Shown: piece after piece, positions 1-64,000 of the stretch
Layout of the letters: every line of letters starts with the position of its first letter
Position numbering within the stretch: position 1 is the stretch's first letter
Assembly (NCBI RefSeq): GCF_001426865.1
Contig: NZ_LMFO01000009.1
Span: forward strand, 1 to 64,000
DNA from: Paenibacillus sp. Root52
GTDB lineage: Bacteria > Bacillota > Bacilli > Paenibacillales > Paenibacillaceae
Reading direction: 5' to 3'
Length of the DNA: 64,000 nt
The notes under the pieces: generated by a model
Database searches by the model: none
What the model saw: the letters and a program-made list of their open reading frames with translations, nothing else
What the model was told of the DNA's origin: nothing
Translations under genes and position numbers: made by a program

Positions 1-95
1 TGAAGACGACTGAAGACGACGAGGTAGATAGGCTGGGGGTGGAAGTGCAGTAATGCATGGAGCTGACCAGTACTAATCGGTCGAGGGCTTATCCA
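1..95 (+). rRNA. rrl: 23S ribosomal RNA, 3' end only
   Basis: The segment ends with the conserved 3' terminus of bacterial 23S rRNA: GGAGCTGACCAGTACTAATC at about 60-79, then GGTCGAGGGCTTATCC. The rest of the gene lies upstream of the window. The exact 3' end is uncertain by a few bases. The first 20 bases are two copies of TGAAGACGAC, whereas a single copy would be expected before GAGGTAGATAGG. A tRNA follows about 85 bases later, and no 5S gene lies between them. Confidence 0.93.
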
Positions 96-180
96 ATTGC
101 AAGTTCTACATCGCAGACTTTCGTTTCGAATCTAGTTTTCAAGGAGCAATCCTTGTAATCATTGTTTATGATTGTTATTT

Positions 181-272
181 GGAGAGATACCCAAGTGGCT
201 ATAAGGGGACCCTCTGCTAAGGGGTTAGGCTGTGTAAACGGTGCGAGGGTTCGAATCCCTCTCTCTCCGCCA
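181..272 (+). tRNA. tRNA-Ser (GCU)
   Basis: This is a 92-nt class II tRNA with a long variable arm. The 5' GGAGAGA pairs with TCTCTCC, the anticodon GCT sits in loop CTGCTAA, the T-loop is GTTCGAATC, and CCA is encoded. It is the first tRNA of the cluster behind the 23S gene. Confidence 0.96.
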
Positions 273-321
273 TCTTTATTCTAATGGAGATGGACAAGCA
301 ATCAAGACAATTCATTAATAT

Positions 322-398
322 GGCGGTGTAGCTCAGCTGGCTAGAGCGTACGGTTCATACCCGTAAGGTCGGGGGTTCGATCCCCTCCGCCGCTACCA
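322..398 (+). tRNA. tRNA-Met (CAU), elongator type
   Basis: This 77-nt cloverleaf has 5' GGCGGTG pairing with CGCCGCT (first pair G-U), anticodon CAT and encoded CCA. It closely matches the elongator tRNA-Met of Bacillus as I remember it, rather than the initiator form, whose first acceptor pair is mismatched. Confidence 0.94.
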
Positions 399-407
399 TA
401 TTACCCA

Positions 408-483
408 GGAGGCTTAGCTCAGCTGGGAGAGCATCTGCCTTACAAGCAGAGGGTCGGGGGTTCGATCCCCTCAGCCTCCACCA
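408..483 (+). tRNA. tRNA-Val (UAC)
   Basis: This 76-nt cloverleaf has acceptor GGAGGCT/AGCCTCC, D-arm GCTCAGCTGGGAGAGC, anticodon TAC in loop CTTACAA, T-loop GTTCGATCC and encoded CCA. Confidence 0.96.
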
Positions 484-488
484 TATAC

Positions 489-514
489 GCCGGTGTAGCT
501 CAACTGGTACACCA
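489..514 (+). pseudogene. tRNA-Thr remnant, internally deleted
   Basis: The bases GCCGGTGTAGCTCAACTGGT match the 5' acceptor strand and D-arm of a typical Firmicute tRNA-Thr (UGU), whose usual 3' end is GCCGGCACCA. After the D-loop the sequence jumps directly to ACCATTAATG, which looks like the tRNA's own CACCA end plus spacer. Anticodon, variable and T arms are missing. The likely cause is an internal deletion of about 50 bp across a short GTAC/GCAC match. It cannot fold as a tRNA. The cluster spacing suggests it was once an intact gene between Val and Asp. Confidence 0.75.
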
Positions 515-523
515 TTAATGCCT

Positions 524-601
524 GGAACCGTGGTGTAGTTGGCCTAACATGCCTGCCTGTCACGCAGGAGATCGCGGGTTCGAATCCCGTCGGTTCCGCC
601 A
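524..601 (+). tRNA. tRNA-Asp (GUC)
   Basis: This 78-nt cloverleaf has acceptor GGAACCG/CGGTTCC, anticodon GTC in loop CTGTCAC, T-loop GTTCGAATC and encoded CCA. It starts 9 bases after the tRNA-Thr remnant. Confidence 0.96.
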
Positions 602-621
602 TTAATCCCAAAACAAAATAA

Positions 622-694
<73 letters not shown>

Positions 695-706
695 CCTTAT
701 TATTTT

Positions 707-792
707 GGAGGATTAGCGAAGCGGCCAAACGCATCAGACTGTAAATCTGCTCCCGTACGGGTTCGGTGGTTCGAATCCATCATCCTCCACCA
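707..792 (+). tRNA. tRNA-Tyr (GUA)
   Basis: This 86-nt class II tRNA has acceptor GGAGGAT/ATCCTCC, anticodon GTA in loop CTGTAAA, a long variable arm (CTCCCGTACGGGTTC region), T-loop GTTCGAATC and encoded CCA. Confidence 0.95.
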
Positions 793-799
793 GTTTTAT

Positions 800-872
800 G
801 AGTCATTAGCTCAGTTGGTAGAGCACCTGACTTTTAATCAGGGTGTCGAAGGTTCGAGCCCTTCATGACTCA
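800..872 (+). tRNA. tRNA-Lys (UUU)
   Basis: The acceptor is GAGTCAT/ATGACTC, the anticodon TTT is in loop CTTTTAA, and the T-loop is GTTCGAGCC. CCA is not encoded (TCT follows the discriminator). It is the last tRNA before the terminator of the rRNA-tRNA unit. Confidence 0.95.
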
Positions 873-880
873 TCTTATAG

Positions 881-923
881 AAAGAGTGAATAATCATTAA
901 CATGATTATTCACTCTTTTTTTG
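881..923 (+). terminator. Rho-independent terminator of the rRNA-tRNA unit
   Basis: A long hairpin pairs AAAGAGTGAATAATCA with its complement TGATTATTCACTCTTT around a short loop and is followed by seven or more T. It starts 9 bases after tRNA-Lys. Confidence 0.93.
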
Positions 924-1121
924 TTGTTTTGAAAATAAAACTAACTAATTAGTAGCCGAGTGTTTAGTGAATATTCTAGGGAACATAGATAAAAAGGTTA
1001 GCTGCCAATACACAATAAATTATATATTTTCGTAATCATTGTTATAAACCAATAGGTAAAAGGCGATCTCCCTTAGGATATGATAAGATAGTAGAAAAAA
1101 CAGAGTGGTGACGTTCATATT

Positions 1122-2300
1122 ATGATCATACCAGGTCTTAAACAACAAATTGAAACAGTTATCGGCACTACATTAGATGAATATGAAGTTACTATAGAAG
1201 AATGGGAAGAGTCAGCGGCTAAGTTATTCAATCATAACTACGATAACTCTACCTATAATGGAACGCCCGGCGGTCAGCTGAGCGAGCCAGAAAGAGTTAC
1301 CTATACTGAAGCCCGGAGTTTGAGCACGGGGGAACGGATTTATTTTAAAGTCGGAGTGAATGCCAAAGAAGGAAATATTATATGTTGGGGATGCTCTACT
1401 GAAGCAATAACTAGAGAAACCAAGGGTCTCATTGAACTTCTAATCCTTAACTATACAGAAGCATCACTCGAAGAAGCACCTGTAGTATATGAAAGTGATC
1501 GAGAGCAGCAACTTGCTGAACTGGGACAATGGCTTGTACAGCAGATGAACGATCCATCCCAATATGAATCGGTACCGGAGCATTTATCGATTACGGCCGA
1601 GCTGAGCACAGAGAAAATTCCTTTTTTGCTGCAATGTGAAACACCGGATGCTCATCGAATTCGCTCCAAAGAGCTTAATAAATTATTGGAGAGTTACTTC
1701 GGTGAGTTAATTATATTAATTCCTATGAGAGAACAAGAGTGGGTCTTTCTTGCTGATGAAGAGATTGTTATGGGTGAGGTTGAGGAAGATACCATTGAGG
1801 CAAGAAAAGATCTGCTTAATGCCTTCTGTCTCGGACTATATGAATTGGTAGCGAGTGAATGGGCGGGTGTCTTCCATCTATCTGCATTGTTACCTTGTCA
1901 CCCAGTAACTCAACTGGCGCCTGCTACTGCGCTTTTGCAGGAAAGTGTACAGTTAGGCAGGGCATTCCATGTCGCACAGCATATTCATCTTCCTTGGAAT
2001 CTACAACTAGAACAAGTTGTTGCAAGTATTCCTGAGCAGCAGCGGCTCCGGTTCATCAAGGATACAGGTAAAGATACCACAATATTTAACGATAGTGAGA
2101 CCCTCACAACGCTAGAGACCTTTTTTAGCTTGGATTGCAATGTGAGCGAGACGGCCAAGCGTCTTTTTATCCACCGGAATACACTGGTTTATCGTCTGGA
2201 TAAGATCAAACAAGAGATTGGATACGATGTTAGAAGCTTTGAAAGTGCTGTTCTAGTGCGGCTTTTGCTGCTTATGTACAAAGTGACGAAAAAGCTCTGA
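1122..2300 (+). CDS. PucR/CdaR-type transcriptional regulator
   Basis: The 392-residue protein has a C-terminal helix-turn-helix of the PucR family at about residues 325-390. Its core reads VSETAKRLFIHRNTLVYRLD, the hallmark of this domain in purine-catabolism and sugar-diacid regulators. The first 300 residues show no domain I recognise and may hold the signal-sensing part. No membrane segment or signal peptide is visible, so it is a soluble DNA-binding protein. It lies just upstream of and co-directional with the sugar-ABC ATPase gene (103 bases apart), so it may control that gene. The ligand is unknown. A GAGTGGTGA ribosome site precedes the ATG. Confidence 0.82.
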   Translation: MIIPGLKQQIETVIGTTLDEYEVTIEEWEESAAKLFNHNYDNSTYNGTPGGQLSEPERVTYTEARSLSTGERIYFKVGVNAKEGNIICWGCSTEAITRETKGLIELLILNYTEASLEEAPVVYESDREQQLAELGQWLVQQMNDPSQYESVPEHLSITAELSTEKIPFLLQCETPDAHRIRSKELNKLLESYFGELIILIPMREQEWVFLADEEIVMGEVEEDTIEARKDLLNAFCLGLYELVASEWAGVFHLSALLPCHPVTQLAPATALLQESVQLGRAFHVAQHIHLPWNLQLEQVVASIPEQQRLRFIKDTGKDTTIFNDSETLTTLETFFSLDCNVSETAKRLFIHRNTLVYRLDKIKQEIGYDVRSFESAVLVRLLLLMYKVTKKL

Positions 2301-2403
2301 TATTTTTGTGCAGTTTGCGAATAGTCAAACATCACATGCATGGGTTATTATAAAACTACAAAATGTATTCGATTACAAAATGATCTCTGAGGAGGCAACA
2401 ATC

Positions 2404-3528
2404 ATGGCAGGTGTACGTTTAGAGCATATTTTCAAAAAATACCCGGGTTCCGATAAAGCAACAGTAGTTGACATTAACCTGGACATTAAAGATAAAGAAT
2501 TTTTGGTACTGGTAGGTCCGTCCGGTTGTGGTAAATCAACAACACTGCGTATGATCGCAGGCCTTGAGGAAATTTCCGAAGGTAAACTCTATATCGGTGA
2601 CCGTGTCGTAAATGATGTTGCTCCTAAAGACCGCGATATCGCGATGGTATTCCAATCCTATGCCTTGTATCCGCATATGAGCGTATATCAAAACATGGCG
2701 TTTGGTTTGAAATTGCGTAAAGTAAAAAAAGACGAGATCGACAAACGTGTACGTGAAGCAGCTAGAATCTTGGATATCGAGCATTTGCTTGAGCGTAAAC
2801 CTAAGGCATTGTCCGGTGGTCAACGTCAGCGTGTCGCTCTAGGACGTGCGATTGTCCGTGATCCACAAGTCTTCTTGATGGATGAGCCACTCTCCAACTT
2901 GGATGCTAAACTTCGTGGTCAGATGCGTGCGGAAATCACAAAACTGGCTAAACGTTTGGAAACAACTGTTATCTACGTAACGCATGACCAGATCGAAGCA
3001 ATGACGATGGGTGACCGGATCGTAGTTATGAAGGATGGTATCATCCAACAAGCTGCTTCTCCGGAAGAACTGTATAACTTGCCGGCTAACCTGTTCGTAG
3101 CTGGATTTATCGGTTCCCCAACAATGAACTTTATCTCGGGTAAACTGGCTGAGCAAGGTGCTAACTTGCACTTCGTAGCTCCAGGTGTAGATGTTGAAAT
3201 CCCACAAGGTAAAGCACAAGTGTTGAAATCCAGAGGATATATTGGTAAAGAAGTGATTCTGGGTGTTCGTCCAGAAGATATCCACGAAGAGCCAGTATTC
3301 TTGGAAGCATCCCCGAACTCTGTATTCTCTACACACGTAGATGTAACAGAGAACTTGGGTCACGAAATGCTCCTCTACTTGAGCGGCGTAGGTAACGATA
3401 CTACAATTGCACGTGTAGACGGACGTTCTAACACTCGTGATGGTTCCACAGTTAAAATGGCAATTGACATGAACAAAGTTCATATCTTTGACAAAGAGAC
3501 TGAAGTGAACGTACTTCTTCAAGACTAA
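2404..3528 (+). CDS. msmX: Carbohydrate ABC transporter ATPase (MsmX/UgpC type)
   Basis: The 374-residue ATPase has Walker A GPSGCGKST (about 38-46), Q-loop VFQSYALYPH, signature LSGGQRQRVALGRA, Walker B VFLMDEP and H-loop YVTHDQ. A C-terminal MalK-like TOBE region follows. It stands alone without permeases. That is typical of MsmX, the shared ATPase that energises several sugar importers with orphan permease pairs, such as the one at 21767-23599 (inference). The start is ATG 2404 behind GGAGGCAA. The longer reading frame from 2308 has no ribosome site. Codon use looks like that of a highly expressed gene. Confidence 0.93.
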   Translation: MAGVRLEHIFKKYPGSDKATVVDINLDIKDKEFLVLVGPSGCGKSTTLRMIAGLEEISEGKLYIGDRVVNDVAPKDRDIAMVFQSYALYPHMSVYQNMAFGLKLRKVKKDEIDKRVREAARILDIEHLLERKPKALSGGQRQRVALGRAIVRDPQVFLMDEPLSNLDAKLRGQMRAEITKLAKRLETTVIYVTHDQIEAMTMGDRIVVMKDGIIQQAASPEELYNLPANLFVAGFIGSPTMNFISGKLAEQGANLHFVAPGVDVEIPQGKAQVLKSRGYIGKEVILGVRPEDIHEEPVFLEASPNSVFSTHVDVTENLGHEMLLYLSGVGNDTTIARVDGRSNTRDGSTVKMAIDMNKVHIFDKETEVNVLLQD

Positions 3529-3592
3529 TATTACTGGGATTCCTCGGTAACGATGAAATCTATCAGTTAACGCAATCATACATTGTATTCAG

Positions 3593-3627
3593 AGCCCCTT
3601 CCGTTATTGCTGGAAGGGGCTTTTTTG
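3593..3627 (+). terminator. Terminator after msmX
   Basis: The hairpin AGCCCCTTCC / GGAAGGGGCT has a 9-base loop and is followed by TTTTTT. The rest of the 368-base gap to hprK (3628-3896) holds no gene I can support. Confidence 0.93.
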
Positions 3628-3896
3628 ACTAATAACAGGCGTAGTCCAAGATTGCATTCAGCGGTGAATTCATTTAAGATTATTTGAAGGTTATCGATTG
3701 ATGAAACAGAGCTTGAGTATGCTATATCTGCATGGAAAACATCCGATAACTGTGGTCTGTCTTCGCTGAATGACGTTAATCGACGTTTCGTATAGGCTGC
3801 AAATGGAAACAAACTGAATGCGCTCTTAAAGTAGTGAAATGTTGTGTCATCTTGATGTACATACAGAGGCAGCGAATGCTGAAAGGAAGAGACAAA

Positions 3897-4835
3897 ATGG
3901 CGAAAAAAGTGAAAGTATCCGAGTTAGTGCAACAATTTCAGCTTGAAGTTGTTTCAGGATCTCATGGATTAAAGAGATTCATTACAGTAGACGATCTGAA
4001 CAGACCTGGCCTAGAAATGGCTGGTTATTTTGAATATCACCCACAAGAACGGGTACAGCTTCTTGGAAGAACCGAGCTGGCCTTTTTTGCAATGCTCCCT
4101 GAACAAGAACGCCGTGATCGGATGCAGCGTCTATGCACAGAAGAGACACCTTGTATTGTTGTCACGCGTGGGCTGGACGTTCCACAAGAGCTGATCGATA
4201 TCAGTGAAGAGCAAAACCTCGCTGTACTTCGTAGTAATATGGCAACGACGATTCTGTCGAGCCGGATTACTGGTTTCCTTGAGGGCAAGCTGGCACCAAC
4301 AGCGACCATCCATGGTGTTTTGTGTGATGTGTATGGTGTAGGGATGTTGATTACGGGAAGCAGTGGTATCGGTAAAAGTGAGACGGCCTTGGAATTGGTT
4401 AAACGTGGACATCGCTTGATTGCCGATGATGCGGTAGAGATTCGCCAAACCTCCGACTTCCAGCTTCACGGAACAGCACCAGAGTTGATTCGTCATTTGC
4501 TGGAGATTCGCGGAGTTGGCATTATCAACGTTATGACCCTGTTCGGTGCGGGTGCTGTACGTAACAATAAACGGATTACACTTGTGGTTCGACTTGAAGC
4601 ATGGCAACAAGACAAGCAGTATGACCGTCTTGGATTGGACGAGGAGACTACACGAATTATTGATACGGATGTACCTCTGGTTACGATCCCGGTTCGTCCT
4701 GGTCGAAATCTAGCTGTAATCATCGAAGTTGCAGCCATGAACTACCGTCTGAAGCAAATGGGATTGAATGCGGCTCTGCAGTTTACGAATAAGTTGACAG
4801 CAACCATCTCAGAAGATATGGAAGACATGGATTAA
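3897..4835 (+). CDS. hprK: HPr kinase/phosphorylase
   Basis: The 312-residue bifunctional enzyme phosphorylates and dephosphorylates Ser46 of HPr and Crh, so it is the sensor of carbon catabolite repression. Walker A GSSGIGKS lies at about 154-161, the DD pair at 177-178 and the HprK signature [20 protein letters not shown] at about 202-221. Length matches the family. The start is ATG 3897 behind AAAGGAAGA; the upstream in-frame extension to 3834 has no ribosome site. It heads the conserved order hprK-lgt-ppaX-acetyltransferase, as in Bacillus, although a terminator separates it from lgt here. Confidence 0.96.
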
Positions 4836-4855
4836 ATGAAATAGTTCAAGGGATT

Positions 4856-4896
4856 GTGGTATGAGACAAAGCTGTGCTTTGCTATACCACTTTTTC
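4856..4896 (+). terminator. Terminator after hprK
   Basis: The hairpin GTGGTAT...ATACCAC has an inner AAGC/GCTT pairing and is followed by TTTTTC. It separates hprK from lgt, suggesting that lgt has its own promoter in 4897-5050. Confidence 0.8.
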
Positions 4897-5064
4897 TTGG
4901 ATATAGGTTACGCAGGAAATTTGCACAGTACAGAACCATTTACGTATATGGTCTGTAATTAAGAGATTCTTTTTGTTCTTAGATCCGTAAATAGCATGAG
5001 TTGCTGTGTGGATTGTATAGTGTGAGAGTGAGTGGCATGAGTGAATTTATAGGAGTGTGAATGA

Positions 5065-6120
5065 ATGGATACATTATTACTGTTGGACCCGGTTGCGTTC
5101 TCTATTGGATCGCTGACGGTTCACTGGTACGGATTAATTCTGGGTGCAGCAGCGCTTGTAGGTCTATTGCTGGTCATTCAGGAGGGGAAACGGTATGCCA
5201 TCCCGCAAGAAGTGTTCATGGACATGGTTCTGCTCGGCGTACCGTCTGCTATTATTGGGGCCAGAATTTATTATGTGGCATTTAAATGGGACGATTATAA
5301 GGATAATTTCTGGGATGTATTTAAAATATGGAATGGCGGCATCGCCATTTATGGCGCACTAATTGGTGCAATTATATGTGCAGTTATTTTCTTCCGTCGT
5401 AAAGGATATAACTTCTGGCGTATGGCCGACATTTGCGCGCCTGGTCTCATCGTTGGACAGATGATTGGGCGTTGGGGGAACTTCGTGAATCAGGAAGCCT
5501 ACGGCGGACCTGTAGAGGAGTCATTTTTGCGGAACAATCTGCATCTTCCGGACTTTATCGTCAATCAGATGAACGTAAATGGTGTATTCCATCATCCGGC
5601 GTTCTTGTATGAATCGTTATGGAGCCTGGTAGGATTAGGGATTCTACTCGTATTGCGTCGTCAGAAGTTTCTACGTGCAGGCGAACTATTCATGTCTTAT
5701 TTTATCTGGTACTCTATCGGTCGTTTCTTCATTGAAGCGTTGCGTACAGATAGTCTTGGGTTCCAAGCACCAGCATGGGTGGCTTCTGTCGTAAATGGGA
5801 TGTGGTCTCCAATGACAGCAATGGGCTTCGAGCAAGGGTATCTAGATCCAGCGTACGGCAACGTTAGAATTTCGCAACTGCTGGCGATCGCTATTATCAT
5901 TGTTGCGGTATTATTCATTGTGGTAAGAAGAGTGACGGGTCGTGCAGATGTACGTTATAGTGATCCAATCGTATCGACGAAAGTACCTTCGGAACCATCG
6001 GATGATATGCCACAGACAGGTGCGCCAGGTACAGGTGCTGGCAAAGACAGCAAAGAAGACAAAACAACATCAACGCTAGCTAGAGAAGAGCAGAGGCAAG
6101 CTGAAGACAAAAAGGAGTAA
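5065..6120 (+). CDS. lgt: Prolipoprotein diacylglyceryl transferase
   Basis: The 351-residue multi-pass membrane enzyme moves diacylglycerol from phosphatidylglycerol to the lipobox cysteine of prolipoproteins. It shows the Lgt signature GQMIGRWGNFVNQEAYGG (about residues 131-148) and HPAFLYES near 175. At least six hydrophobic segments are visible. The last 50 or so residues form a charged, hydrophilic tail rich in Lys, Asp, Glu and Gly that is longer than in most Lgt proteins and probably cytoplasmic. The start is ATG 5065 behind AGGAGTGTGA; the ATG at 5061 is in another frame. ppaX follows after 7 bases. Confidence 0.96.
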   Translation: MDTLLLLDPVAFSIGSLTVHWYGLILGAAALVGLLLVIQEGKRYAIPQEVFMDMVLLGVPSAIIGARIYYVAFKWDDYKDNFWDVFKIWNGGIAIYGALIGAIICAVIFFRRKGYNFWRMADICAPGLIVGQMIGRWGNFVNQEAYGGPVEESFLRNNLHLPDFIVNQMNVNGVFHHPAFLYESLWSLVGLGILLVLRRQKFLRAGELFMSYFIWYSIGRFFIEALRTDSLGFQAPAWVASVVNGMWSPMTAMGFEQGYLDPAYGNVRISQLLAIAIIIVAVLFIVVRRVTGRADVRYSDPIVSTKVPSEPSDDMPQTGAPGTGAGKDSKEDKTTSTLAREEQRQAEDKKE

Positions 6121-6127
6121 TGCAGGT

Positions 6128-6784
6128 ATGATCAACACGGTTTTGTTTGATCTCGATGGAACGATTATAGATACGAATGAGTTGATCATCAGCTCGTTCC
6201 TACATGTAATGGGAGAATGGGAGCATTCAGCTCCGTGGACAAGGGAAGAAATTATTCCACATATGGGTGGCACGCTGGAACAGCAGATGCGCACATTTTC
6301 TGGACAAGAGGATGTCTCTAAGTATGTGAAGGGCTACCGTGCATATAACGATATTCACCATGAGGCAATGGTGCAGCCTTTCCCTTATGTGTTGGAGGTT
6401 ATTGAAGCTCTTCATCAAGCAGGTATCGTAATGGGAGTCGTGACAACGAAAATTCGTCCATCCACACTTAAAGTGTTAGAGCGCTTCGACTTGCTCAAGT
6501 ATATGCAAACGATTGTAACAGTCACGGATGTAACACATCCGAAACCTCATGCTGAGCCGGTATTGAAGGCGATGAACGAGCTTGGTGCCGATCCTACCAA
6601 AACATTGATGATTGGGGACAGCCCCGTGGATATTCAGTCGGCTCAAAATGCAGGTGCACTCTCCGTAGGTGTGGCCTGGTCTCTCAAGGGAGAAGAGAAA
6701 CTGAAAGAATACAACCCGGATCATATTGTGCACGATATGAGGGATCTGCTTGTACTCACAGGTATTGAAGCGAGACGTACATGA
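6128..6784 (+). CDS. ppaX: Pyrophosphatase PpaX (HAD family)
   Basis: The 218-residue HAD hydrolase has motif [10 protein letters not shown] (about 8-16), motif II VVTTK, a conserved Lys in HPKP and motif [15 protein letters not shown]. PpaX hydrolyses the pyrophosphate released by HprK when it dephosphorylates HPr-Ser-P, which pulls that reaction forward. Position after hprK-lgt supports this over a generic phosphoglycolate phosphatase. Its stop codon overlaps the start of the next gene by 4 bases, so the two are translationally coupled. Confidence 0.9.
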
Positions 6785-7308
6785 GAAAAGTAACCCGCTA
6801 TCCGGTAGAAGGTCATAATGCATTATGGCATATCTATCAGACTGTAAGCCCATGGAAAGGTGTTCGTAATTTTATCTGGATTCAGCTATCACGTTACTGT
6901 CCGATTCTATCGGTAAAGAACTGGATCTATCGCCGAATGCTTGGCATGAAGGTAGGTAAACATACGGCATTTGGCTTAATGGTGATGGTAGATGTGTTTT
7001 TCCCGGAGAAAATCACGGTGGGCGAAAACTCAGTCATCGGATACAACACGACCATTCTGGCTCATGAATATCTCATCAAAGAGTACAGGCTGGGCGAGGT
7101 CATTATCGGTGAAAATGTACTTATTGGTGCGAATACAACCATCTTGCCGGGGGTAACCATCGGGGATGGAGCTGTGGTTGCAGCAGGCGCTGTGGTTCAC
7201 AAGGATGTTGCGCCAGGAGCCTTTGTGGGAGGTAATCCACTACGGGATCTATCCCGGTCTGCAACTACTGAGCAAGATATGCTCGTGAATACAGAGGAAC
7301 CAGTTTAG
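6781..7308 (+). CDS. Left-handed beta-helix acetyltransferase (YvoF-like)
   Basis: The 175-residue protein of the hexapeptide-repeat acyltransferase family has imperfect repeats such as [24 protein letters not shown] and [12 protein letters not shown] at about 80-150. These form a left-handed beta-helix that binds acetyl-CoA. The substrate is unknown. It is the fourth gene of the hprK-lgt-ppaX set, corresponding to yvoF in Bacillus subtilis. It has no signal peptide and is probably cytoplasmic. Confidence 0.87.
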
Positions 7309-7427
7309 GAAACGAAGGTCGTTGGAAAACGACATTTGAAACATGTATACCTGTGACTTAAGTTTAGAGCCATAGGAACTAATAAGAAATATCCAGTGGT
7401 AAGGTGAAGTCTGAACCGCTGAGAGAG

Positions 7428-7450
7428 AAGCTGCTAAGGGCAGCTTTTTT
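7428..7450 (+). terminator. Terminator after the lgt-ppaX-acetyltransferase genes
   Basis: The hairpin AAGCTGC / GCAGCTT has a 5-base loop and runs into TTTTTT. The 573-base gap 7309-7881 otherwise holds a candidate promoter and about 300 bases of his leader. I find no T-box antiterminator motif (GGTGGNACC) in it. Confidence 0.85.
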
Positions 7451-7532
7451 CATATATAAATATTCTCTCGTCACGCTTGTAAAATGCGGGTAAACCATAG
7501 AAGGAAGATGGCTGGCTAGCTGTGTGGTTTTG

Positions 7533-7562
7533 TTGACGATGTGGAGTCATTCATGTTATCAT
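7533..7562 (+). promoter_or_regulatory. Candidate SigA promoter of the his operon
   Basis: TTGACG (-35) and TATCAT (-10) are separated by 18 bases. The leader to hisZ would be about 310 bases, long enough for RNA-level control, but I recognise no riboswitch or T-box in it. Confidence 0.5.
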
Positions 7563-7881
7563 ATCCCATATCCTTTAGTTTGTTAGCACTTTACCATACG
7601 AAAGCAAAGAGCAGCAGAGTGTGAACTTCATATTCTCTTCTCTGAGGGTTCGACTTCATAGAAATAATGCGCTGCATAGCAGCTAGAGCACAAGAACGGC
7701 TTCACAGATGAACGTATAGAGGATTTGCGAAGGCATTTGTGACTTCGGTTGAAACAGATGCTATTTACATAAATCCTGTTGAGATACAGATTGAAATGCA
7801 AGTGGACGAATGAATGGATGCAAGAATCAATATACAGACTGCTGCACAATCCAAACTACTGACTCGGGGTGAATGATACTA

Positions 7882-9108
7882 ATGTCTAAACCAAAAGGCT
7901 TCGAGAAACCGACGGGTTTCCGTGACTATACACCGCTTGTCGTGAACAAGCTGAGAACGATTGAGCGAAATGCACTAGAATGCATGGAACGCTGGGGTTA
8001 TCGCCAGATTATGACGCCAACGATTGAGTATTACGACACGGTAGGTGTAGCCAGCTCTACCTCAGATCGTAAATTGTTCAAGTTGCTGAATAGCCGAGGA
8101 ACAACGCTCGTGTTGAGATCGGATCTGACAGCTCCTATTGCACGGGTTGTATCTTCTCTACTGAAGGATGAGCCACTTCCCCTCCGTTTGTCTTATCATG
8201 CGAATGTGTTCCGCTCCATTGAAGAGGAAGCGGGACGTGAAGCGGAGTTTTTCCAGACGGGTGTTGAACTTGTGGGTGATGATTCCCCTGAAGCGGATGC
8301 AGAAGTGGTTGCTTTGGCGATTGCCTCATTACAGGCAGCGGGTGTGTCTTCTTTTAAAATAGCGATGGGTCACATGGGTTTCCTGAATGGATTGTTGGAA
8401 GAGGTTATCCCAGGGCAGACCGCACAGCAGCAAGAATTGAAGAATGGATTGCTCGGGCGGGACTACGTTGGTTATCGGGAATCTATTGAAGCGCTCGATC
8501 TTGAACCGAAGTTGAAGGCGCAACTTGAGGCGATTCTACGTTTGCGAGGTGGCAAAGAGATCTGTGCTCAAGCAGCCCAGTTAAGCTCCAGTCCAGAAGC
8601 AGCAGAGTCTATCGCCCATCTGTGTGCAGTATTTGAGGTGTTAGAGGCGTATGGAGTCTCTGAGCATGTGTTGATCGATCTGACGATGATTGGTGACTTC
8701 TCGTATTATACAGGTATGACATTTGAAGGTTATGCGGCCGAGCTTGGATCGCCTGTATGCAGTGGTGGACGATATGATAATCTGCTGCAGCAGTTTGGAC
8801 GTGCGCTTCCGGCTACGGGATTTGCACTCAAAACAAACCGAATTATCGACGGAGTACATGGCATTACAATAGAAGAAGAAAAGCCTGTGCTGATTGAATA
8901 TCAGTCTGAATGCCGAGCTGAAGCACTTACGGAAGCAGCGCGGTTACGCAGTTTAGGAAAGAATGTTGTGACATCCCTTCTCTCCGAAGAGAAGAGCAAT
9001 ACTGAAACGGCGAAAGTAGCTGTAACCTCTGGTGAACAAGAAGTGCGGAGTGACAAGCGGTATGCCGAGGTCATTCGTTATACATCTGAAGAAAGGGGAG
9101 CACGCTGA
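7882..9108 (+). CDS. hisZ: ATP phosphoribosyltransferase regulatory subunit HisZ
   Basis: The 408-residue protein is a histidyl-tRNA-synthetase paralogue without aminoacylation activity. It activates short-form HisG and makes it sensitive to histidine. Class II synthetase-like features are visible: [10 protein letters not shown] at the N-terminus, [11 protein letters not shown] and FYQTGVE-like [13 protein letters not shown] 7882 is preferred over ATG 7873 because the GGGGTGA site ends at 7872, giving normal spacing only for 7882. hisG begins 1 base after its stop. Confidence 0.94.
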
Positions 9109-9109
9109 G

Positions 9110-9769
9110 ATGTCGGATATTTTGAAGGTAGCAATGCCTAAGGGACGAATCTATAAAAAAGCTTCAAAGTTATTCCGTGAAGCAGGTCTCGACATTCCCG
9201 TTGATGTGGATGACACACGCAAGCTGGTGATCGAGGTGCCGGAAGCTGGCATGGAGTTTATTATGGCGAAGCCTGTGGATGTCCCGACCTATGTAGAATA
9301 TGGTGTGGCTGATATCGGGATCGTGGGCAAGGACGTACTGCTTGAGGAAAACCGGGATGTCTATGAGCTGCTCAACCTGGGAATTGCACAGTGCCGGATG
9401 TCCGTTATTGGGCTTCCTGATTGGAAGCCAGGTATTCAGCAACGTGTAGCAACCAAATACCCGATCATTGCTTCCCAATATTTCAGAGAACAAGGACAGC
9501 AGGTGGAAGTCATTAAGCTGAACGGCTCTATTGAGCTTGCGCCACTAATTGGCCTAGCCGACCGAATCGTCGATCTAGTAGAGACGGGGCAGACGCTACG
9601 TGAGAATGGACTAGTGGAAATGAATTCGATTCTGGATATCACCAGTCGCCTTATTGCTAACCGAGTTAGTTATCGGATGAAGAATGATCGGATTCAATCG
9701 TTATGCGATGCATTGCAGAGGGTTATTCCAGCATCGACGGAGACGCCTAGTGGGATACTGAGAGGCTGA
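9110..9769 (+). CDS. hisG: ATP phosphoribosyltransferase, short form
   Basis: At 219 residues it lacks the C-terminal regulatory domain of long HisG proteins, so it needs HisZ, which lies just upstream. It joins ATP and PRPP to give phosphoribosyl-ATP, the first step of histidine synthesis. Conserved segments are [22 protein letters not shown] and the PRPP-binding region [18 protein letters not shown]. The start is ATG 9110 behind AAAGGGGAGC at 9091-9100. Confidence 0.96.
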
Positions 9770-9942
9770 CGAAAGCCTCTTATCTTATTATCATGGACAT
9801 GTAGCAGGCCTCGTAAATGCGTAGCGGAGCATGGTGTACTAAGACTACACTTGGAGCGAAACTGCGGCTTGATAGAAATTATGGATATCAAAGAATGATC
9901 ATATAGCATGGTGGTATTACAGGAGAGAAGGAGGTTATATGC

Positions 9943-11247
9943 ATGAAGATTGTACCTGCACGGGAGTTTAATCTGAAGCGGGAAGTCGAATATGGTACAC
10001 CTGAGCAAAATGAAACTGTACGGCGCATTGTCAGTGACATCCGCCGAGAAGGTGATACTGCGTTGCTCCGATACACAGAGCAACTGGATCGGACGAAGCT
10101 CGCGGCTTCAGAGCTTCGTGTGCCGCAGGAAGAGCTACAAGCAGCGTATGCCGCGGTGGAGCCATCATTTGTAACGGCGATTCGGCAGGCCGCCGCTAAT
10201 ATTCGTGCGTTTCATGAGAAGCAGAAACGCAATTCTTGGATGGATTGGCAGCCAGACGGCAGTCTGCTGGGCCAGGTAATCCGACCGCTGAAGCGGGTCG
10301 GTGTGTATGTACCTGGCGGCAAAGCAGCGTACCCTTCGTCGGTGCTGATGAATGTGATTCCGGCACAGGTAGCGGGTGTGCCGGAGATTGTTCTGGTGAC
10401 GCCGCCATCCACTAATGGTGGCGAAGGCATTAACCCGTACATTCTCGTGGCTGCTGCGGAAGCAGGCGTAAGCGAGATGTACCGGGTTGGCGGCGCGCAA
10501 GCCATCGCCGCCCTCGCCTATGGCACGGAGAGTATTGCCCCGGTGGATAAGATCTGTGGACCGGGCAATATTTACGTGGCGCTCGCGAAGCGCGAGGTGT
10601 ATGGGGCAGTCGATATCGACAGTATCGCGGGGCCGAGTGAGATTGTGGTGCTCGCCGATGACACGGCGAACCCGGTGTATGTTGCCGCAGACTTATTGTC
10701 GCAGGCGGAACATGACGAGATGGCATCGGCTATTCTCGTCACGACTTCGGCTACGCTGGCGGAAGCCGTGCAGACCGAGGTGAAGCAGCAACTGGAAGTG
10801 TTGCCGCGTAGAGATATAGCGGCTGCTTCGGTGGAGCAGTATGGTGCAATTATCGTGGTTGATTCCTTAGATGAAGGAATTGATGTGGTGAATCGTCTTG
10901 CACCGGAGCACTTAGAGATTATGGTGCAAGAGCCGATGGCTTACGCCGGACGGATTGAGAACGCTGGTGCCATCTTCTTAGGCCCATATAGCTCGGAACC
11001 GGTAGGGGATTATTTTGCCGGCCCGAATCATATTATTCCGACGAATGGTACAGCCCGGTTCAGTTCACCGGTGGATGTGGATGATTTTATTAAGAAATCC
11101 AGCTTGATCTATTACAGCAAGGAAGCGTTGCTCCAGAACGGAGCAGCTATTATAGAATTGGCTCGGCATGAAGGTCTTGAAGGACACGCCCGCGCAATCG
11201 CTGTGCGGTTAGAACAGGAAGGAAAGGCGGAATCAGATAATGGATAA
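9943..11247 (+). CDS. hisD: Histidinol dehydrogenase
   Basis: The 434-residue zinc enzyme oxidises histidinol to histidine in two NAD-dependent steps. It shows [16 protein letters not shown], the [13 protein letters not shown] segment and [10 protein letters not shown], with the catalytic Glu-His region HLEIMV near residue 325 and GPNHIIPT. The start is ATG 9943 behind AAGGAGG (9928-9934). It is separated from hisG by 173 bases and overlaps hisB by 8 bases. The middle of the gene is noticeably GC-rich compared with its neighbours. Confidence 0.97.
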
Positions 11248-11869
11248 TCAAGAGAATGGCTTAGGACTAGAGAACAAAGGTACTGTGCGCGAAGCACAGG
11301 TAGACCGCAAAACGAATGAGACCAATATTCAACTCGCATTTGCCGTAGATGGAACGGGTCAATCGGTGATTGAGACGGATGTTCCATTTCTGAATCACAT
11401 GCTGGATCTGTTCACGAAGCACGGACAATTCGATCTAAACGTACAAGCGCGCGGGGACATTGATATTGATGATCACCACACTGTAGAGGACATCGGCATC
11501 TGTCTCGGACAGACTTTACGAGAAGCATTGGGTGACAAACGGGGCATTAAGCGTTATGCCAGTGTATTCGTACCTATGGATGAGGCTCTCGCTCAGGTCA
11601 TCATTGATGTCAGCAACCGTCCTCACTTTGAGTATCGTGCAGAATATCCATCCCAGCAGGTAGGTAGCTTCTCAACAGAGCTTGTGCATGAGTTTCTGTG
11701 GAAATTGGCATTGGAAGCTCGGATTACCTTACATGTGATTGTGCACTACGGACAAAACACACATCATATGATTGAAGCAATATTCAAGGCACTTGGTCGG
11801 GCATTGGATGAGGCAACGATGATTGATCCACGTGTAACGGGTGTGCCTTCCACGAAGGGAGTGCTGTAG
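11240..11869 (+). CDS. hisB: Imidazoleglycerol-phosphate dehydratase
   Basis: The 209-residue monofunctional enzyme dehydrates imidazoleglycerol phosphate. Metal-binding His clusters are visible: [24 protein letters not shown] and a C-terminal [10 protein letters not shown]. The first 20 residues are a non-conserved hydrophilic extension. It overlaps the 3' end of hisD, consistent with coupled translation. There is no HisN-type phosphatase fusion; that role is filled by hisJ at 15185. Confidence 0.97.
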
Positions 11870-11872
11870 ACG

Positions 11873-12481
11873 ATGGCGATTGCAATTGTCGATTACGGTA
11901 TGGGGAACCTGCACAGCGTCGGCAAAGCGGTCGAACGTCTAGGTTATGAAGCGCTGGTAACGGGAGACCGTGAGGCGATTCTGGGTGCAGCTGGTGTGAT
12001 TCTGCCCGGTGTAGGTGCATTTGGTGATGCGATGGAGCATCTACGGGAGAGCGGACTGGATGCTGTAGTTAAAGAAGCTGCTGCTGGGTCGAAACCTTTG
12101 CTCGGTATTTGTCTTGGAATGCAGTTATTGTTCAGCTCTAGCGAAGAGCACGGGGAACATGAAGGACTGAACATTTTACCGGGTAAAGTGGTGCGCTTCG
12201 CCCCAGGCGAGCTGAAAGTTCCACATATGGGCTGGAACCGTCTGGAATTCCTACAACCGGAAAGCCCGTTGTTGGCTGGTCTGGATGCAGGACACGTGTA
12301 TTTCGTCCATTCATATCATGCAGTTACTGAAGTGCAAAGTGATCTACTGGCAGTCACCGATTACGGACATCCTGTGACGGCTATTGTGGGTAGAGGATCA
12401 AACTTCGGTATGCAGTTCCATCCGGAAAAGAGCGGCGAGCTAGGTATGAAGCTTCTGGGTAATTTCTTGGCTTTAACGTAA
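11873..12481 (+). CDS. hisH: Imidazole glycerol phosphate synthase, glutaminase subunit
   Basis: The 202-residue class I glutamine amidotransferase supplies ammonia to HisF. The nucleophile Cys is in LLGICLGMQLLF (about residue 81), and the His-Glu pair is in MQFHPEKSG near the C-terminus. It starts 3 bases after hisB. It is separated from its partner hisF by the repeat element and hisA. Confidence 0.97.
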   Translation: MAIAIVDYGMGNLHSVGKAVERLGYEALVTGDREAILGAAGVILPGVGAFGDAMEHLRESGLDAVVKEAAAGSKPLLGICLGMQLLFSSSEEHGEHEGLNILPGKVVRFAPGELKVPHMGWNRLEFLQPESPLLAGLDAGHVYFVHSYHAVTEVQSDLLAVTDYGHPVTAIVGRGSNFGMQFHPEKSGELGMKLLGNFLALT

Positions 12482-12673
12482 ACGTAAACGGCCTGTATAT
12501 GTTTGAGCATTAATAGTGTTCAAATTAGAGCTTCACCGGAATGATCTGAATAACTTGTGTAAGACAACGTAATTTCTATTCGGTACATTGAGGTCAGATT
12601 GGATCATCGTGCAAGAGAGTAGTGAGTTCTGAAATGAAATGCTACTCTAAACTAAATATCAGCTATAAGTGCG

Positions 12674-12879
12674 TGTTCAAAAAGAACGGTTTTCAGTACC
12701 GATAAGATGGGATGAAGCTAGAAATGGAGTAGCGGAGCGTAGGCAGGACTACGTGATCAACTACATTGTTTCCGAAGGAAACAAGCTGTGTAAGCATCCA
12801 CTTATTTCGGCTGAATTCCAAATTCGATGCTGAGATGCCGTCAAGCATTCTTCGTAATCAAAAGCAGACTTTTTGAACA
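12674..12879. repeat. 206-bp element with terminal inverted repeats inside the his operon
   Basis: The ends are perfect 11-bp inverted repeats, TGTTCAAAAAG at 12674 and CTTTTTGAACA at 12869-12879, with looser complementarity continuing inward (GGTTTT...AAAAGC). No reading frame of note lies inside. CTATAA occurs 5 bases outside the left end and 4 bases outside the right end. The element fills most of the only large gap (430 bases) in the his operon. Part of it (GTAGCGGAGC...GACTAC) recurs loosely at about 9820-9860 in the hisG-hisD gap. It resembles a MITE-like intergenic repeat. Confidence 0.65.
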
Positions 12880-12911
12880 ACCTCTATAAAGCGATAATCA
12901 GGAGGGCTTGT

Positions 12912-13646
12912 ATGTCATCTTTTATCATATATCCAGCAATTGATATCCGGGACGGTAAATGTGTAAGACTGGTGCAAGGCGATTACAATCAGGAGACGGT
13001 ATACAACGACGACCCTGTACAAGTTGCCCTATCTTGGGAGAAGCAAGGCGGTACATATGTTCATCTCGTAGATCTGGACGGTGCTAAGGCTGGACATCCC
13101 GTTAATGATGAGCTGATCGGTCGAATCGCTTCAGCAGTAAACGTGCCTGTTCAGGTAGGTGGCGGTCTTCGTACAGTTGCCGATGTGGAGCGTTTGCTCG
13201 GACTTGGCGTTAGCCGACTTATTATTGGAACAGCGGCGATTGAGGATCGTGCTTTTACGGAGGAAGTATTGGGACGATACGGCGATAAGGTTGCCATCGG
13301 GATAGATGCTCGTAATGGTTATGTCGCTACACGAGGCTGGCTCGAAACATCAGAGGTTCAGGCGGAAGTGCTGGCGAAGGAGCTGGCTGCATTCGGCGCA
13401 GAAACATTTATCTTCACTGATATTTCTCGGGACGGCATGATGCAAGGACCAAATGTGGAAGCGATTGTGTCTCTAGCGAAGGCGAGCGGCAGAACCGTCA
13501 TTGCTTCCGGTGGTGTGAGTGTGATGGATGATCTACTTCGCCTTAGCCGCCATGCAGATGATGGCGTAGGTGGAGCAATCGTGGGCAAAGCGCTATATAC
13601 AGGTAGCATCGATCTGACTGAAGCGGTACGTTCGGTGAATAAATAA
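12912..13646 (+). CDS. hisA: ProFAR isomerase
   Basis: The 244-residue (beta/alpha)8 enzyme isomerises ProFAR to PRFAR. The catalytic Asp lies in [15 protein letters not shown] near residue 10, the second in [14 protein letters not shown]. The phosphate loops VGGGLR and ASGGVS are present. The start is ATG 12912 behind CAGGAGGG; the in-frame extension to 12873 overlaps the repeat element and has no ribosome site. hisF follows after 31 bases. Confidence 0.96.
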
Positions 13647-13677
13647 GCGAGATATTCGAGTAGAGAGGAAGAGGAGC

Positions 13678-14439
13678 ATGCTGGCAAAAAGAATCATTCC
13701 TTGTCTGGACGTGAAGGACGGACGGGTTGTCAAAGGCGTTAACTTCGTCAATCTTCGCGATGCGGGTGATCCGGTTGAGCTGGCGGCGCTATATGATCGT
13801 GAGGGTGCCGACGAACTGGTATTCCTCGATATTTCCGCTTCGGTAGAAGGACGAGAAACGATGGAAGAAGTCGTACGTCAAACGGCTGGCGAAATTGCGA
13901 TTCCATTTACGGTGGGTGGAGGTATCTCCAAGGTTGAAGATATGAAACGTATTTTGCGAGCAGGCGCGGACAAAATTGCCGTTAATACAGCAGCAGTGCT
14001 TAATCCACAGTTGATTGCAGATGGGGCACGTCGCTTCGGTTCCCAGTGTATTGTGGTAGCGGTGGATGCCAAGTACAACGATGCTTGGGGCGAGTGGGAA
14101 GTCTATACCCATGGAGGCCGGAAAGCTTCAGGCATCAAGGCGCTTGAATGGGTCAAGCAGGCTGAAGAATTAGGAGCAGGTGAAATCTTGCTGACAAGCA
14201 TGGATGCGGATGGTACCAAAGATGGCTTCGATCTAAAGCTGACAGCTGCGGTATCTGAATTGGTGCGTATACCGGTTATCGCCTCAGGCGGTGCCGGCAA
14301 GGAATCCCACTTCTACGATGTGTTCACGGCGGGTAAAGCGGATGCGGGGCTCGCAGCAACGATATTCCATTATAAAGAAATCGCCGTACCGGCGCTAAAA
14401 CAACATTTGAGCGAACAAGGGGTGGAGATCCGTGAGTGA
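13678..14439 (+). CDS. hisF: Imidazole glycerol phosphate synthase, cyclase subunit
   Basis: The 253-residue (beta/alpha)8 cyclase uses HisH-derived ammonia to turn PRFAR into imidazoleglycerol phosphate and AICAR. Catalytic Asp residues are in [14 protein letters not shown] (about 11) and [12 protein letters not shown] (about 130). The start is ATG 13678 behind GGAAGAGGAG. It overlaps hisIE by 8 bases. Confidence 0.97.
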
Positions 14440-15172
14440 TAGAAGTAATGAAATCAAGGAACAATTGTCCCTTACACAGGTAGTGGAGCATATCCGCTGG
14501 AACGATGGATTGGTACCTGCCATTGTACAGGATGCTGAGACTCGTGACGTCTTGATGATGGCTTACATGAACCGGGAGTCTTTGAAGCTGTCGCTGGAAT
14601 CTGGTGAAACGTGGTTCTGGTCGCGTTCTCGTCAAGAGCTATGGCACAAAGGAGCAACATCAGGCAACGTACAACAGATCACTTCGCTAAAATATGATTG
14701 CGATGGTGATACGTTACTTGTTGAGGTTAAACCGAATGGACCAGCTTGCCATACAGGTGAAGTGACTTGTTTCCACAATGAAATCACTGGTTTGCCAGAA
14801 GCGTCCGAACAAGCAAGCGAAGCGAATAGCACGTCTTCTGGTCAGAATGATGCAGCGCTGAGCGAAGCGGAGGCACGTTTTGCTGTACTTGGTGAACTTG
14901 AATCTGTCATTGCAGAACGTGAGCGTGAGCGCCCAGAAGGTGCTTATACAACGTATCTTTTCGACAAGGGCGTAGATAAAATTCTCAAAAAAATCGGTGA
15001 AGAAGCATCGGAGACGATCATTGCCGCGAAAAATAAAGATAATGACGAGCTGCGTCTGGAAGTCAGTGACCTCATGTATCACTTGCTCGTTCTCCTTCAA
15101 GAGCGCAAGTTGCCACTGGACGATATTATGTCAGAGCTGAGCCGTCGTCACGAGCGGCCTCGCCGCGATTAG
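14432..15172 (+). CDS. hisIE: Bifunctional phosphoribosyl-AMP cyclohydrolase / phosphoribosyl-ATP pyrophosphatase
   Basis: The 246-residue fusion has a HisI domain at about 15-125 ([20 protein letters not shown], and metal Cys in DCDGDT and [10 protein letters not shown]) and a HisE domain at about 150-240 ([27 protein letters not shown]). They are joined by a Ser/Glu-rich linker. They carry out steps 2 and 3 of the pathway. It starts with GTG 14432, overlapping the hisF stop. Confidence 0.96.
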
Positions 15173-15184
15173 GAGGAGACAGGC

Positions 15185-16024
15185 GTGCGAATAGACTATC
15201 ATACACATCATGAGCGGTGTGGTCATGCCGTTGGTAAGTTGGAAGAGTATGTGAAGCGTGGCGTAGACATTGGGCTATCCCAGATTGGGCTGTCTGATCA
15301 TATGCCGTTACTCCATGTAGATCCAGCCAATTATTATCCCGAGATGGCTATGCCGATGGATGAGCTTCCACGCTATGTTGAGGAATGTTTCTCCCTGAAG
15401 GAGAAATATCGTGGTCAGATTGATGTACGTGTCGGCCTAGAGGGCGATTATATTGAAGGCTGGGAGAATGAGATCCGAGCAATTATTGAACGGTATCCGT
15501 GGGATTATGTCATTGGATCTGTACATTTCCTGGGCGAATGGGATATTACTGATTTCCGTCAAACGCATCACTGGGAAGGGCGTAACGTGTTGGAGGTATA
15601 TCGCCAATACTATGATGCGGTGAGTAAGGCAGCTGCAACGGGAATGTATGACATTATGGGACATACGGACGTCATCAAGCGATTCGGCTTCTCCCCTGCA
15701 TCTGAGGAGGCAGATGAGCGTATTGCACTGGAGAATGCTGCTCTGCAAGCGATAGCTAAGAGCGGCTGTGCAATGGAGCTTAATGCCTCAGGGTTATCGA
15801 AGCCCTGTGCTGAGATGTTTCCTGGACGGCGGATGCTGACGAAAGCGATTGAATTAGGTATCCCGTTGACGCTTGGCTCAGACGCGCATGATCCTTTGAA
15901 GCTGGGGGATTACCTACCTGAGGCAGAAGCACTCTTGCGTGAGTTAGGGTGTACCGAGGTGGCTGTCTTTGAGAGTCGCCGTCGCTCTTTCGTTCCTTTA
16001 AATGGAGGAGACAGTAGAGTATAA
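15185..16024 (+). CDS. hisJ: Histidinol-phosphatase, PHP family
   Basis: The 279-residue PHP-fold metal phosphatase removes phosphate from histidinol phosphate. Metal-binding motifs are DYHTHHERCGHA at the N-terminus, GLSDHMP, GSVHFLGEWD, GHTDVIKRFG and LGSDAHDP. This is the HisJ/HisK type of Gram-positives, not the HAD type. The start is GTG 15185 behind AGGAGGAGAC. Confidence 0.94.
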   Translation: MRIDYHTHHERCGHAVGKLEEYVKRGVDIGLSQIGLSDHMPLLHVDPANYYPEMAMPMDELPRYVEECFSLKEKYRGQIDVRVGLEGDYIEGWENEIRAIIERYPWDYVIGSVHFLGEWDITDFRQTHHWEGRNVLEVYRQYYDAVSKAAATGMYDIMGHTDVIKRFGFSPASEEADERIALENAALQAIAKSGCAMELNASGLSKPCAEMFPGRRMLTKAIELGIPLTLGSDAHDPLKLGDYLPEAEALLRELGCTEVAVFESRRRSFVPLNGGDSRV

Positions 16025-16088
16025 TAAGGTTGAAAATAACCTTATTCATAAGGGATTATATAGGGGCTTCAACCCTCGGGAGGGCATT

Positions 16089-17036
16089 ATGCAGCAATCG
16101 TTACGTATTTTTTCCGGTTCATCGAACCCGAAGCTGGCAGAACAAGTATGCGACAAGCTGGGAGTACAGCTAGGCAAGATCAAGCTGTCCCGGTTCAAGA
16201 GCGGAGAGATATACGTTCATTATGAAGAGACTATTCGTAACTGTGATGTGTTTCTAATTCAGTCGTTGTCTAACCCGATTAATGAGTTGTTCGTTGAACT
16301 GCTCGTTATGATCGATGCTGCGAAGCGAGCCTCTGCTCGGACAGTGAACATCATCGTTCCCTATTATGGATATGCTCGTCAGGAGCGTAAGTCAGCCCCG
16401 CGTGAACCGATCTCAGCCAAGATGGTTGCCGATGTGTTGACCACGGCTGGAGCGAACCGGGTTGTGACGATTGACCTCCATGCAGCAGCTATCCAAGGAT
16501 TCTTCAATATTCCGGTTGATCATATGACATCATTAGATCTAATCAGTGAGTATTTGTTAAGCAAAGGTATTGAACATCCGGTTGTTGTCTCTCCGGATGC
16601 TGGGCGTGCCTCTATGGCAGAGAAGCTAGCGAACCGGTTGGATTCGCCTTTTGCCATCATGATCAAGAAGAGACCAAGCCATAACGAATCTATCATTACC
16701 CATGTTATTGGTGATGTTGAAGGTCGCACACCGATCATTATTGAGGATCTGATTGATACAGGCACGACAATTCTGAATGTCGTTGAGGGACTCAAGGAGC
16801 GCGGCTCCAATAATGTATACGTATGTGCTACACACGGCTTGTTCTCTGATGGAGCATTAGCGAAACTCAATCATCCCTCGATAGCTGAGGTGGTTGTTAC
16901 CGATTCGATTGCGCTGCCAGATGATCATCCTGAGTGCTTCAAAGTATTACCGGTTTCTCCGATGCTGGCAAGAGCCATTCGTATTATCGTCGATGGCGGC
17001 TCTATGGCAACACTGTTTAGAGATTCTGGCATCTAA
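16089..17036 (+). CDS. prs: Ribose-phosphate pyrophosphokinase
   Basis: The 315-residue enzyme makes PRPP from ribose 5-phosphate and ATP. The flexible loop YARQERKSAPREPI, the segment DLHAAAIQGFFNIPVDH and the PRPP loop IIEDLIDTGTT are intact, although each differs slightly from the usual housekeeping Prs. PRPP is a HisG substrate, and the gene sits last in the his operon 64 bases after hisJ, so it may be a histidine-linked paralogue (inference). The start is ATG 16089 behind GGGAGGGC; the in-frame extension into hisJ has no site. Confidence 0.92.
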   Translation: MQQSLRIFSGSSNPKLAEQVCDKLGVQLGKIKLSRFKSGEIYVHYEETIRNCDVFLIQSLSNPINELFVELLVMIDAAKRASARTVNIIVPYYGYARQERKSAPREPISAKMVADVLTTAGANRVVTIDLHAAAIQGFFNIPVDHMTSLDLISEYLLSKGIEHPVVVSPDAGRASMAEKLANRLDSPFAIMIKKRPSHNESIITHVIGDVEGRTPIIIEDLIDTGTTILNVVEGLKERGSNNVYVCATHGLFSDGALAKLNHPSIAEVVVTDSIALPDDHPECFKVLPVSPMLARAIRIIVDGGSMATLFRDSGI

Positions 17037-17074
17037 TGAAGGATCAGAGAATGAGTTTACTCCATAGAGTTGTT

Positions 17075-17109
17075 CCGTGTCTGAGTTGTCTGCTCAGCAC
17101 GGATTTTTT
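17075..17109 (+). terminator. Terminator of the his-prs operon
   Basis: The hairpin CCGTGTCTGAG...CTCAGCACGG has a 7-base loop and one unpaired T, and is followed by ATTTTTTG. Confidence 0.88.
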
Positions 17110-17176
17110 GTTTTATTCATAAGACAGGCAGAATTCTAGGCAGTCAATTCTTTGCTTGCTCTTCCGAACCATGTGC

Positions 17177-17214
17177 TATAATAACATCAAAATTAATTTA
17201 TGAGAGCGCTTTAA
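17177..17214 (+). promoter_or_regulatory. Extended -10 promoter with a weak cre-like site before the AraC regulator gene
   Basis: TGCTATAAT (TATAAT at 17177-17182) is an extended -10 with a poor -35. TGAGAGCGCTTTAA at 17201-17214 differs from the cre consensus (TGWAANCGNTNWCA) at two positions and would lie in the first transcribed bases, a blocking position for CcpA. Confidence 0.4.
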
Positions 17215-17309
17215 TATGGGGTGATCCAGCCCAGAGGTGCGACAGATGATAAACAATAGAACTGCGGCCGATTCTGTGGTTGGCATCGTAGAGTGAGGAG
17301 TGGGGTCGA

Positions 17310-19568
17310 TTGTCCCGTACTTGGTATTATCGTTTACTATTTTCGTACTTTCCTATTTTCTTTCTGACTGTGACCATACTCATTTTTATCGCGTTTGTTT
17401 TCATTAATGACATCTCTAGGGCCGAAACGAAAAAAGCAGACCGCATCTCGTCCAACTATCTAGCGGATACGGTAGATCACACCATCAGAGATATCGAATT
17501 ATCATTGATGGAGGCGGTACAGAATGACCAAGCCTATAGAGACTATTTTAATCATAGAGTTGGGGCGAGTTCCGAAACAGTCTATGCGATTGCACAGAGT
17601 TTGCGTGAGTTAACCAGTTCGTCTTCATGGATTGAATCCATTTATTTATATGACAATATGAATAAGAGCATTGTGACGGTGAGTGGGCCTAGAGATGTGG
17701 AGAGCTTCTCAGACAAAGCATGGATTGAGCAGACGGTGTCCGGGAAGTTATTTCCGGGATGGCAGCCCGTTAGAGAGTACGATGGAGGTATTATTCAGCG
17801 TGCCCCTATTCGAGTGGTAACCGTTAATAAGGATATGCCTTTGCCTTTTGGATCCCAAGGTACACTTGTGATTAATATTAAAATGAGCAGTATTGAGCAA
17901 ACGGTCGATAACATGGTTAACGGGCAACTTTCCTTCATGACGATTCTGAACCAAGATGGTCAGGTAGTATACAACGCACACTTGGATGATGAAGATGCTA
18001 CAGAAGGAAGAGTATTGAACACGCTTACGCTCGATAGATTAGGTTGGACGTTATCCAGTGGGATCAAGGCGGGCAATCTGTTTGGATGGGTATCTGTTAT
18101 TTCTTATGTATGGGTAGTCATTGCCATTGTGACCGTGGTTAGTGCGATCATCTACATCATTTATGTTACACGTCGAAATTATAAGCCAATTCAGATTATT
18201 ATGAACCGGATTGAAGCACATCAGATTCGGACACTTGAAGATTCGGGATCTCGTAAAGATGAGATGAAAATGATTGATGGTGCGCTTGAAAATCTGATTA
18301 ACCACATGATGGATTATGATGATAAAAAGAGGGAAAATGTACTGTTGCAGCGCAGCAAGCTGTTCAACAGTCTGTTACATGGCGAGCATCTTGACCAAGC
18401 CGCAGCGAGGCTTGAGGAGCTATCTCCATTTGACACCGTGGGGGAGTCTGTCCGCTTCGCTGTAGTCGTTGGAGAGATTAACCGTTACGAGAAGGGATTT
18501 CAAGAGCTTTATACGAGAGGTGAACAAAATACTCTCAAATTCGCATTGATGAATGTTCTACAGGAGCTCTCACGCAACAAGGGCATTCAATGCTGGGCTG
18601 AATGGGTCAGTGCAGAACGGGTAGCCATTCTATTTCTCTCCACAGAGGATAGCAGCGAGCATGATATGACTGGACAGATTCGTGATGTTGCAGAGGATTG
18701 TCGGTTCTGGGTTGATCAGAATCTGCGTATCTCGCTAAGCTTTGGGATTGGGCCGATTGCAGATGGCATTGGGACTATTCGAGAGTCTTATACTGGTGCA
18801 GAAGCGGTCATGCATCGGAAATGGCTGATGAACGGAGACGTGGGTTTGGCCGAGAGTGGGGAGAAATCGAAGCCATTAATAGAGACGTACACCTACTTGC
18901 AGATGATTGCTGACTTTGTTAAGCGATTCCGAATGTCGAGCGGCCAGTGGCGGGAAGAGCTGGAGGAGATTTTCGCGGCGTTTGAGTGTAATATGCTGCC
19001 TGATGAAGATATTCAATCCCTCATTCAAGCGATGCTACAGATGCTTAGCCGTGAAGTGGCACTAATGTCGGAAGAACTTCAGGAGAAGTTGTCAGAAGAC
19101 AATATGAACAAGTGGCTCAAGTCGATAGAGGAAGCAGCGACACTTGCTGATGTAAAAGCATTGCTGTTCGAGGATTTAACCGACCTGTTCAGAACGTATG
19201 TCTCGGTGACAGAGACCAAGAGCTACAAAGCCATGGTCAATGAGATGAAAAGTTATATTGAAGAACAATTTGCCAACCCTGACCTGTCTCTGAAACATTT
19301 AAGTGATCGGTTTCAGATCTCTGGCAAACATGCGAGCTATTTGTTCAAGACGGAATTCAATATGAAGTTTGTGGACTTCGTGACTGAGCTACGAATGAAG
19401 GAGACGGAACGGCTTCTTCGCACGACTGATTTGGCATTGCAGGATATTGCCCTGAAGGTGGGGTATGCTAATGGTATTACGTTGGGGAGAGTATTTAAAC
19501 GAGTTACAGGCATTACTCCAGGCGATTATCGCCGAGCGAAGCGTGAACATCATGCAGATGAGTCATAG
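17310..19568 (+). CDS. Membrane-bound AraC-family regulator of the sugar locus
   Basis: The 752-residue protein has a membrane segment at about 8-32, an extracellular region to about 255 (probably dCACHE-like), and a second membrane segment at about 262-288. A cytoplasmic linker region follows, and a C-terminal AraC double helix-turn-helix lies at about 645-745 (LSLKHLSDRFQIS and LQDIALKVGYANGITLGRVF). This one-component architecture is widespread in Paenibacillus next to LplB/YtcP transporters and probably senses an external saccharide. It starts with TTG 17310 behind GAGGAGTGGGG. It likely activates the genes that follow. Confidence 0.88.
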   Translation: MSRTWYYRLLFSYFPIFFLTVTILIFIAFVFINDISRAETKKADRISSNYLADTVDHTIRDIELSLMEAVQNDQAYRDYFNHRVGASSETVYAIAQSLRELTSSSSWIESIYLYDNMNKSIVTVSGPRDVESFSDKAWIEQTVSGKLFPGWQPVREYDGGIIQRAPIRVVTVNKDMPLPFGSQGTLVINIKMSSIEQTVDNMVNGQLSFMTILNQDGQVVYNAHLDDEDATEGRVLNTLTLDRLGWTLSSGIKAGNLFGWVSVISYVWVVIAIVTVVSAIIYIIYVTRRNYKPIQIIMNRIEAHQIRTLEDSGSRKDEMKMIDGALENLINHMMDYDDKKRENVLLQRSKLFNSLLHGEHLDQAAARLEELSPFDTVGESVRFAVVVGEINRYEKGFQELYTRGEQNTLKFALMNVLQELSRNKGIQCWAEWVSAERVAILFLSTEDSSEHDMTGQIRDVAEDCRFWVDQNLRISLSFGIGPIADGIGTIRESYTGAEAVMHRKWLMNGDVGLAESGEKSKPLIETYTYLQMIADFVKRFRMSSGQWREELEEIFAAFECNMLPDEDIQSLIQAMLQMLSREVALMSEELQEKLSEDNMNKWLKSIEEAATLADVKALLFEDLTDLFRTYVSVTETKSYKAMVNEMKSYIEEQFANPDLSLKHLSDRFQISGKHASYLFKTEFNMKFVDFVTELRMKETERLLRTTDLALQDIALKVGYANGITLGRVFKRVTGITPGDYRRAKREHHADES

Positions 19569-19626
19569 TCATAGGATGCAATGTAACGTGGATTGCTTAT
19601 TTTCGGGTAAACGAGCTTAAAGTGAG

Positions 19627-19685
19627 GGGTGGATTTCTCGCAGGTGTTCTCCGTAGGAGGGTTACTTGCTGGAATCCACCCTTTT
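19627..19685 (+). terminator. Terminator after the AraC-type gene
   Basis: GGGTGGATT pairs with AATCCACCC across a 37-base loop and is followed by TTTTA. The long loop makes it weaker than the others in this window. Confidence 0.55.
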
Positions 19686-19808
19686 ACTATGATCCAGGCG
19701 GTTTGCCTGATCAATCCGATCAGTGATTTCAAGTCATGTGGTCATTCCAAGTGTATACGTGGATGGATATTCCAGTTTATATGTCGGATACGAAAATAGG
19801 CAGTATCA

Positions 19809-19973
19809 GAAAATGGTTTATCGACCTAGCTAAGAACAAGCTGTACTGAAGTGGGGGTAAAGTCTGTCTGTGCGCGGGTTTAGAGCGGTGTTATTGAAAA
19901 TGGAATGTCTACGAAAATGGTTAGGGGAATAAACCACAACCGCTCTGTAAGCGCTTCCGAAACTGGTTTATTG
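19809..19973 (+). promoter_or_regulatory. Repeated GAAAATGGTT sites and a strong cre candidate before the ABC operon
   Basis: Four copies of GAAAaTGG, three of them continuing as GTT, start at 19809, 19896, 19913 and 19959. Copies 2 and 3 are 17 bases apart. They are candidate sites for the AraC-type regulator just upstream. TGTAAGCGCTTCCG at 19946-19959 matches the cre consensus closely, so CcpA repression is likely. The rest of the 481-base gap (19569-20049) shows only the terminator. Confidence 0.5.
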
Positions 19974-20049
19974 CATGAGAGCAAGAAGGTATGGAATACT
20001 CGGATCAAGCTTTAAAAACATTCAACGCAAAGCCAAAGGGGATGACAAA

Positions 20050-21636
20050 ATGACAAGAAGAGCAACCAAAGGGAGTACGAAGAAATGGATGGGTCTGGCG
20101 CTTACAATGGTAATGGGAGTTTCACTGTTAGCAGGATGTTCATCTGCATCTGATCAATCGGCTGAAGGCGGTGCATCAGGTAGTGGTGAGCGTGTCACCT
20201 TGAAAGTAGAGGTATTCGATCGTGGTAACAGTCCTTCTCCACATACGATCACGAACAACTACTTAACTAAATTTGTTCAAGAGAAATTTGGCGATCCGAA
20301 TAACATTGATGTGCAATTCGTACCTGTTCAACGTTCAGAAGAAACAACCAAGCTCAACGTGTTAATGGCCAGCCCCAGCGACGTTCCAGATATTGTGTTT
20401 GTATATGACTCCAGTGTGTTCTACCGTTACGCTCAGCAAGGCGGTCTAACTGACGTAGGCGAGCTTCTTAATGAACATGCACCTAACTTAAAAGAATATC
20501 TCGGCGATGACCTGTTGAAATTCGGTCAGCTTGAAGGTCAGCAATTCGCTATTCCGGGTAAACGTGCCATTACGGCTCGATATAACTCATATATCCGCCA
20601 GGATTGGCTCGATAAAGTCGGTATGAAAGCTCCAACAACAACGGATGAGCTGTACGAGACGTTGAAAGCATTCAAAGAGAAAGATCCAGGCAATCTAGGC
20701 AGCAAAAACATCCCAATGGGTATGGCACTTGCCCCAGCTCAGTATGAAACACTGATTTACTCCTTTATTAAGCCTGTACAAGATGGACTTACGTACAGTC
20801 AGCGCTATGAGCTACCATTGCATGATGGCTTCAAAGATGCGATGCAATTCCTTAACAAGCTATACAATGAAGGTCTGATCAGCAAAGACTTCAGTCTTGA
20901 TGAAGAAAAAGCACAATTGGTCAAAGACTTCCAGAACGGTAATATCGGCTACATGTCTGAGGACGTAGGTCAGATTCTTTATGCAGAAGGCATGCTTGAT
21001 AATTTGTACACGAATGTACCGGATAGCAAGGTTGTAGCAGTTGACGCTTACACTAACCCGAATGTGGACAATAAACACATCAAATCTCGTTATGGTAGCA
21101 ACGGTATGTACATCATGATTCCAAAAAGCAGTAAACGTTCGGTTGAAGCAGTGAAATACCTAGACTGGATGGCTTCTGGAACGAACTTGCTGGAGATCAA
21201 CACCGGTGTTGAAGGTGAAAACTACGATATGGTTGACGGTGTTCCAGTTGTTAAAGATGATGCACCACAGGATGTCAAAGATCGTATCTACAACGGCGGT
21301 GACATGGCCATTATTGCCAACGGTAAAGTAGTTGGAGATCAGGCAGCCAATGAAGCGGCATGGATTGCAGGCTTCCCAGAACGTAACCAAGAGCTGATGA
21401 GACAGTCCATTGATATCGCTAATACGGATACGATCGGTCCGGTTATCTTCAGCAAACCAATTGAAGCAGAATCTAAATATGGTACAGCGCTGAACGATAA
21501 GTTGAAAGTGCTTATTGTGAAAACAGCGATGGCTAAGACAGCAGATTTCGATTCTGTATATGAAAAAGAAATGAATGATTTCATGTCACTGGGTGGCACA
21601 GAACTGAAGAAAGAGCTTGAAGCAGCACTTCAGTAA
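20050..21636 (+). CDS. Extracellular sugar-binding lipoprotein (LipO/LplA type)
   Basis: The 528-residue solute-binding protein has a lipoprotein signal peptide with lipobox LLAGC (Cys30) and a Ser/Gly-rich linker. The mature part resembles the large carbohydrate-binding proteins paired with LplB/YtcP permeases. The start is ATG 20050 behind AAAGGGGATGA; an earlier in-frame ATG at 19975 would bury the signal peptide. The ligand is probably an oligosaccharide, as judged from the neighbours. No ATPase is present here, so MsmX at 2404 may serve it. Confidence 0.9.
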   Translation: MTRRATKGSTKKWMGLALTMVMGVSLLAGCSSASDQSAEGGASGSGERVTLKVEVFDRGNSPSPHTITNNYLTKFVQEKFGDPNNIDVQFVPVQRSEETTKLNVLMASPSDVPDIVFVYDSSVFYRYAQQGGLTDVGELLNEHAPNLKEYLGDDLLKFGQLEGQQFAIPGKRAITARYNSYIRQDWLDKVGMKAPTTTDELYETLKAFKEKDPGNLGSKNIPMGMALAPAQYETLIYSFIKPVQDGLTYSQRYELPLHDGFKDAMQFLNKLYNEGLISKDFSLDEEKAQLVKDFQNGNIGYMSEDVGQILYAEGMLDNLYTNVPDSKVVAVDAYTNPNVDNKHIKSRYGSNGMYIMIPKSSKRSVEAVKYLDWMASGTNLLEINTGVEGENYDMVDGVPVVKDDAPQDVKDRIYNGGDMAIIANGKVVGDQAANEAAWIAGFPERNQELMRQSIDIANTDTIGPVIFSKPIEAESKYGTALNDKLKVLIVKTAMAKTADFDSVYEKEMNDFMSLGGTELKKELEAALQ

Positions 21637-21766
21637 GCGTTATCAATCAAAAAGTTCATCTTGTGATTACCCAATCAATATGTAATTTACCGCATAACTT
21701 TGGAAGGAACGTGTGCCGCCGATATGGGCGGCACAGCCGTTTCTCTGCTGATAGGAGGAAACCGAC

Positions 21767-22666
21767 TTGACCACCACTTACTTGAAAAGGTATTGGCAAT
21801 TATATGCGCTCATCTCATTGCCTCTGATCTACTTCTTAATCTTTCGTTATGGCCCGATGTACGGTGTGCAGATTGCCTTCAAGGATTTTAACTTGTTTCA
21901 GGGCATTAACGGTAGTGAGTGGATCGGCTTCGATGCATTTCGTGAAGTTTTTTCAATGCCGGACTTCTACACCACATTACGTAATACCTTTATGCTTAAT
22001 TTTCTAGATTTGCTCGTTTCATTCCCTGCTCCAATTATTCTAGCCATTATGCTCTATGAAGTTCGGTTTAAGTGGTTCAAAAAGATTTCACAAACGATTC
22101 TGTACATTCCTCACTTTATTTCCTGGGTTATTATCGGGGGGATCGTGTATCAATTATTCGGCAATCAATCTGGTATGGTGAACGGTTTGCTGCAGAGTAT
22201 GGGACTCGACTCCATACCATTTTTGACAGAGAAGAATCCATGGCTTGTTACGTATCTGTTCACAGGGGTTTGGCAAAGCGCTGGATGGGGAACCATTCTG
22301 TATCTCGCTGCATTAACCGGCGTGAATAAGGAATTGTTTGAAGCTGCTGAGATCGATGGAGCGACACGTCTGAAAAAAATCTGGCATATTACCTTGCCTA
22401 GTATTAAACCAACGATTGTCACTTTGCTTATTCTGAATCTCGGACAAATGGTCAGCATTGGTTTTGATCGTCCTTACATTATTGGTAACACTGCTGTGCG
22501 TGAATATTCAGATGTTCTGAGTACCTTCGTGTACAGGGTTGGTTTGGAATCTGGACAATATACACTGGCGACTGTCGTCGGACTTTTCCAAGCTGTTGTG
22601 GGATTGATTTTTGTATTAGGTTCAAATTATATTTCGAAAAAGGCGACCGGAGAAGGTATTTTGTAG
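21767..22666 (+). CDS. ABC sugar permease, LplB type
   Basis: The 299-residue inner-membrane permease has six predicted membrane segments. The ATPase-contacting EAA loop lies around residues 185-205 (ELFEAAEIDGATRLKKIWHI). The N-terminal RYWQLYALISLPLIYFLIF and YGVQIAFKDF are typical of the LplB subgroup. It starts with TTG 21767 behind AGGAGGA (21753-21759). Confidence 0.92.
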   Translation: MTTTYLKRYWQLYALISLPLIYFLIFRYGPMYGVQIAFKDFNLFQGINGSEWIGFDAFREVFSMPDFYTTLRNTFMLNFLDLLVSFPAPIILAIMLYEVRFKWFKKISQTILYIPHFISWVIIGGIVYQLFGNQSGMVNGLLQSMGLDSIPFLTEKNPWLVTYLFTGVWQSAGWGTILYLAALTGVNKELFEAAEIDGATRLKKIWHITLPSIKPTIVTLLILNLGQMVSIGFDRPYIIGNTAVREYSDVLSTFVYRVGLESGQYTLATVVGLFQAVVGLIFVLGSNYISKKATGEGIL

Positions 22667-22726
22667 GATCGAAAAGGATACCAATCGGCTGTTTGTATAG
22701 ACCATCAGTAAAGGAGCTGTGCGCAT

Positions 22727-23599
22727 ATGAGTGAACGCACCTCAAACCGGGTTTTTGACATCGTTAATATTACCTTTATCAGTTTGTTTGTTATATTCTG
22801 TCTGGCTCCGTTCTTGCACACGATTGCGATATCACTTAGTTCCAACCGGGCAATTACATCTGGAGAAGTGACCATATTCCCTAAAGAATTTAATTGGGAT
22901 GCGTATATTCAGGTATTCTCTGATCAATCGATGATCTATTCACTGGGCTTTACGAGTGTTCTGACAGTGGCAACCACTGTACTATGTATGCTATTCACGC
23001 TGGCAGCTGCATATCCGTTAACGAAGAAAAAGTTGAAAGGGCGCAAGCTCTTCATGTATGTCATTATTATTACCATGTTCTTCAGTGGTGGAATGATTCC
23101 GGAATATTTGCTCATTCGTGATCTGAACTTACTGAATTCCGTCTGGGCGCTGATTTTACCTGGACTCGTGAGTCCGTTTAACTTGATTATTTTAATTTCC
23201 TTCTTTCGGGGTATTCCGGAAAGCTTGGAGGAATCGGCAGAGATTGATGGTAGTTCACATATACACACGCTCTTTAAGATTATCTTGCCATTATCCATGC
23301 CTGTATTGGCTACGTTGGCTCTTTTCTATGCGGTTGGCCGCTGGAACGGCTTTCAGGATTCCCTGATGTATATTAATGATCCGAAGCTATATCCGCTCCA
23401 GCTTAAGCTCTATCAAATGGTACAGAACAACATGGTTAGTGAGCTTACATTGCTTGAGGGTGCTAGTCGTACACGATTAACTCCAGAAAGTCTTAAAGCT
23501 GCTACTGTTGTGTTTGCAACCGTTCCGATTCTGCTAGTGTATCCTTGGCTGCAAAAGTATTTTGTCAGCGGTGCGATGCTTGGCGCGGTAAAAGGATGA
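22727..23599 (+). CDS. ABC sugar permease, YtcP type
   Basis: The 290-residue partner permease has six membrane segments and EAA loop ESLEESAEIDGSSHIHTLFK (about 165-184). YtcP-type permeases pair with LplB-type ones, and a GMIPEYLLIRDLNLL motif of this subgroup is present. The start is ATG 22727 behind AAGGAG. It lies 60 bases after its partner gene, in one operon. Confidence 0.92.
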   Translation: MSERTSNRVFDIVNITFISLFVIFCLAPFLHTIAISLSSNRAITSGEVTIFPKEFNWDAYIQVFSDQSMIYSLGFTSVLTVATTVLCMLFTLAAAYPLTKKKLKGRKLFMYVIIITMFFSGGMIPEYLLIRDLNLLNSVWALILPGLVSPFNLIILISFFRGIPESLEESAEIDGSSHIHTLFKIILPLSMPVLATLALFYAVGRWNGFQDSLMYINDPKLYPLQLKLYQMVQNNMVSELTLLEGASRTRLTPESLKAATVVFATVPILLVYPWLQKYFVSGAMLGAVKG

Positions 23600-23663
23600 T
23601 TCTAGCATTGGTATAAGCGCAGGGTAGGTCGGCTTACCCTAATGGGAAGGAGAAGGAATTCGA

Positions 23664-24614
23664 ATGCAGGCACAGGATAAGGGAATATACTCGTTTTCAA
23701 CTTGCTGGAACATCAGGAAGCATACAGTTGGAGCAGATATGATACGAGAAATTGCAGAGCTAGGCTTCAGCCGGGTGGAGCTTAACTATAATGTGACGAA
23801 GGAAATGCTCACCACCATAGAGCCCATGATTGAGCGAGGAGAGATCGGAATCTCCAGTGTTCATAATACTTTCCCACATGATCCAGATCCAGATTACGGC
23901 ACAGACTCTGTCTTGCTCGGCTTCGAAGATGAGGCGAAGCGGCAGCGAGCGATTGAATTGCTGGTAGGATCAGCAGAATATGCCCATCGCTACGGAGGGG
24001 AAGCCGTAGTTGTACATCCCGGAGAGGTACCCTTCCCAGAGGATATCAGCAAGGATCTTAGTAAGTTCTATAACGAAGAAGGGCCAGATTCACCGAAGTA
24101 TCGCAGCAAGTGGGAGGAACTGATGGAGCATCGGCAGGCTCTTAGTTCGGGCTATGTCGAGAAAATTATCGTAAGTCTGGATGAGGTCTGTAATCGTGCT
24201 GCTTCCAAAGGTCTGAATGTGCGCTTTGGGATCGAGACGAGATCCAGACCCCAACAGATTCCTACACTCGCGGAAGCAAAGACGATCATTCAAGCACTTA
24301 AAGGAGCTCCGGTTGGTATCTGGTATGATACGGGTCATGCCATCATGATGGATCGACTAGGTCTCTATGATAGTGTAGGAGAAATGCAGGGACTGATGGA
24401 CGATATCGTAGGTGTCCATATTCATGAAACGCTTGGACTTTCGGATCACTGGTGCCCATATGTACACAGCAAGGATATGCATTTCTATGATGCCTATCTG
24501 CCGATGATAGAGCGTGCACAGGTGAAGGTCTATGAGTTGAAGTCCGCCTGTCAACCGAGTGAGATTCACGAGAGTCATGACTTGTTAATGAAGAAGCTTG
24601 AAGTCGTAGAGTAA
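23664..24614 (+). CDS. Sugar phosphate isomerase/epimerase, TIM barrel
   Basis: The 316-residue protein of the xylose-isomerase-like TIM-barrel superfamily has FSTCWNIRKH at the N-terminus, VVHPGEVPFP, FGIETRSRPQQIP and a metal-ligand set including WYDTGHA and VHIHETLG. The family holds sugar epimerases, isomerases and inosose dehydratases, so the reaction cannot be named. With no signal peptide it acts in the cytoplasm, probably on a sugar brought in by the permeases 65 bases upstream. Confidence 0.8.
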   Translation: MQAQDKGIYSFSTCWNIRKHTVGADMIREIAELGFSRVELNYNVTKEMLTTIEPMIERGEIGISSVHNTFPHDPDPDYGTDSVLLGFEDEAKRQRAIELLVGSAEYAHRYGGEAVVVHPGEVPFPEDISKDLSKFYNEEGPDSPKYRSKWEELMEHRQALSSGYVEKIIVSLDEVCNRAASKGLNVRFGIETRSRPQQIPTLAEAKTIIQALKGAPVGIWYDTGHAIMMDRLGLYDSVGEMQGLMDDIVGVHIHETLGLSDHWCPYVHSKDMHFYDAYLPMIERAQVKVYELKSACQPSEIHESHDLLMKKLEVVE

Positions 24615-24724
24615 TGCTGTTTGAATCTCCTGACGACTTTTAGTGAAATGTGGTATATACTGACGAGAAATTAGCTCGTATACAGGCGATGTGAGTAGCT
24701 TCCACCCTATGGAGGGGGTGCGTC

Positions 24725-24796
24725 ATGTCCTTCGTTCATCGGGCAAATGCATTGGTATGGAGGGGAACTGCACATGTACAGACAACTGGTAAATAG
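24725..24796 (+). CDS. Possible 23-residue leader ORF overlapping the next gene
   Basis: ATG 24725 stands 9 bases after a strong GGAGGGGG site (24711-24718) and opens a 23-codon frame (MSFVHRANALVWRGTAHVQT, then TGK) that ends with TAG at 24794-24796. It runs through the ribosome site and start codon of the next gene in another frame. Translation of this leader would carry ribosomes over the ATG at 24774, suggesting coupling. It may also be chance. Confidence 0.4.
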   Translation: MSFVHRANALVWRGTAHVQTTGK

Positions 24797-26534
24797 TAAT
24801 GACAGAGCAGTAGAACGAGGCATGGCCAGGCAGATGCTTGATCCAGAGAATCGATACTACGGGGGTACGATTGATCCGTATACAGGTGTGGCTTGGGTGA
24901 ATCATACCACCGGAACGCCGACGGATATGTGCTACTGGGGAGCAGCGCTCTCTAATCCGGACTCGATCTATTACCGGGATGAGGCATTGTTAGACAGACT
25001 GCTATTGGCCACTGAATTTGTACTGCGCCTACAGCATGAGGATGGATCGATATCACCCGGCTGGACGAACTACCATTCCCCGCCGGATACCGCATTTGTC
25101 GTAGTAGGATATTCGCAGTTATATCAGCTACTCGTTAAGCAGGAATGGGCACCACTAGAACCCGTTCTTAACAATATACGTTTGTTCCTAGAGCGAACGA
25201 TACCTGTGATGCTGACAGGAGGTTGCCATACGCCGAATCATCGCTGGGTGCTATGCGCGGCGCTTGGTTTCTTGCACGACATTTTTGGTCTGGAGGAAGC
25301 TGTGCAGCGCGCAGAGCAGTGGCTGGCAGAAGGCATGGACATTACGCCCGATGGCGAGTGGACCGAGCGAAGCAACGGAATATATAGCGCAGTAAGTGAC
25401 ATTATGCTCATTCATGCAGCGCGGCTGTTGAATCGTCCTGAGTTGCTGGAACCCGTGCGTCTTAATCTTCGGATGATGGTGTATCTGGTGCACCCTACAG
25501 GTGAGATTGTTACGGATTACTCCGGTCGACAGGATCTGGGTAGTGTGCATGATCTGTCCCCTTATTATCTGCCTTATGCCATCTTGGCAAGACTGGACGA
25601 GGATCCGCTTTTTGCTGGAATGGCTGCCTGGGCAGGAGATACGTTGAACGATCCGGGTGTATGCTCAGTCAATACACTCGTAAGGTTATTGTTAGAGCCC
25701 GAGCTTCAACAGACAAGTGGATCGCAGGATGTCTTACCAGAGCAGTATGAGGTTATATTGAACGAGCATTTTGTACGGGCGAACTATCTGGATCAGATGG
25801 AGGCTGTTGGCCACCATGGACGTATATCTCACAGCCGAATGCATACGGATTTTGGTGCACCTGTAGCTCGAATCCGAGATGGTAAGACCAGTGTAACGGT
25901 GATGACGGAGGTACCTCCTTTCTTCGCTCTGCGTCATGGCAAGGTGCGTCTACTTGCTGTACAACTGGCTTCCTACTTTAATCCAGGGTATATCCCGATG
26001 CAAGATATGACCCGTTTGCCTCAAGGGTATCGATTAACAGGGGAGCAGAAGAAGGGTTATTATGACCCGATTCCTGCTAATGAACTGCCAGAAACGGCGT
26101 CTTCAGATATAAGTCCGTGGTACCTACTTCCCCATCAGAGCCGCCGACTTACCCATGAGCAGACATTCCGTGTAGGAGCTGAGGTGTTACATACGGAGAA
26201 CGGTTGGACAATGCATCTGACGGGGGAAGAACCGGAGGACATCATGATGCAGTTATCCTTTGTATTCGGGAGCGAAGGAGAGCTCACCTACGAGGACGGA
26301 ACGGAGACAAGTGATGGTCATCACTTGTGGAGCAGCGGTAATTTGCGTTATACCTGCGGTGAAGACTGGATCGAGATCAGTGGGGGCGAAGCGGGACATT
26401 TGGCTCCATCGGTTCGTGAGGCGAAGCTGCCAGACAAGTGCAAGGTTGTGCTTCTTAACTTCATGACACCGTTTGATAAAACGATTCATATCTCACTTTC
26501 ACCATCCATGGCGAAGAAGTTACAGGATCAATAA
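24774..26534 (+). CDS. Uncharacterised protein, probable alpha-helical toroid carbohydrate enzyme
   Basis: I do not recognise this 586-residue protein. The first 330 residues look like repeated helical hairpins with aromatic and acidic loops (TPTDMCYWG, DGSISPGWTNYHSPPDTAF, GGCHTPNHRWVLCAALG, DGEWTERSNGIYSAVSD). This resembles an (alpha/alpha) toroid as in heparinase-like lyases and unsaturated-glycan hydrolases. A beta-rich C-terminal part follows. There is no signal peptide, so it should act on imported sugar. The ATG 24774 start has GGAGGGGAA 7-15 bases upstream; the ATG at 24747 has none. It is last in the transporter operon. Confidence 0.7.
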   Translation: MYRQLVNSNDRAVERGMARQMLDPENRYYGGTIDPYTGVAWVNHTTGTPTDMCYWGAALSNPDSIYYRDEALLDRLLLATEFVLRLQHEDGSISPGWTNYHSPPDTAFVVVGYSQLYQLLVKQEWAPLEPVLNNIRLFLERTIPVMLTGGCHTPNHRWVLCAALGFLHDIFGLEEAVQRAEQWLAEGMDITPDGEWTERSNGIYSAVSDIMLIHAARLLNRPELLEPVRLNLRMMVYLVHPTGEIVTDYSGRQDLGSVHDLSPYYLPYAILARLDEDPLFAGMAAWAGDTLNDPGVCSVNTLVRLLLEPELQQTSGSQDVLPEQYEVILNEHFVRANYLDQMEAVGHHGRISHSRMHTDFGAPVARIRDGKTSVTVMTEVPPFFALRHGKVRLLAVQLASYFNPGYIPMQDMTRLPQGYRLTGEQKKGYYDPIPANELPETASSDISPWYLLPHQSRRLTHEQTFRVGAEVLHTENGWTMHLTGEEPEDIMMQLSFVFGSEGELTYEDGTETSDGHHLWSSGNLRYTCGEDWIEISGGEAGHLAPSVREAKLPDKCKVVLLNFMTPFDKTIHISLSPSMAKKLQDQ

Positions 26535-26570
26535 GTCCTCTTACGAAATTGAATATGGTTAACAAGAACG

Positions 26571-26618
26571 AGGCGGTATTTCATTCCAATTATGGATGAT
26601 GGCATACCGTCTTTTTTT
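26571..26618 (+). terminator. Terminator of the carbohydrate operon
   Basis: AGGCGGTAT pairs with ATACCGTCT (one G-T pair) across a 24-base loop and is followed by TTTTTT. Confidence 0.72.
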
Positions 26619-26724
26619 GCACATTTTTTGCCTAAATCACATGAAACTACATGTTGAGAAGCCTACCGCAAGATGTGGTATACTGGAGAGTATGAATGAA
26701 AGCAAAGAGGAGGTGCCTTGGAAG

Positions 26725-28458
26725 ATGAAGGGCAAGCTACTGCGGGCTGAGGGAGACCTCGCCAACATTATACCGATTCATTTGGATGCGTCTTTCTTTT
26801 TTGAAAGAGCTGTCCGCTCGCTGGACCGTAATCACGTCGACAAGGCATTAAAATATTTTCGTAAAGCTGTTGAATATGAACCGGAGAACCCGGTGAATCA
26901 TTGTAATATGGCGGGTATATTATCTGAGAAAGGGGATTACGAGGCATCTAATGCGATTCTCGCGAATGTATTGGATGTCGTAGATCCGTCGATGACCGAG
27001 TGTTATTTCTATATGGCGAACAATTATGCCAATATGGATCGGTTTGAAGAAGCGGAGCAAGCGTTAGTAACGTATTTGGAAGAGGACACCCAGGGTCAGT
27101 TTATGACGGAGGCAGAAGAGATGATGGAGCTTCTGTATTACGAGTTGGACCGCCCAGCTAAACTGAACCGGATCAAATCACGTAAGGGTGTTGTGGAGCA
27201 TGATCATGCACGGGAATTATTAGAGGAAGGGAAATTTGCACAAGCAGCTGAACTTCTGGAGGGCATGCCACCTGATTATCCAGATTATCTGGCTGTACGC
27301 AATAACCTAGCCCTTGCCTATTATTATATGGGGCAGTTTCCCAAAGCACGTGAGACAATTGCCGAGGTACTTGAGCAAGAGCCGGGCAATCTGCATGCTC
27401 TGTGTAATCTGGCAATCTTCCATCAGAACGAGAACCGGACAGATCAAGTGCTACTATTAATCAAAAAGTTGCGTGTCATCGTACCTTTCCAACAGGAACA
27501 GGTCTATAAACTCGCAACCACGATGGGTATTTTGGGGCAGCATGATACCGCCTATGTACATTTTCGTAGATTGCTTAAAGCCGAAGAGACGGCAGCTGAT
27601 CCTGCGCTTGCGCACTATGCTGCAGTTGCGGCCTTTAATACCGGACGCTATGATGCAGCCGAGCGATTATGGCATCATGTAAGCAAGCTTGATCCAGGGT
27701 CTGAAGTATCTCCGTTTTATTTGTCTCGACTTAAGGCGGTACAACAAGACGAGCTTCAGCCTGAAAATTTAAGCTACCATTACCATCTTCCTTTTGATGA
27801 GCAATTCAAGCAATGGGAGAACTACGGAAATGGCATTCCGGAGGAAATGAAGAATGATCCACTGATTCGTTCATCATTTTTCTGGGCATTACGCCATGGT
27901 GACCGGGCAACCAAGCTTCAAGTCATTCATGCGCTCGGTATGATCGGAGACTATGAAGTACAGCAAGCGTTACAATCCTTCATACAGGAATCCGATGAGC
28001 AGCAGGATCTCGTGGAAGCTGCTCAATCTGTACTGAACGAACTGCTTGCGAATGAACAACATTCGGAGCGGAGCCGCGCAGTACCACCGCTCTCAACGGT
28101 GGCCGCGCGATCTATTCAGAATGCAGCAATCAGCGCAGAAAGCTCGCAGACAGAATCCGTTTCTCATTGGCAAGCGGTCGTTGATCGTGCGCTACAGATG
28201 ACGGAAACGAAAGCAGAGTTACAGCAGGAAATGGAACGTATATGGACCGATTATGTGTCCCGTGCTCATCCTGAAATGACAGCGATGAAGCATATTGAGG
28301 GATGGGCTGCAGGGCTGGAATATTTGGCTGCCAAAATTCACAGACGACCTGTAACCTATCAAAGTGTAGCAGATCGATATGGCATTTCGGCATCAACGGT
28401 TAGTAAATATGCGAAGCAGATTAACAAGGTGTGTAGTACGGTACCACCTACAGTATAA
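26725..28458 (+). CDS. TPR-repeat protein (YvcD-like)
   Basis: This 577-residue soluble protein has tetratricopeptide repeats from about residue 25 to 340, for example the segment after RNHVDKALKYFRKAVEYEPE and ARETIAEVLEQEPGNLHALC. It also has a C-terminal helix-turn-helix-like segment TYQSVADRYGISASTVSKYA. TPRs mediate protein contacts, and the C-terminal segment suggests DNA binding, so it could be a regulator. Its position before trxB matches yvcD of Bacillus subtilis. The start at ATG 26725 follows GAGGAGGTG with rather long spacing. Confidence 0.78.
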   Translation: MKGKLLRAEGDLANIIPIHLDASFFFERAVRSLDRNHVDKALKYFRKAVEYEPENPVNHCNMAGILSEKGDYEASNAILANVLDVVDPSMTECYFYMANNYANMDRFEEAEQALVTYLEEDTQGQFMTEAEEMMELLYYELDRPAKLNRIKSRKGVVEHDHARELLEEGKFAQAAELLEGMPPDYPDYLAVRNNLALAYYYMGQFPKARETIAEVLEQEPGNLHALCNLAIFHQNENRTDQVLLLIKKLRVIVPFQQEQVYKLATTMGILGQHDTAYVHFRRLLKAEETAADPALAHYAAVAAFNTGRYDAAERLWHHVSKLDPGSEVSPFYLSRLKAVQQDELQPENLSYHYHLPFDEQFKQWENYGNGIPEEMKNDPLIRSSFFWALRHGDRATKLQVIHALGMIGDYEVQQALQSFIQESDEQQDLVEAAQSVLNELLANEQHSERSRAVPPLSTVAARSIQNAAISAESSQTESVSHWQAVVDRALQMTETKAELQQEMERIWTDYVSRAHPEMTAMKHIEGWAAGLEYLAAKIHRRPVTYQSVADRYGISASTVSKYAKQINKVCSTVPPTV

Positions 28459-28664
28459 TCGGATGATTTAGAGTGGTTATTCCTAATGTTTTAAAGGCAT
28501 GACAGGGATTTAAGCGGCTTGAAGAACGATTGAGGAAGATTGGGATTTCATGAAGGATACATTTGCCTGCAAAACGGGTAAACTTAATGGATGGCTATTG
28601 TCACATTGATCTAGAAATGAACCAGTTCATATACTCTCAACCTAATCAAGGAGGCTGTATCTAT

Positions 28665-29624
28665 ATGTCTAAATACAGAACGATTGTGATTGGAACCGGA
28701 CCTGCCGGATTAACAGCAGCAATTTATTTGGCGCGTGCCAACCTTAATCCATTGGTTATCGAAGGCCTTCAACCAGGTGGACAATTGACCACCACGACAG
28801 AGGTTGAGAACTTCCCTGGATTCCCGCAAGGCATTATGGGGCCAGAATTGATGGACAACATGCGGAAGCAAGCAGAGCGTTTCGGCGCAGAATTTAAGAA
28901 TGGCTGGGTGGAAGAGGTAGACTTCAGTAAGCCCCCGTTCAAAGTGAAGGTTGGCGGCATTGGTGATCTCGAAGCCGATTCAATCATTATCTCGACCGGT
29001 GCATCTGCCCGCTACCTCGGTATCCCGGGAGAGCAGGAAAATGTAGGGCGCGGGGTAAGTACATGTGCGACATGTGATGGATTCTTTTTCCGTGGCAAAA
29101 AGATTGTCGTTGTTGGTGGGGGAGATTCCGCGATGGAAGAGGCTAGCTTCTTGACCAGATTCGCAACAGATGTAACCTTAGTGCATCGTCGGGACGAGTT
29201 ACGCGCATCGAAGATCATGCAAGATCGGGCACGAGGGAACGAAAAGGTAAAATGGGCATTGAACCGTACACCGCTTGAGGTGGTGCCTGAAGCGCTGGGC
29301 GTGAAAGGACTTAAGGTACGGAACAATGAGACAGGCCAAGAAGAGCTGTTGGAGGCGGATGGCGTGTTCGTTGCCATCGGACATACACCAAATACCGGAT
29401 TCCTCGGCAACCAAGTGGTGTTGGATGATCACGGGTATGTGGTTGTTAAACCAGGTACGACAGAAACGAACATCCCAGGTGTATTTGCTTGTGGCGACGT
29501 CCAAGATACGAAGTATCGTCAAGCGATTACTGCAGCCGGGTCTGGTTGTATGGCAGCAATGGACTGTGAGAAATTTTTGGAAGGCAGCATTGTGCACGAC
29601 TGGAGCGAAACATTGGATAAATAA
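28665..29624 (+). CDS. trxB: Thioredoxin reductase
   Basis: The 319-residue flavoprotein reduces thioredoxin with NADPH. It shows the FAD motif GTGPAG (10-15), the redox disulfide CATC (134-137), the NADPH motif VVGGGDSAMEEA and HRRDELRASK, and the second FAD segment GVFACGDVQD. The start is ATG 28665 behind AAGGAGGC; the in-frame upstream ATG at 28563 lacks a site. Confidence 0.97.
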   Translation: MSKYRTIVIGTGPAGLTAAIYLARANLNPLVIEGLQPGGQLTTTTEVENFPGFPQGIMGPELMDNMRKQAERFGAEFKNGWVEEVDFSKPPFKVKVGGIGDLEADSIIISTGASARYLGIPGEQENVGRGVSTCATCDGFFFRGKKIVVVGGGDSAMEEASFLTRFATDVTLVHRRDELRASKIMQDRARGNEKVKWALNRTPLEVVPEALGVKGLKVRNNETGQEELLEADGVFVAIGHTPNTGFLGNQVVLDDHGYVVVKPGTTETNIPGVFACGDVQDTKYRQAITAAGSGCMAAMDCEKFLEGSIVHDWSETLDK

Positions 29625-29688
29625 GCATGTTTGGCTTGATTGTCCACATAAGATTAGGAATAGAGACAACGGGAAGTCTCATGATGTG

Positions 29689-29716
29689 AGAGAAGCCGGT
29701 AGGCTTCTCTTTTTTT
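29689..29716 (+). terminator. Terminator after trxB
   Basis: The hairpin AGAGAAGCC / GGCTTCTCT has a 4-base loop and is followed by seven T. Confidence 0.93.
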
Positions 29717-29779
29717 CTGAAACGAAAGTGGGCATGAGATCGTATACATAATGGGCATATTAGCTGTGAGGTGAAGACT

Positions 29780-30820
29780 TTGGGGGAAATGATAAAAGAT
29801 TGGCTACAGAACACAACGGTCAGACGTTTTCTGATCCTGCTGTTGTTCTGTTTGGTTCTATTCAGCATGGGGAGTATGCTGCACATGATTTTGCTGTTGT
29901 TCCTTGTGACGTATGTCATGAATCGACTACAGCATTTCATTACAGGACAGTTAAATCGGCTGTTTCCGATTAACTACAAGGTCGTTGTCATCTTGCTATA
30001 TTTGATTGTGATTGCGGCGATTGTGCTAGGAATATCTAAGTACTCGCCGAGGATTGTCGATCAGGTCATACAACTGACGAATGAAATCATTAAGTTTCTG
30101 GATACGGCTGAAGGCGATAATTATGCATCGAAAATTGCAGGGTATCTGCAGTCATTTGATATCAAGAACTATACGAATAATGCGCTGAAGTATATTTTTG
30201 CTCTAAGTAAAGGGCTGGAGTTTATTTTGCTGGTTATTATTCTAAGTCTGTTCTTCTTGCTGCAAAAACAAGAAATCGTCAAATTCACATCCAAGTTCAA
30301 AACAAGTAAGCTCGGCTGGTTCTATAAAGAAGTGGCTTACCTTGGAGATAAATTCGTATCTTCCTTCGGTAAAGTCATTGAAGCTCAACTATTGATTGCT
30401 GTGTTCAACACGGTTCTTACGATGTTGGGACTATGGATTCTTGGATATCCGTATCTGTTCGCATTAACGATTCTGGTATTCCTACTGAGCCTGGTTCCCG
30501 TTGCGGGGGTTGTCATCTCATTGGTGCCATTGTGTCTGATCGGGTATCAGATTGGCGGATTGCAGCTTAGCATTATCGTTATTGTCATGATTATTATCAT
30601 TCATGCGCTAGAGACATATTTCTTGAATCCAAAGTTAATGGCGCACAAAACCAAGCTTCCAATGTTCTACACATTTATCGTATTGATTCTGTCACAGCAT
30701 TTCCTCGGAATCTGGGGACTGATCATCGGGATTCCAATCTTTGTATTCCTGTTGGACATCCTTGATGTGAATAAAATGGAGAAATCAAACGAACCGATAC
30801 GTGTAGATTCGAAGCTGTAG
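29780..30820 (+). CDS. AI-2E family membrane transporter
   Basis: The protein of about 346 residues has seven or eight hydrophobic segments and the AI-2E exporter family pattern (paired helices near the N-terminus, a soluble middle region at about 90-140, then PVAGVVISLVPLCLIG and a C-terminal IGIPIFVFLLDILD). Members export small molecules or ions, and the substrate is unknown. The start is uncertain. TTG 29780 has AGGTGA at proper spacing, while GTG 29771 overlaps that site and ATG 29789 is too near GGGGG. Confidence 0.85.
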   Translation: MGEMIKDWLQNTTVRRFLILLLFCLVLFSMGSMLHMILLLFLVTYVMNRLQHFITGQLNRLFPINYKVVVILLYLIVIAAIVLGISKYSPRIVDQVIQLTNEIIKFLDTAEGDNYASKIAGYLQSFDIKNYTNNALKYIFALSKGLEFILLVIILSLFFLLQKQEIVKFTSKFKTSKLGWFYKEVAYLGDKFVSSFGKVIEAQLLIAVFNTVLTMLGLWILGYPYLFALTILVFLLSLVPVAGVVISLVPLCLIGYQIGGLQLSIIVIVMIIIIHALETYFLNPKLMAHKTKLPMFYTFIVLILSQHFLGIWGLIIGIPIFVFLLDILDVNKMEKSNEPIRVDSKL

Positions 30821-30884
30821 CTGAGTGTAACGCTTGTGAGTAGTGTGTCTTATATTTCTAATGTAGAATGTGAAAATAGTGAAG

Positions 30885-30920
30885 AACGCCTCCCTGACCG
30901 ATCAAGGGGAGGCGTTTTTT
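30885..30920. terminator. Terminator between convergent genes
   Basis: AACGCCTCCCT pairs with GGGGAGGCGTT and is followed by TTTTTT on the plus strand. It lies between the converging AI-2E gene and the response-regulator gene. Confidence 0.88.
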
Positions 30921-31022
30921 GTGTACATTTTTGCGCTTGTGCTTGTATAAGAAATGCATAGCTCACGCTAGAATCATTAATTTTGGCGATATGTATTACA
31001 TGAACAGATGATGGATCTGCTG

Positions 31023-31625
31023 CTATAACCAGCCCTTCTCTTGGGCAATACGTATAGCTTCTACACGATTCTTAGCCTCTAACTTATTGAAGGCTTCCGA
31101 TAGGTAATTGCGGACTGTGCCGTAGGACAGATGAAGTGATGTTGCGATCTGGTTGGCATTCATGCCTGTGGCGGCAAGTTTCAACATTTCTCTCTCTCGT
31201 TCCGTTAGTGGATTAACACCTTTGGATGCGCCAAAAATAAGTTCAGGGGACACCTCTCGTCCGCCTCCCATAACACTACGAATGGCCTGAGCTAAGCGGT
31301 CACTTGGTTCATCCTTCAGCAAATAACCTTGTACGCCAGCTTGAACCGCACGCTCTAGAAAGCCAGGACGAGCGAATGTGGTTAGGATGATGATGCGGCA
31401 GGGGTTACCTTGTTGTTGTAAACGTTCTGCCACGTCAAGTCCACTCATGACTGGCATTTCAATATCCATCAAAGTGAGATCTGGTTCTAGAGAGGAGATC
31501 AGCTTCAATGCTTCTTCCCCGTTACCGGCTTCGCCAATGACTTCAAAATCATCTTCGAGATCTAACAGGGAGGCGAGAGCACCCCGAAGCATACGTTGAT
31601 CTTCTGCAATTAAAATACGAATCAT
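31023..31625 (-). CDS. LuxR/NarL-type response regulator (YvfU/DesR-like)
   Basis: The 200-residue protein has a receiver domain (DE pair near 9, phospho-acceptor Asp54 in LTLMDIEMPVMSG, conserved Lys near 104) and a NarL-type helix-turn-helix at about 135-195 (LTEREREMLKLAATGMNANQ). It overlaps the kinase gene by 4 bases (ATGA), so the two are coupled. It probably controls the ABC exporter genes at the head of this minus-strand operon, as YvfU and similar regulators do. Confidence 0.93.
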   Translation of the reverse strand: MIRILIAEDQRMLRGALASLLDLEDDFEVIGEAGNGEEALKLISSLEPDLTLMDIEMPVMSGLDVAERLQQQGNPCRIIILTTFARPGFLERAVQAGVQGYLLKDEPSDRLAQAIRSVMGGGREVSPELIFGASKGVNPLTEREREMLKLAATGMNANQIATSLHLSYGTVRNYLSEAFNKLEAKNRVEAIRIAQEKGWL

Positions 31626-32755
31626 GATGATACTCCTCCTTGGGAATCACTTGCGATTAATGGAAAGAAAAAGGATAGCTCGGTTCCTGCTGAATCGGAA
31701 GAAATCTGAAGGGAACCATCGATTAAGTTCAGCCGCTCTGACATGCCCTTTAGACCGTTACCCTGAGGCTTGCTGGAATCGATCCCTTGTCCATTATCCC
31801 TAATACGTAGTTTGATCCCTTCCTGCGTGCGATGAATCAATAATGTACTTCGTGTTGCTTGACTGTGTTTGACAATGTTCGTGACGGCTTCAATCAGGCA
31901 TAGGCTCGCCATGTTCTGCGTTAAGTCTGGCACATCATCGTAGGAGTCCTGCTCTTGATTTAATTGGAGTGTGATGTCCGCACTCTTTAACATCTCTATC
32001 GCATCTGCGACAGCTTCAGGAATGCTAATGGCTCGCATATCCGAGACGAGTTGACGCACCTCACGTAGGGCAGCACGGGAAGTCCGTTCGATCTCGCGTG
32101 CCTCCTGAATGGCTCGTTCTGGATTTTTGGCGATTAGCTTGGTCACGAGTTCACTCTTAAGGGTGATTAAAGATAACGTATGTCCCATGGTGTCATGCAA
32201 ATCTCGGGCAATGCGCATGCGTTCTTCACGCTTAATCAGTTCTTTGATATGCTGCTGAGCTTCATCGAGCTGCACCTCCAGCTGTCGCTGTTGCATCATG
32301 GAACGAATGCCATAAGGAGACGCAATCATAATGAGGTAAAAAGGAGTGAAGAACATGAGCTGAGAAGCTGTCAGTGATGAGAAATGAATAGCAATGGGAA
32401 TGGTCTGAAGAATAGCGAACGCCAATAGGAACAGGCGAAACATGCGTTTATCGGTATACCATCCAATAAAGTTCGCTGTGAAAAACCCGAGAAAAAACAT
32501 GTTCGGATCGATAATCGTACTCAAGATCAGTACAGTAAGCATCTGTAGCGTAAGCCAATAGGAAAATATAACGGTTCCAGCTGTCATATACAACTGACGA
32601 TAGGTCAGGATAAATACAAGGAAAGCAGAGAGTCCAATATATAGTTCGTGACCACGGGCTACCCATAAATAATAGACCGGCATGGCCAAGTAGATCATCC
32701 AAATGTAAGGATAGAAGCCATATCGCTTGGGGAAAATTTCAAACTTCTGAAGCAT
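31622..32755 (-). CDS. Sensor histidine kinase (YvfT/DesK-like)
   Basis: The 377-residue kinase has about five membrane helices in the first 150 residues, a coiled dimerisation helix and a HisKA_3-type phosphorylation site ARDLHDTMGHTLSL (His187). The ATP-binding region lies near 285-370 (IVKHSQATR, RDNGQGID, GLKGMSERLNLIDG). No extracellular domain is obvious, so it likely senses a membrane-borne signal such as a lipid-like antibiotic or membrane state. It lies 9 bases after the permease gene. Confidence 0.93.
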   Translation of the reverse strand: MLQKFEIFPKRYGFYPYIWMIYLAMPVYYLWVARGHELYIGLSAFLVFILTYRQLYMTAGTVIFSYWLTLQMLTVLILSTIIDPNMFFLGFFTANFIGWYTDKRMFRLFLLAFAILQTIPIAIHFSSLTASQLMFFTPFYLIMIASPYGIRSMMQQRQLEVQLDEAQQHIKELIKREERMRIARDLHDTMGHTLSLITLKSELVTKLIAKNPERAIQEAREIERTSRAALREVRQLVSDMRAISIPEAVADAIEMLKSADITLQLNQEQDSYDDVPDLTQNMASLCLIEAVTNIVKHSQATRSTLLIHRTQEGIKLRIRDNGQGIDSSKPQGNGLKGMSERLNLIDGSLQISSDSAGTELSFFFPLIASDSQGGVSS

Positions 32756-32764
32756 AGATGAGGG

Positions 32765-33502
32765 TCAAGCCTCCTTTTGTTTGCTGCGGATATAAGTGGA
32801 TATTAACATAAACACGATCAGGTACGCTGTCAAAATTAGTATATCACGGAAAGCTGGCGCATGACCGCTGACGATAGCCCAGGCGCCATTGCCAAAGCTG
32901 TTCGACGGAAGCCAGCTTCCGATCTGACCCAGCCATGACGGCATAATATCGAGCGGCATCCACATGCCGCCAAGGAGAGCTAGTGAGAGATAGAGAGCGT
33001 TGCTAAGACCACTGGCGGTGTCGACCTTGCGTAACGTTCCGATGCAAGTGCCTAGAGCAAGAAAGGGTAGCGATCCAGCTAGAATCCATAGGGCGCAGCC
33101 CACCCATTGTAGAGCAGATAAGGAGACACCATTAATCAGATATCCAGCAGTAAAAATAACGATAATAGAGAACAGGTGCACCGTCGTCTGACCGACCATT
33201 TTGCCGCCAAAATAAATGGCATCAGATAGCGGGGTTACCCGCAGGTACGAAACCCAGCCATGTACACGTTCCTGAACCAAACGTATGCCGAGTGTCATGA
33301 TGGATGAACCCATCACGCTGAAACAGGTCATGGACATTAAGTAGTGAGCATTCCACTGTTCTGGGTCAACCGCGTCCGTTGTGAAGATCCGGGTATATAG
33401 CACATAGAATAAGACAGGCATCATCAGAGACCAGAAGATAAAGTAAACGTTGCGAAACATGCGGAGCATCTCCATCCGCGATTGTACAAGCAATGTAGAC
33501 AT
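32765..33502 (-). CDS. ABC-2 type exporter permease (YvfS-like)
   Basis: The 245-residue membrane protein of the ABC-2 permease family has six hydrophobic segments, including the typical last helix pair after WLGQIGSWLPSNSFGNGAW. With the ATPase gene (2 bases upstream) it should form an exporter for a drug, lipid or peptide. The order ATPase-permease-kinase-regulator equals yvfRSTU of Bacillus subtilis. Confidence 0.9.
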   Translation of the reverse strand: MSTLLVQSRMEMLRMFRNVYFIFWSLMMPVLFYVLYTRIFTTDAVDPEQWNAHYLMSMTCFSVMGSSIMTLGIRLVQERVHGWVSYLRVTPLSDAIYFGGKMVGQTTVHLFSIIVIFTAGYLINGVSLSALQWVGCALWILAGSLPFLALGTCIGTLRKVDTASGLSNALYLSLALLGGMWMPLDIMPSWLGQIGSWLPSNSFGNGAWAIVSGHAPAFRDILILTAYLIVFMLISTYIRSKQKEA

Positions 33503-33504
33503 AT

Positions 33505-34482
33505 TTATTGTTCCTCCTTCATCGTAGCAAGCAGCTCAGCGTAAGCATCGTCGAGTTGTCCCGTTTCAATACGGATATCCCGTACAGGTAGCTGGCGCTG
33601 GATTACATCACGAATCAGTGTGTCTGTATCGGTGGTGTAAAGACTCCAGCGTCCGTTACGACATTCCACCTGGTCAACGTTAGGTAGCATCGCAATCTGA
33701 GCTTCAATATGTATGTGAGGTGAGTTCGCGTTGTTGTGATCAGGCTGTGTGTCTGACGGGGAAGCTGATTCCCCAGGTATCATTCCATGCTGAGCGGAGA
33801 AAGAAAGAATGCGCTTGGTAAGCCCCGACTTGAGACTCTCCGGTGTTCCGTCCGCAATGATCCTACCTTCGCTAAACAGAATAATTCGATCAGCCGCTTC
33901 ATCGGCTTCTTGAAGATAATGCGTGGTGAAAAGTACGGTTTTCCCCGCCTGTGTCAATTGGCGAACCTGTTTCCAGAAATGTTTACGTGTCTCCGAATCC
34001 ATGCCTACCGTTGGTTCATCCAAAAATAAGAGCTTTGGATTGCCTGCCATCGCAAGGGCAAAGTTGAGGCTGCGTTTCTGACCGCCCGATAGTTTCTCCG
34101 CTCTTCTCCTCAGATCGATCTCTGATAGCCCTGTCAGGAGTTCAATTTTATCTATTGGAAGAGGATTACGGTAATAACTGTGAACCATGCAGATGATTTC
34201 GCGTACGGTAAGCCCATCAATGACACTTACATCCTGTAGCATGACCCCAATCTGCTGACGTACCTGCTGATGATTCGGGGACTGTCCTAATACGCTGATT
34301 TTCCCGGAGGTCGGCTTACTCATACCCAGAAGCATTTTCATCGTTGTGGTCTTGCCGGCTCCATTCGGGCCGAGGATTGCTACAATTGAGCCCGGCTGGA
34401 TTTCAAGAGAAAGGTCGCTTACCGCGAGCTTGTTTTTAAATTGTTTGTTTATATGTTCAAGTTGGATGAGGGGGGAATTCAT
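33505..34482 (-). CDS. ABC exporter ATPase (YvfR-like)
   Basis: The 325-residue ATPase has Walker A GPNGAGKTT (38-46), signature KLSGGQKRSLNFALA, Walker B LLFLDEPTVGMD and switch His in LFTTHYLQEADEA. The C-terminal 100 residues form a DUF4162-like tail interrupted by a hydrophilic stretch rich in Ser, Asp, His and Asn (about 232-252) that I take to be an insertion. It is the first gene of the four-gene minus-strand operon. Confidence 0.92.
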   Translation of the reverse strand: MNSPLIQLEHINKQFKNKLAVSDLSLEIQPGSIVAILGPNGAGKTTTMKMLLGMSKPTSGKISVLGQSPNHQQVRQQIGVMLQDVSVIDGLTVREIICMVHSYYRNPLPIDKIELLTGLSEIDLRRRAEKLSGGQKRSLNFALAMAGNPKLLFLDEPTVGMDSETRKHFWKQVRQLTQAGKTVLFTTHYLQEADEAADRIILFSEGRIIADGTPESLKSGLTKRILSFSAQHGMIPGESASPSDTQPDHNNANSPHIHIEAQIAMLPNVDQVECRNGRWSLYTTDTDTLIRDVIQRQLPVRDIRIETGQLDDAYAELLATMKEEQ

Positions 34483-34549
34483 CTGTACTCACGTCCTTCG
34501 TTTTGATCTAACTTCATTTTAGAGGGCGAAGGAGTAAGGTTTTAGTAAG

Positions 34550-34580
34550 AGTTGTCATGACTTTTAGGTGACAACTGTCA
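34550..34580. promoter_or_regulatory. Overlapping palindromes, candidate operator of the exporter operon
   Basis: AGTTGTCA (34550-34557) and TGACAACT (34569-34576) form a perfect inverted repeat. GTCATGAC and TGACAACTGTCA within the same 31 bases are themselves palindromic. The site is about 70-100 bases upstream of the ATPase gene, a good place for its NarL-type regulator. The rest of 34483-34838 shows no gene. Confidence 0.45.
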
Positions 34581-34838
34581 TCTTTTACGAATGGAACGAA
34601 TCAAGATGCAATATGATTAGATGAGACTTCCTCTACTAAGGAGGGAGATTTAAGCGGTGCGTTTTGATAGAGAACATAGAGGGTGAATGCGCATTCAAGA
34701 AAAGGGTATGACAGTGTTCACAATAGCGCCAGGACTGGAGATAGCAAAGGTCTTATCATCCTTGACCCAGGCGTATCCTTCAATTATAGTTGGTACGTAG
34801 GATTAAACTATTTTAGATAGATAAAGGTGGCTTGCAGC

Positions 34839-35789
34839 ATGTCTGAGAAAATCTACGTTGGGGTCGATCTCGGCGGAACAGCAATTAAGGTCGGTATATG
34901 CGATGATCAAGGTCAACTTAAGCATACGTATGAAGGACCGACAGAAGTGGATAAGGGCGTAGATACGGTTATCGCCAACATCGAGAAGTATGTCCGTCAT
35001 ATCGTTGCCGAGTCGCCGTATAGCTGGGAACAGCTTGAAGGTGTCGGTGCTGGAGTTGCCGGGTTCACGAATGTACGTGAGGGAATTATTGTCCTTGCCC
35101 CTAACATTGGATTTCGGAATGTACCTATTCGTTCGATTCTGGAAGAACGTCTGGGCAAGCCAGTCAAAATAGATAATGATGCCAATGTTGCGGCGCTTGG
35201 CGAAGCTTGGGCGGGTGCCGGCAAAGGTGTAGATAACTGTGTATGTTACACGTTGGGTACAGGTGTTGGCGGCGGCTTGATCTTGAACGGCAGTATATAC
35301 CAAGGGTTCTCCGGTATGGCGGGTGAACTGGGGCATATTAATGTGGTGCCTGATCTGGAAGCAATTAAGTGTGGTTGTGGCAAAATGGGATGTTTAGAGA
35401 CGGTATCGTCTGCAACGGGTATTATCCGTATGGCGAAGGATGCTGTAGAGCGTGGGGATCATACTTCACTTGCTCTTGTTGACAGAATTGCAGCTAAAGA
35501 AGTATTCGATGCTGCAAAATCAGGTGATGAAGTGGCGCTGCGGATCGTTAATCGTGCTGCATTCTACCTGGGTAAATCGATGGCTACAGTTGCGGCAGTT
35601 ATTAATCCGGAAGTGTTCATTATTGGGGGCGGCGTATCCAAAGCAGGTGACTTCCTGTTTGACGAGATCCGTACTGTATATGCTCAATTAACCCCAGAAC
35701 CGCTGCAGGGCGGCGTTAAGATTCTGGAAGCTACACTTGGCAATGATGCAGGTATTGTTGGTGCGGCAGGTCTTCTCTTGCGCTCCTAG
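34839..35789 (+). CDS. glcK: Glucokinase, ROK family
   Basis: The 316-residue enzyme phosphorylates glucose with ATP. It has the N-terminal phosphate loop GVDLGGTAIKVG, the glucose-binding segments DNDANVAALGE and GELGHI, and the ROK zinc site CGCGKMGCLE. The start is ATG 34839 behind AAAGGTGG; GTG 34827 in frame overlaps that site. It lies 50 bases before rapZ and likely shares its transcript, linking glucose entry with the regulators that follow. Confidence 0.94.
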   Translation: MSEKIYVGVDLGGTAIKVGICDDQGQLKHTYEGPTEVDKGVDTVIANIEKYVRHIVAESPYSWEQLEGVGAGVAGFTNVREGIIVLAPNIGFRNVPIRSILEERLGKPVKIDNDANVAALGEAWAGAGKGVDNCVCYTLGTGVGGGLILNGSIYQGFSGMAGELGHINVVPDLEAIKCGCGKMGCLETVSSATGIIRMAKDAVERGDHTSLALVDRIAAKEVFDAAKSGDEVALRIVNRAAFYLGKSMATVAAVINPEVFIIGGGVSKAGDFLFDEIRTVYAQLTPEPLQGGVKILEATLGNDAGIVGAAGLLLRS

Positions 35790-35839
35790 TCCACTGTAAC
35801 AGTATAAACCGACAGCAATATGATAAGGAGGGGACATAT

Positions 35840-36739
35840 ATGCTTGAAGGTGAAGTTTCACCGAACACAGGCGCCACGCTCATTATCATTACAGGTATGT
35901 CCGGGGCGGGAAAGACCATTGCAGTTCAGAGCTTAGAGGATCTTGGCTTCTTCTGTGTAGATAATTTACCACCCGTGCTGATTCCAAAATTCGCAGAATT
36001 GATCGAGCAGTCCAATGGTAAGATTGGCAAGGTCGCTCTCGTTATTGACTTGAGAGGACGTGAATTTTTCACAGCGTTGTCCGAGTCGTTGAACTACATT
36101 AAAGATCATTTTACCATCCATTGTGAAATTTTATTCCTGGATGCTACAGATTCTGTCCTTGTTCAGCGGTATAAAGAGAGCAGACGTAGACATCCTTTAG
36201 CTCCAGAAGGCATGCCGCTGGACGGTATCCGGCTTGAGCGCAAAATGCTGGAGGAGCTTAAAAATTCTGCAACCCAGGTACTCAATACCAGCACGATGAA
36301 ACCAGCTCAATTGAAGGAACGGATTATATCCCGTTTTTCTCATTTAGAGAGCCATATGTTATCTGTAAATATAACGTCTTTTGGATTTAAATACGGAATA
36401 CCGATTGATGCTGATCTGGTATTTGATGTTCGTTTTTTACCGAACCCACATTATATTGACCATCTGCGTCCAAATACAGGACAGAACAGCGACGTATATG
36501 AATACGTCATGAAATGGCCAGAGACACAGTCCTTTCTGACGAAGTTGCTGGATATGCTGCATTTCCTGATTCCGCAGTACCGGAAGGAAGGCAAGAGCCA
36601 GGTTATTATTGGAATCGGTTGTACCGGAGGCAAGCATCGTTCGGTAGCAATATCGGAATATTTGGGCAAAATGTTGGGAAGCAGCGAGACTGAGGCTGTT
36701 ACCGTAAGCCATCGCGACGCTGACCGGGATCGTCATTGA
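35840..36739 (+). CDS. rapZ: RapZ/YvcJ nucleotide-binding protein
   Basis: The 299-residue GTP/ATP-binding protein has Walker A GMSGAGKT (19-26), a second loop VALVIDLRGR and the C-terminal conserved GCTGGKHRSVAISEYLG. In enterobacteria RapZ is an RNase adaptor that senses glucosamine 6-phosphate. In Bacillus, YvcJ affects competence and interacts with nucleotides. The role here is inferred from the family. The order rapZ-glmR-whiA is conserved, with 13 and 6 base gaps. Confidence 0.95.
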   Translation: MLEGEVSPNTGATLIIITGMSGAGKTIAVQSLEDLGFFCVDNLPPVLIPKFAELIEQSNGKIGKVALVIDLRGREFFTALSESLNYIKDHFTIHCEILFLDATDSVLVQRYKESRRRHPLAPEGMPLDGIRLERKMLEELKNSATQVLNTSTMKPAQLKERIISRFSHLESHMLSVNITSFGFKYGIPIDADLVFDVRFLPNPHYIDHLRPNTGQNSDVYEYVMKWPETQSFLTKLLDMLHFLIPQYRKEGKSQVIIGIGCTGGKHRSVAISEYLGKMLGSSETEAVTVSHRDADRDRH

Positions 36740-36752
36740 AGAGGGTGAAGGG

Positions 36753-37739
36753 ATGAAAGAAGCCGGACCACGAAGAGAACGTCCGAGAATTGTAGTCATG
36801 GGCGGAGGAACCGGATTATCCGTGATGCTGCGCGGTTTAAAAGAAAAGCCGCTAGACATCACGGCCATTGTCACGGTTGCTGATGACGGTGGGAGTTCAG
36901 GCATTCTGCGCAGTGAGCTGCATATGCCGCCTCCGGGCGACATCCGTAACGTACTTACGGCGCTAGCTGACGTAGAGCCACTGCTTTCGGATATGCTGAG
37001 TTATCGTTTCAACACAGGCGCGGGGCTTGCAGGCCACAGCTTGGGGAATTTGATTTTGGCGGCAATGACAGATATATCAGGCGACTTCGTAACCGCAGTG
37101 CGGGAGCTTAGCCGCGTGTTTGCTGTTCGGGGTGAGGTACTTCCCGCAGCGGGTCAGGCGGTTGTGCTACATGCTGAGATGGAGGATGGATCGATTGTTA
37201 CAGGCGAGTCCAAAATCCCTGAAGCAGGTGGGCGCATTAAACGTGTTTTTCTTGAACCGGATCACGTGGAGCCGTTGCCAGAGGCTGTAGAGGCTATTCG
37301 TCAAGCGGATGCGATATTGATTGGGCCAGGTAGTCTGTATACGAGTATTCTGCCGAATCTGCTTGTACCCAAATTAGCTGAAGCTGTCGTTGAGGCTGAC
37401 GCAGTTAAAATGTTTATATGCAATGTTATGACACAGCCAGGAGAAACCGATGACTATACCGTGAGTGATCATCTCAAAGCGATTCATGAGCATATAGGTC
37501 ATCAGCTCTTTGACTATGTCATCGTTAATAATGGTGAAATTCCACTGCAAGTTCAGAATAGATATGCAGAAAAAGGAGCAAAACCTGTAGTATTAGATAT
37601 GAATGTGCTGAAGAGTTCTGGATATCAGGTTGTCGCAGATACGTTGGTGCTATTCCGTACCTATCTTCGTCATGATGCCGACAAGCTCAGCCATCACATC
37701 TATCAACTGGTACAAAATTGGATGTTACGGAAGAGGTGA
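36753..37739 (+). CDS. glmR: GlmR/YvcK gluconeogenesis and cell-wall factor
   Basis: The 328-residue protein of the YvcK/CofD-like family has MGGGTGLSVMLRGLKE near the N-terminus and ADDGGSSGILRSEL followed by PPGDIRNVL. GlmR binds UDP-GlcNAc and stimulates GlmS in Bacillus, directing carbon to peptidoglycan and allowing growth on gluconeogenic carbon. It is soluble and is part of the rapZ-glmR-whiA operon. Confidence 0.95.
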   Translation: MKEAGPRRERPRIVVMGGGTGLSVMLRGLKEKPLDITAIVTVADDGGSSGILRSELHMPPPGDIRNVLTALADVEPLLSDMLSYRFNTGAGLAGHSLGNLILAAMTDISGDFVTAVRELSRVFAVRGEVLPAAGQAVVLHAEMEDGSIVTGESKIPEAGGRIKRVFLEPDHVEPLPEAVEAIRQADAILIGPGSLYTSILPNLLVPKLAEAVVEADAVKMFICNVMTQPGETDDYTVSDHLKAIHEHIGHQLFDYVIVNNGEIPLQVQNRYAEKGAKPVVLDMNVLKSSGYQVVADTLVLFRTYLRHDADKLSHHIYQLVQNWMLRKR

Positions 37740-37745
37740 AGTCCC

Positions 37746-38684
37746 ATGTCGTTTGCAGCACAGACCAAAAAAGAATTAACGATGATTGAGAGTGAACCGT
37801 GCTGCGAAAAGGCGGAACTTTCAGCCCTCATCCGTATGCTTGGTGCCGTGCAGTTATCGAATAAGAAAGTCATCTTAGATATTTCGACGGAGAATGCCGC
37901 TATTGCTAGACGGGCATACTCTCTGCTTAAAAAGCATTTTCAAGTGCATACGGAATTGCTTGTCCGCAAAAAAATGCGGCTGAAAAAGAATAACGTGTAT
38001 ATTGTTCGTATTCCGACCATGGTACAAGAGATTTTAAAGGATTTGTACATCGTATCCGAAGGCTTTATGTTCACACCAGGAATTAATCAGGAGCTGCTTC
38101 GGAAAAACTGTTGTAAACGAGCTTATCTCCGCGGTGCCTTCATGGCTGGTGGCTCGGTGAATAACCCTGAGGGTTCCTCCTACCATCTGGAGATTGCATC
38201 TATGTATGAGGAGCACTGCCAAGCCTTGGTTGATCTAGCCAATGAATTTCATCTTAATGCCCGGTGTATAGAACGCAAAAAAGGATTCATCCTATACATC
38301 AAGGAAGGCGAGAAAATTATTGAGCTGCTCAGCATCATTGGTGCACACCAAGCTTTGTTTAAGTTCGAAGATGTTCGCATTATGCGCGACATGCGGAATT
38401 CCGTGAATCGGATCGTCAACTGTGAGACGGCGAATCTGAACAAAACCATTGGAGCTGCTGTAAGACAGATTGATAACATCAAACTTTTGCAAAAGGAAGT
38501 TGGCCTAGAGTCCTTACCTGAGAAGCTGCGTGAAGTGGCTGAAGTACGACTTGCCCATCCTGATATTAACTTGAAGGAAGTTGGCGAGTTGTTAAAGGGA
38601 ACAGTCAGTAAATCTGGGGTGAACCATCGTTTGCGTAAAATTGATGAGCTAGCCGAGAAGGTTCGTAATGAACGGATGGGGTAG
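37746..38684 (+). CDS. whiA: DNA-binding protein WhiA
   Basis: The 312-residue protein has an N-terminal region related to LAGLIDADG homing endonucleases (about 10-200, with [20 protein letters not shown]) and a C-terminal helix-turn-helix ([20 protein letters not shown]). It affects cell division and chromosome segregation in Bacillus and sporulation in Streptomyces. It begins 6 bases after glmR. Confidence 0.96.
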
Positions 38685-38877
38685 GCTGTTAGAGGCCGGA
38701 GCTCTTACTTAGGTTAGATTTATTCGTATTTTAAACCGTTGTTGGGCAACATTAACTCATGTGCAGAGAAGCGGGGATTGGCGTCCTGAAGTGTGATTCC
38801 GTGTCAATATAATGTCCTTGATTGGGAGTTCATACCTGACTGGTTTTTTTCTTCTAGTGTCCTGCACGGGTTAATGG

Positions 38878-38883
38878 TATAAT
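38878..38883 (+). promoter_or_regulatory. Extended -10 promoter of the HPr/Crh gene
   Basis: TGGTATAAT has the extended TGn element. The -35 region (near 38855) is poor. It suggests that the following gene is also transcribed apart from whiA, 258 bases upstream. Confidence 0.55.
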
Positions 38884-38942
38884 GTTATATAAATATAATT
38901 GTGTATTTAATGTCTAGATTTCATAATAGGGGGTAAGTTTCT

Positions 38943-39212
38943 ATGACAAAGCACCCGGTAGTTGTCCGTTTGAAAACGGGTCTCCATGCCAGACCTGCGG
39001 CACTGTTCGTTCAAGAGGCGAATAAGTACTCATCTGAAGTGTTCGTCGAGAAGGACGACAAGAAAGTAAATGCAAAAAGTATCATGGGGATCATGAGTCT
39101 TGCAATCAGTACAGGTACGGAAATCCATATTAGTGCTGAAGGCGCGGACGCCGAACAGGCTGTAAACGCTTTAGTTAGTCTGGTTAGCAAAGAAGAGCTT
39201 GAAAACCAATAA
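38943..39212 (+). CDS. HPr-family phosphocarrier at the crh position
   Basis: The 89-residue protein has position and sequence of Crh (VRLKTGL-ARPAALFVQEAN, VNAKSIMG), but residue 15 is His (GLHARPA) whereas Bacillus subtilis Crh has Gln. Ser46, the HprK target, is present. So it could both carry phosphate from enzyme I to PTS components and act as a CcpA co-effector after Ser46 phosphorylation. Whether it is the only HPr of the cell cannot be seen here. The start is ATG 38943 behind GGGGGTAAG. Confidence 0.88.
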   Translation: MTKHPVVVRLKTGLHARPAALFVQEANKYSSEVFVEKDDKKVNAKSIMGIMSLAISTGTEIHISAEGADAEQAVNALVSLVSKEELENQ

Positions 39213-39233
39213 GATATGACTGAACGAATGAAG

Positions 39234-39256
39234 AAGTCCCGAAAGGGGCTTTTTTG
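39234..39256 (+). terminator. Terminator after the HPr/Crh gene
   Basis: AGTCCC pairs with GGGGCT (one G-T pair) across GAAA, followed by TTTTTT. Confidence 0.85.
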
Positions 39257-39357
39257 CGTTTCAGGGTCAAGCAATGCAACATTTTGGAATTTGCTCCGTC
39301 TGTTAAGGTATCAAATCACTTTGAATTTGAGATGTTAACTACAAGGAGGCTACGATC

Positions 39358-40110
39358 ATGGGTAAAAAATGGATGAGACCGCTCGGTGCGGTACTGGTGG
39401 CAAGTACATTATTGGTTGGAGGAACAGCTTGGGTTGCTCCAGGGAATTACGCATATGCTGCTGAGGTTCAAGGCGTACAGCAGAACGTAATCAATGTTGT
39501 TGGTAAAGGTGAAATTCAGGTGAAACCGGACATCGCTTATCTATCCATCGGGGTAAATAGTACAGCGGAAACAGCGGCATCAGCTCAAAAAGCAAACGCA
39601 GCCAAAATCCAAAAGGTAACTAATTTGCTGAAGAATAAGTGGAAAATCAGTGAAAATGACATTCAAACAAGTCAATTCTATGTGCAACCTAACTACACAT
39701 ACAGTGAAAAAGATGGACAGCAAGTGAAAGGGTACACAGCTCATCACACATTGACAGTAACCTATCGTGAGATGGATAAAATCGGTGAGTTGTTGGATGC
39801 AGCTTCCCAAGCTGGCGCGAATAACATTGAAAATGTACGGTTTACTGTAGAGAACCCAGAGAACTATGAATCTCAAGTGATTGAGAAGGCTGTAGCTAAC
39901 GCGGATGTAAAAGCTGGAGCGATTGCGAAGGCGGTTAAACGTCAGTTGGGTGCAGTATTATCTGTGAGCCAGCCTGATGCTAACGTGCCTGTATTCTATG
40001 CATCGGAGAGTTTGATGTCCAAAGCTACGGATACCGCAGCGGGTACTGAAATTGAAACCGGTCAGGTTAAAGTAAGTACAACACTGAACATCACATATGA
40101 GATGAAGTAA
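39358..40110 (+). CDS. Secreted SIMPL-domain (DUF541) protein
   Basis: The 250-residue protein has an N-terminal signal peptide (charged MGKKWMRP, hydrophobic stretch, AYAAE cleavage region near 35) and one SIMPL domain. The domain begins with INVVGKGEIQVKPDIAYLSIGV and includes YTAHHTLTVTYRE. Members bind or stabilise proteins outside the membrane, and their exact function is unknown. It stands alone between two terminators. Confidence 0.88.
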   Translation: MGKKWMRPLGAVLVASTLLVGGTAWVAPGNYAYAAEVQGVQQNVINVVGKGEIQVKPDIAYLSIGVNSTAETAASAQKANAAKIQKVTNLLKNKWKISENDIQTSQFYVQPNYTYSEKDGQQVKGYTAHHTLTVTYREMDKIGELLDAASQAGANNIENVRFTVENPENYESQVIEKAVANADVKAGAIAKAVKRQLGAVLSVSQPDANVPVFYASESLMSKATDTAAGTEIETGQVKVSTTLNITYEMK

Positions 40111-40145
40111 GATACGTTGTTCATATTTAGATATTTTGTATAAAC

Positions 40146-40188
40146 AAGCGACCACCTGCTCTACGCAGGTGGTCGCTTTGCTTTTTTT
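40146..40188. terminator. Strong terminator between convergent genes
   Basis: AAGCGACCACCTGC pairs with GCAGGTGGTCGCTT around TCTAC, with a T-rich tail on the plus strand (TTTGCTTTTTTTT). It can serve both the SIMPL gene and the minus-strand gene. Confidence 0.9.
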
Positions 40189-40315
40189 TAATATTGCAGA
40201 TGAGATCTACATTGTTTTGCCCATGATACAGCTTAACGGTTAGTGTGTTGCAAGTGGGCGAAATTCAAGATTTATTTGCGTTCATCGTGAAGTTTTAAGT
40301 GGATTGCTAGTGGGC

Positions 40316-42250
40316 CTAGAATCGATTAGGGTCAAAGACCGGTAGTTGAAGTTTATATGCAAGATAGACCTCCGGATTGTAAGGAATGGCGATGGTTGCT
40401 ACTCCGTTTTCCAATACATCGGTTGGTATAGCGGTGGATGTTGCCTCGTATCTATTGAGCATATCCACCGGAATGTCCATTAGCACTTTGCTGTAATCGT
40501 TGCTTAATATCTTCACATGGAGCATCTCTCCATTATTCTTATAATTCTGCATCCGAATTCTTAACGTGCGATTGTGATTCAACACAACTTCTATATTACG
40601 AAATACAGCGCGATCAGGATTGCTCATCTCATAAGGTTGAGTACCTACAAAAGAAGCAGATTCCCCGGTTACCTGCTTTACTTCTTCCACAGTTGCTCGA
40701 TAAGCGAGTGGTGCAGGTGTCATGGCAGCATCCGTTTTACGTTCCTCATCACTGAATTGTAGCTCGGTATTCATGACATGTTTGCTTGCAATGGATACTT
40801 TAAGTCCAAGATCCTTGTTCCATTGCCCCAGTGGAAGATAAACCTTACCCCCGACAACCTGTTGCTTGCTTTGACTCACGGCTAGCTTACTGGTTCTGCT
40901 ATTCCGCTCAAATAACAGGTCTCCCCCTTGAATTTCATATTTAATATGGAAGGCATTCGTGAACTCCTCTAAAGGAACATAATATAAGCCATTCATGTAG
41001 AACGTAGGTTGTCCGTTATAACGAAGCATGCCTTCACCAGAGGTGATTGCTACAGGTAGTGTCAAAAAGAACATGCCTTCATACGAGAAGGAGTCCCAAT
41101 AATTCACCCAATCTCTATATTGACTATACTCAATCTTAAAGTGTTTTCCTTCCGGAATATAGTAGAAGGAAGGTGGGTATGCCTGTGGGTTAGAGAAATA
41201 ATAATCGATGACATACAAATCATCTGAGGCCCATTGTATTCCTTCCACGCTCGCCCGGTACAAGCTTTCGTAGGATCGAACCTGCTTCAATGTTTTGAGA
41301 TCATATACAAGCACTTTGCTTGCCTTAGTTTTCTTGATTCCTACCGAGGGATCAGCGATCAATACCAAATACTTAAGATTAGGCGAGACGAATGTTTTTA
41401 CATCTCTGACTTCGCCTTTAAAAAGTGAGGTCGCTTTTCCGCCGCGAATCCCCTCTACAACCGCACGGTAGGTCTGTTCTTTATAAGTGCTGGTCCACTT
41501 AATTTTTGTGTCTCCTGCCATAAACGTCTTACTGGAGACAGGTTGTTTGGTGTCGTACACAATGTCATTTTTGGTTACTTTCACGGGGCTACCCTTTAAT
41601 CCGCCGAATAAGAGGGTGAAGCAACTGGTGAATTTTGCGTCAGGGCAGTATACACCAAAAGGTGTGGACGAAGTTGAACGATTTGTACTGAATTTAGTAT
41701 CTGTCACATCTTGGCTCGTAATAATGCTGCCATTGGATAAAACTCGTTTGTTATCTACAAGGGAATAGTACTGGGTATCACCGTTATCCGATCTTACGGA
41801 GTACAGCCCTTGTTTGGCCCAAAGTTTGAGCCATTTGTTGGATTTGATCTCTGTGATTTTGCGAAGCTTAATGGAGGCATAGTCATATTCATAAATGACG
41901 GCACCTGTGTTCAGGTAGGCTAATGTATAAGCCTTCAAACCTTGTGGGGTGTCTACGACAACACCGTCTTGTTGGTTGAATCCGTTAGTCGATGTGAATC
42001 GATATGAAGAGGGCTGCAACGATGAGTCGGTGAAATCATACTCCTTAACCTTTTTCATACCTGTGTCATAACTAATTACCGTTGTCCGTACAGTGACTTG
42101 CTGTTGTCTTTCATCAAATATGTAGGTTGTGCGGTGTCTTACTTTTTCCTTGCTACCTTCTGTAGCTGCTGCTGAATGTCCAGTCTCGGGATGAATTGTG
42201 AGCAATAGGGAACAGATCAACAACAGGGCAATACATTTCCTAATAATCAT
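40316..42250 (-). CDS. Secreted protein with propeller-like region and copper-amine-oxidase-N-like domain
   Basis: The 644-residue exported protein has a signal peptide MIIRKCIALLLICSLLLTIH ending near HSAAA. The middle part (about 40-400) has repeated beta-strand units with Tyr/Asp-rich ends, suggestive of a beta-propeller. About 425-530 resembles the copper amine oxidase N-terminal (stalk) domain (YVPLEEF, KVYLPLGQWNKDLG). Function unknown; it is probably surface or cell-wall associated. ATG 42250 is chosen because AGAGGAAACG precedes it; the 42277 start has no site. Confidence 0.75.
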   Translation of the reverse strand: MIIRKCIALLLICSLLLTIHPETGHSAAATEGSKEKVRHRTTYIFDERQQQVTVRTTVISYDTGMKKVKEYDFTDSSLQPSSYRFTSTNGFNQQDGVVVDTPQGLKAYTLAYLNTGAVIYEYDYASIKLRKITEIKSNKWLKLWAKQGLYSVRSDNGDTQYYSLVDNKRVLSNGSIITSQDVTDTKFSTNRSTSSTPFGVYCPDAKFTSCFTLLFGGLKGSPVKVTKNDIVYDTKQPVSSKTFMAGDTKIKWTSTYKEQTYRAVVEGIRGGKATSLFKGEVRDVKTFVSPNLKYLVLIADPSVGIKKTKASKVLVYDLKTLKQVRSYESLYRASVEGIQWASDDLYVIDYYFSNPQAYPPSFYYIPEGKHFKIEYSQYRDWVNYWDSFSYEGMFFLTLPVAITSGEGMLRYNGQPTFYMNGLYYVPLEEFTNAFHIKYEIQGGDLLFERNSRTSKLAVSQSKQQVVGGKVYLPLGQWNKDLGLKVSIASKHVMNTELQFSDEERKTDAAMTPAPLAYRATVEEVKQVTGESASFVGTQPYEMSNPDRAVFRNIEVVLNHNRTLRIRMQNYKNNGEMLHVKILSNDYSKVLMDIPVDMLNRYEATSTAIPTDVLENGVATIAIPYNPEVYLAYKLQLPVFDPNRF

Positions 42251-42595
42251 ATAACGTTTCCTCTTTCCTCTTCTCATATTGTCTTTTTTTCAAAAGGTGT
42301 GCGGGTTAACCCTAATTCATAATATCGGTGAGTTTACTCATGTTGTTTAATGAATTATTGGATGGGTTGAACGCTGTTTATCGTTCATTTGGTATCTTTT
42401 TTGTATATATGTTCGTGACAAAACGGTCATTTTCGGTGCAATTTATTTCAAGTTAATCGTCAAGATTGTAACTGGAGCTGTAAACCTTTCCTCAAATGGG
42501 TTAATTATAATAAAGAGGTGAGCGTATGAGGCGTTGTCGTTCAAAATACATACGCAATGAACCCTTAGTGCGAATTTAGAGAGGAGTTTTTATAT
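42251..42595. other. Divergent intergenic region
   Basis: These 345 bases separate two divergent genes for secreted proteins and must hold both promoters. I can point to the ribosome sites at its two ends (AGAGGAAACG on the minus strand, GAGAGGAG at 42579-42586 on the plus strand), but I see no convincing operator or -35/-10 pair. Confidence 0.4.
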
Positions 42596-43693
42596 ATGAC
42601 ATCATGGAAGAAATGGACAAGTGCGTTGCTGGCAGCTGGAATTATTGTAGGTAGCGGAGCAGGGTGGCAGGAAGGTTCGGTTCAAGCAGCTTCTGTCTCA
42701 TCCAAAGTGACGGCACCTATCGAAGTAACGCTGAAATCCGCAGGTAAGACGCTGACTCAAAAAGGGCTTCTGCAGGGTGGATCTACATGGGTATCTCTAA
42801 CTGCGGTCAAAGATGTTGCCGGCGGAACGTTAACGTATGACGCGAAGAACAAAGAGTATACGCTGGCCGCAGCTAACAATAAGATGAGAATTAGTCTAGC
42901 TGATGGATCACCAATGCTTAGAGTGAATAACTACTATCCGGGCGTTGAGGCGAAGCTGATTCAAGGGCGTTTATACATTCCTTTCTCAGCGATGAGAGAT
43001 TATCTGGGAGTACAAGGAAGCTGGAATGGGCAAACGAAGACGTTGACACTTAGTAAAGTGAAGCAGAACAATGTAACGGTAAAAGCAACTACGGTGAAAG
43101 TGAATGTGAAAAATGCTGAAGTGGATATTCAATATCCGCAAGTAAGTGGACTTGGCAATGACAAGGCTGAAGCGGCAATCAATAAAGTGCTGAAGGATGA
43201 GGCTGATACATTTGTAGCAGACTTCAAGAAGCAAGCTGGTGAATATGGAGCTGCCACTGCGGATCGCCCATATGCTTTTGAGAGCACATATGTTGTGACA
43301 TATAACGAAAATGGCGTGCTGGGACTCATTACACAGCGCTATGAGGACTACGCGGGAGCTCATGGCATGACGTTCCGTACAGGACACACATTTGATCTAG
43401 CAACGGGCAAAGAACTGACGCTGAATGACGTGCTTCAAAACAATACAGCGATGCGTGACACGCTTGGCAAAAAAGTAGGAACTCAGCTTAAAGCACGTGG
43501 CGGTTACCTGGACGGATATACTGGTTTGAACAAAGATCAGGACTTCTACGTTACGCCAACAGGTATTGTCGTGTTCTTCCAACTGTATGAGTACACTGCA
43601 TATGCTGAAGGGTTCCCAGAGTTCCCATTCACGTACAAAGAAGTGCTTCCTAAAGGTGCAACGCCATTCAGTGGAGTAGCGGCTGAAAAGTAA
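42596..43693 (+). CDS. Secreted protein with copper-amine-oxidase-N-like, DUF4163 and DUF3298-like domains
   Basis: The 365-residue protein has a signal peptide to about 32 (VQAAS). Next comes a copper amine oxidase N-like domain at about 40-155 (GRLYIPFSAMRDYLGV), then a region at about 160-345 like the DUF4163/DUF3298 pair of RsiV and PdaC (YAGAHGMTFRTGHTFDLATG, LTLNDVL). In RsiV this pair binds lysozyme, and in PdaC it precedes a deacetylase. Here it stands without an enzyme, so a cell-wall binding or sensing role is only a guess. Confidence 0.8.
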   Translation: MTSWKKWTSALLAAGIIVGSGAGWQEGSVQAASVSSKVTAPIEVTLKSAGKTLTQKGLLQGGSTWVSLTAVKDVAGGTLTYDAKNKEYTLAAANNKMRISLADGSPMLRVNNYYPGVEAKLIQGRLYIPFSAMRDYLGVQGSWNGQTKTLTLSKVKQNNVTVKATTVKVNVKNAEVDIQYPQVSGLGNDKAEAAINKVLKDEADTFVADFKKQAGEYGAATADRPYAFESTYVVTYNENGVLGLITQRYEDYAGAHGMTFRTGHTFDLATGKELTLNDVLQNNTAMRDTLGKKVGTQLKARGGYLDGYTGLNKDQDFYVTPTGIVVFFQLYEYTAYAEGFPEFPFTYKEVLPKGATPFSGVAAEK

Positions 43694-43796
43694 GAGAAGA
43701 AACGTTATCATATGTTCAATAAATTATTGGATGTATCACGTATAGAACAGAAGCTTAACGACGCGTAGTTGCAGTTGCTATCATCATAAAATCACA

Positions 43797-43832
43797 AAAA
43801 AACCCCACCATTCGTAGAATGGTGGGATTTTA
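43797..43832. terminator. Bidirectional terminator
   Basis: CCCACCATTC pairs with GAATGGTGGG around GTA, with an A-run before it and TTTTATT after it. It lies between the converging gene for the secreted protein and clpP. Confidence 0.92.
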
Positions 43833-43892
43833 TTAGTTCATAGTTAGAAGCCAAGAAGGCTTCAACTCATGACTTTATAGGTGAGTTCACGA

Positions 43893-44489
43893 TTATACGC
43901 CTTCTGAACCTACTCTTTCGATAACTTTATCAATGATACCATAATCGGCAGCTTCAGCAGCACTCATGAAGTAGTCACGATCTGTATCTTTCTCGATACG
44001 CTCCAGGGGTTGACCGGAACGCTCGGAGATGATGCGGTTCAATGTGTCACGCATTTTCAGAATGCGACGAGCACGAATTTCGATATCTGTAGCTTGACCT
44101 TGTGCTCCACCAAGTGGTTGGTGAATCATGATCTCACTGTTAGGCAATGCAAATCGTTTACCTTTGGCACCCGCATTAAGCAAGAATGCGCCCATGGAAG
44201 CTGCCATACCTACGCAGATTGTAGATACATCTGGTTTGATGAATTGCATTGTATCGTAAATGGCCATACCGGCTGTGATGGATCCGCCTGGGCTGTTGAT
44301 GTATAAGTGAATGTCTTTCTCTGGATCTTCTGCAGCCAAGAATAACATCTGTGCCATAATGGCATTCGCCACAACGTCATTCACGTCGCTGCCAAGGAAG
44401 ATGATACGATCCTTCAGCAATCTGGAATAGATGTCATAGGCCCGCTCACCGCGGTTGCTCTGTTCAACGACCATTGGAATATAACTCAC
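43893..44489 (-). CDS. clpP: ATP-dependent Clp protease proteolytic subunit
   Basis: The 198-residue serine peptidase has the catalytic triad Ser98 ([11 protein letters not shown]), His123 (MIHQPLGG) and Asp172 (DTDRDYF), at the positions usual for ClpP. It forms the tetradecamer that ClpC, ClpX and ClpE feed. A CtsR box lies 94 bases upstream. Sequence length and motifs are normal. Confidence 0.98.
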
Positions 44490-44582
44490 GTGAAAAACCT
44501 CCTCGGAAATGTAAATGTTAAATTGGTGTTTATATTTAAACTGTTACCGTATTACCCACATCATAAACAATTCCAAACAAAA

Positions 44583-44599
44583 AGTCAAAGAAAGTCAAA
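44583..44599. promoter_or_regulatory. CtsR operator upstream of clpP
   Basis: AGTCAAAGAAAGTCAAA matches the CtsR heptad direct repeat (RGTCAAA-N3-RGTCAAA) at all its conserved positions. CtsR represses clp genes in low-GC Gram-positives and releases them on heat stress. It lies about 94 bases upstream of the clpP start on the minus strand. Confidence 0.85.
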
Positions 44600-44668
44600 C
44601 TAACTTTGAAAAAAAAGAAACCTTTCCGGTTTCATTGGTTAAAAGGGTTATGTACTACGAAATAAGAA

Positions 44669-44743
44669 TGGCGCGCCCGCCAAGAATCGAACTTGGATCT
44701 CAGGCTTCGGAGGCCTACGTCATATCCATTGGACCACGGGCGC
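44669..44743 (-). tRNA. tRNA-Arg (CCG)
   Basis: On the minus strand the acceptor GCGCCCG pairs with CGGGCGC, the anticodon CCG is in loop CTCCGAA, the T-loop is GTTCGATTC and CCA is encoded. It is a lone tRNA gene upstream of clpP. Confidence 0.95.
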
Positions 44744-44977
44744 ACATGAATTGTTGGCTACTCTTTCGTAGCACGGATGCTTGCACATCAATGAGCTTCA
44801 AATATGTGACAGCATTAATGATTATATCTTAAGCGTGGTCGAAATGCAAGCAAATGATCAGCCTCGTGGTTTGGAATACAACGAAAATGATCATGCTGAA
44901 GATAAGTGGATAAAGAACGCATTTAAGTACATGCTATAAGAGGTTTTGCACATGTTGAGCAAGGTAGGGATGGAGCC

Positions 44978-45013
44978 ATATATAGATGATAATTTAGTCT
45001 TTCTTCTATATAT
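44978..45013. repeat. Inverted repeat between tRNA-Arg and cggR
   Basis: ATATATAGA and TCTATATAT form a 9-bp inverted repeat with an 18-base AT-rich loop. It has no T-tail and its role is unknown. Apart from this and the cggR control region, 44744-45225 shows nothing I can name. Confidence 0.35.
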
Positions 45014-45111
45014 AGTGTGAAACAGATTCAACGCCTACGAGAAGCTCAAGATTGTGAAAATAAGCGCGTACAAGCTTAGAGAAACGTTATGAAATGGGGC
45101 ATTTGAAACAC

Positions 45112-45181
45112 TTGCATGTCGCGTCAGTTTTAGGTAGAATAGACGTGGGACTTAAAAAGTTAACCCGGGACATTTTGAGGC
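45112..45181 (+). promoter_or_regulatory. cggR promoter and CggR operator
   Basis: TAGAAT (45135-45140) is a good -10, with TTGCAT 17 bases upstream as a weak -35. Two GGGAC half-sites start at 45147 and 45167, exactly 20 bases apart. That is the same spacing as the tandem CGGGAC-type repeats bound by CggR in Bacillus subtilis. They overlap the expected transcription start. Fructose 1,6-bisphosphate would relieve the repression (family knowledge). Confidence 0.75.
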
Positions 45182-45225
45182 CATGAAAGAGAGCTTGGAA
45201 CGAGAAGCTTGCGGGAGTGGAAAGC

Positions 45226-46251
45226 ATGCGAAAGATTTTAGAAGTGCAAAAGCAGCTTCTGCCTGATCTCATGGATATCTTGAAGAAGAGGTATACGATT
45301 CTACACCAAATCATGTTATCGGATGTGATTGGACGAAGAACGTTAGCTAATTCCATGCAGATGACCGAGCGGGTTCTGAGGGCTGAGACCGATCTATTAA
45401 AGGCTCAGGGACTTATTGAAATTGACAGTACAGGAATGAAGATCAGCGAGGCAGGTCATGATTTGCTGCAGCAGTTAGAGCCCGTTGCCAAAGAGCTGTT
45501 CGGATTATCCGAACTGGAAGAGCGCATCAAGCAAGCCTACGGTCTGCAAAAGGTAGTCGTTGTTCCTGGCGATTCGGACGTATCTCCATTTGCCAAACGG
45601 GAACTGGGCAAGGCCGGAGCAAAGGCTCTTGGCAATATTATGAATGATAACGACGTTGTTGCCGTAACTGGCGGTTCAACAACGGCTGAAGTTGCAGAGC
45701 AGCTTAATCCGCCAACACCACTCAAAGGTGTCTGGTTCGTCCCTGCACGCGGTGGACTAGGAGAAAGCCTCGAAATTCAGGCCAATACGATCGCATCCAC
45801 GATGGCAAAACGGGTAGGAGCACAATACAAACTCCTGCATGTACCGGATTTGCTTAGTGACCATGCCTATGAATCCCTTGTTCAAGATCCGGGTGTCCAG
45901 GAGATTCTGCAGCTGATTAGACAATCGCGCATCGTTATTCACGGAATCGGTGATGCCGTGGAGATGGCACGGCGACGTAAACTTGCTACAGAGATCGTGG
46001 AAGAGCTTCAGGAGCAAGGAGCCGTATCGGAATCATTCGGTTATTATTTTAATGATCAGGGTAACGTGGTTCACACCATGCTTACACTCGGCATGCGACT
46101 TCAAGATATCGAACGAACCGATGTAGTGATCGGGATTGCGGGTGGCAAAAGCAAAGCGGCTGCCATTCACTCCGTGCTTAGATTCGGCCAGGAAGATATA
46201 TTGATTATTGATGAGGCTGCTGCCAAAGTCATCGTTGCCGAACTGGAATAG
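45226..46251 (+). CDS. cggR: Central glycolytic genes regulator CggR
   Basis: This 341-residue SorC/DeoR-type repressor has an N-terminal winged-helix (about 15-75, GRRTLANSMQMTERVLRAE) and a sugar-phosphate-binding domain (ALGNIMNDNDVVAVTGGSTT, VPARGGLGESLEIQANTIA, GIGDA). It represses itself and the downstream glycolytic genes unless fructose 1,6-bisphosphate is present. The start is ATG 45226 behind GGGAGTGG. It precedes gapA as in Bacillus. Confidence 0.96.
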   Translation: MRKILEVQKQLLPDLMDILKKRYTILHQIMLSDVIGRRTLANSMQMTERVLRAETDLLKAQGLIEIDSTGMKISEAGHDLLQQLEPVAKELFGLSELEERIKQAYGLQKVVVVPGDSDVSPFAKRELGKAGAKALGNIMNDNDVVAVTGGSTTAEVAEQLNPPTPLKGVWFVPARGGLGESLEIQANTIASTMAKRVGAQYKLLHVPDLLSDHAYESLVQDPGVQEILQLIRQSRIVIHGIGDAVEMARRRKLATEIVEELQEQGAVSESFGYYFNDQGNVVHTMLTLGMRLQDIERTDVVIGIAGGKSKAAAIHSVLRFGQEDILIIDEAAAKVIVAELE

Positions 46252-46362
46252 GAATTTGTTTTCTAGAACACTTCAAATTTGTTGTCTTGACGGACTTCAC
46301 GGTCTGTCTTGAATATATAGCTTCATAAAAAAATTCAATCAAAACTTGGGAGGAACTTACTC

Positions 46363-47370
46363 ATGATTAAAGTAGGTATTAACGGTTTTGGACGTATTGG
46401 TCGCTTGGCATTCCGTCGTATTCAAAATGTAGAGGGCATTGAAGTTGTAGCAATCAACGACTTGACTGATGCTAAAATGCTGGCTCATTTGCTTAAATAT
46501 GATACAACTCAAGGTCGCTTCGATGGCGATGTTGAAGTACATGATGGCTTCTTCAAAGTGAACGGCAAAGAAGTTAAAGTATTGGCTAACCGCAACCCAG
46601 AAGAACTTCCTTGGGGAGACCTCGGTGTAGATATCGTTCTGGAATGTACTGGTTTCTTCACAACTAAAGAAGCTGCTGAGAAACACTTGAAAGGTGGAGC
46701 TAAGAAAGTTGTTATCTCCGCACCAGCTACTGGCGACATGAAAACCATCGTTTACAACGTAAACCATGAAATCCTCGACGGTACTGAAACTGTAATCTCC
46801 GGCGCATCTTGCACAACGAACTGCCTGGCACCTATGGCAAAAACTTTGCAAGACAAATTCGGAATCGTTCAAGGTTTGATGACTACAATTCACGCTTACA
46901 CTGGCGACCAAAACACGTTGGATGCTCCACACCCTAAAGGTGACTTCCGTCGTGCTCGCGCAGCGGCTGAAAACATCATCCCTAACACAACTGGTGCTGC
47001 TAAAGCAATCGGTTTGGTTATCCCTGAACTGCAAGGTAAATTGGACGGTGCAGCTCAACGTGTACCAGTAGCTACTGGTTCCCTGACTGAGCTTGTAACT
47101 GTATTGGGTAAAAAAGTTACTGCTGAAGAAGTTAACGCAGTAATGAAAGAAGCTTCCGATCCACAAACTTTCGGATACACTGAAGACGAAATCGTATCTT
47201 CCGATATCCAAGGTATCACTTTCGGATCCCTGTTTGATGCAACTCAAACTAAAGTTCTGACTGTTGGCGACCAACAATTGGTTAAAACTGTAGCTTGGTA
47301 TGACAATGAAATGTCCTACACTGCACAATTGGTTCGCACTTTGGAGCACTTTGCAAAAATGATTAAGTAA
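46363..47370 (+). CDS. gapA: Glyceraldehyde-3-phosphate dehydrogenase, glycolytic
   Basis: The 335-residue NAD enzyme has NGFGRIGR at the N-terminus, Asp33 in INDLTD favouring NAD, and catalytic Cys150 in GASCTTN. Placement behind cggR marks it as GapA (glycolytic) rather than GapB. Codon use is strongly biased, as for very highly expressed genes; this produces a long open antisense frame that is not a gene. The ribosome site is GGGAGGAA. Confidence 0.98.
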
Positions 47371-47385
47371 TATCTGCAATAACAT

Positions 47386-47420
47386 AGAGCGGAAACAGAG
47401 TATTGTTTCCGCTCTTTATA
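47386..47420 (+). terminator. Terminator between gapA and pgk
   Basis: AGAGCGGAAACA pairs with TGTTTCCGCTCT around a 6-base loop and is followed by TTATAT. It probably lets only part of the transcripts go on to pgk, giving gapA higher mRNA levels. Confidence 0.82.
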
Positions 47421-47517
47421 TATCAACCTTTTGCAAATTTCTCAAAAACACCAGGATTGACAAGGGTTTTTCGCTCTTCATTGGTCCACAAAATACATGG
47501 GTGCGGAGGAAATACAG

Positions 47518-48699
47518 ATGAACAAAAAAAGTGTACGTGATATCGAATTGACAGGAAAACGGGCTTTTGTACGTGTAGATTTTAATGTACCGCTCGAAGA
47601 TGGTAAAATTACAGATGACAAGCGTATTCGTGCAACGCTGCCTACGATCAACTTCCTGATCGAAAAAGGTGCTAAAGTCATTTTGGCAAGCCACATGGGT
47701 CGTCCTAACGGCGAAGTGGTTGAATCCTTGCGTTTGACTCCAGCAGCAGAGCGTTTGTCTGAATTGCTTGGTAAAACAGTTGTTAAAGCTGACGATTCCG
47801 TTGGCGAAAAAGTTAAAGCTCAAATCGCTGAATTGAACAACGGTGACGTATTGTTGCTTGAAAATGTTCGTTTCCACGCAGGCGAAGAGAAAAATGATCC
47901 AGAACTGGCAAAACAATTTGCCGAACTGGCTGACGTTTTCGTTAACGATGCGTTTGGTGCAGCACACAGAGCACATGCTTCAACAGAAGGTATCGCTCAC
48001 TTGTTGCCGGCTGTATCTGGTTTGTTGATGGAAAAAGAACTTGAAGTGTTGGGTAAAGCAATTTCCAACCCTGAGCGTCCTTTCACAGCAATCATCGGTG
48101 GTTCTAAAGTTAAGGACAAAATCGATGTGATCGACAACCTGTTGAACATTGCAGACAACGTAATCATCGGCGGAGGTCTGTCTTACACGTTCATGAAGGC
48201 TCAAGGTCATGAAGTAGGTCAATCCCTGTTGGATGAGTCCAAATTGGATGTTGCTCTGGGCTTCATCGAAAAAGCGAAAAAACTGGGCAAAAACTTCTAT
48301 TTGCCAGTAGATATCGTGATTTCCGATGATTTCAGTGCGAATGCAAACACGAAAATCGTAGAAGTTGGCGATATTCCTGCAGATTGGGAAGGTATCGACA
48401 TCGGTCCTAAAACACGTGAGATCTATGCTGACGTTGTTAAAAACTCTAAACTCGTTGTATGGAACGGACCTATGGGCGTATTCGAAATCGAGCCATTCTC
48501 CCACGGTACACGTGCGGTAGCACAAGCTTGCGCTGAGACAGAAGCTTACACTGTAATCGGTGGCGGCGACTCCGCAGCAGCAGCAGAGAAGTTCAAATTG
48601 GCTGACAAAATGAACCACATCTCCACAGGTGGCGGTGCATCCCTCGAATTCATGGAAGGCAAAGTGCTTCCAGGCGTAGTTGCATTGAACGACAAATAA
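47518..48699 (+). CDS. pgk: Phosphoglycerate kinase
   Basis: The 393-residue enzyme makes ATP from 1,3-bisphosphoglycerate. It shows the signature [23 protein letters not shown], the hinge and nucleotide site ([11 protein letters not shown]) and the C-terminal [12 protein letters not shown] and [10 protein letters not shown]. The start is ATG 47518 behind GCGGAGGA; a 7-codon in-frame extension has no site. Confidence 0.98.
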
Positions 48700-49485
<786 letters not shown>

Positions 49486-49486
49486 G

Positions 49487-51031
49487 ATGACAGCTCCAAA
49501 ACCTGTAGCACTGATCATCATGGATGGCTTCGGTCTTCGTAATACGGTGGAAGGCAACGCGGTAGCGCAAGCCAAAAAGCCGAATTATGACCGTTTTATG
49601 AGCCAATTCCCACACACAACACTCACTGCTTGCGGTGAGGCTGTAGGTTTGCCAGAAGGGCAAATGGGGAACTCTGAGGTTGGTCACCTTAACATTGGTG
49701 CTGGCCGGATCGTTTACCAGGATTTGACCCGTATCTCCAAATCGATTCGCGATGGTGAGTTTTTCGATAACGAAACGCTCGTTAAAGCTGTACGCGAAGC
49801 GAAACAAAGCGGTAAAAAGCTTCATCTTTACGGCTTGTTGTCTGATGGTGGCGTACATAGTCACATCGACCACTTGTTCGCTATGCTGGATCTCGCCAAA
49901 AAAGAAGAAATGAATGATGTGTATATTCATGCCTTCATGGATGGCCGTGATGTTATGCCGGACAGTGGTAAAGACTTCATGCAAAAACTGATCGCGAAAA
50001 TTGAAGAGGTTGGTGTAGGACAGATCGCTACGGTACAAGGTCGCTATTATGCGATGGATCGTGACAAACGTTGGGAGCGGGTTGAGAAATCTTACCGCGC
50101 TATCGTTTATGGAGATGGCCCTAAATACACTGATCCACTCAAAGCGGTTGAAGAATCGTATGAGAAATCCGTATTTGATGAATTCGTTGAACCAACGGTT
50201 ATCGTCAAAGCGGATGGTGAGCCGGTAGGTTTGGTAGAAAGCGGCGATTCCGTTATCTTCCTTAACTTCCGCCCTGACCGTGCGATCCAGTTGTCGCAAG
50301 TATTCACGAACCAAGACTTCCGCGGTTTCGATCGTGGACCGAAGTTGCCTCAAGGCTTGCACTTTGTGTGCCTGACTCTGTTCAGTGAGACGGTTGAAGG
50401 TTATGTGGCGTACTCGCCGAAGAACCTCGACAATACACTGGGTGAGGTTCTGGTACAGAACAACAAAAAACAACTGCGTATTGCAGAAACAGAGAAATAC
50501 CCGCACGTAACTTTCTTCTTCAGCGGCGGACGTGATGTTGAGCTTCCGGGCGAAACTCGCGTACTGATTAACTCACCAAAAGTTGCAACATATGATTTGC
50601 AACCAGAGATGAGCGCTTATGAAGTGGCAGACGCATGTGTACGCGAGATTGAAGCAGACAAACACGATGCAATCATTCTGAACTTCGCTAACCCTGATAT
50701 GGTTGGACACTCCGGCATGCTGGAGCCTACAATTAAAGCGGTTGAAGTAACAGACGAGTGCATGGGACGTGTTGTAGACGCGGTTCTCGCAAAAGGCGGC
50801 GTTGTGCTGATTACTGCGGATCATGGTAACGCGGATATGGTATTCGATGAGCAAGGACGTCCGTTCACTGCACATACAACGAACCCTGTTCCATTTATCG
50901 TTACTGACCCTAATGTAACATTGCGTGAAGGCGGAATTTTGGCTGATATCGCGCCAACGATTCTTGACCTGATGCAATTGCCAAAACCGGAAGAAATGAC
51001 AGGGACATCTGTCATCGCTATCCGTAAATAA
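49487..51031 (+). CDS. gpmI: 2,3-bisphosphoglycerate-independent phosphoglycerate mutase
   Basis: This 514-residue manganese enzyme has metal site MDGFG, the phosphoserine loop [14 protein letters not shown] (Ser63), FRPDRAIQ, and the C-terminal metal ligands [12 protein letters not shown] and TADHGNAD. It converts 3- to 2-phosphoglycerate. The manganese-dependent form is sensitive to pH in sporulating Gram-positives (family knowledge). The start is ATG 49487; the longer in-frame reading overlaps tpiA. Confidence 0.98.
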
Positions 51032-51256
51032 GATACACAACCTCTTATATGAATTGGGCAGTTTGGCGTTTGCCCCAGAACGAAGACAGTAGAAATAGTC
51101 TGAAGAAGCAACGCGTTCGCCTTTATCACATGATTTCAACTTATGACGATAAGTTCAAAGAAATCAGGGGATAACAGCGATCGGAAGACGATTCTGCTGA
51201 CGTAGTGAATAAGGGCAAGCACAAGTTTTCCCGAATTTAAATAAATCCAAATTTAA

Positions 51257-52558
<1,302 letters not shown>

Positions 52559-52579
52559 GCTGTGTATACAGCTTTTCGG

Positions 52580-52610
52580 GCAAGCCGGGTAACCGGCTTG
52601 TCTTTTTATT
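52580..52610 (+). terminator. Terminator of the glycolytic operon
   Basis: CAAGCCGG pairs with CCGGCTTG around GTAA, followed by TCTTTTTATT. Confidence 0.9.
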
Positions 52611-52767
52611 ATGGAGAGGAATCTACGTCAAACTTTGCTATTACAGTGGATAAAGTTGGATGGTTGTATAGGAAGCACTACTTGTATCACAGCAGTAGCT
52701 ATGGTACAATCAAACTAACTGTTTTTATGGTGAGATGTTATGCCCACATGGGTAGGAGGTGGAAAGA

Positions 52768-53001
52768 ATGGATATTGCTTTGAAATTGCTGCTCGTTGTT
52801 TTCTCGATCGGTCTAATCACTGTAGTATTGCTGCAGCACGGGAAAAGCGCTGGTTTGGCGGGTGCCATCTCCGGTGGTGCGGAACATCTTTTCGGTAAAA
52901 CGAAAGCGCGCGGACTGGATCTTTTCTTGCAACGTGCAACGGTTGTACTCGGTGCAGGTTTCATGATTTTGTCTATTATTGTTACGATCGTGTCCAAGTA
53001 A
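52768..53001 (+). CDS. secG: Protein translocase subunit SecG
   Basis: The 77-residue membrane protein has two hydrophobic helices (about 3-23 and 50-72) joined by the conserved [20 protein letters not shown] loop. It is part of the SecYEG channel. The start is ATG 52768 behind TAGGAGGT at normal spacing; GTG 52759 lies inside that site. The order secG-rnr-smpB-ssrA is widespread in Firmicutes. Confidence 0.95.
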
Positions 53002-53056
53002 GAAGGATACTTTCTTATACAATTCAATAGCATGAGCGGAATTCGCTTGTAAGATT

Positions 53057-53092
53057 AACCTTCGTTTCGAGAAGAAACGGAGGTTTTTTAAT
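53057..53092 (+). terminator. Terminator after secG
   Basis: AACCTTCGTTTC pairs with GAAACGGAGGTT (one T-G pair) around a 5-base loop and is followed by TTTTAA. Confidence 0.85.
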
Positions 53093-53233
53093 AAGTTTTA
53101 ACGTGTCCAGTTTTTTCCTGCCACTACAATCACATGATTAATTTTCTCTTCTGTTCGGTTCTCCTTCCTTCGAAGGTATACCCCTGCGATGTAGGGAATG
53201 TACCTGTCTGTGCTTCCGCGCATAATCTATTCC

Positions 53234-53259
53234 TATAATGAGGTTCATGATACATGAAC
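53234..53259. promoter_or_regulatory. TATAAT followed by a perfect palindrome upstream of rnr
   Basis: TATAAT lies at 53234-53239, and GTTCATG-ATA-CATGAAC lies at 53243-53259, a 7-bp perfect inverted repeat around 3 bases. The pair looks like a promoter with an operator over the start site, but no good -35 is seen and the regulator is unknown. The rest of 53093-53526 shows nothing further. Confidence 0.4.
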
Positions 53260-53526
53260 ATGTGGATTGATCCCTTTTTCAGTAAGTATAGAAGAATTAA
53301 TTCTAACTTGAAATGATCCGTAGTTACGTTTGAAAGCGTGCTTATGCTTAAGCAATCCTGCGTCTGTGGTTTTTTTGTTAGGGACGGATGTGCTGGATTG
53401 AATTCGTGTATACTAGGGTATGAGATAGTAAGGTATGCATTACATTGCATGAAATTGGTAAGGATTCCGATACATAAAGAGATGAGACCAGATCATACTT
53501 TTATGTTTCCCGAGGTGAATATATTA

Positions 53527-56307
53527 ATGATAACAGAACAACAATTGCTCGACTTTATGCGGGAGACCGCTTATAAACCAATGACTTATCAAGAGCTGGA
53601 ACAGCACTTCGAGATTGAAGATGCGGCTGATTTCAAATCTTTTTTGATTATGCTCAATACGCTGGAGGAATCCGGCAAGATTTTGCTTACCCGTAACAAC
53701 CGTTACGGTATGCCTGAACGTATGGACTTGGTTCGTGGACGTTTGCAGGCACACGCCAAAGGGTTTGCTTTTCTAATCCCAGAAGATCGAGAGCACCCAG
53801 ATGTGTACATTCACGCGAATGATATGAAAAGTGCGATGAATGGAGACATCGTGTTTGTGAAGGTCACTTCTAAAGGGCCATCAGGTGGACGTTTGGAGGG
53901 CGAGATTGTTCGCATTGTTACACGTGCGGTGACACAAGTCGTCGGTGTATTCCAAAGCCATGAAGTATACGGATTCGTCATTCCGGATGATAAACGCATT
54001 AACCGGGATATCTTCATTCCGCGCACCAATTTTGCTGGAGCTGTCGATGGACAAAAGGTTGTAGCGAAGATCGTTAGTTACCCAGAAGGCCGTGCAGCGG
54101 CTGAGGGTGAAATTATTGAGATTCTTGGGCATAAGGATGAGCCGGGGATTGATATTTTGTCTGTTATTCGCAAACACCAATTGCCAGAAGCTTTCCCGGA
54201 TGAAGTCGTTGGTGAAGCAGAACAGGCTCCAGACTCCATTACAGATGAGGAGATCGTGCAACAGGGTCGTCGTGATCTGCGTGGACTGAATATTGTTACG
54301 ATTGATGGCGAAGATGCCAAAGATCTGGATGATGCGGTAAACGTGGAGAAGCTACCTAATGGTAATTACCGTCTGGGTGTTCATATTGCTGACGTTGGTT
54401 ACTATGTGCGTGAGAATTCTAAGTTGGATCAAGAAGCTTATAACCGTGGATGTAGCGTGTATTTGGTGGATCGGGTTATTCCGATGTTGCCACAGCGTCT
54501 ATCTAACGGCATATGCAGCTTGAATCCGCAAGTGGATCGTCTGACATTGTCCTGTGAGATGGAGTTTAACGACCAGATGAAGGTTGTGAAGCATGATATT
54601 TTCACAAGTGTCATTAAGACCAAAGAGCGGATGACGTATAGCAACGTTCGTAAAATCCTTGGAGGCGAAGAGCCCGAATTGCTCGAACGATATAAAGATC
54701 TAGTGGATGACTTCCATCTGATGAAGGAGATTGCCTTGAAGCTGCGTGCGATGCGTATGCGCCGGGGGGCTGTTGACTTTGATTTTGAAGAGTCCAAGAT
54801 CATTGTAGATAAAGAATGCAAACCGATCGATATTGTGAAACGGGAGCGTTCGATTGCGGAGCAAATTATTGAAGAATTCATGTTAGCGGCTAATGAAACA
54901 GTAGCAGAGCATTTCCACTGGCTTAAAGTACCGTTCATCTATCGTGTCCATGAAGACCCGGATCAAGAAAAACTGCAAAATTTCCTCGCCTTTGCGGCGA
55001 ATTTTGGACACCACGTTAAAGGTCGCGGCAACGCCATCCATCCACGTGCACTCCAATCGTTGCTTGAGGACATCAACGGAACAAAAGAGCAGACGGTTAT
55101 TAGTACAATGATGCTACGTTCCATGAAACAGGCGAAGTATGATTCCGAAATGTCGGGTCACTTCGGTCTGGCGGCAGAATTCTATAGTCACTTCACGTCT
55201 CCAATTCGTCGTTATCCTGACCTTGTTATTCACCGTGTGATTCGTGAGGTTATTGAGAACAACGGAGCTCTGCCGGAAAACCGTCAGGAGTACTTGGCTG
55301 GACGTATGGCGGACATTGCACAGCAATCATCCGAACGTGAACGTGTTGCGGTGGAAGCAGAACGTGATACGGAGAAAATGAAAAAAGCTGAGTATATGCT
55401 GGATAAAGTGGGCGAAGAGTTCGAGGGTATGATCAGCAGCGTAACGAGCTTCGGTATGTTTATTGAGCTGGAGAATACAGTAGAGGGTCTTATTCGCCTG
55501 AGTGCGCTCACGGACGACTACTACCATTTTGACGATCAACATATGGCTCTTATTGGAGAGCGTACTTCCAAAGTGTTCCGTATCGGTGATGAAGTGAAGA
55601 TCCGCGTGGCACGTGTGAGCATGGAAGAGTATACGATTGACTTTGAAATGGTGGATATGAAGCCTCGCGGTGAACGTCCTGGTGGATTCGGTGGTGGTCG
55701 CGGTGGTAAAGGCGGTCGCCCTGCTGGTAGCGGTGGACGTGGTGCAGCGAAAGGTGGATTCAGTGGTTCACGTGGTGGCAAAGGTGGCTCTGGCTCTACA
55801 GGTGGTGCTGGAAGAGGTCGTGGCGGCAGATCACCGGAAGAGAGCAGCAAGGGTGGACACAGCGGACGCAGTGGCGCACCGAGTGCCGGAGCAGGCTCAA
55901 CTGGCGGCTTTGCTGGTAAAGGTAGTGGCAAACCGAAGGGTGAGCGCCGGAGTGGAGAAGCTGGTGGATCGACTAATCGTGGCAAAGGAGCAGTAAGCTT
56001 CGGCTTCGGTTCAGGCAAAGGTGGTTACAGCTCTGCACCAAATGGTAGTCAGGAGAGTGGTGCTGGCGGAGGCCATGGAAGTGGTTCTAGTGGCCGCAGC
56101 GATCGCGGTGAGGGCAGCTTCAAATCCGGTAAAGGTGGCAAAGGCGGCAGTGGCCGCAAAAAAACATCACCTAGTGGTATCTTTATTGGCGATGCAGCAA
56201 CACCTGGAGGCACTCAGGAAGGTGGAGCACCTCGTCGTAAGCGGAAGAAGAACAAAGGCGGAGCGGGTAATGGTACGGCTGCTTTTGTACGGAAGAAGAA
56301 AAAGTAA
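53527..56307 (+). CDS. rnr: Ribonuclease R with a long Gly-rich tail
   Basis: This 926-residue 3'-5' exoribonuclease has an N-terminal helix-turn-helix, cold-shock domains (about 70-220), and an RNB catalytic domain (about 250-580) with Asp cluster [15 protein letters not shown]. An S1 domain (about 630-705) follows, containing [11 protein letters not shown]. From about 716 on, a tail of 210 residues consists mainly of Gly, Ser, Lys and Arg (repeated GGKGG, RGG-like) and ends in KRKKNKGG and FVRKKKK. Typical RNase R is near 750-820 residues. It degrades structured RNA and faulty mRNA in trans-translation. The start is ATG 53527 behind GAGGTGAA. Confidence 0.95.
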
Positions 56308-56452
56308 GGTAAGGCTGTCAGGTAGATAAGGTTGAACTGACAAGGTGCTTGATACGGATGAGCAGAACAATCCTTGAAGAAGCGGTATAGATGAAAAGAC
56401 AGTCTAGAGGAATGTGTGAAGCTGTTTCGTATAGTCTGGAAAAGGTGTAATG

Positions 56453-56489
56453 AGGAGGGGCGGCTGAGGTCGCCTCTTTCTTGATTTTA
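56453..56489 (+). terminator. Possible terminator after rnr
   Basis: GAGGGGCGGC pairs imperfectly with GTCGCCTC around TGAG and is followed by TTTCTTGATTTT. The rest of the rnr-smpB gap shows no gene. Confidence 0.5.
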
Positions 56490-56598
56490 ACAGCTGTACT
56501 TGCTACAATTGAGGTCTGGCACAGGTACTTTGGTGCAACATGAATGCATGTGGACACAAGCATGGAACGGATTTATTTTATGAAGAAGGAGTGAGGAC

Positions 56599-57081
56599 AT
56601 GGGCAAGAATGATGGACAGAGTAAAGTGCTCGCACAGAACAAAAAGGCTTCCCATGACTACTTCATTGAAGATACGTATGAAGCGGGCATGGTGCTTACC
56701 GGAACGGAGATTAAGTCTATTCGTAACGGACGTGCGAATATTGGAGATGCGTTTGCCACAATTCGGAACGGTGAGATTCATATTCACAATATGCATATTA
56801 GTCCTTTTGAATAAGGGAACCGACATAATCCGATTGATCCAACACGTACGCGCAAGTTACTGATGCACAAGGCACAGATTCACAAGCTGCTTGGGCTGTC
56901 GAAACAGGATGGTTACAGCATTGTGCCGTTGAAAATTTATGTGCGTAATGGCTATGCCAAGCTGCTGCTTGGACTGGGTAAAGGTAAGAAACAATATGAT
57001 AAACGTGAGACTGCTGCCAAACGGGATGCACAACGTGATATTCAAAGAGCAATGCGCGAGAAGCAGAAGATTGCTCGTTAA
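56599..57081 (+). pseudogene. smpB: SsrA-binding protein gene with an in-frame stop
   Basis: The frame encodes Smp[43 protein letters not shown], then TAA at 56812-56814. The same frame then continues with [36 protein letters not shown] and REKQKIAR to 57081. Related proteins have Gln at the stop position (HISPYEQGNR), so one C-to-T change of CAA to TAA explains it. No frameshift is present. The 71-residue product would lack part of the OB fold and the tail needed in the ribosome. ATG 56863 downstream has no ribosome site. It could be a real null allele, a recoded site or a base-call error. Confidence 0.85.
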
Positions 57082-57177
57082 TTGGATGGTTAGGCGTGAG
57101 AGGCTGTATCTAGATTTGTCAGCTAGTATTTATGGGTGAAGTAGTGGAAGTCGTATTACGTTAGGAGAATCTCAAGA

Positions 57178-57211
57178 CTTGTCCGGTAAGGGCGGGATTG
57201 AGATTTTTTTA
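57178..57211 (+). terminator. Terminator after smpB
   Basis: AATCTCAA pairs with TTGAGATT across an inner imperfect stem and is followed by TTTTTTATT. Confidence 0.8.
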
Positions 57212-57339
57212 TTGTTTGTGGAGCAGGTATGGTTGCGTGTGATGCGATAAGATAAGTTGGTGGTTGCTTAATTTGCTCGCATCGTGGGTAAAATAGTTAA
57301 GTGAAGCTGATTGTGAAACGAAGCTACGTGGCAGTGAAC

Positions 57340-57368
57340 TTTACTTCGTCTGAGGGACGCGGTATAAT
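57340..57368 (+). promoter_or_regulatory. Candidate promoter of ssrA
   Basis: TTTACT (-35) and TATAAT (57363-57368) are 17 bases apart. The transcript would have about 230 bases before the mature tmRNA 5' end, to be removed by processing. Confidence 0.6.
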
Positions 57369-57520
57369 ATGTAGACGATTCGCTCGTAGCTGCTGTATTG
57401 GTTAAACTTGCACAGTTACTCAGTCCGCTGGAACGTCTTCCAGCAATCTGTACTATATCGGCAAGCTGTCCTGTGATAAGATTACTTATGTAGCAGACAG
57501 GAATGCCGAGTCAGAAAGAG

Positions 57521-57548
57521 CATCTTTTTACCTTGGAGGAAAAAGATG
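57521..57548 (+). other. Hairpin covering a ribosome site and start codon just before ssrA
   Basis: CATCTTTTT (57521-57529) pairs perfectly with AAAAAGATG (57540-57548), with a further CC/GG pair beyond a bulged A, closing a TTGGA loop. It buries TTGGAGG and the ATG of the small ORF at 57546. No T-run follows, so it is not a standard terminator. Confidence 0.55.
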
Positions 57549-57602
57549 TGCAGCACCTTTGCTCCGTATTCACGGATTAATCCTGGAGCCCTTCTTATAT
57601 GA
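57546..57602 (+). CDS. Possible 18-codon ORF ending at the tmRNA 5' end
   Basis: ATG 57546 stands behind TTGGAGGAAAAAG and opens MCSTFAPYSRINPGALLI, with TGA at 57600-57602; mature tmRNA should begin at 57603. Good ribosome site and exact abutment are suggestive. The sequence has no family I know, and chance is quite possible. Confidence 0.3.
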   Translation: MCSTFAPYSRINPGALLI

Positions 57603-57964
57603 GGGGGCGTTTATGGATTCGACGGGGATAGTTCGAGCATGGGTAGCGGGTAGTGGGGACGCGTCCGCTTCATCAACGCTAAAGCCTATTAAACGGCAAA
57701 CAACAAACAAACTACGCTTTCGCAGCCTAAGAAACTGTGTGCGTGCTTCTAACCTGCATCGCCCATGTGACAGGATTAGGGGCTAACAAGTAGTGGGATA
57801 CGCTGTCACATCTCCGCCTGGGGTGTGCTGAAGAAGACAATCAGGCTGACCCAACGTATAGCCGGTTACAGGGCGATACTCGGGTGACATCAAAACTGTG
57901 ACTACACCCGTAGAAGCTTATGTGTCGTTATCTTCGGACAGGGGTTCGACTCCCCTCGCCTCCA
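57603..57964 (+). ncRNA. ssrA: Transfer-messenger RNA (tmRNA)
   Basis: The 5' end GGGGGCG pairs with the 3' end CGCCTCC (one G-T pair), followed by discriminator A; CCA is not encoded. The conserved GGATTCGACGGGGATAG start and the T-arm GGGGTTCGACTCCCC are present. The tag frame at 57695-57730 reads GKQQTNYAFAA and then TAA, a normal Firmicute tag ending in Ala-Ala. It frees stalled ribosomes together with SmpB, whose gene here has an internal stop. The last 90 bases are repeated at 58820-58913. Confidence 0.96.
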
Positions 57965-57968
57965 TTAG
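57875..57968 (+). repeat. 94-bp direct repeat, copy 1 (3' end of ssrA)
   Basis: This copy runs from GATACTCGGGTGACAT to CCTCCATTAG and covers the last pseudoknot, T-arm and acceptor of tmRNA plus 4 bases beyond. Copy 2 lies exactly 945 bases downstream and differs at 4 of 94 positions. It is probably one half of an attachment-site pair formed when a DNA segment entered the ssrA 3' end. Confidence 0.93.
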
Positions 57969-57974
57969 AGTCAA

Positions 57975-58013
57975 GTCAAAAGCCATCAACCAGTGTTCTG
58001 GTTGGTGGCTTTT
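57975..58013 (+). terminator. Terminator after ssrA
   Basis: AAAAGCCATCAACCAG pairs with CTGGTTGGTGGCTTTT around TGTT and runs into TCTGTTT. It lies between repeat copy 1 and the antitoxin gene. Confidence 0.9.
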
Positions 58014-58058
58014 CTGTTTATGATATAATAAGAATAAATTTAGATTGGGGGACTCCAG

Positions 58059-58256
58059 ATGTTTGAAACTCGAGAACAGCTCCAAGAAATCTTAAAAAAA
58101 GCCAATCAACATGCACGGAAACAAGCTAAAGAATCAGGTGCCTCAATTTATTATATAAAAAACAACAAACGCGTTCGTGAGGATGCTGCGGGTAATAAAT
58201 TCGAAATTATATTTGATGCTACTGGGAAACGCCAGGAGTTTGAATATCATGAGTGA
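58059..58256 (+). CDS. Small putative antitoxin
   Basis: The 65-residue hydrophilic, charged protein has a helical N-terminal half rich in Lys, Glu and Gln (ETREQLQEILKKANQHARKQ) and a beta-like C-terminal half (GNKFEIIFDATGKRQEF). I do not know the family. Its place directly before a zeta-toxin-like kinase gene, with an 8-base overlap, is that of an antitoxin, but it is not like classical epsilon or PezA. GGGGGAC precedes the ATG. Confidence 0.7.
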   Translation: MFETREQLQEILKKANQHARKQAKESGASIYYIKNNKRVREDAAGNKFEIIFDATGKRQEFEYHE

Positions 58257-58821
58257 AATCAGACCAGTCATGACTGTGTTTGCGGGTACCAACGGAGCAG
58301 GGAAAAGTACACTTAGCATGCAAATGAGAGAGTGGCTTGGTGAACTGGTTGATCCAGATCAAATTGCAAGAGAGTTGAAGCCAGAGAATCCGCGTAGTGC
58401 TGATCTGTCTGCTGGCAGGGAAGCTGTAAAAAGAATCCGATCTCTCATTAAAAGTGGTAAAAACTTCGCTATTGAAACGACATTGTCTGGATCGTTTGTT
58501 TTGAAACACATGCAAATTGCAAAAGAAAACAATTATGAAATTGTTGTTTACTATATCGGCCTCGAGGACGTTCAAATGCATATAGATCGTGTTGCCTCTC
58601 GCGTTGAACAAGGTGGACATTGGATTGCAGAAGAAGATATCCGTTATCGATATGGTCAATCATTAAAGAACCTTAAACCGGCTCTAGCCATCGCAGATCA
58701 GGCTATCATCATTGATAATACATACGAGCCTTTAATTGTTGCAGAAATCATACAGAGTAATTTGATCTATTGTGTTGAGTCCATACCTGCTTGGGCTAAT
58801 CCTGTTCTTATTGGTTACTGA
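58249..58821 (+). CDS. Zeta-toxin-like kinase
   Basis: The 190-residue protein has Walker A GTNGAGKS (13-20), acidic DPDQIA (35-40), KNFAIETTLSG (71-81) and Arg-rich segments (HIDRVASR, IRYRYGQSL). It fits the short zeta/PezT-like AAA_33 kinases. Zeta toxins phosphorylate UDP-N-acetylglucosamine and block wall synthesis; whether this one does is inferred. It is shorter than epsilon-zeta toxins (about 280). The start ATG 58249 overlaps the antitoxin gene. The TGA stop at 58819-58821 uses the first two bases of repeat copy 2. Confidence 0.82.
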   Translation: MSEIRPVMTVFAGTNGAGKSTLSMQMREWLGELVDPDQIARELKPENPRSADLSAGREAVKRIRSLIKSGKNFAIETTLSGSFVLKHMQIAKENNYEIVVYYIGLEDVQMHIDRVASRVEQGGHWIAEEDIRYRYGQSLKNLKPALAIADQAIIIDNTYEPLIVAEIIQSNLIYCVESIPAWANPVLIGY

Positions 58822-58913
58822 TACTCGGGTGACATTAAAACTGTGACTACACCCGTAGAAACTTATGTGTCGTTATCTTAGGACAGGGGTTCGACTCCCC
58901 TCTCCTCCATTAG
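58820..58913 (+). repeat. 94-bp direct repeat, copy 2 (displaced ssrA 3' end)
   Basis: It matches copy 1 at 90 of 94 positions. The changes are C to T after GACAT, G to A in TAGAAGCTT, C to A in CTTCGG and G to T in the acceptor (CTCGCC to CTCTCC). The last change would break one acceptor pair with the tmRNA 5' end, so copy 1 is the functional one. It bounds the toxin-antitoxin cassette. Confidence 0.93.
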
Positions 58914-58922
58914 CAGTATTAG

Positions 58923-58949
58923 AAAAAGCACCCAAGAGGGTGCTTTTTT
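58923..58949. terminator. Terminator after the cassette
   Basis: AAAAGCACCC pairs with GGGTGCTTTT around AAGA and is followed by TT. It may serve both the plus-strand cassette and the minus-strand gene after it. Confidence 0.88.
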
Positions 58950-58987
58950 GTTTTTGGTGAGTTGAAAAGGGGGCGCTATCTTCTCCT

Positions 58988-59278
58988 CTAAAAACAGGTA
59001 AATGACACAATGCTTCTTAGATCGACTCCAGTAAACACCCATCTTCGACCGGTCCATCTAAAACCTGCAACGGATGTACGCCCTACAAAGGTTGGGAAGA
59101 ACCAGAACGAGTTCCCATTTCTCAGCCACACATAGGTGTTGCGGAATAAACAACCGGCAATAGCTCCGGGGTCGATGGCGAACGCTGTAGCAGCGGGTTG
59201 CTGTGGTGTGAATTGTGGAGGAGGAGAGGATGGTGGCTGCTGTGTTCCTTGTGGTCCTTGAGGCGGCATGAATGCCAT
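58988..59278 (-). CDS. Conserved small protein, possibly spore or surface related
   Basis: The 96-residue protein has a Pro/Gln-rich first third (PPQGPQGTQQPPSSPPPQFT) and an aromatic, conserved-looking second part (IDPGAIAGCLFRNTYVWLRN, FWFFPTFVGR, WVFTGVDLR). I recall similar short proteins in spore-forming bacilli but cannot name the family or function. No signal peptide is seen. AAGGAGTG precedes the ATG. It is 42 bases downstream of the LSm-like gene on the same strand. Confidence 0.75.
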   Translation of the reverse strand: MAFMPPQGPQGTQQPPSSPPPQFTPQQPAATAFAIDPGAIAGCLFRNTYVWLRNGNSFWFFPTFVGRTSVAGFRWTGRRWVFTGVDLRSIVSFTCF

Positions 59279-59320
59279 AAAATTTCACTCCTTAATGATA
59301 GGATTAGGCTTAGGTCAGGC

Positions 59321-59626
59321 CTATAATAATGAAATGGCGAGTAAATTGAACAGCACTAGGGGTAATACGACATCATTTTGGAAACCAGGAACAAAGCCTC
59401 GATTAGTCATAGGGCTTGGTAGTTTTAAGTATAAAATTCCCCTTTCGCAGTGGATGAGTAACCCTTCAAAAACATCGCCATCTACTGTCTCCACTCGGAC
59501 AAGTGTATTAACATGGTTTTTACATGTATTTGTTACATGGTCTTGAATGGATTTTAAGTTATTCATAGTGGTTGGATCCATTCGAAACAATGTTTGTTCT
59601 TGTTGCCCCTGCAGTTGCAAGTTCAT
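59321..59626 (-). CDS. Small LSm/SH3-like protein
   Basis: The 101-residue protein has a helical N-terminal part (LKSIQDHVTNTCKNHVN) followed by a short beta barrel-like stretch (TLVRVETVDGDVFEGLLIHC, RGILYLKLP) that resembles an LSm/SH3 fold. Function unknown. ATG 59626 is preferred because GGAGG lies 8 bases before it. Longer in-frame starts at 59632 and 59665 are poorly spaced or lack a site. It is co-directional with the 96-residue gene downstream. Confidence 0.68.
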   Translation of the reverse strand: MNLQLQGQQEQTLFRMDPTTMNNLKSIQDHVTNTCKNHVNTLVRVETVDGDVFEGLLIHCERGILYLKLPSPMTNRGFVPGFQNDVVLPLVLFNLLAISLL

Positions 59627-59762
59627 GGTCATGACCTCCAATTTAGATTCGTTCATTTGCTCCATGCTATGCAGAAGCCTATAGGGGAGTTACAGTTTGC
59701 ATGTGATTGTTAACAGGTCTCCATTCTTTTAAACGGAACGACCCGAAGGGGATCGAGTAAAT

Positions 59763-59790
59763 AAAAAAGCCCCTGGATACCAGGAGTTTT
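59763..59790 (-). terminator. Terminator of the minus-strand gene for a small exported protein
   Basis: On the minus strand CTCCTGG pairs with CCAGGGG around TAT and is followed by CTTTTTT. Confidence 0.75.
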
Positions 59791-59812
59791 CCTCAACAGC
59801 ACACTTGAATCG

Positions 59813-60325
59813 TTAATTCATTACATCAGAAATGGATGAACCCGTTACCCCAGAGAAATCTCCATTTACTTGACTACCCCCGCCACTCCATTGAAGTGTA
59901 TAGTCTCCACCACGCAAGCCTTGTTCAAAACCTTGTTCGAAGCTTTTCCACATAAAATCTTCTTTTCCGGCAATCTCCTGAGAGAAATATACATTTCCCG
60001 TATTATTGTGTGTTAAGGAAACAAAAACCGAATGACTACTATGGTTGTTCATAGAAAGTTTAATATGGCCATGCCCCGCATTTACAGTGAAGGATTTTTG
60101 TACAACTGCATCACCACTTACAGTATCACCAATGGGTTTGTCCGTATCAAGAACCATTGGGTCGATCAATTGATCTTCGGTAAACGGACTACTATTGGGA
60201 CTTTCAAGTGTATTTGATCTTGCAAGTACACCTTCCTGATTTGTGTTTGTTGAAGCATAAGCAATTATCGCTGTTATCGTCATAGCTAAAGCTAATGTCA
60301 CCCATAAGCTACGTTTGTTCTTCAT
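59813..60325 (-). CDS. Small exported protein of unknown function
   Basis: The 170-residue protein has an N-terminal signal peptide or anchor (MKNKRSLWVTLALAMTITAI) and a low-complexity stretch. A beta-rich C-terminal domain follows (KSFTVNAGHGHIKLSMNNHS, VFVSLTHNNTGNVYFSQEI, YTLQWSGGGSQV). It has no recognised family. The ATG at 60325 stands behind GGGAGGAA on the minus strand. The 318-base gap to the next gene is AT-rich and shows no other feature. Confidence 0.72.
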   Translation of the reverse strand: MKNKRSLWVTLALAMTITAIIAYASTNTNQEGVLARSNTLESPNSSPFTEDQLIDPMVLDTDKPIGDTVSGDAVVQKSFTVNAGHGHIKLSMNNHSSHSVFVSLTHNNTGNVYFSQEIAGKEDFMWKSFEQGFEQGLRGGDYTLQWSGGGSQVNGDFSGVTGSSISDVMN

Positions 60326-60643
60326 CAAATTAATTCCTCCCTTATAGAATTTCTCTCTTTTGATGTATTTAATATATAAAGCTATCTTCATATTATTAAG
60401 TATATTTGTAATATTATTACACTTAATACCAGTAGTAAAGTTTGGTGTGATATAGGTAGGTCAGAATTGAGAAAATTGATGGTGGCTAATTTCTATTTCA
60501 AACCTCATATTTCCCCTATATTCCCATGCCGTTTGATATAATTGTTACCATAATACGATTGTACATATATCTTAACTCCCTTTGTAAAACATACAATTTA
60601 AGGTTTTATATTTAAGTTACCATAGAGAGGAGCAATCTATTTC

Positions 60644-61270
60644 ATGAATAATATGTTGTTGGTTGAGCAAGTATCTATTCGGGAAAAGGCTGTAGCATTT
60701 ACGTTTGATGATGGACCACATCCGGTGTACACACAGCAAATCCTTGAGATTTTCCGTCGTGTGGGAGGACAAGCGACCTTCTTCATGATTGGTAAGGAGA
60801 TGGAAGCTTACCCGGAAATTGCAGCTGAGGTTCACCGCGAAGAGCATGAGATTGCCAACCATACGTTTACACATCCCAATTTGACCGAATTGACGTTAGA
60901 GCAAGCTGGGGAAGAGCTGCAAAGAGCGGAGAACGTCATTCGGGAAGTAACAGGGAAACAGACAAATCTTTTCAGACCACCATACTTTGGGATAAATGAC
61001 GACATCTTATCTCTGGCGGTAGAACAGGGTTACCATACGGTTGCTGCGGTTAACGGCGGTGCGAAGGATTGGGACAATCCTGGTGTGGAGTATATTTTGG
61101 AACACACAAGGCCTACGGTAAAGCCGGGTAGTGTACTCATTTTTCATGATGGCTATGGGGATCGTTCTCAGACCGTGGAGGCTGTTCGAATACTGGTAGA
61201 AGAGCTTATTGCGGAAGGGTACCGTTTGGTAACAGTAAGTGAATTACTAGCCATCTTGGATGAAGCGTGA
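60644..61270 (+). CDS. Polysaccharide deacetylase (NodB homology domain)
   Basis: This 208-residue carbohydrate esterase family 4 enzyme has motif 1 TFDDGP (catalytic base and metal Asp), motif 2 HEIANHTFTHPN (HxxxH metal ligands), motif 3 FRPPYFG and motif 5 region VLIFHDGYGD. It should remove acetyl groups from peptidoglycan or chitin-like polymers. Unusually it starts directly with the domain and has no signal peptide or membrane anchor. GAGAGGAG precedes the ATG. Confidence 0.9.
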   Translation: MNNMLLVEQVSIREKAVAFTFDDGPHPVYTQQILEIFRRVGGQATFFMIGKEMEAYPEIAAEVHREEHEIANHTFTHPNLTELTLEQAGEELQRAENVIREVTGKQTNLFRPPYFGINDDILSLAVEQGYHTVAAVNGGAKDWDNPGVEYILEHTRPTVKPGSVLIFHDGYGDRSQTVEAVRILVEELIAEGYRLVTVSELLAILDEA

Positions 61271-61310
61271 GGAAATAAATTAAGATGAACCTAGCATGAA
61301 GTTGTTATTC

Positions 61311-61340
61311 GCACCGCGTGCAATATCCAGCACGCGGTGC
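61311..61340. repeat. Perfect GC-rich hairpin without T-tail
   Basis: GCACCGCGTGC and GCACGCGGTGC are perfect inverted copies around an 8-base loop. No T-run follows. It may stabilise the 3' end of the deacetylase mRNA or be a weak terminator. Confidence 0.6.
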
Positions 61341-61410
61341 CCTGCATCTTACCAATGCTGTTAAACCAGCCATTCTAGAGACATTAAGAATGGAACATAA
61401 TTTTAACAAG

Positions 61411-61592
61411 AACTACAAGAACTACAAGAACTACAAGAACTACAAGAACTACAAGAACTACAAGAACTACAAGAACTACAAGAACTACAAGAACTACAAG
61501 AGAACTACAAGAACTACAAGAACTACAAGAACTACAAGAACTACAAGAACTACAAGAACTACAAGAACTACAAGAACTACAAGAACTACAAG
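61411..61592. repeat. Minisatellite: 20 copies of a 9-bp unit split 10 + 10 by two bases
   Basis: The unit AACTACAAG repeats ten times without change (61411-61500), then AG (61501-61502), then ten more exact copies (61503-61592). It lies between the converging deacetylase and beta-propeller genes. Read as protein it would give Asn-Tyr-Lys repeats that switch to Arg-Thr-Thr at the 2-base step, but no start site supports a gene. Confidence 0.95.
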
Positions 61593-61662
61593 TCCAGCTG
61601 CCCAGTTACATAGATCATATTCATATCAAACGAAAATTTCCGCATTCTAGCAATCACCAAAC

Positions 61663-62922
61663 CTACTTACCCGTGAGCTCGTACTTCGCTAATGTTTTCT
61701 CCATGGTCAGATAAAAAGTATTGGCATTGACGAAGCGGATGTTCTCTGCCGAGAACGGTGCTTGGTCTAATTTTAATGCATTTATCGAGCTCAGCGTACG
61801 ATCCAGCACATGATATACCGCTTTGGATGGCAGTGTAACATAATCATTGTTGGTAAACCCTTGCTCAATCAACTTCACAGGAACCAGCCCCTTATCCTCG
61901 ACTGCACCGAATACAAAGTTATCCTTATTCAGAAACTGTAACTTACCAAGTTCAGGAAGATCGTCGAAGGTCCTTGTGGAGATCTGTTTGTTGTTTGTGT
62001 CATAGACGCTAAGTGTATTTTTCTCTTGAATGAGATAATGGTTGCCGATCGATTGAAACAGAGTACTATTAGGTACTGGTGTGGGCAAGGAGCGAGTCCA
62101 TTTCTTTTTCCCTGTAGGTGAAATGCCTTGCAACGTTTCCATCCCTGTCTTTTCGTCGATGAGAGGAACAAGAATCGTACCCCCACTCAGGACATCAAAG
62201 TCGTTATGGTACGGACTGAAGTACTCTTTTGGCCAAGAGTAAGAGGTGATTTTTTTATTTCTTGAGATGGAGTAAACGGTTATGACCGTAGCATTCTCCT
62301 CATAGTTGGCGGTACCAACGTAATCTCCTTGGATGTGTCGAATATTGCCATTGTACAATCTGCTAATGAGTTCTTTACCTTCTGGTGAGTACAGCTTAAG
62401 TAGGTTTTGCTCCTTCACAAAATCAATGACTGCATAACGACCATCGCTCAGCACCTCAAAGTTTCCGCCATCAGGAAAGACCTTTTCCCAGCGTGGCTTC
62501 ATATTGGCATCCATTGCAATCAGCTTGCTCCCATGTTTGTTTCCGACTTTAACGTCCTCTACATAATAGGCATTCCCATTGGCATCAATGTTGTATGGAT
62601 TATATCTGTAAGGTGAGGTATGAACCCATTTTTGTTTGCCGGTTGCGTCGTTGACAGCCATCATTTGATAGGTAGATTTGTTCCCTACTTTATGACGTAG
62701 CAACATGTAAGCCGTATTGTCCTTCGTAGACACAATAGGTAAGTACTGATCTTCGATAGGCTTAGGGGCAAAATTATTCGTGCTGGTATTGGCTGGTACG
62801 GTGGTGCTCCAAGTAGGCTTGGGGAATTCTGTGAAGTCTGCCGCCGAAATTGTACTTGCTAGTGTCATACTCAGTGCGGTGATTAGCATTATTACCTTAG
62901 TACCGAGGGAAAGTCTGTTCAT
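61663..62922 (-). CDS. Secreted beta-propeller (PQQ-like) protein
   Basis: The 419-residue protein has a signal peptide (MNRLSLGTKVIMLITALSMT, cleavage near STISAA). It has repeated strands of the PQQ/WD-like propeller type (AVNDATGKQKWVHTSPYR, GSKLIAMDANMKPRWEKVFP, LQGISPTGKKKWTRSLP) in which Trp closes each blade. Such proteins are often surface or lipid-side scaffolds. No enzyme motif is seen. The ATG is preceded on the minus strand by TAGGAGGATATGACGG. Confidence 0.85.
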   Translation of the reverse strand: MNRLSLGTKVIMLITALSMTLASTISAADFTEFPKPTWSTTVPANTSTNNFAPKPIEDQYLPIVSTKDNTAYMLLRHKVGNKSTYQMMAVNDATGKQKWVHTSPYRYNPYNIDANGNAYYVEDVKVGNKHGSKLIAMDANMKPRWEKVFPDGGNFEVLSDGRYAVIDFVKEQNLLKLYSPEGKELISRLYNGNIRHIQGDYVGTANYEENATVITVYSISRNKKITSYSWPKEYFSPYHNDFDVLSGGTILVPLIDEKTGMETLQGISPTGKKKWTRSLPTPVPNSTLFQSIGNHYLIQEKNTLSVYDTNNKQISTRTFDDLPELGKLQFLNKDNFVFGAVEDKGLVPVKLIEQGFTNNDYVTLPSKAVYHVLDRTLSSINALKLDQAPFSAENIRFVNANTFYLTMEKTLAKYELTGK

Positions 62923-63207
62923 TCCGTCATATCCTCCTATAATTCATCATCTGTACGTGTATAACTAAAAACTAATATGTAATTATCGCCATTATATCAG
63001 ATATTGTAGTATATTTCGTATAATAACGAATAGTAGAACGTGATCCAGATGTATCCACTCTACGAGAATATGAGTATTGTAATAAGCATTATCAAGCTAA
63101 CCTAATAAGAACCGAGCCACAACAGAGCTTCATGTAGAGAGTTTAATAGTTTGAATTGTACATACACATACCTGATTTACGGAGTAAACACCAATAGGAG
63201 GATAATC

Positions 63208-64000
63208 ATGAGAGTTTGGCTGAAAAGAATGGGATATAGCGTCATCGCTTTGCTGGGTCTTCTGTTTATATTTATCGCTATTAGCTTCACGAATCATCGG
63301 ATTCAATCAAAACAAGAATCAGCTTTACTTGTACCTCCTGGAACGATGGTCAATGTGAATAATCATGAGATGCACGTCTATACCGACGGTACGGGATTAC
63401 GAACGCTTGTCTTTATGTCGGGCGGGGGTACATCGGCTCCTGTACTGGATTTCAAAGCTTTATACACTAGATTATCGGATCAATACAAGGTTGCAGTTGT
63501 GGAAAAAGCAGGTTATGGCTTCAGTGAAACGGCAAAGGTCTCCCGTGATATCGATACGATGCTAGAAGAGACACGAACCGCACTGACTTTGGCAGGACAG
63601 CAGCCACCATATGTCTTGTTCCCCCATTCGATGTCAGGCATTGAAGCCTTACATTGGGCACAGATGTACCCTGATGAAGTCGAAGCGATCATTGGACTTG
63701 ATCCTGCGGTTCCAGAGGTGTATGAGGAATACCCACTTCCTTCGCCTGGAACGATGACACTTACCGGTATGGGAGCACGTATTGGAATCACCCGCTTTTT
63801 CCCCGGCATTGTAGATTCATCAGCAGCTATTCAGCAGAAGCATCTCTCGTCGCAAGAAGAGGAGCTCTACCGAGCCCTATTCTACAAAAGTACGCAGACG
63901 TCGAACATGAACGACGAAGTGAAGATGATTAGAGATAACGCGGCCAAGGTTCTGGAACACGGTGTTCCAGATGTACCGATGTATTTCTTTGGTTCGAGCG
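63208..64000 (+). CDS. Alpha/beta hydrolase, membrane-anchored, 3' end outside the window
   Basis: The open frame from ATG 63208 behind AGGAGGA continues to the window end (264 codons). An N-terminal membrane segment (GYSVIALLGLLFIFIAISFT) is followed by an alpha/beta hydrolase fold: strand and oxyanion region FMSGGGTSAPVLDF, GYGFSE, and the nucleophile elbow PHSMSG, where most relatives have GHSMGG. Then LDPAVPE follows. The active His lies beyond the window. Substrate unknown. Confidence 0.85.
   Translation, partial: MRVWLKRMGYSVIALLGLLFIFIAISFTNHRIQSKQESALLVPPGTMVNVNNHEMHVYTDGTGLRTLVFMSGGGTSAPVLDFKALYTRLSDQYKVAVVEKAGYGFSETAKVSRDIDTMLEETRTALTLAGQQPPYVLFPHSMSGIEALHWAQMYPDEVEAIIGLDPAVPEVYEEYPLPSPGTMTLTGMGARIGITRFFPGIVDSSAAIQQKHLSSQEEELYRALFYKSTQTSNMNDEVKMIRDNAAKVLEHGVPDVPMYFFGSS

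Follow-up and report, generated by a model that had tools for sequence, protein, structure and literature searches.

An in-frame stop codon splits smpB

The window analyzed here, a 64-kb stretch of the Paenibacillus sp. Root52 draft genome, carries smpB on the forward strand (56599-57081), with a TAA at codon 72 and the remaining 159 codons open in translation. The 5' part of the gene (56599..56811, +) consists of 71 sense codons, which translation and profile match assign to SmpB residues 1-71. It is followed by the in-frame TAA (56812..56814, +) at a position where the relatives that were read encode glutamine with CAA or CAG. The 3' part (56815..57081, +) stays in frame for 88 conserved codons and terminates at a normal TAA. 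Read through the internal stop, the translation matches the family profile PF01668 from position 2 to 142 of 143 with 201.2 bits and one TAA inside. The gene thus belongs to the SmpB family over its whole length when read through, and the TAA at codon 72 keeps the complete protein from being encoded in one open frame. Taken separately, both pieces score under the curated cut-off of NCBIfam NF003843 (130 bits): the 5' piece matches with residues 3-70 (97.1 bits) and the piece beginning at ATG 56863 covers profile positions 90-155 (78.1 bits). The intact SmpB of the same-species genome G034 passes this cut-off with 209 bits. The internal ATG opens a listed 72-codon ORF (56863..57081, +); a re-start there is possible, with poor support. 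The first-pass annotation, which had reported the TAA in place of glutamine and the 88 conserved in-frame codons behind it, is confirmed on both points by the translation and the alignment of relatives, including CAA or CAG in 80 relative loci. The search for another smpB that it had proposed was run with PF01668 on the 6.63-Mb, 34-contig draft genome and returned a single match and no second copy.

The ORF upstream of smpB (53338..56307, +), which we take to be rnr encoding RNase R, is full length and stop-free against G034. RNase R is described as a frequent neighbor of smpB (PMC4131195).

ssrA is intact and followed by a cargo insert

Downstream of smpB lies ssrA, the gene for tmRNA (57603..57967, +). 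It is intact and encodes the tag GKQQTNYAFAA; ARAGORN places it at 57603-57964, and RF00023 matches over model positions 1-374 with 176.4 bits. At 57870 its base differs from that of all seven relatives aligned there. We considered whether ssrA is decaying, which would point to lost function, and rejected this, as 57870 is not among the bases rarer than 15% across 103 ssrA-region loci, some genomes being included twice in this set.

An 851-bp insert (57969..58819, +) follows ssrA and is missing at this place in G034. It holds a 65-codon ORF, for which no Pfam match was found, and an AAA-type ATPase that matches Zeta_toxin (E 7.2e-8, 32.5 bits, cut-off 22.3). The right end of the insert is formed by a second copy (96%) of 57875-57968 at 58820..58913 (+), so that a 94-bp direct repeat of the ssrA 3' end closes it. 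An earlier description of ssrA as intact apart from this insertion holds for the gene, which matches RF00023 in full, and needs correction for the insertion, which starts after the intact 3' end. A similar cassette follows ssrA in five other loci (L105, L120, L143, L151 and L157). Together with the window this gives six loci in which about 850 bp are flanked by direct repeats, full or partial, of the ssrA 3' end, and no integrase was seen in the cassette at any of the six. L143 and L157 carry a further unit behind the first, with different cargo and a third repeat at its end, which gives the impression that ssrA gathers cargo cassettes in tandem. The post-ssrA region of L137 is cut by a contig end. 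The idea that the insert caused the smpB stop was rejected: the five other cassette-bearing loci keep Gln at codon 72, and the insert is therefore not tied to the stop. Further downstream, an ORF of tandem KNY and RTT repeats (61318-61650) has no match in the G034 stretch and is probably a simple DNA repeat.

A stop seen in one genome and probably recent

Within the genus, smpB was found in 75 of 75 genomes, the window's own included, and an internal stop only in the latter. Across the family, 388 of 394 genomes have an smpB match, with no internal stop in any row among the matches listed; the six genomes lacking a match are 63-97% complete. Glutamine or a stop at codon 72 was permitted in a pattern scan of genome contigs, which may omit records of the window's own genome. 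It matched 99 loci, and the 80 of these that were read carry CAG (49) or CAA (31) and no stop. Compared with 20 close loci, which stand for at most 17 genomes with at least three pairs being one genome fetched twice, the stop base is the sole smpB base of the window without a counterpart in any locus. Among the loci read, the nearest named relative by smpB is P. tundrae DS1314 (L141), with 95.3% identity to the window over 4977 aligned columns around the gene. An inactivating change private to one lineage, with the gene intact in near relatives, is the pattern of a recent pseudogene.

Recurrent loss of smpB across the family was rejected after inspection of the outlier genomes. The apparent break of G184 coincides with an N run, and that of G120 lies at a repeat just downstream of an N run, which makes an assembly artefact probable in both. 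In G217 a single smpB frameshift occurs, in an assembly with 10% contamination. Three genomes, G254, G081 and G113 (L097, L098 and L099), contain an intact smpB plus a fragmentary second copy, which in G113 is separated from the intact gene by about 5 kb and lies between that gene and ssrA. We counted none of these genomes in favor of the loss. In two family genomes, G393 and G177, neither SmpB nor tmRNA was found over cut-off and RqcH is present; with assemblies this fragmented (190 and 900 contigs), a single gap may have taken both smpB and ssrA.

Relative to G034, 19 of the 483 bases of smpB differ, namely the stop and 18 synonymous changes, of which 5 lie before the stop and 13 after it. 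Since every difference besides the stop is synonymous, selection held until recently. Polarization with eight relatives assigns two synonymous changes and the stop to the private branch of the window's smpB, compared with 15 synonymous and 2 non-synonymous private changes in rnr. Under no constraint along the entire private branch, smpB should have accumulated about 8 non-synonymous changes (375 sites x 17/773), against 0 observed besides the stop. The rate is that of the synonymous changes, 17 of which are private to the branch across 773 synonymous sites; this rough arithmetic assumes that both site classes mutate equally. By the same rough arithmetic the loss, if real, would fall within about the last third of the private branch (95% bound 0.36). 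That the change is recent, as first annotated, is thus well supported by the otherwise synonymous-only divergence from G034 and by a stop private in what was searched.

Other conserved reading frames show no clear mid-gene stop

To the quality of the consensus, reading frames elsewhere in the assembly offer a guide. In the 64-kb window, 57 non-overlapping G034 ORFs of at least 80 codons were compared: 55 were matched and three flagged, and smpB is the sole real break. The other two flagged are an 83-codon ORF that may well not be real and an ORF running off the window. On contig C12, 400 kb were compared with the G034 counterpart (338 ORFs, a match being at least 90% identity). Here 324 ORFs were matched, 314 of them intact and 10 flagged, 7 with stops and three for coverage alone. 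Five flagged ORFs were opened. In three the stop lies at residue 7, 28 or 49, where start regions are probably over-extended; of the other two, the first stops at residue 434 of 438, and the second is a doubtful 133-codon ORF. Two further ORFs with stops have one at residue 124 of 128 and, in a 130-codon ORF, three. No further clear mid-gene stop in a conserved gene turned up in the window or among the opened flagged ORFs of the 400 kb, an argument against both a noisy assembly and an altered genetic code. Comparisons in the opposite direction bear on breaks in G034: of 58 window ORFs six were flagged and two had no match, and of 341 C12 ORFs 325 were matched and six flagged, one of these being interrupted in G034 at residue 243 of 300 by a stop.

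The genome retains other ribosome-rescue genes

RqcH (PF05833) has one match in the genome, in an intact 599-aa open frame. The MutS2 model gives two matches over cut-off, the better one in an intact 799-aa frame. After a gene that we assume encodes an HU-like protein lies a 92-aa S4 protein with no internal stops, which is presumably RqcP. The RqcH, RqcP-like and MutS2 frames are thus all intact, as in a cell backed by RQC. Only two proteins match PF00472 (353 and 359 aa, no internal stops); both were taken as release factors, RF1 and RF2, and no ArfB-sized protein is among the matches in this genome. The ArfA model has 0 matches in the genome; being silent on the B. subtilis control as well, it is uninformative for BrfA. 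The first-pass annotation had foreseen dependence on another rescue path and suggested looking for RqcH-type genes. That search recovered an intact RqcH, and with MutS2 and the RqcP-like protein also intact and no second smpB, ArfA or ArfB found in the genome, such dependence is plausible, the reliance itself being our reading of the gene content.

In B. subtilis, cells are reported to be viable without trans-translation, with RQC supporting survival when BrfA is lost too (PMC11633108), and one study finds that growth needs either BrfA or trans-translation (PMC6881298). BrfA is reported mainly from Bacillus in the latter and from 10 B. subtilis-group species in the former.

Possible explanations of the stop

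Our preferred explanation, to which we give a probability of roughly 0.6, is a private and recent nonsense mutation that abolishes trans-translation and is tolerated through RQC. A single-base change would have converted the Gln codon 72 of the only smpB to TAA. Ribosomes would terminate normally there and release a 71-residue fragment lacking more than half of SmpB, the C-terminal tail included. With most of SmpB gone, tmRNA would be left with no working partner and trans-translation would be lost. The strain would survive by its remaining rescue, most likely RQC, in which MutS2 would split the ribosome and RqcH with RqcP would tail the chain. From the sequence we infer both the loss of SmpB function and the reliance on RQC. 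Points that weigh against the mutation are the near-universality of smpB (388/394), an ssrA lacking clear decay and the reported need of B. subtilis for BrfA or trans-translation (PMC6881298).

The main rival reading, which we consider rather unlikely though a real concern, is that the TAA is a consensus error of the draft or belongs to a sub-population or a sub-culture of the colony that was sequenced, the strain's smpB being intact. Such an origin would agree with a stop base that alone is not shared with any of the 20 close loci, in a gene whose remainder appears fully constrained, and with a genome that is a draft in 34 contigs. The other apparent breaks in the family point the same way, since those of G120 and G184 looked like artefacts and a larger artefact share is therefore to be expected for the window's smpB. 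A 2014 survey likewise cautions that smpB frameshifts could be sequencing errors (PMC4131195). Against an error stands the nature of the change, a clean substitution with no frameshift, and a consensus that looks good: smpB is the only real ORF break in the window, and none of the five flagged ORFs opened in the 400 kb is a clear mid-gene break in a conserved gene.

Useful amounts of full-length SmpB might also arise if the stop were read through often enough, by a suppressor tRNA, near-cognate decoding or recoding. The fully conserved 3' part would fit this, but its conservation is accounted for by recency, and a stop absent from the other 74 genus genomes is not a conserved device. The two release-factor matches are free of internal stops. 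Moreover, anticodon tta occurs in none of the 83 tRNAs called by ARAGORN (75 in 20 genome stretches plus 8 in the window); one tRNA has no called anticodon, and its loop lacks TTA. Rfam also gave 83 tRNA matches in the genome, with 150 of 327 first-look candidates scored, so that some genes were possibly missed. The gene with no called anticodon (L088, G000:C13:17119-17204) is tRNA-like, with a six-base anticodon loop, and receives no identity from ARAGORN. Neither of the marks of recoding, a TAA-reading tRNA or repeated TAA inside conserved genes, was found among the 83 tRNAs and the ORFs compared, and the suggestion in the first-pass annotation that the codon might be recoded finds no support. 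We regard readthrough as very improbable. Even less credible is a working SmpB made of two assembling pieces, residues 1-71 and the last 72 residues from the internal ATG. ATG 56863 does open a 72-codon ORF that reaches the normal stop. However, no good Shine-Dalgarno is visible before it by eye, the residues between the two pieces would be absent, and a stop-split smpB occurs in 0 of the other 74 genus genomes.

Comparison with known cases and significance

Over 97% of bacterial genomes are reported to have trans-translation (PMC11633108). Apparent breaks in smpB have already been described, and the nonsense mutation favored here fits that kind. Among 2031 complete genomes, the 2014 survey counts 16 strains whose smpB is pseudogenized, frameshifted or truncated. 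Thirteen of them have a single frameshift and two a truncation, and the remaining one is a Hodgkinia whose smpB pseudogene contains two TAA stops (PMC4131195). In the survey's own words most of the 13 frameshifts could be sequencing errors. Like the window's strain, those strains have an smpB that is inactive by sequence and a retained ssrA, with the same caveat of sequencing error, and free-living strains are among the 16. Unlike them, our case involves a single nonsense substitution, in a Paenibacillus whose 6.6-Mb draft is of normal genome size, Hodgkinia being an endosymbiont. Laboratory B. subtilis lacking smpB is a further parallel, as the loss of SmpB is tolerated via other rescue, there BrfA and RQC (PMC6881298, PMC11633108); it differs in that its smpB losses are laboratory-made and that B. 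subtilis has BrfA. In its available part, PMC3598801 reports down-regulation of smpB and not a broken gene. A literature search of titles and abstract openings found no smpB stop in Paenibacillus.

Should the base prove wrong, the case would warn against inferring the loss of a near-universal gene from one draft. More tentatively than the mutation itself, we suggest that this may be a large-genome Gram-positive living with neither trans-translation nor Arf-type factors, on RQC alone, caught before smpB and ssrA decay. If true, a wild strain with intact RQC and recently lost trans-translation would offer a natural test of how well the former replaces the latter.
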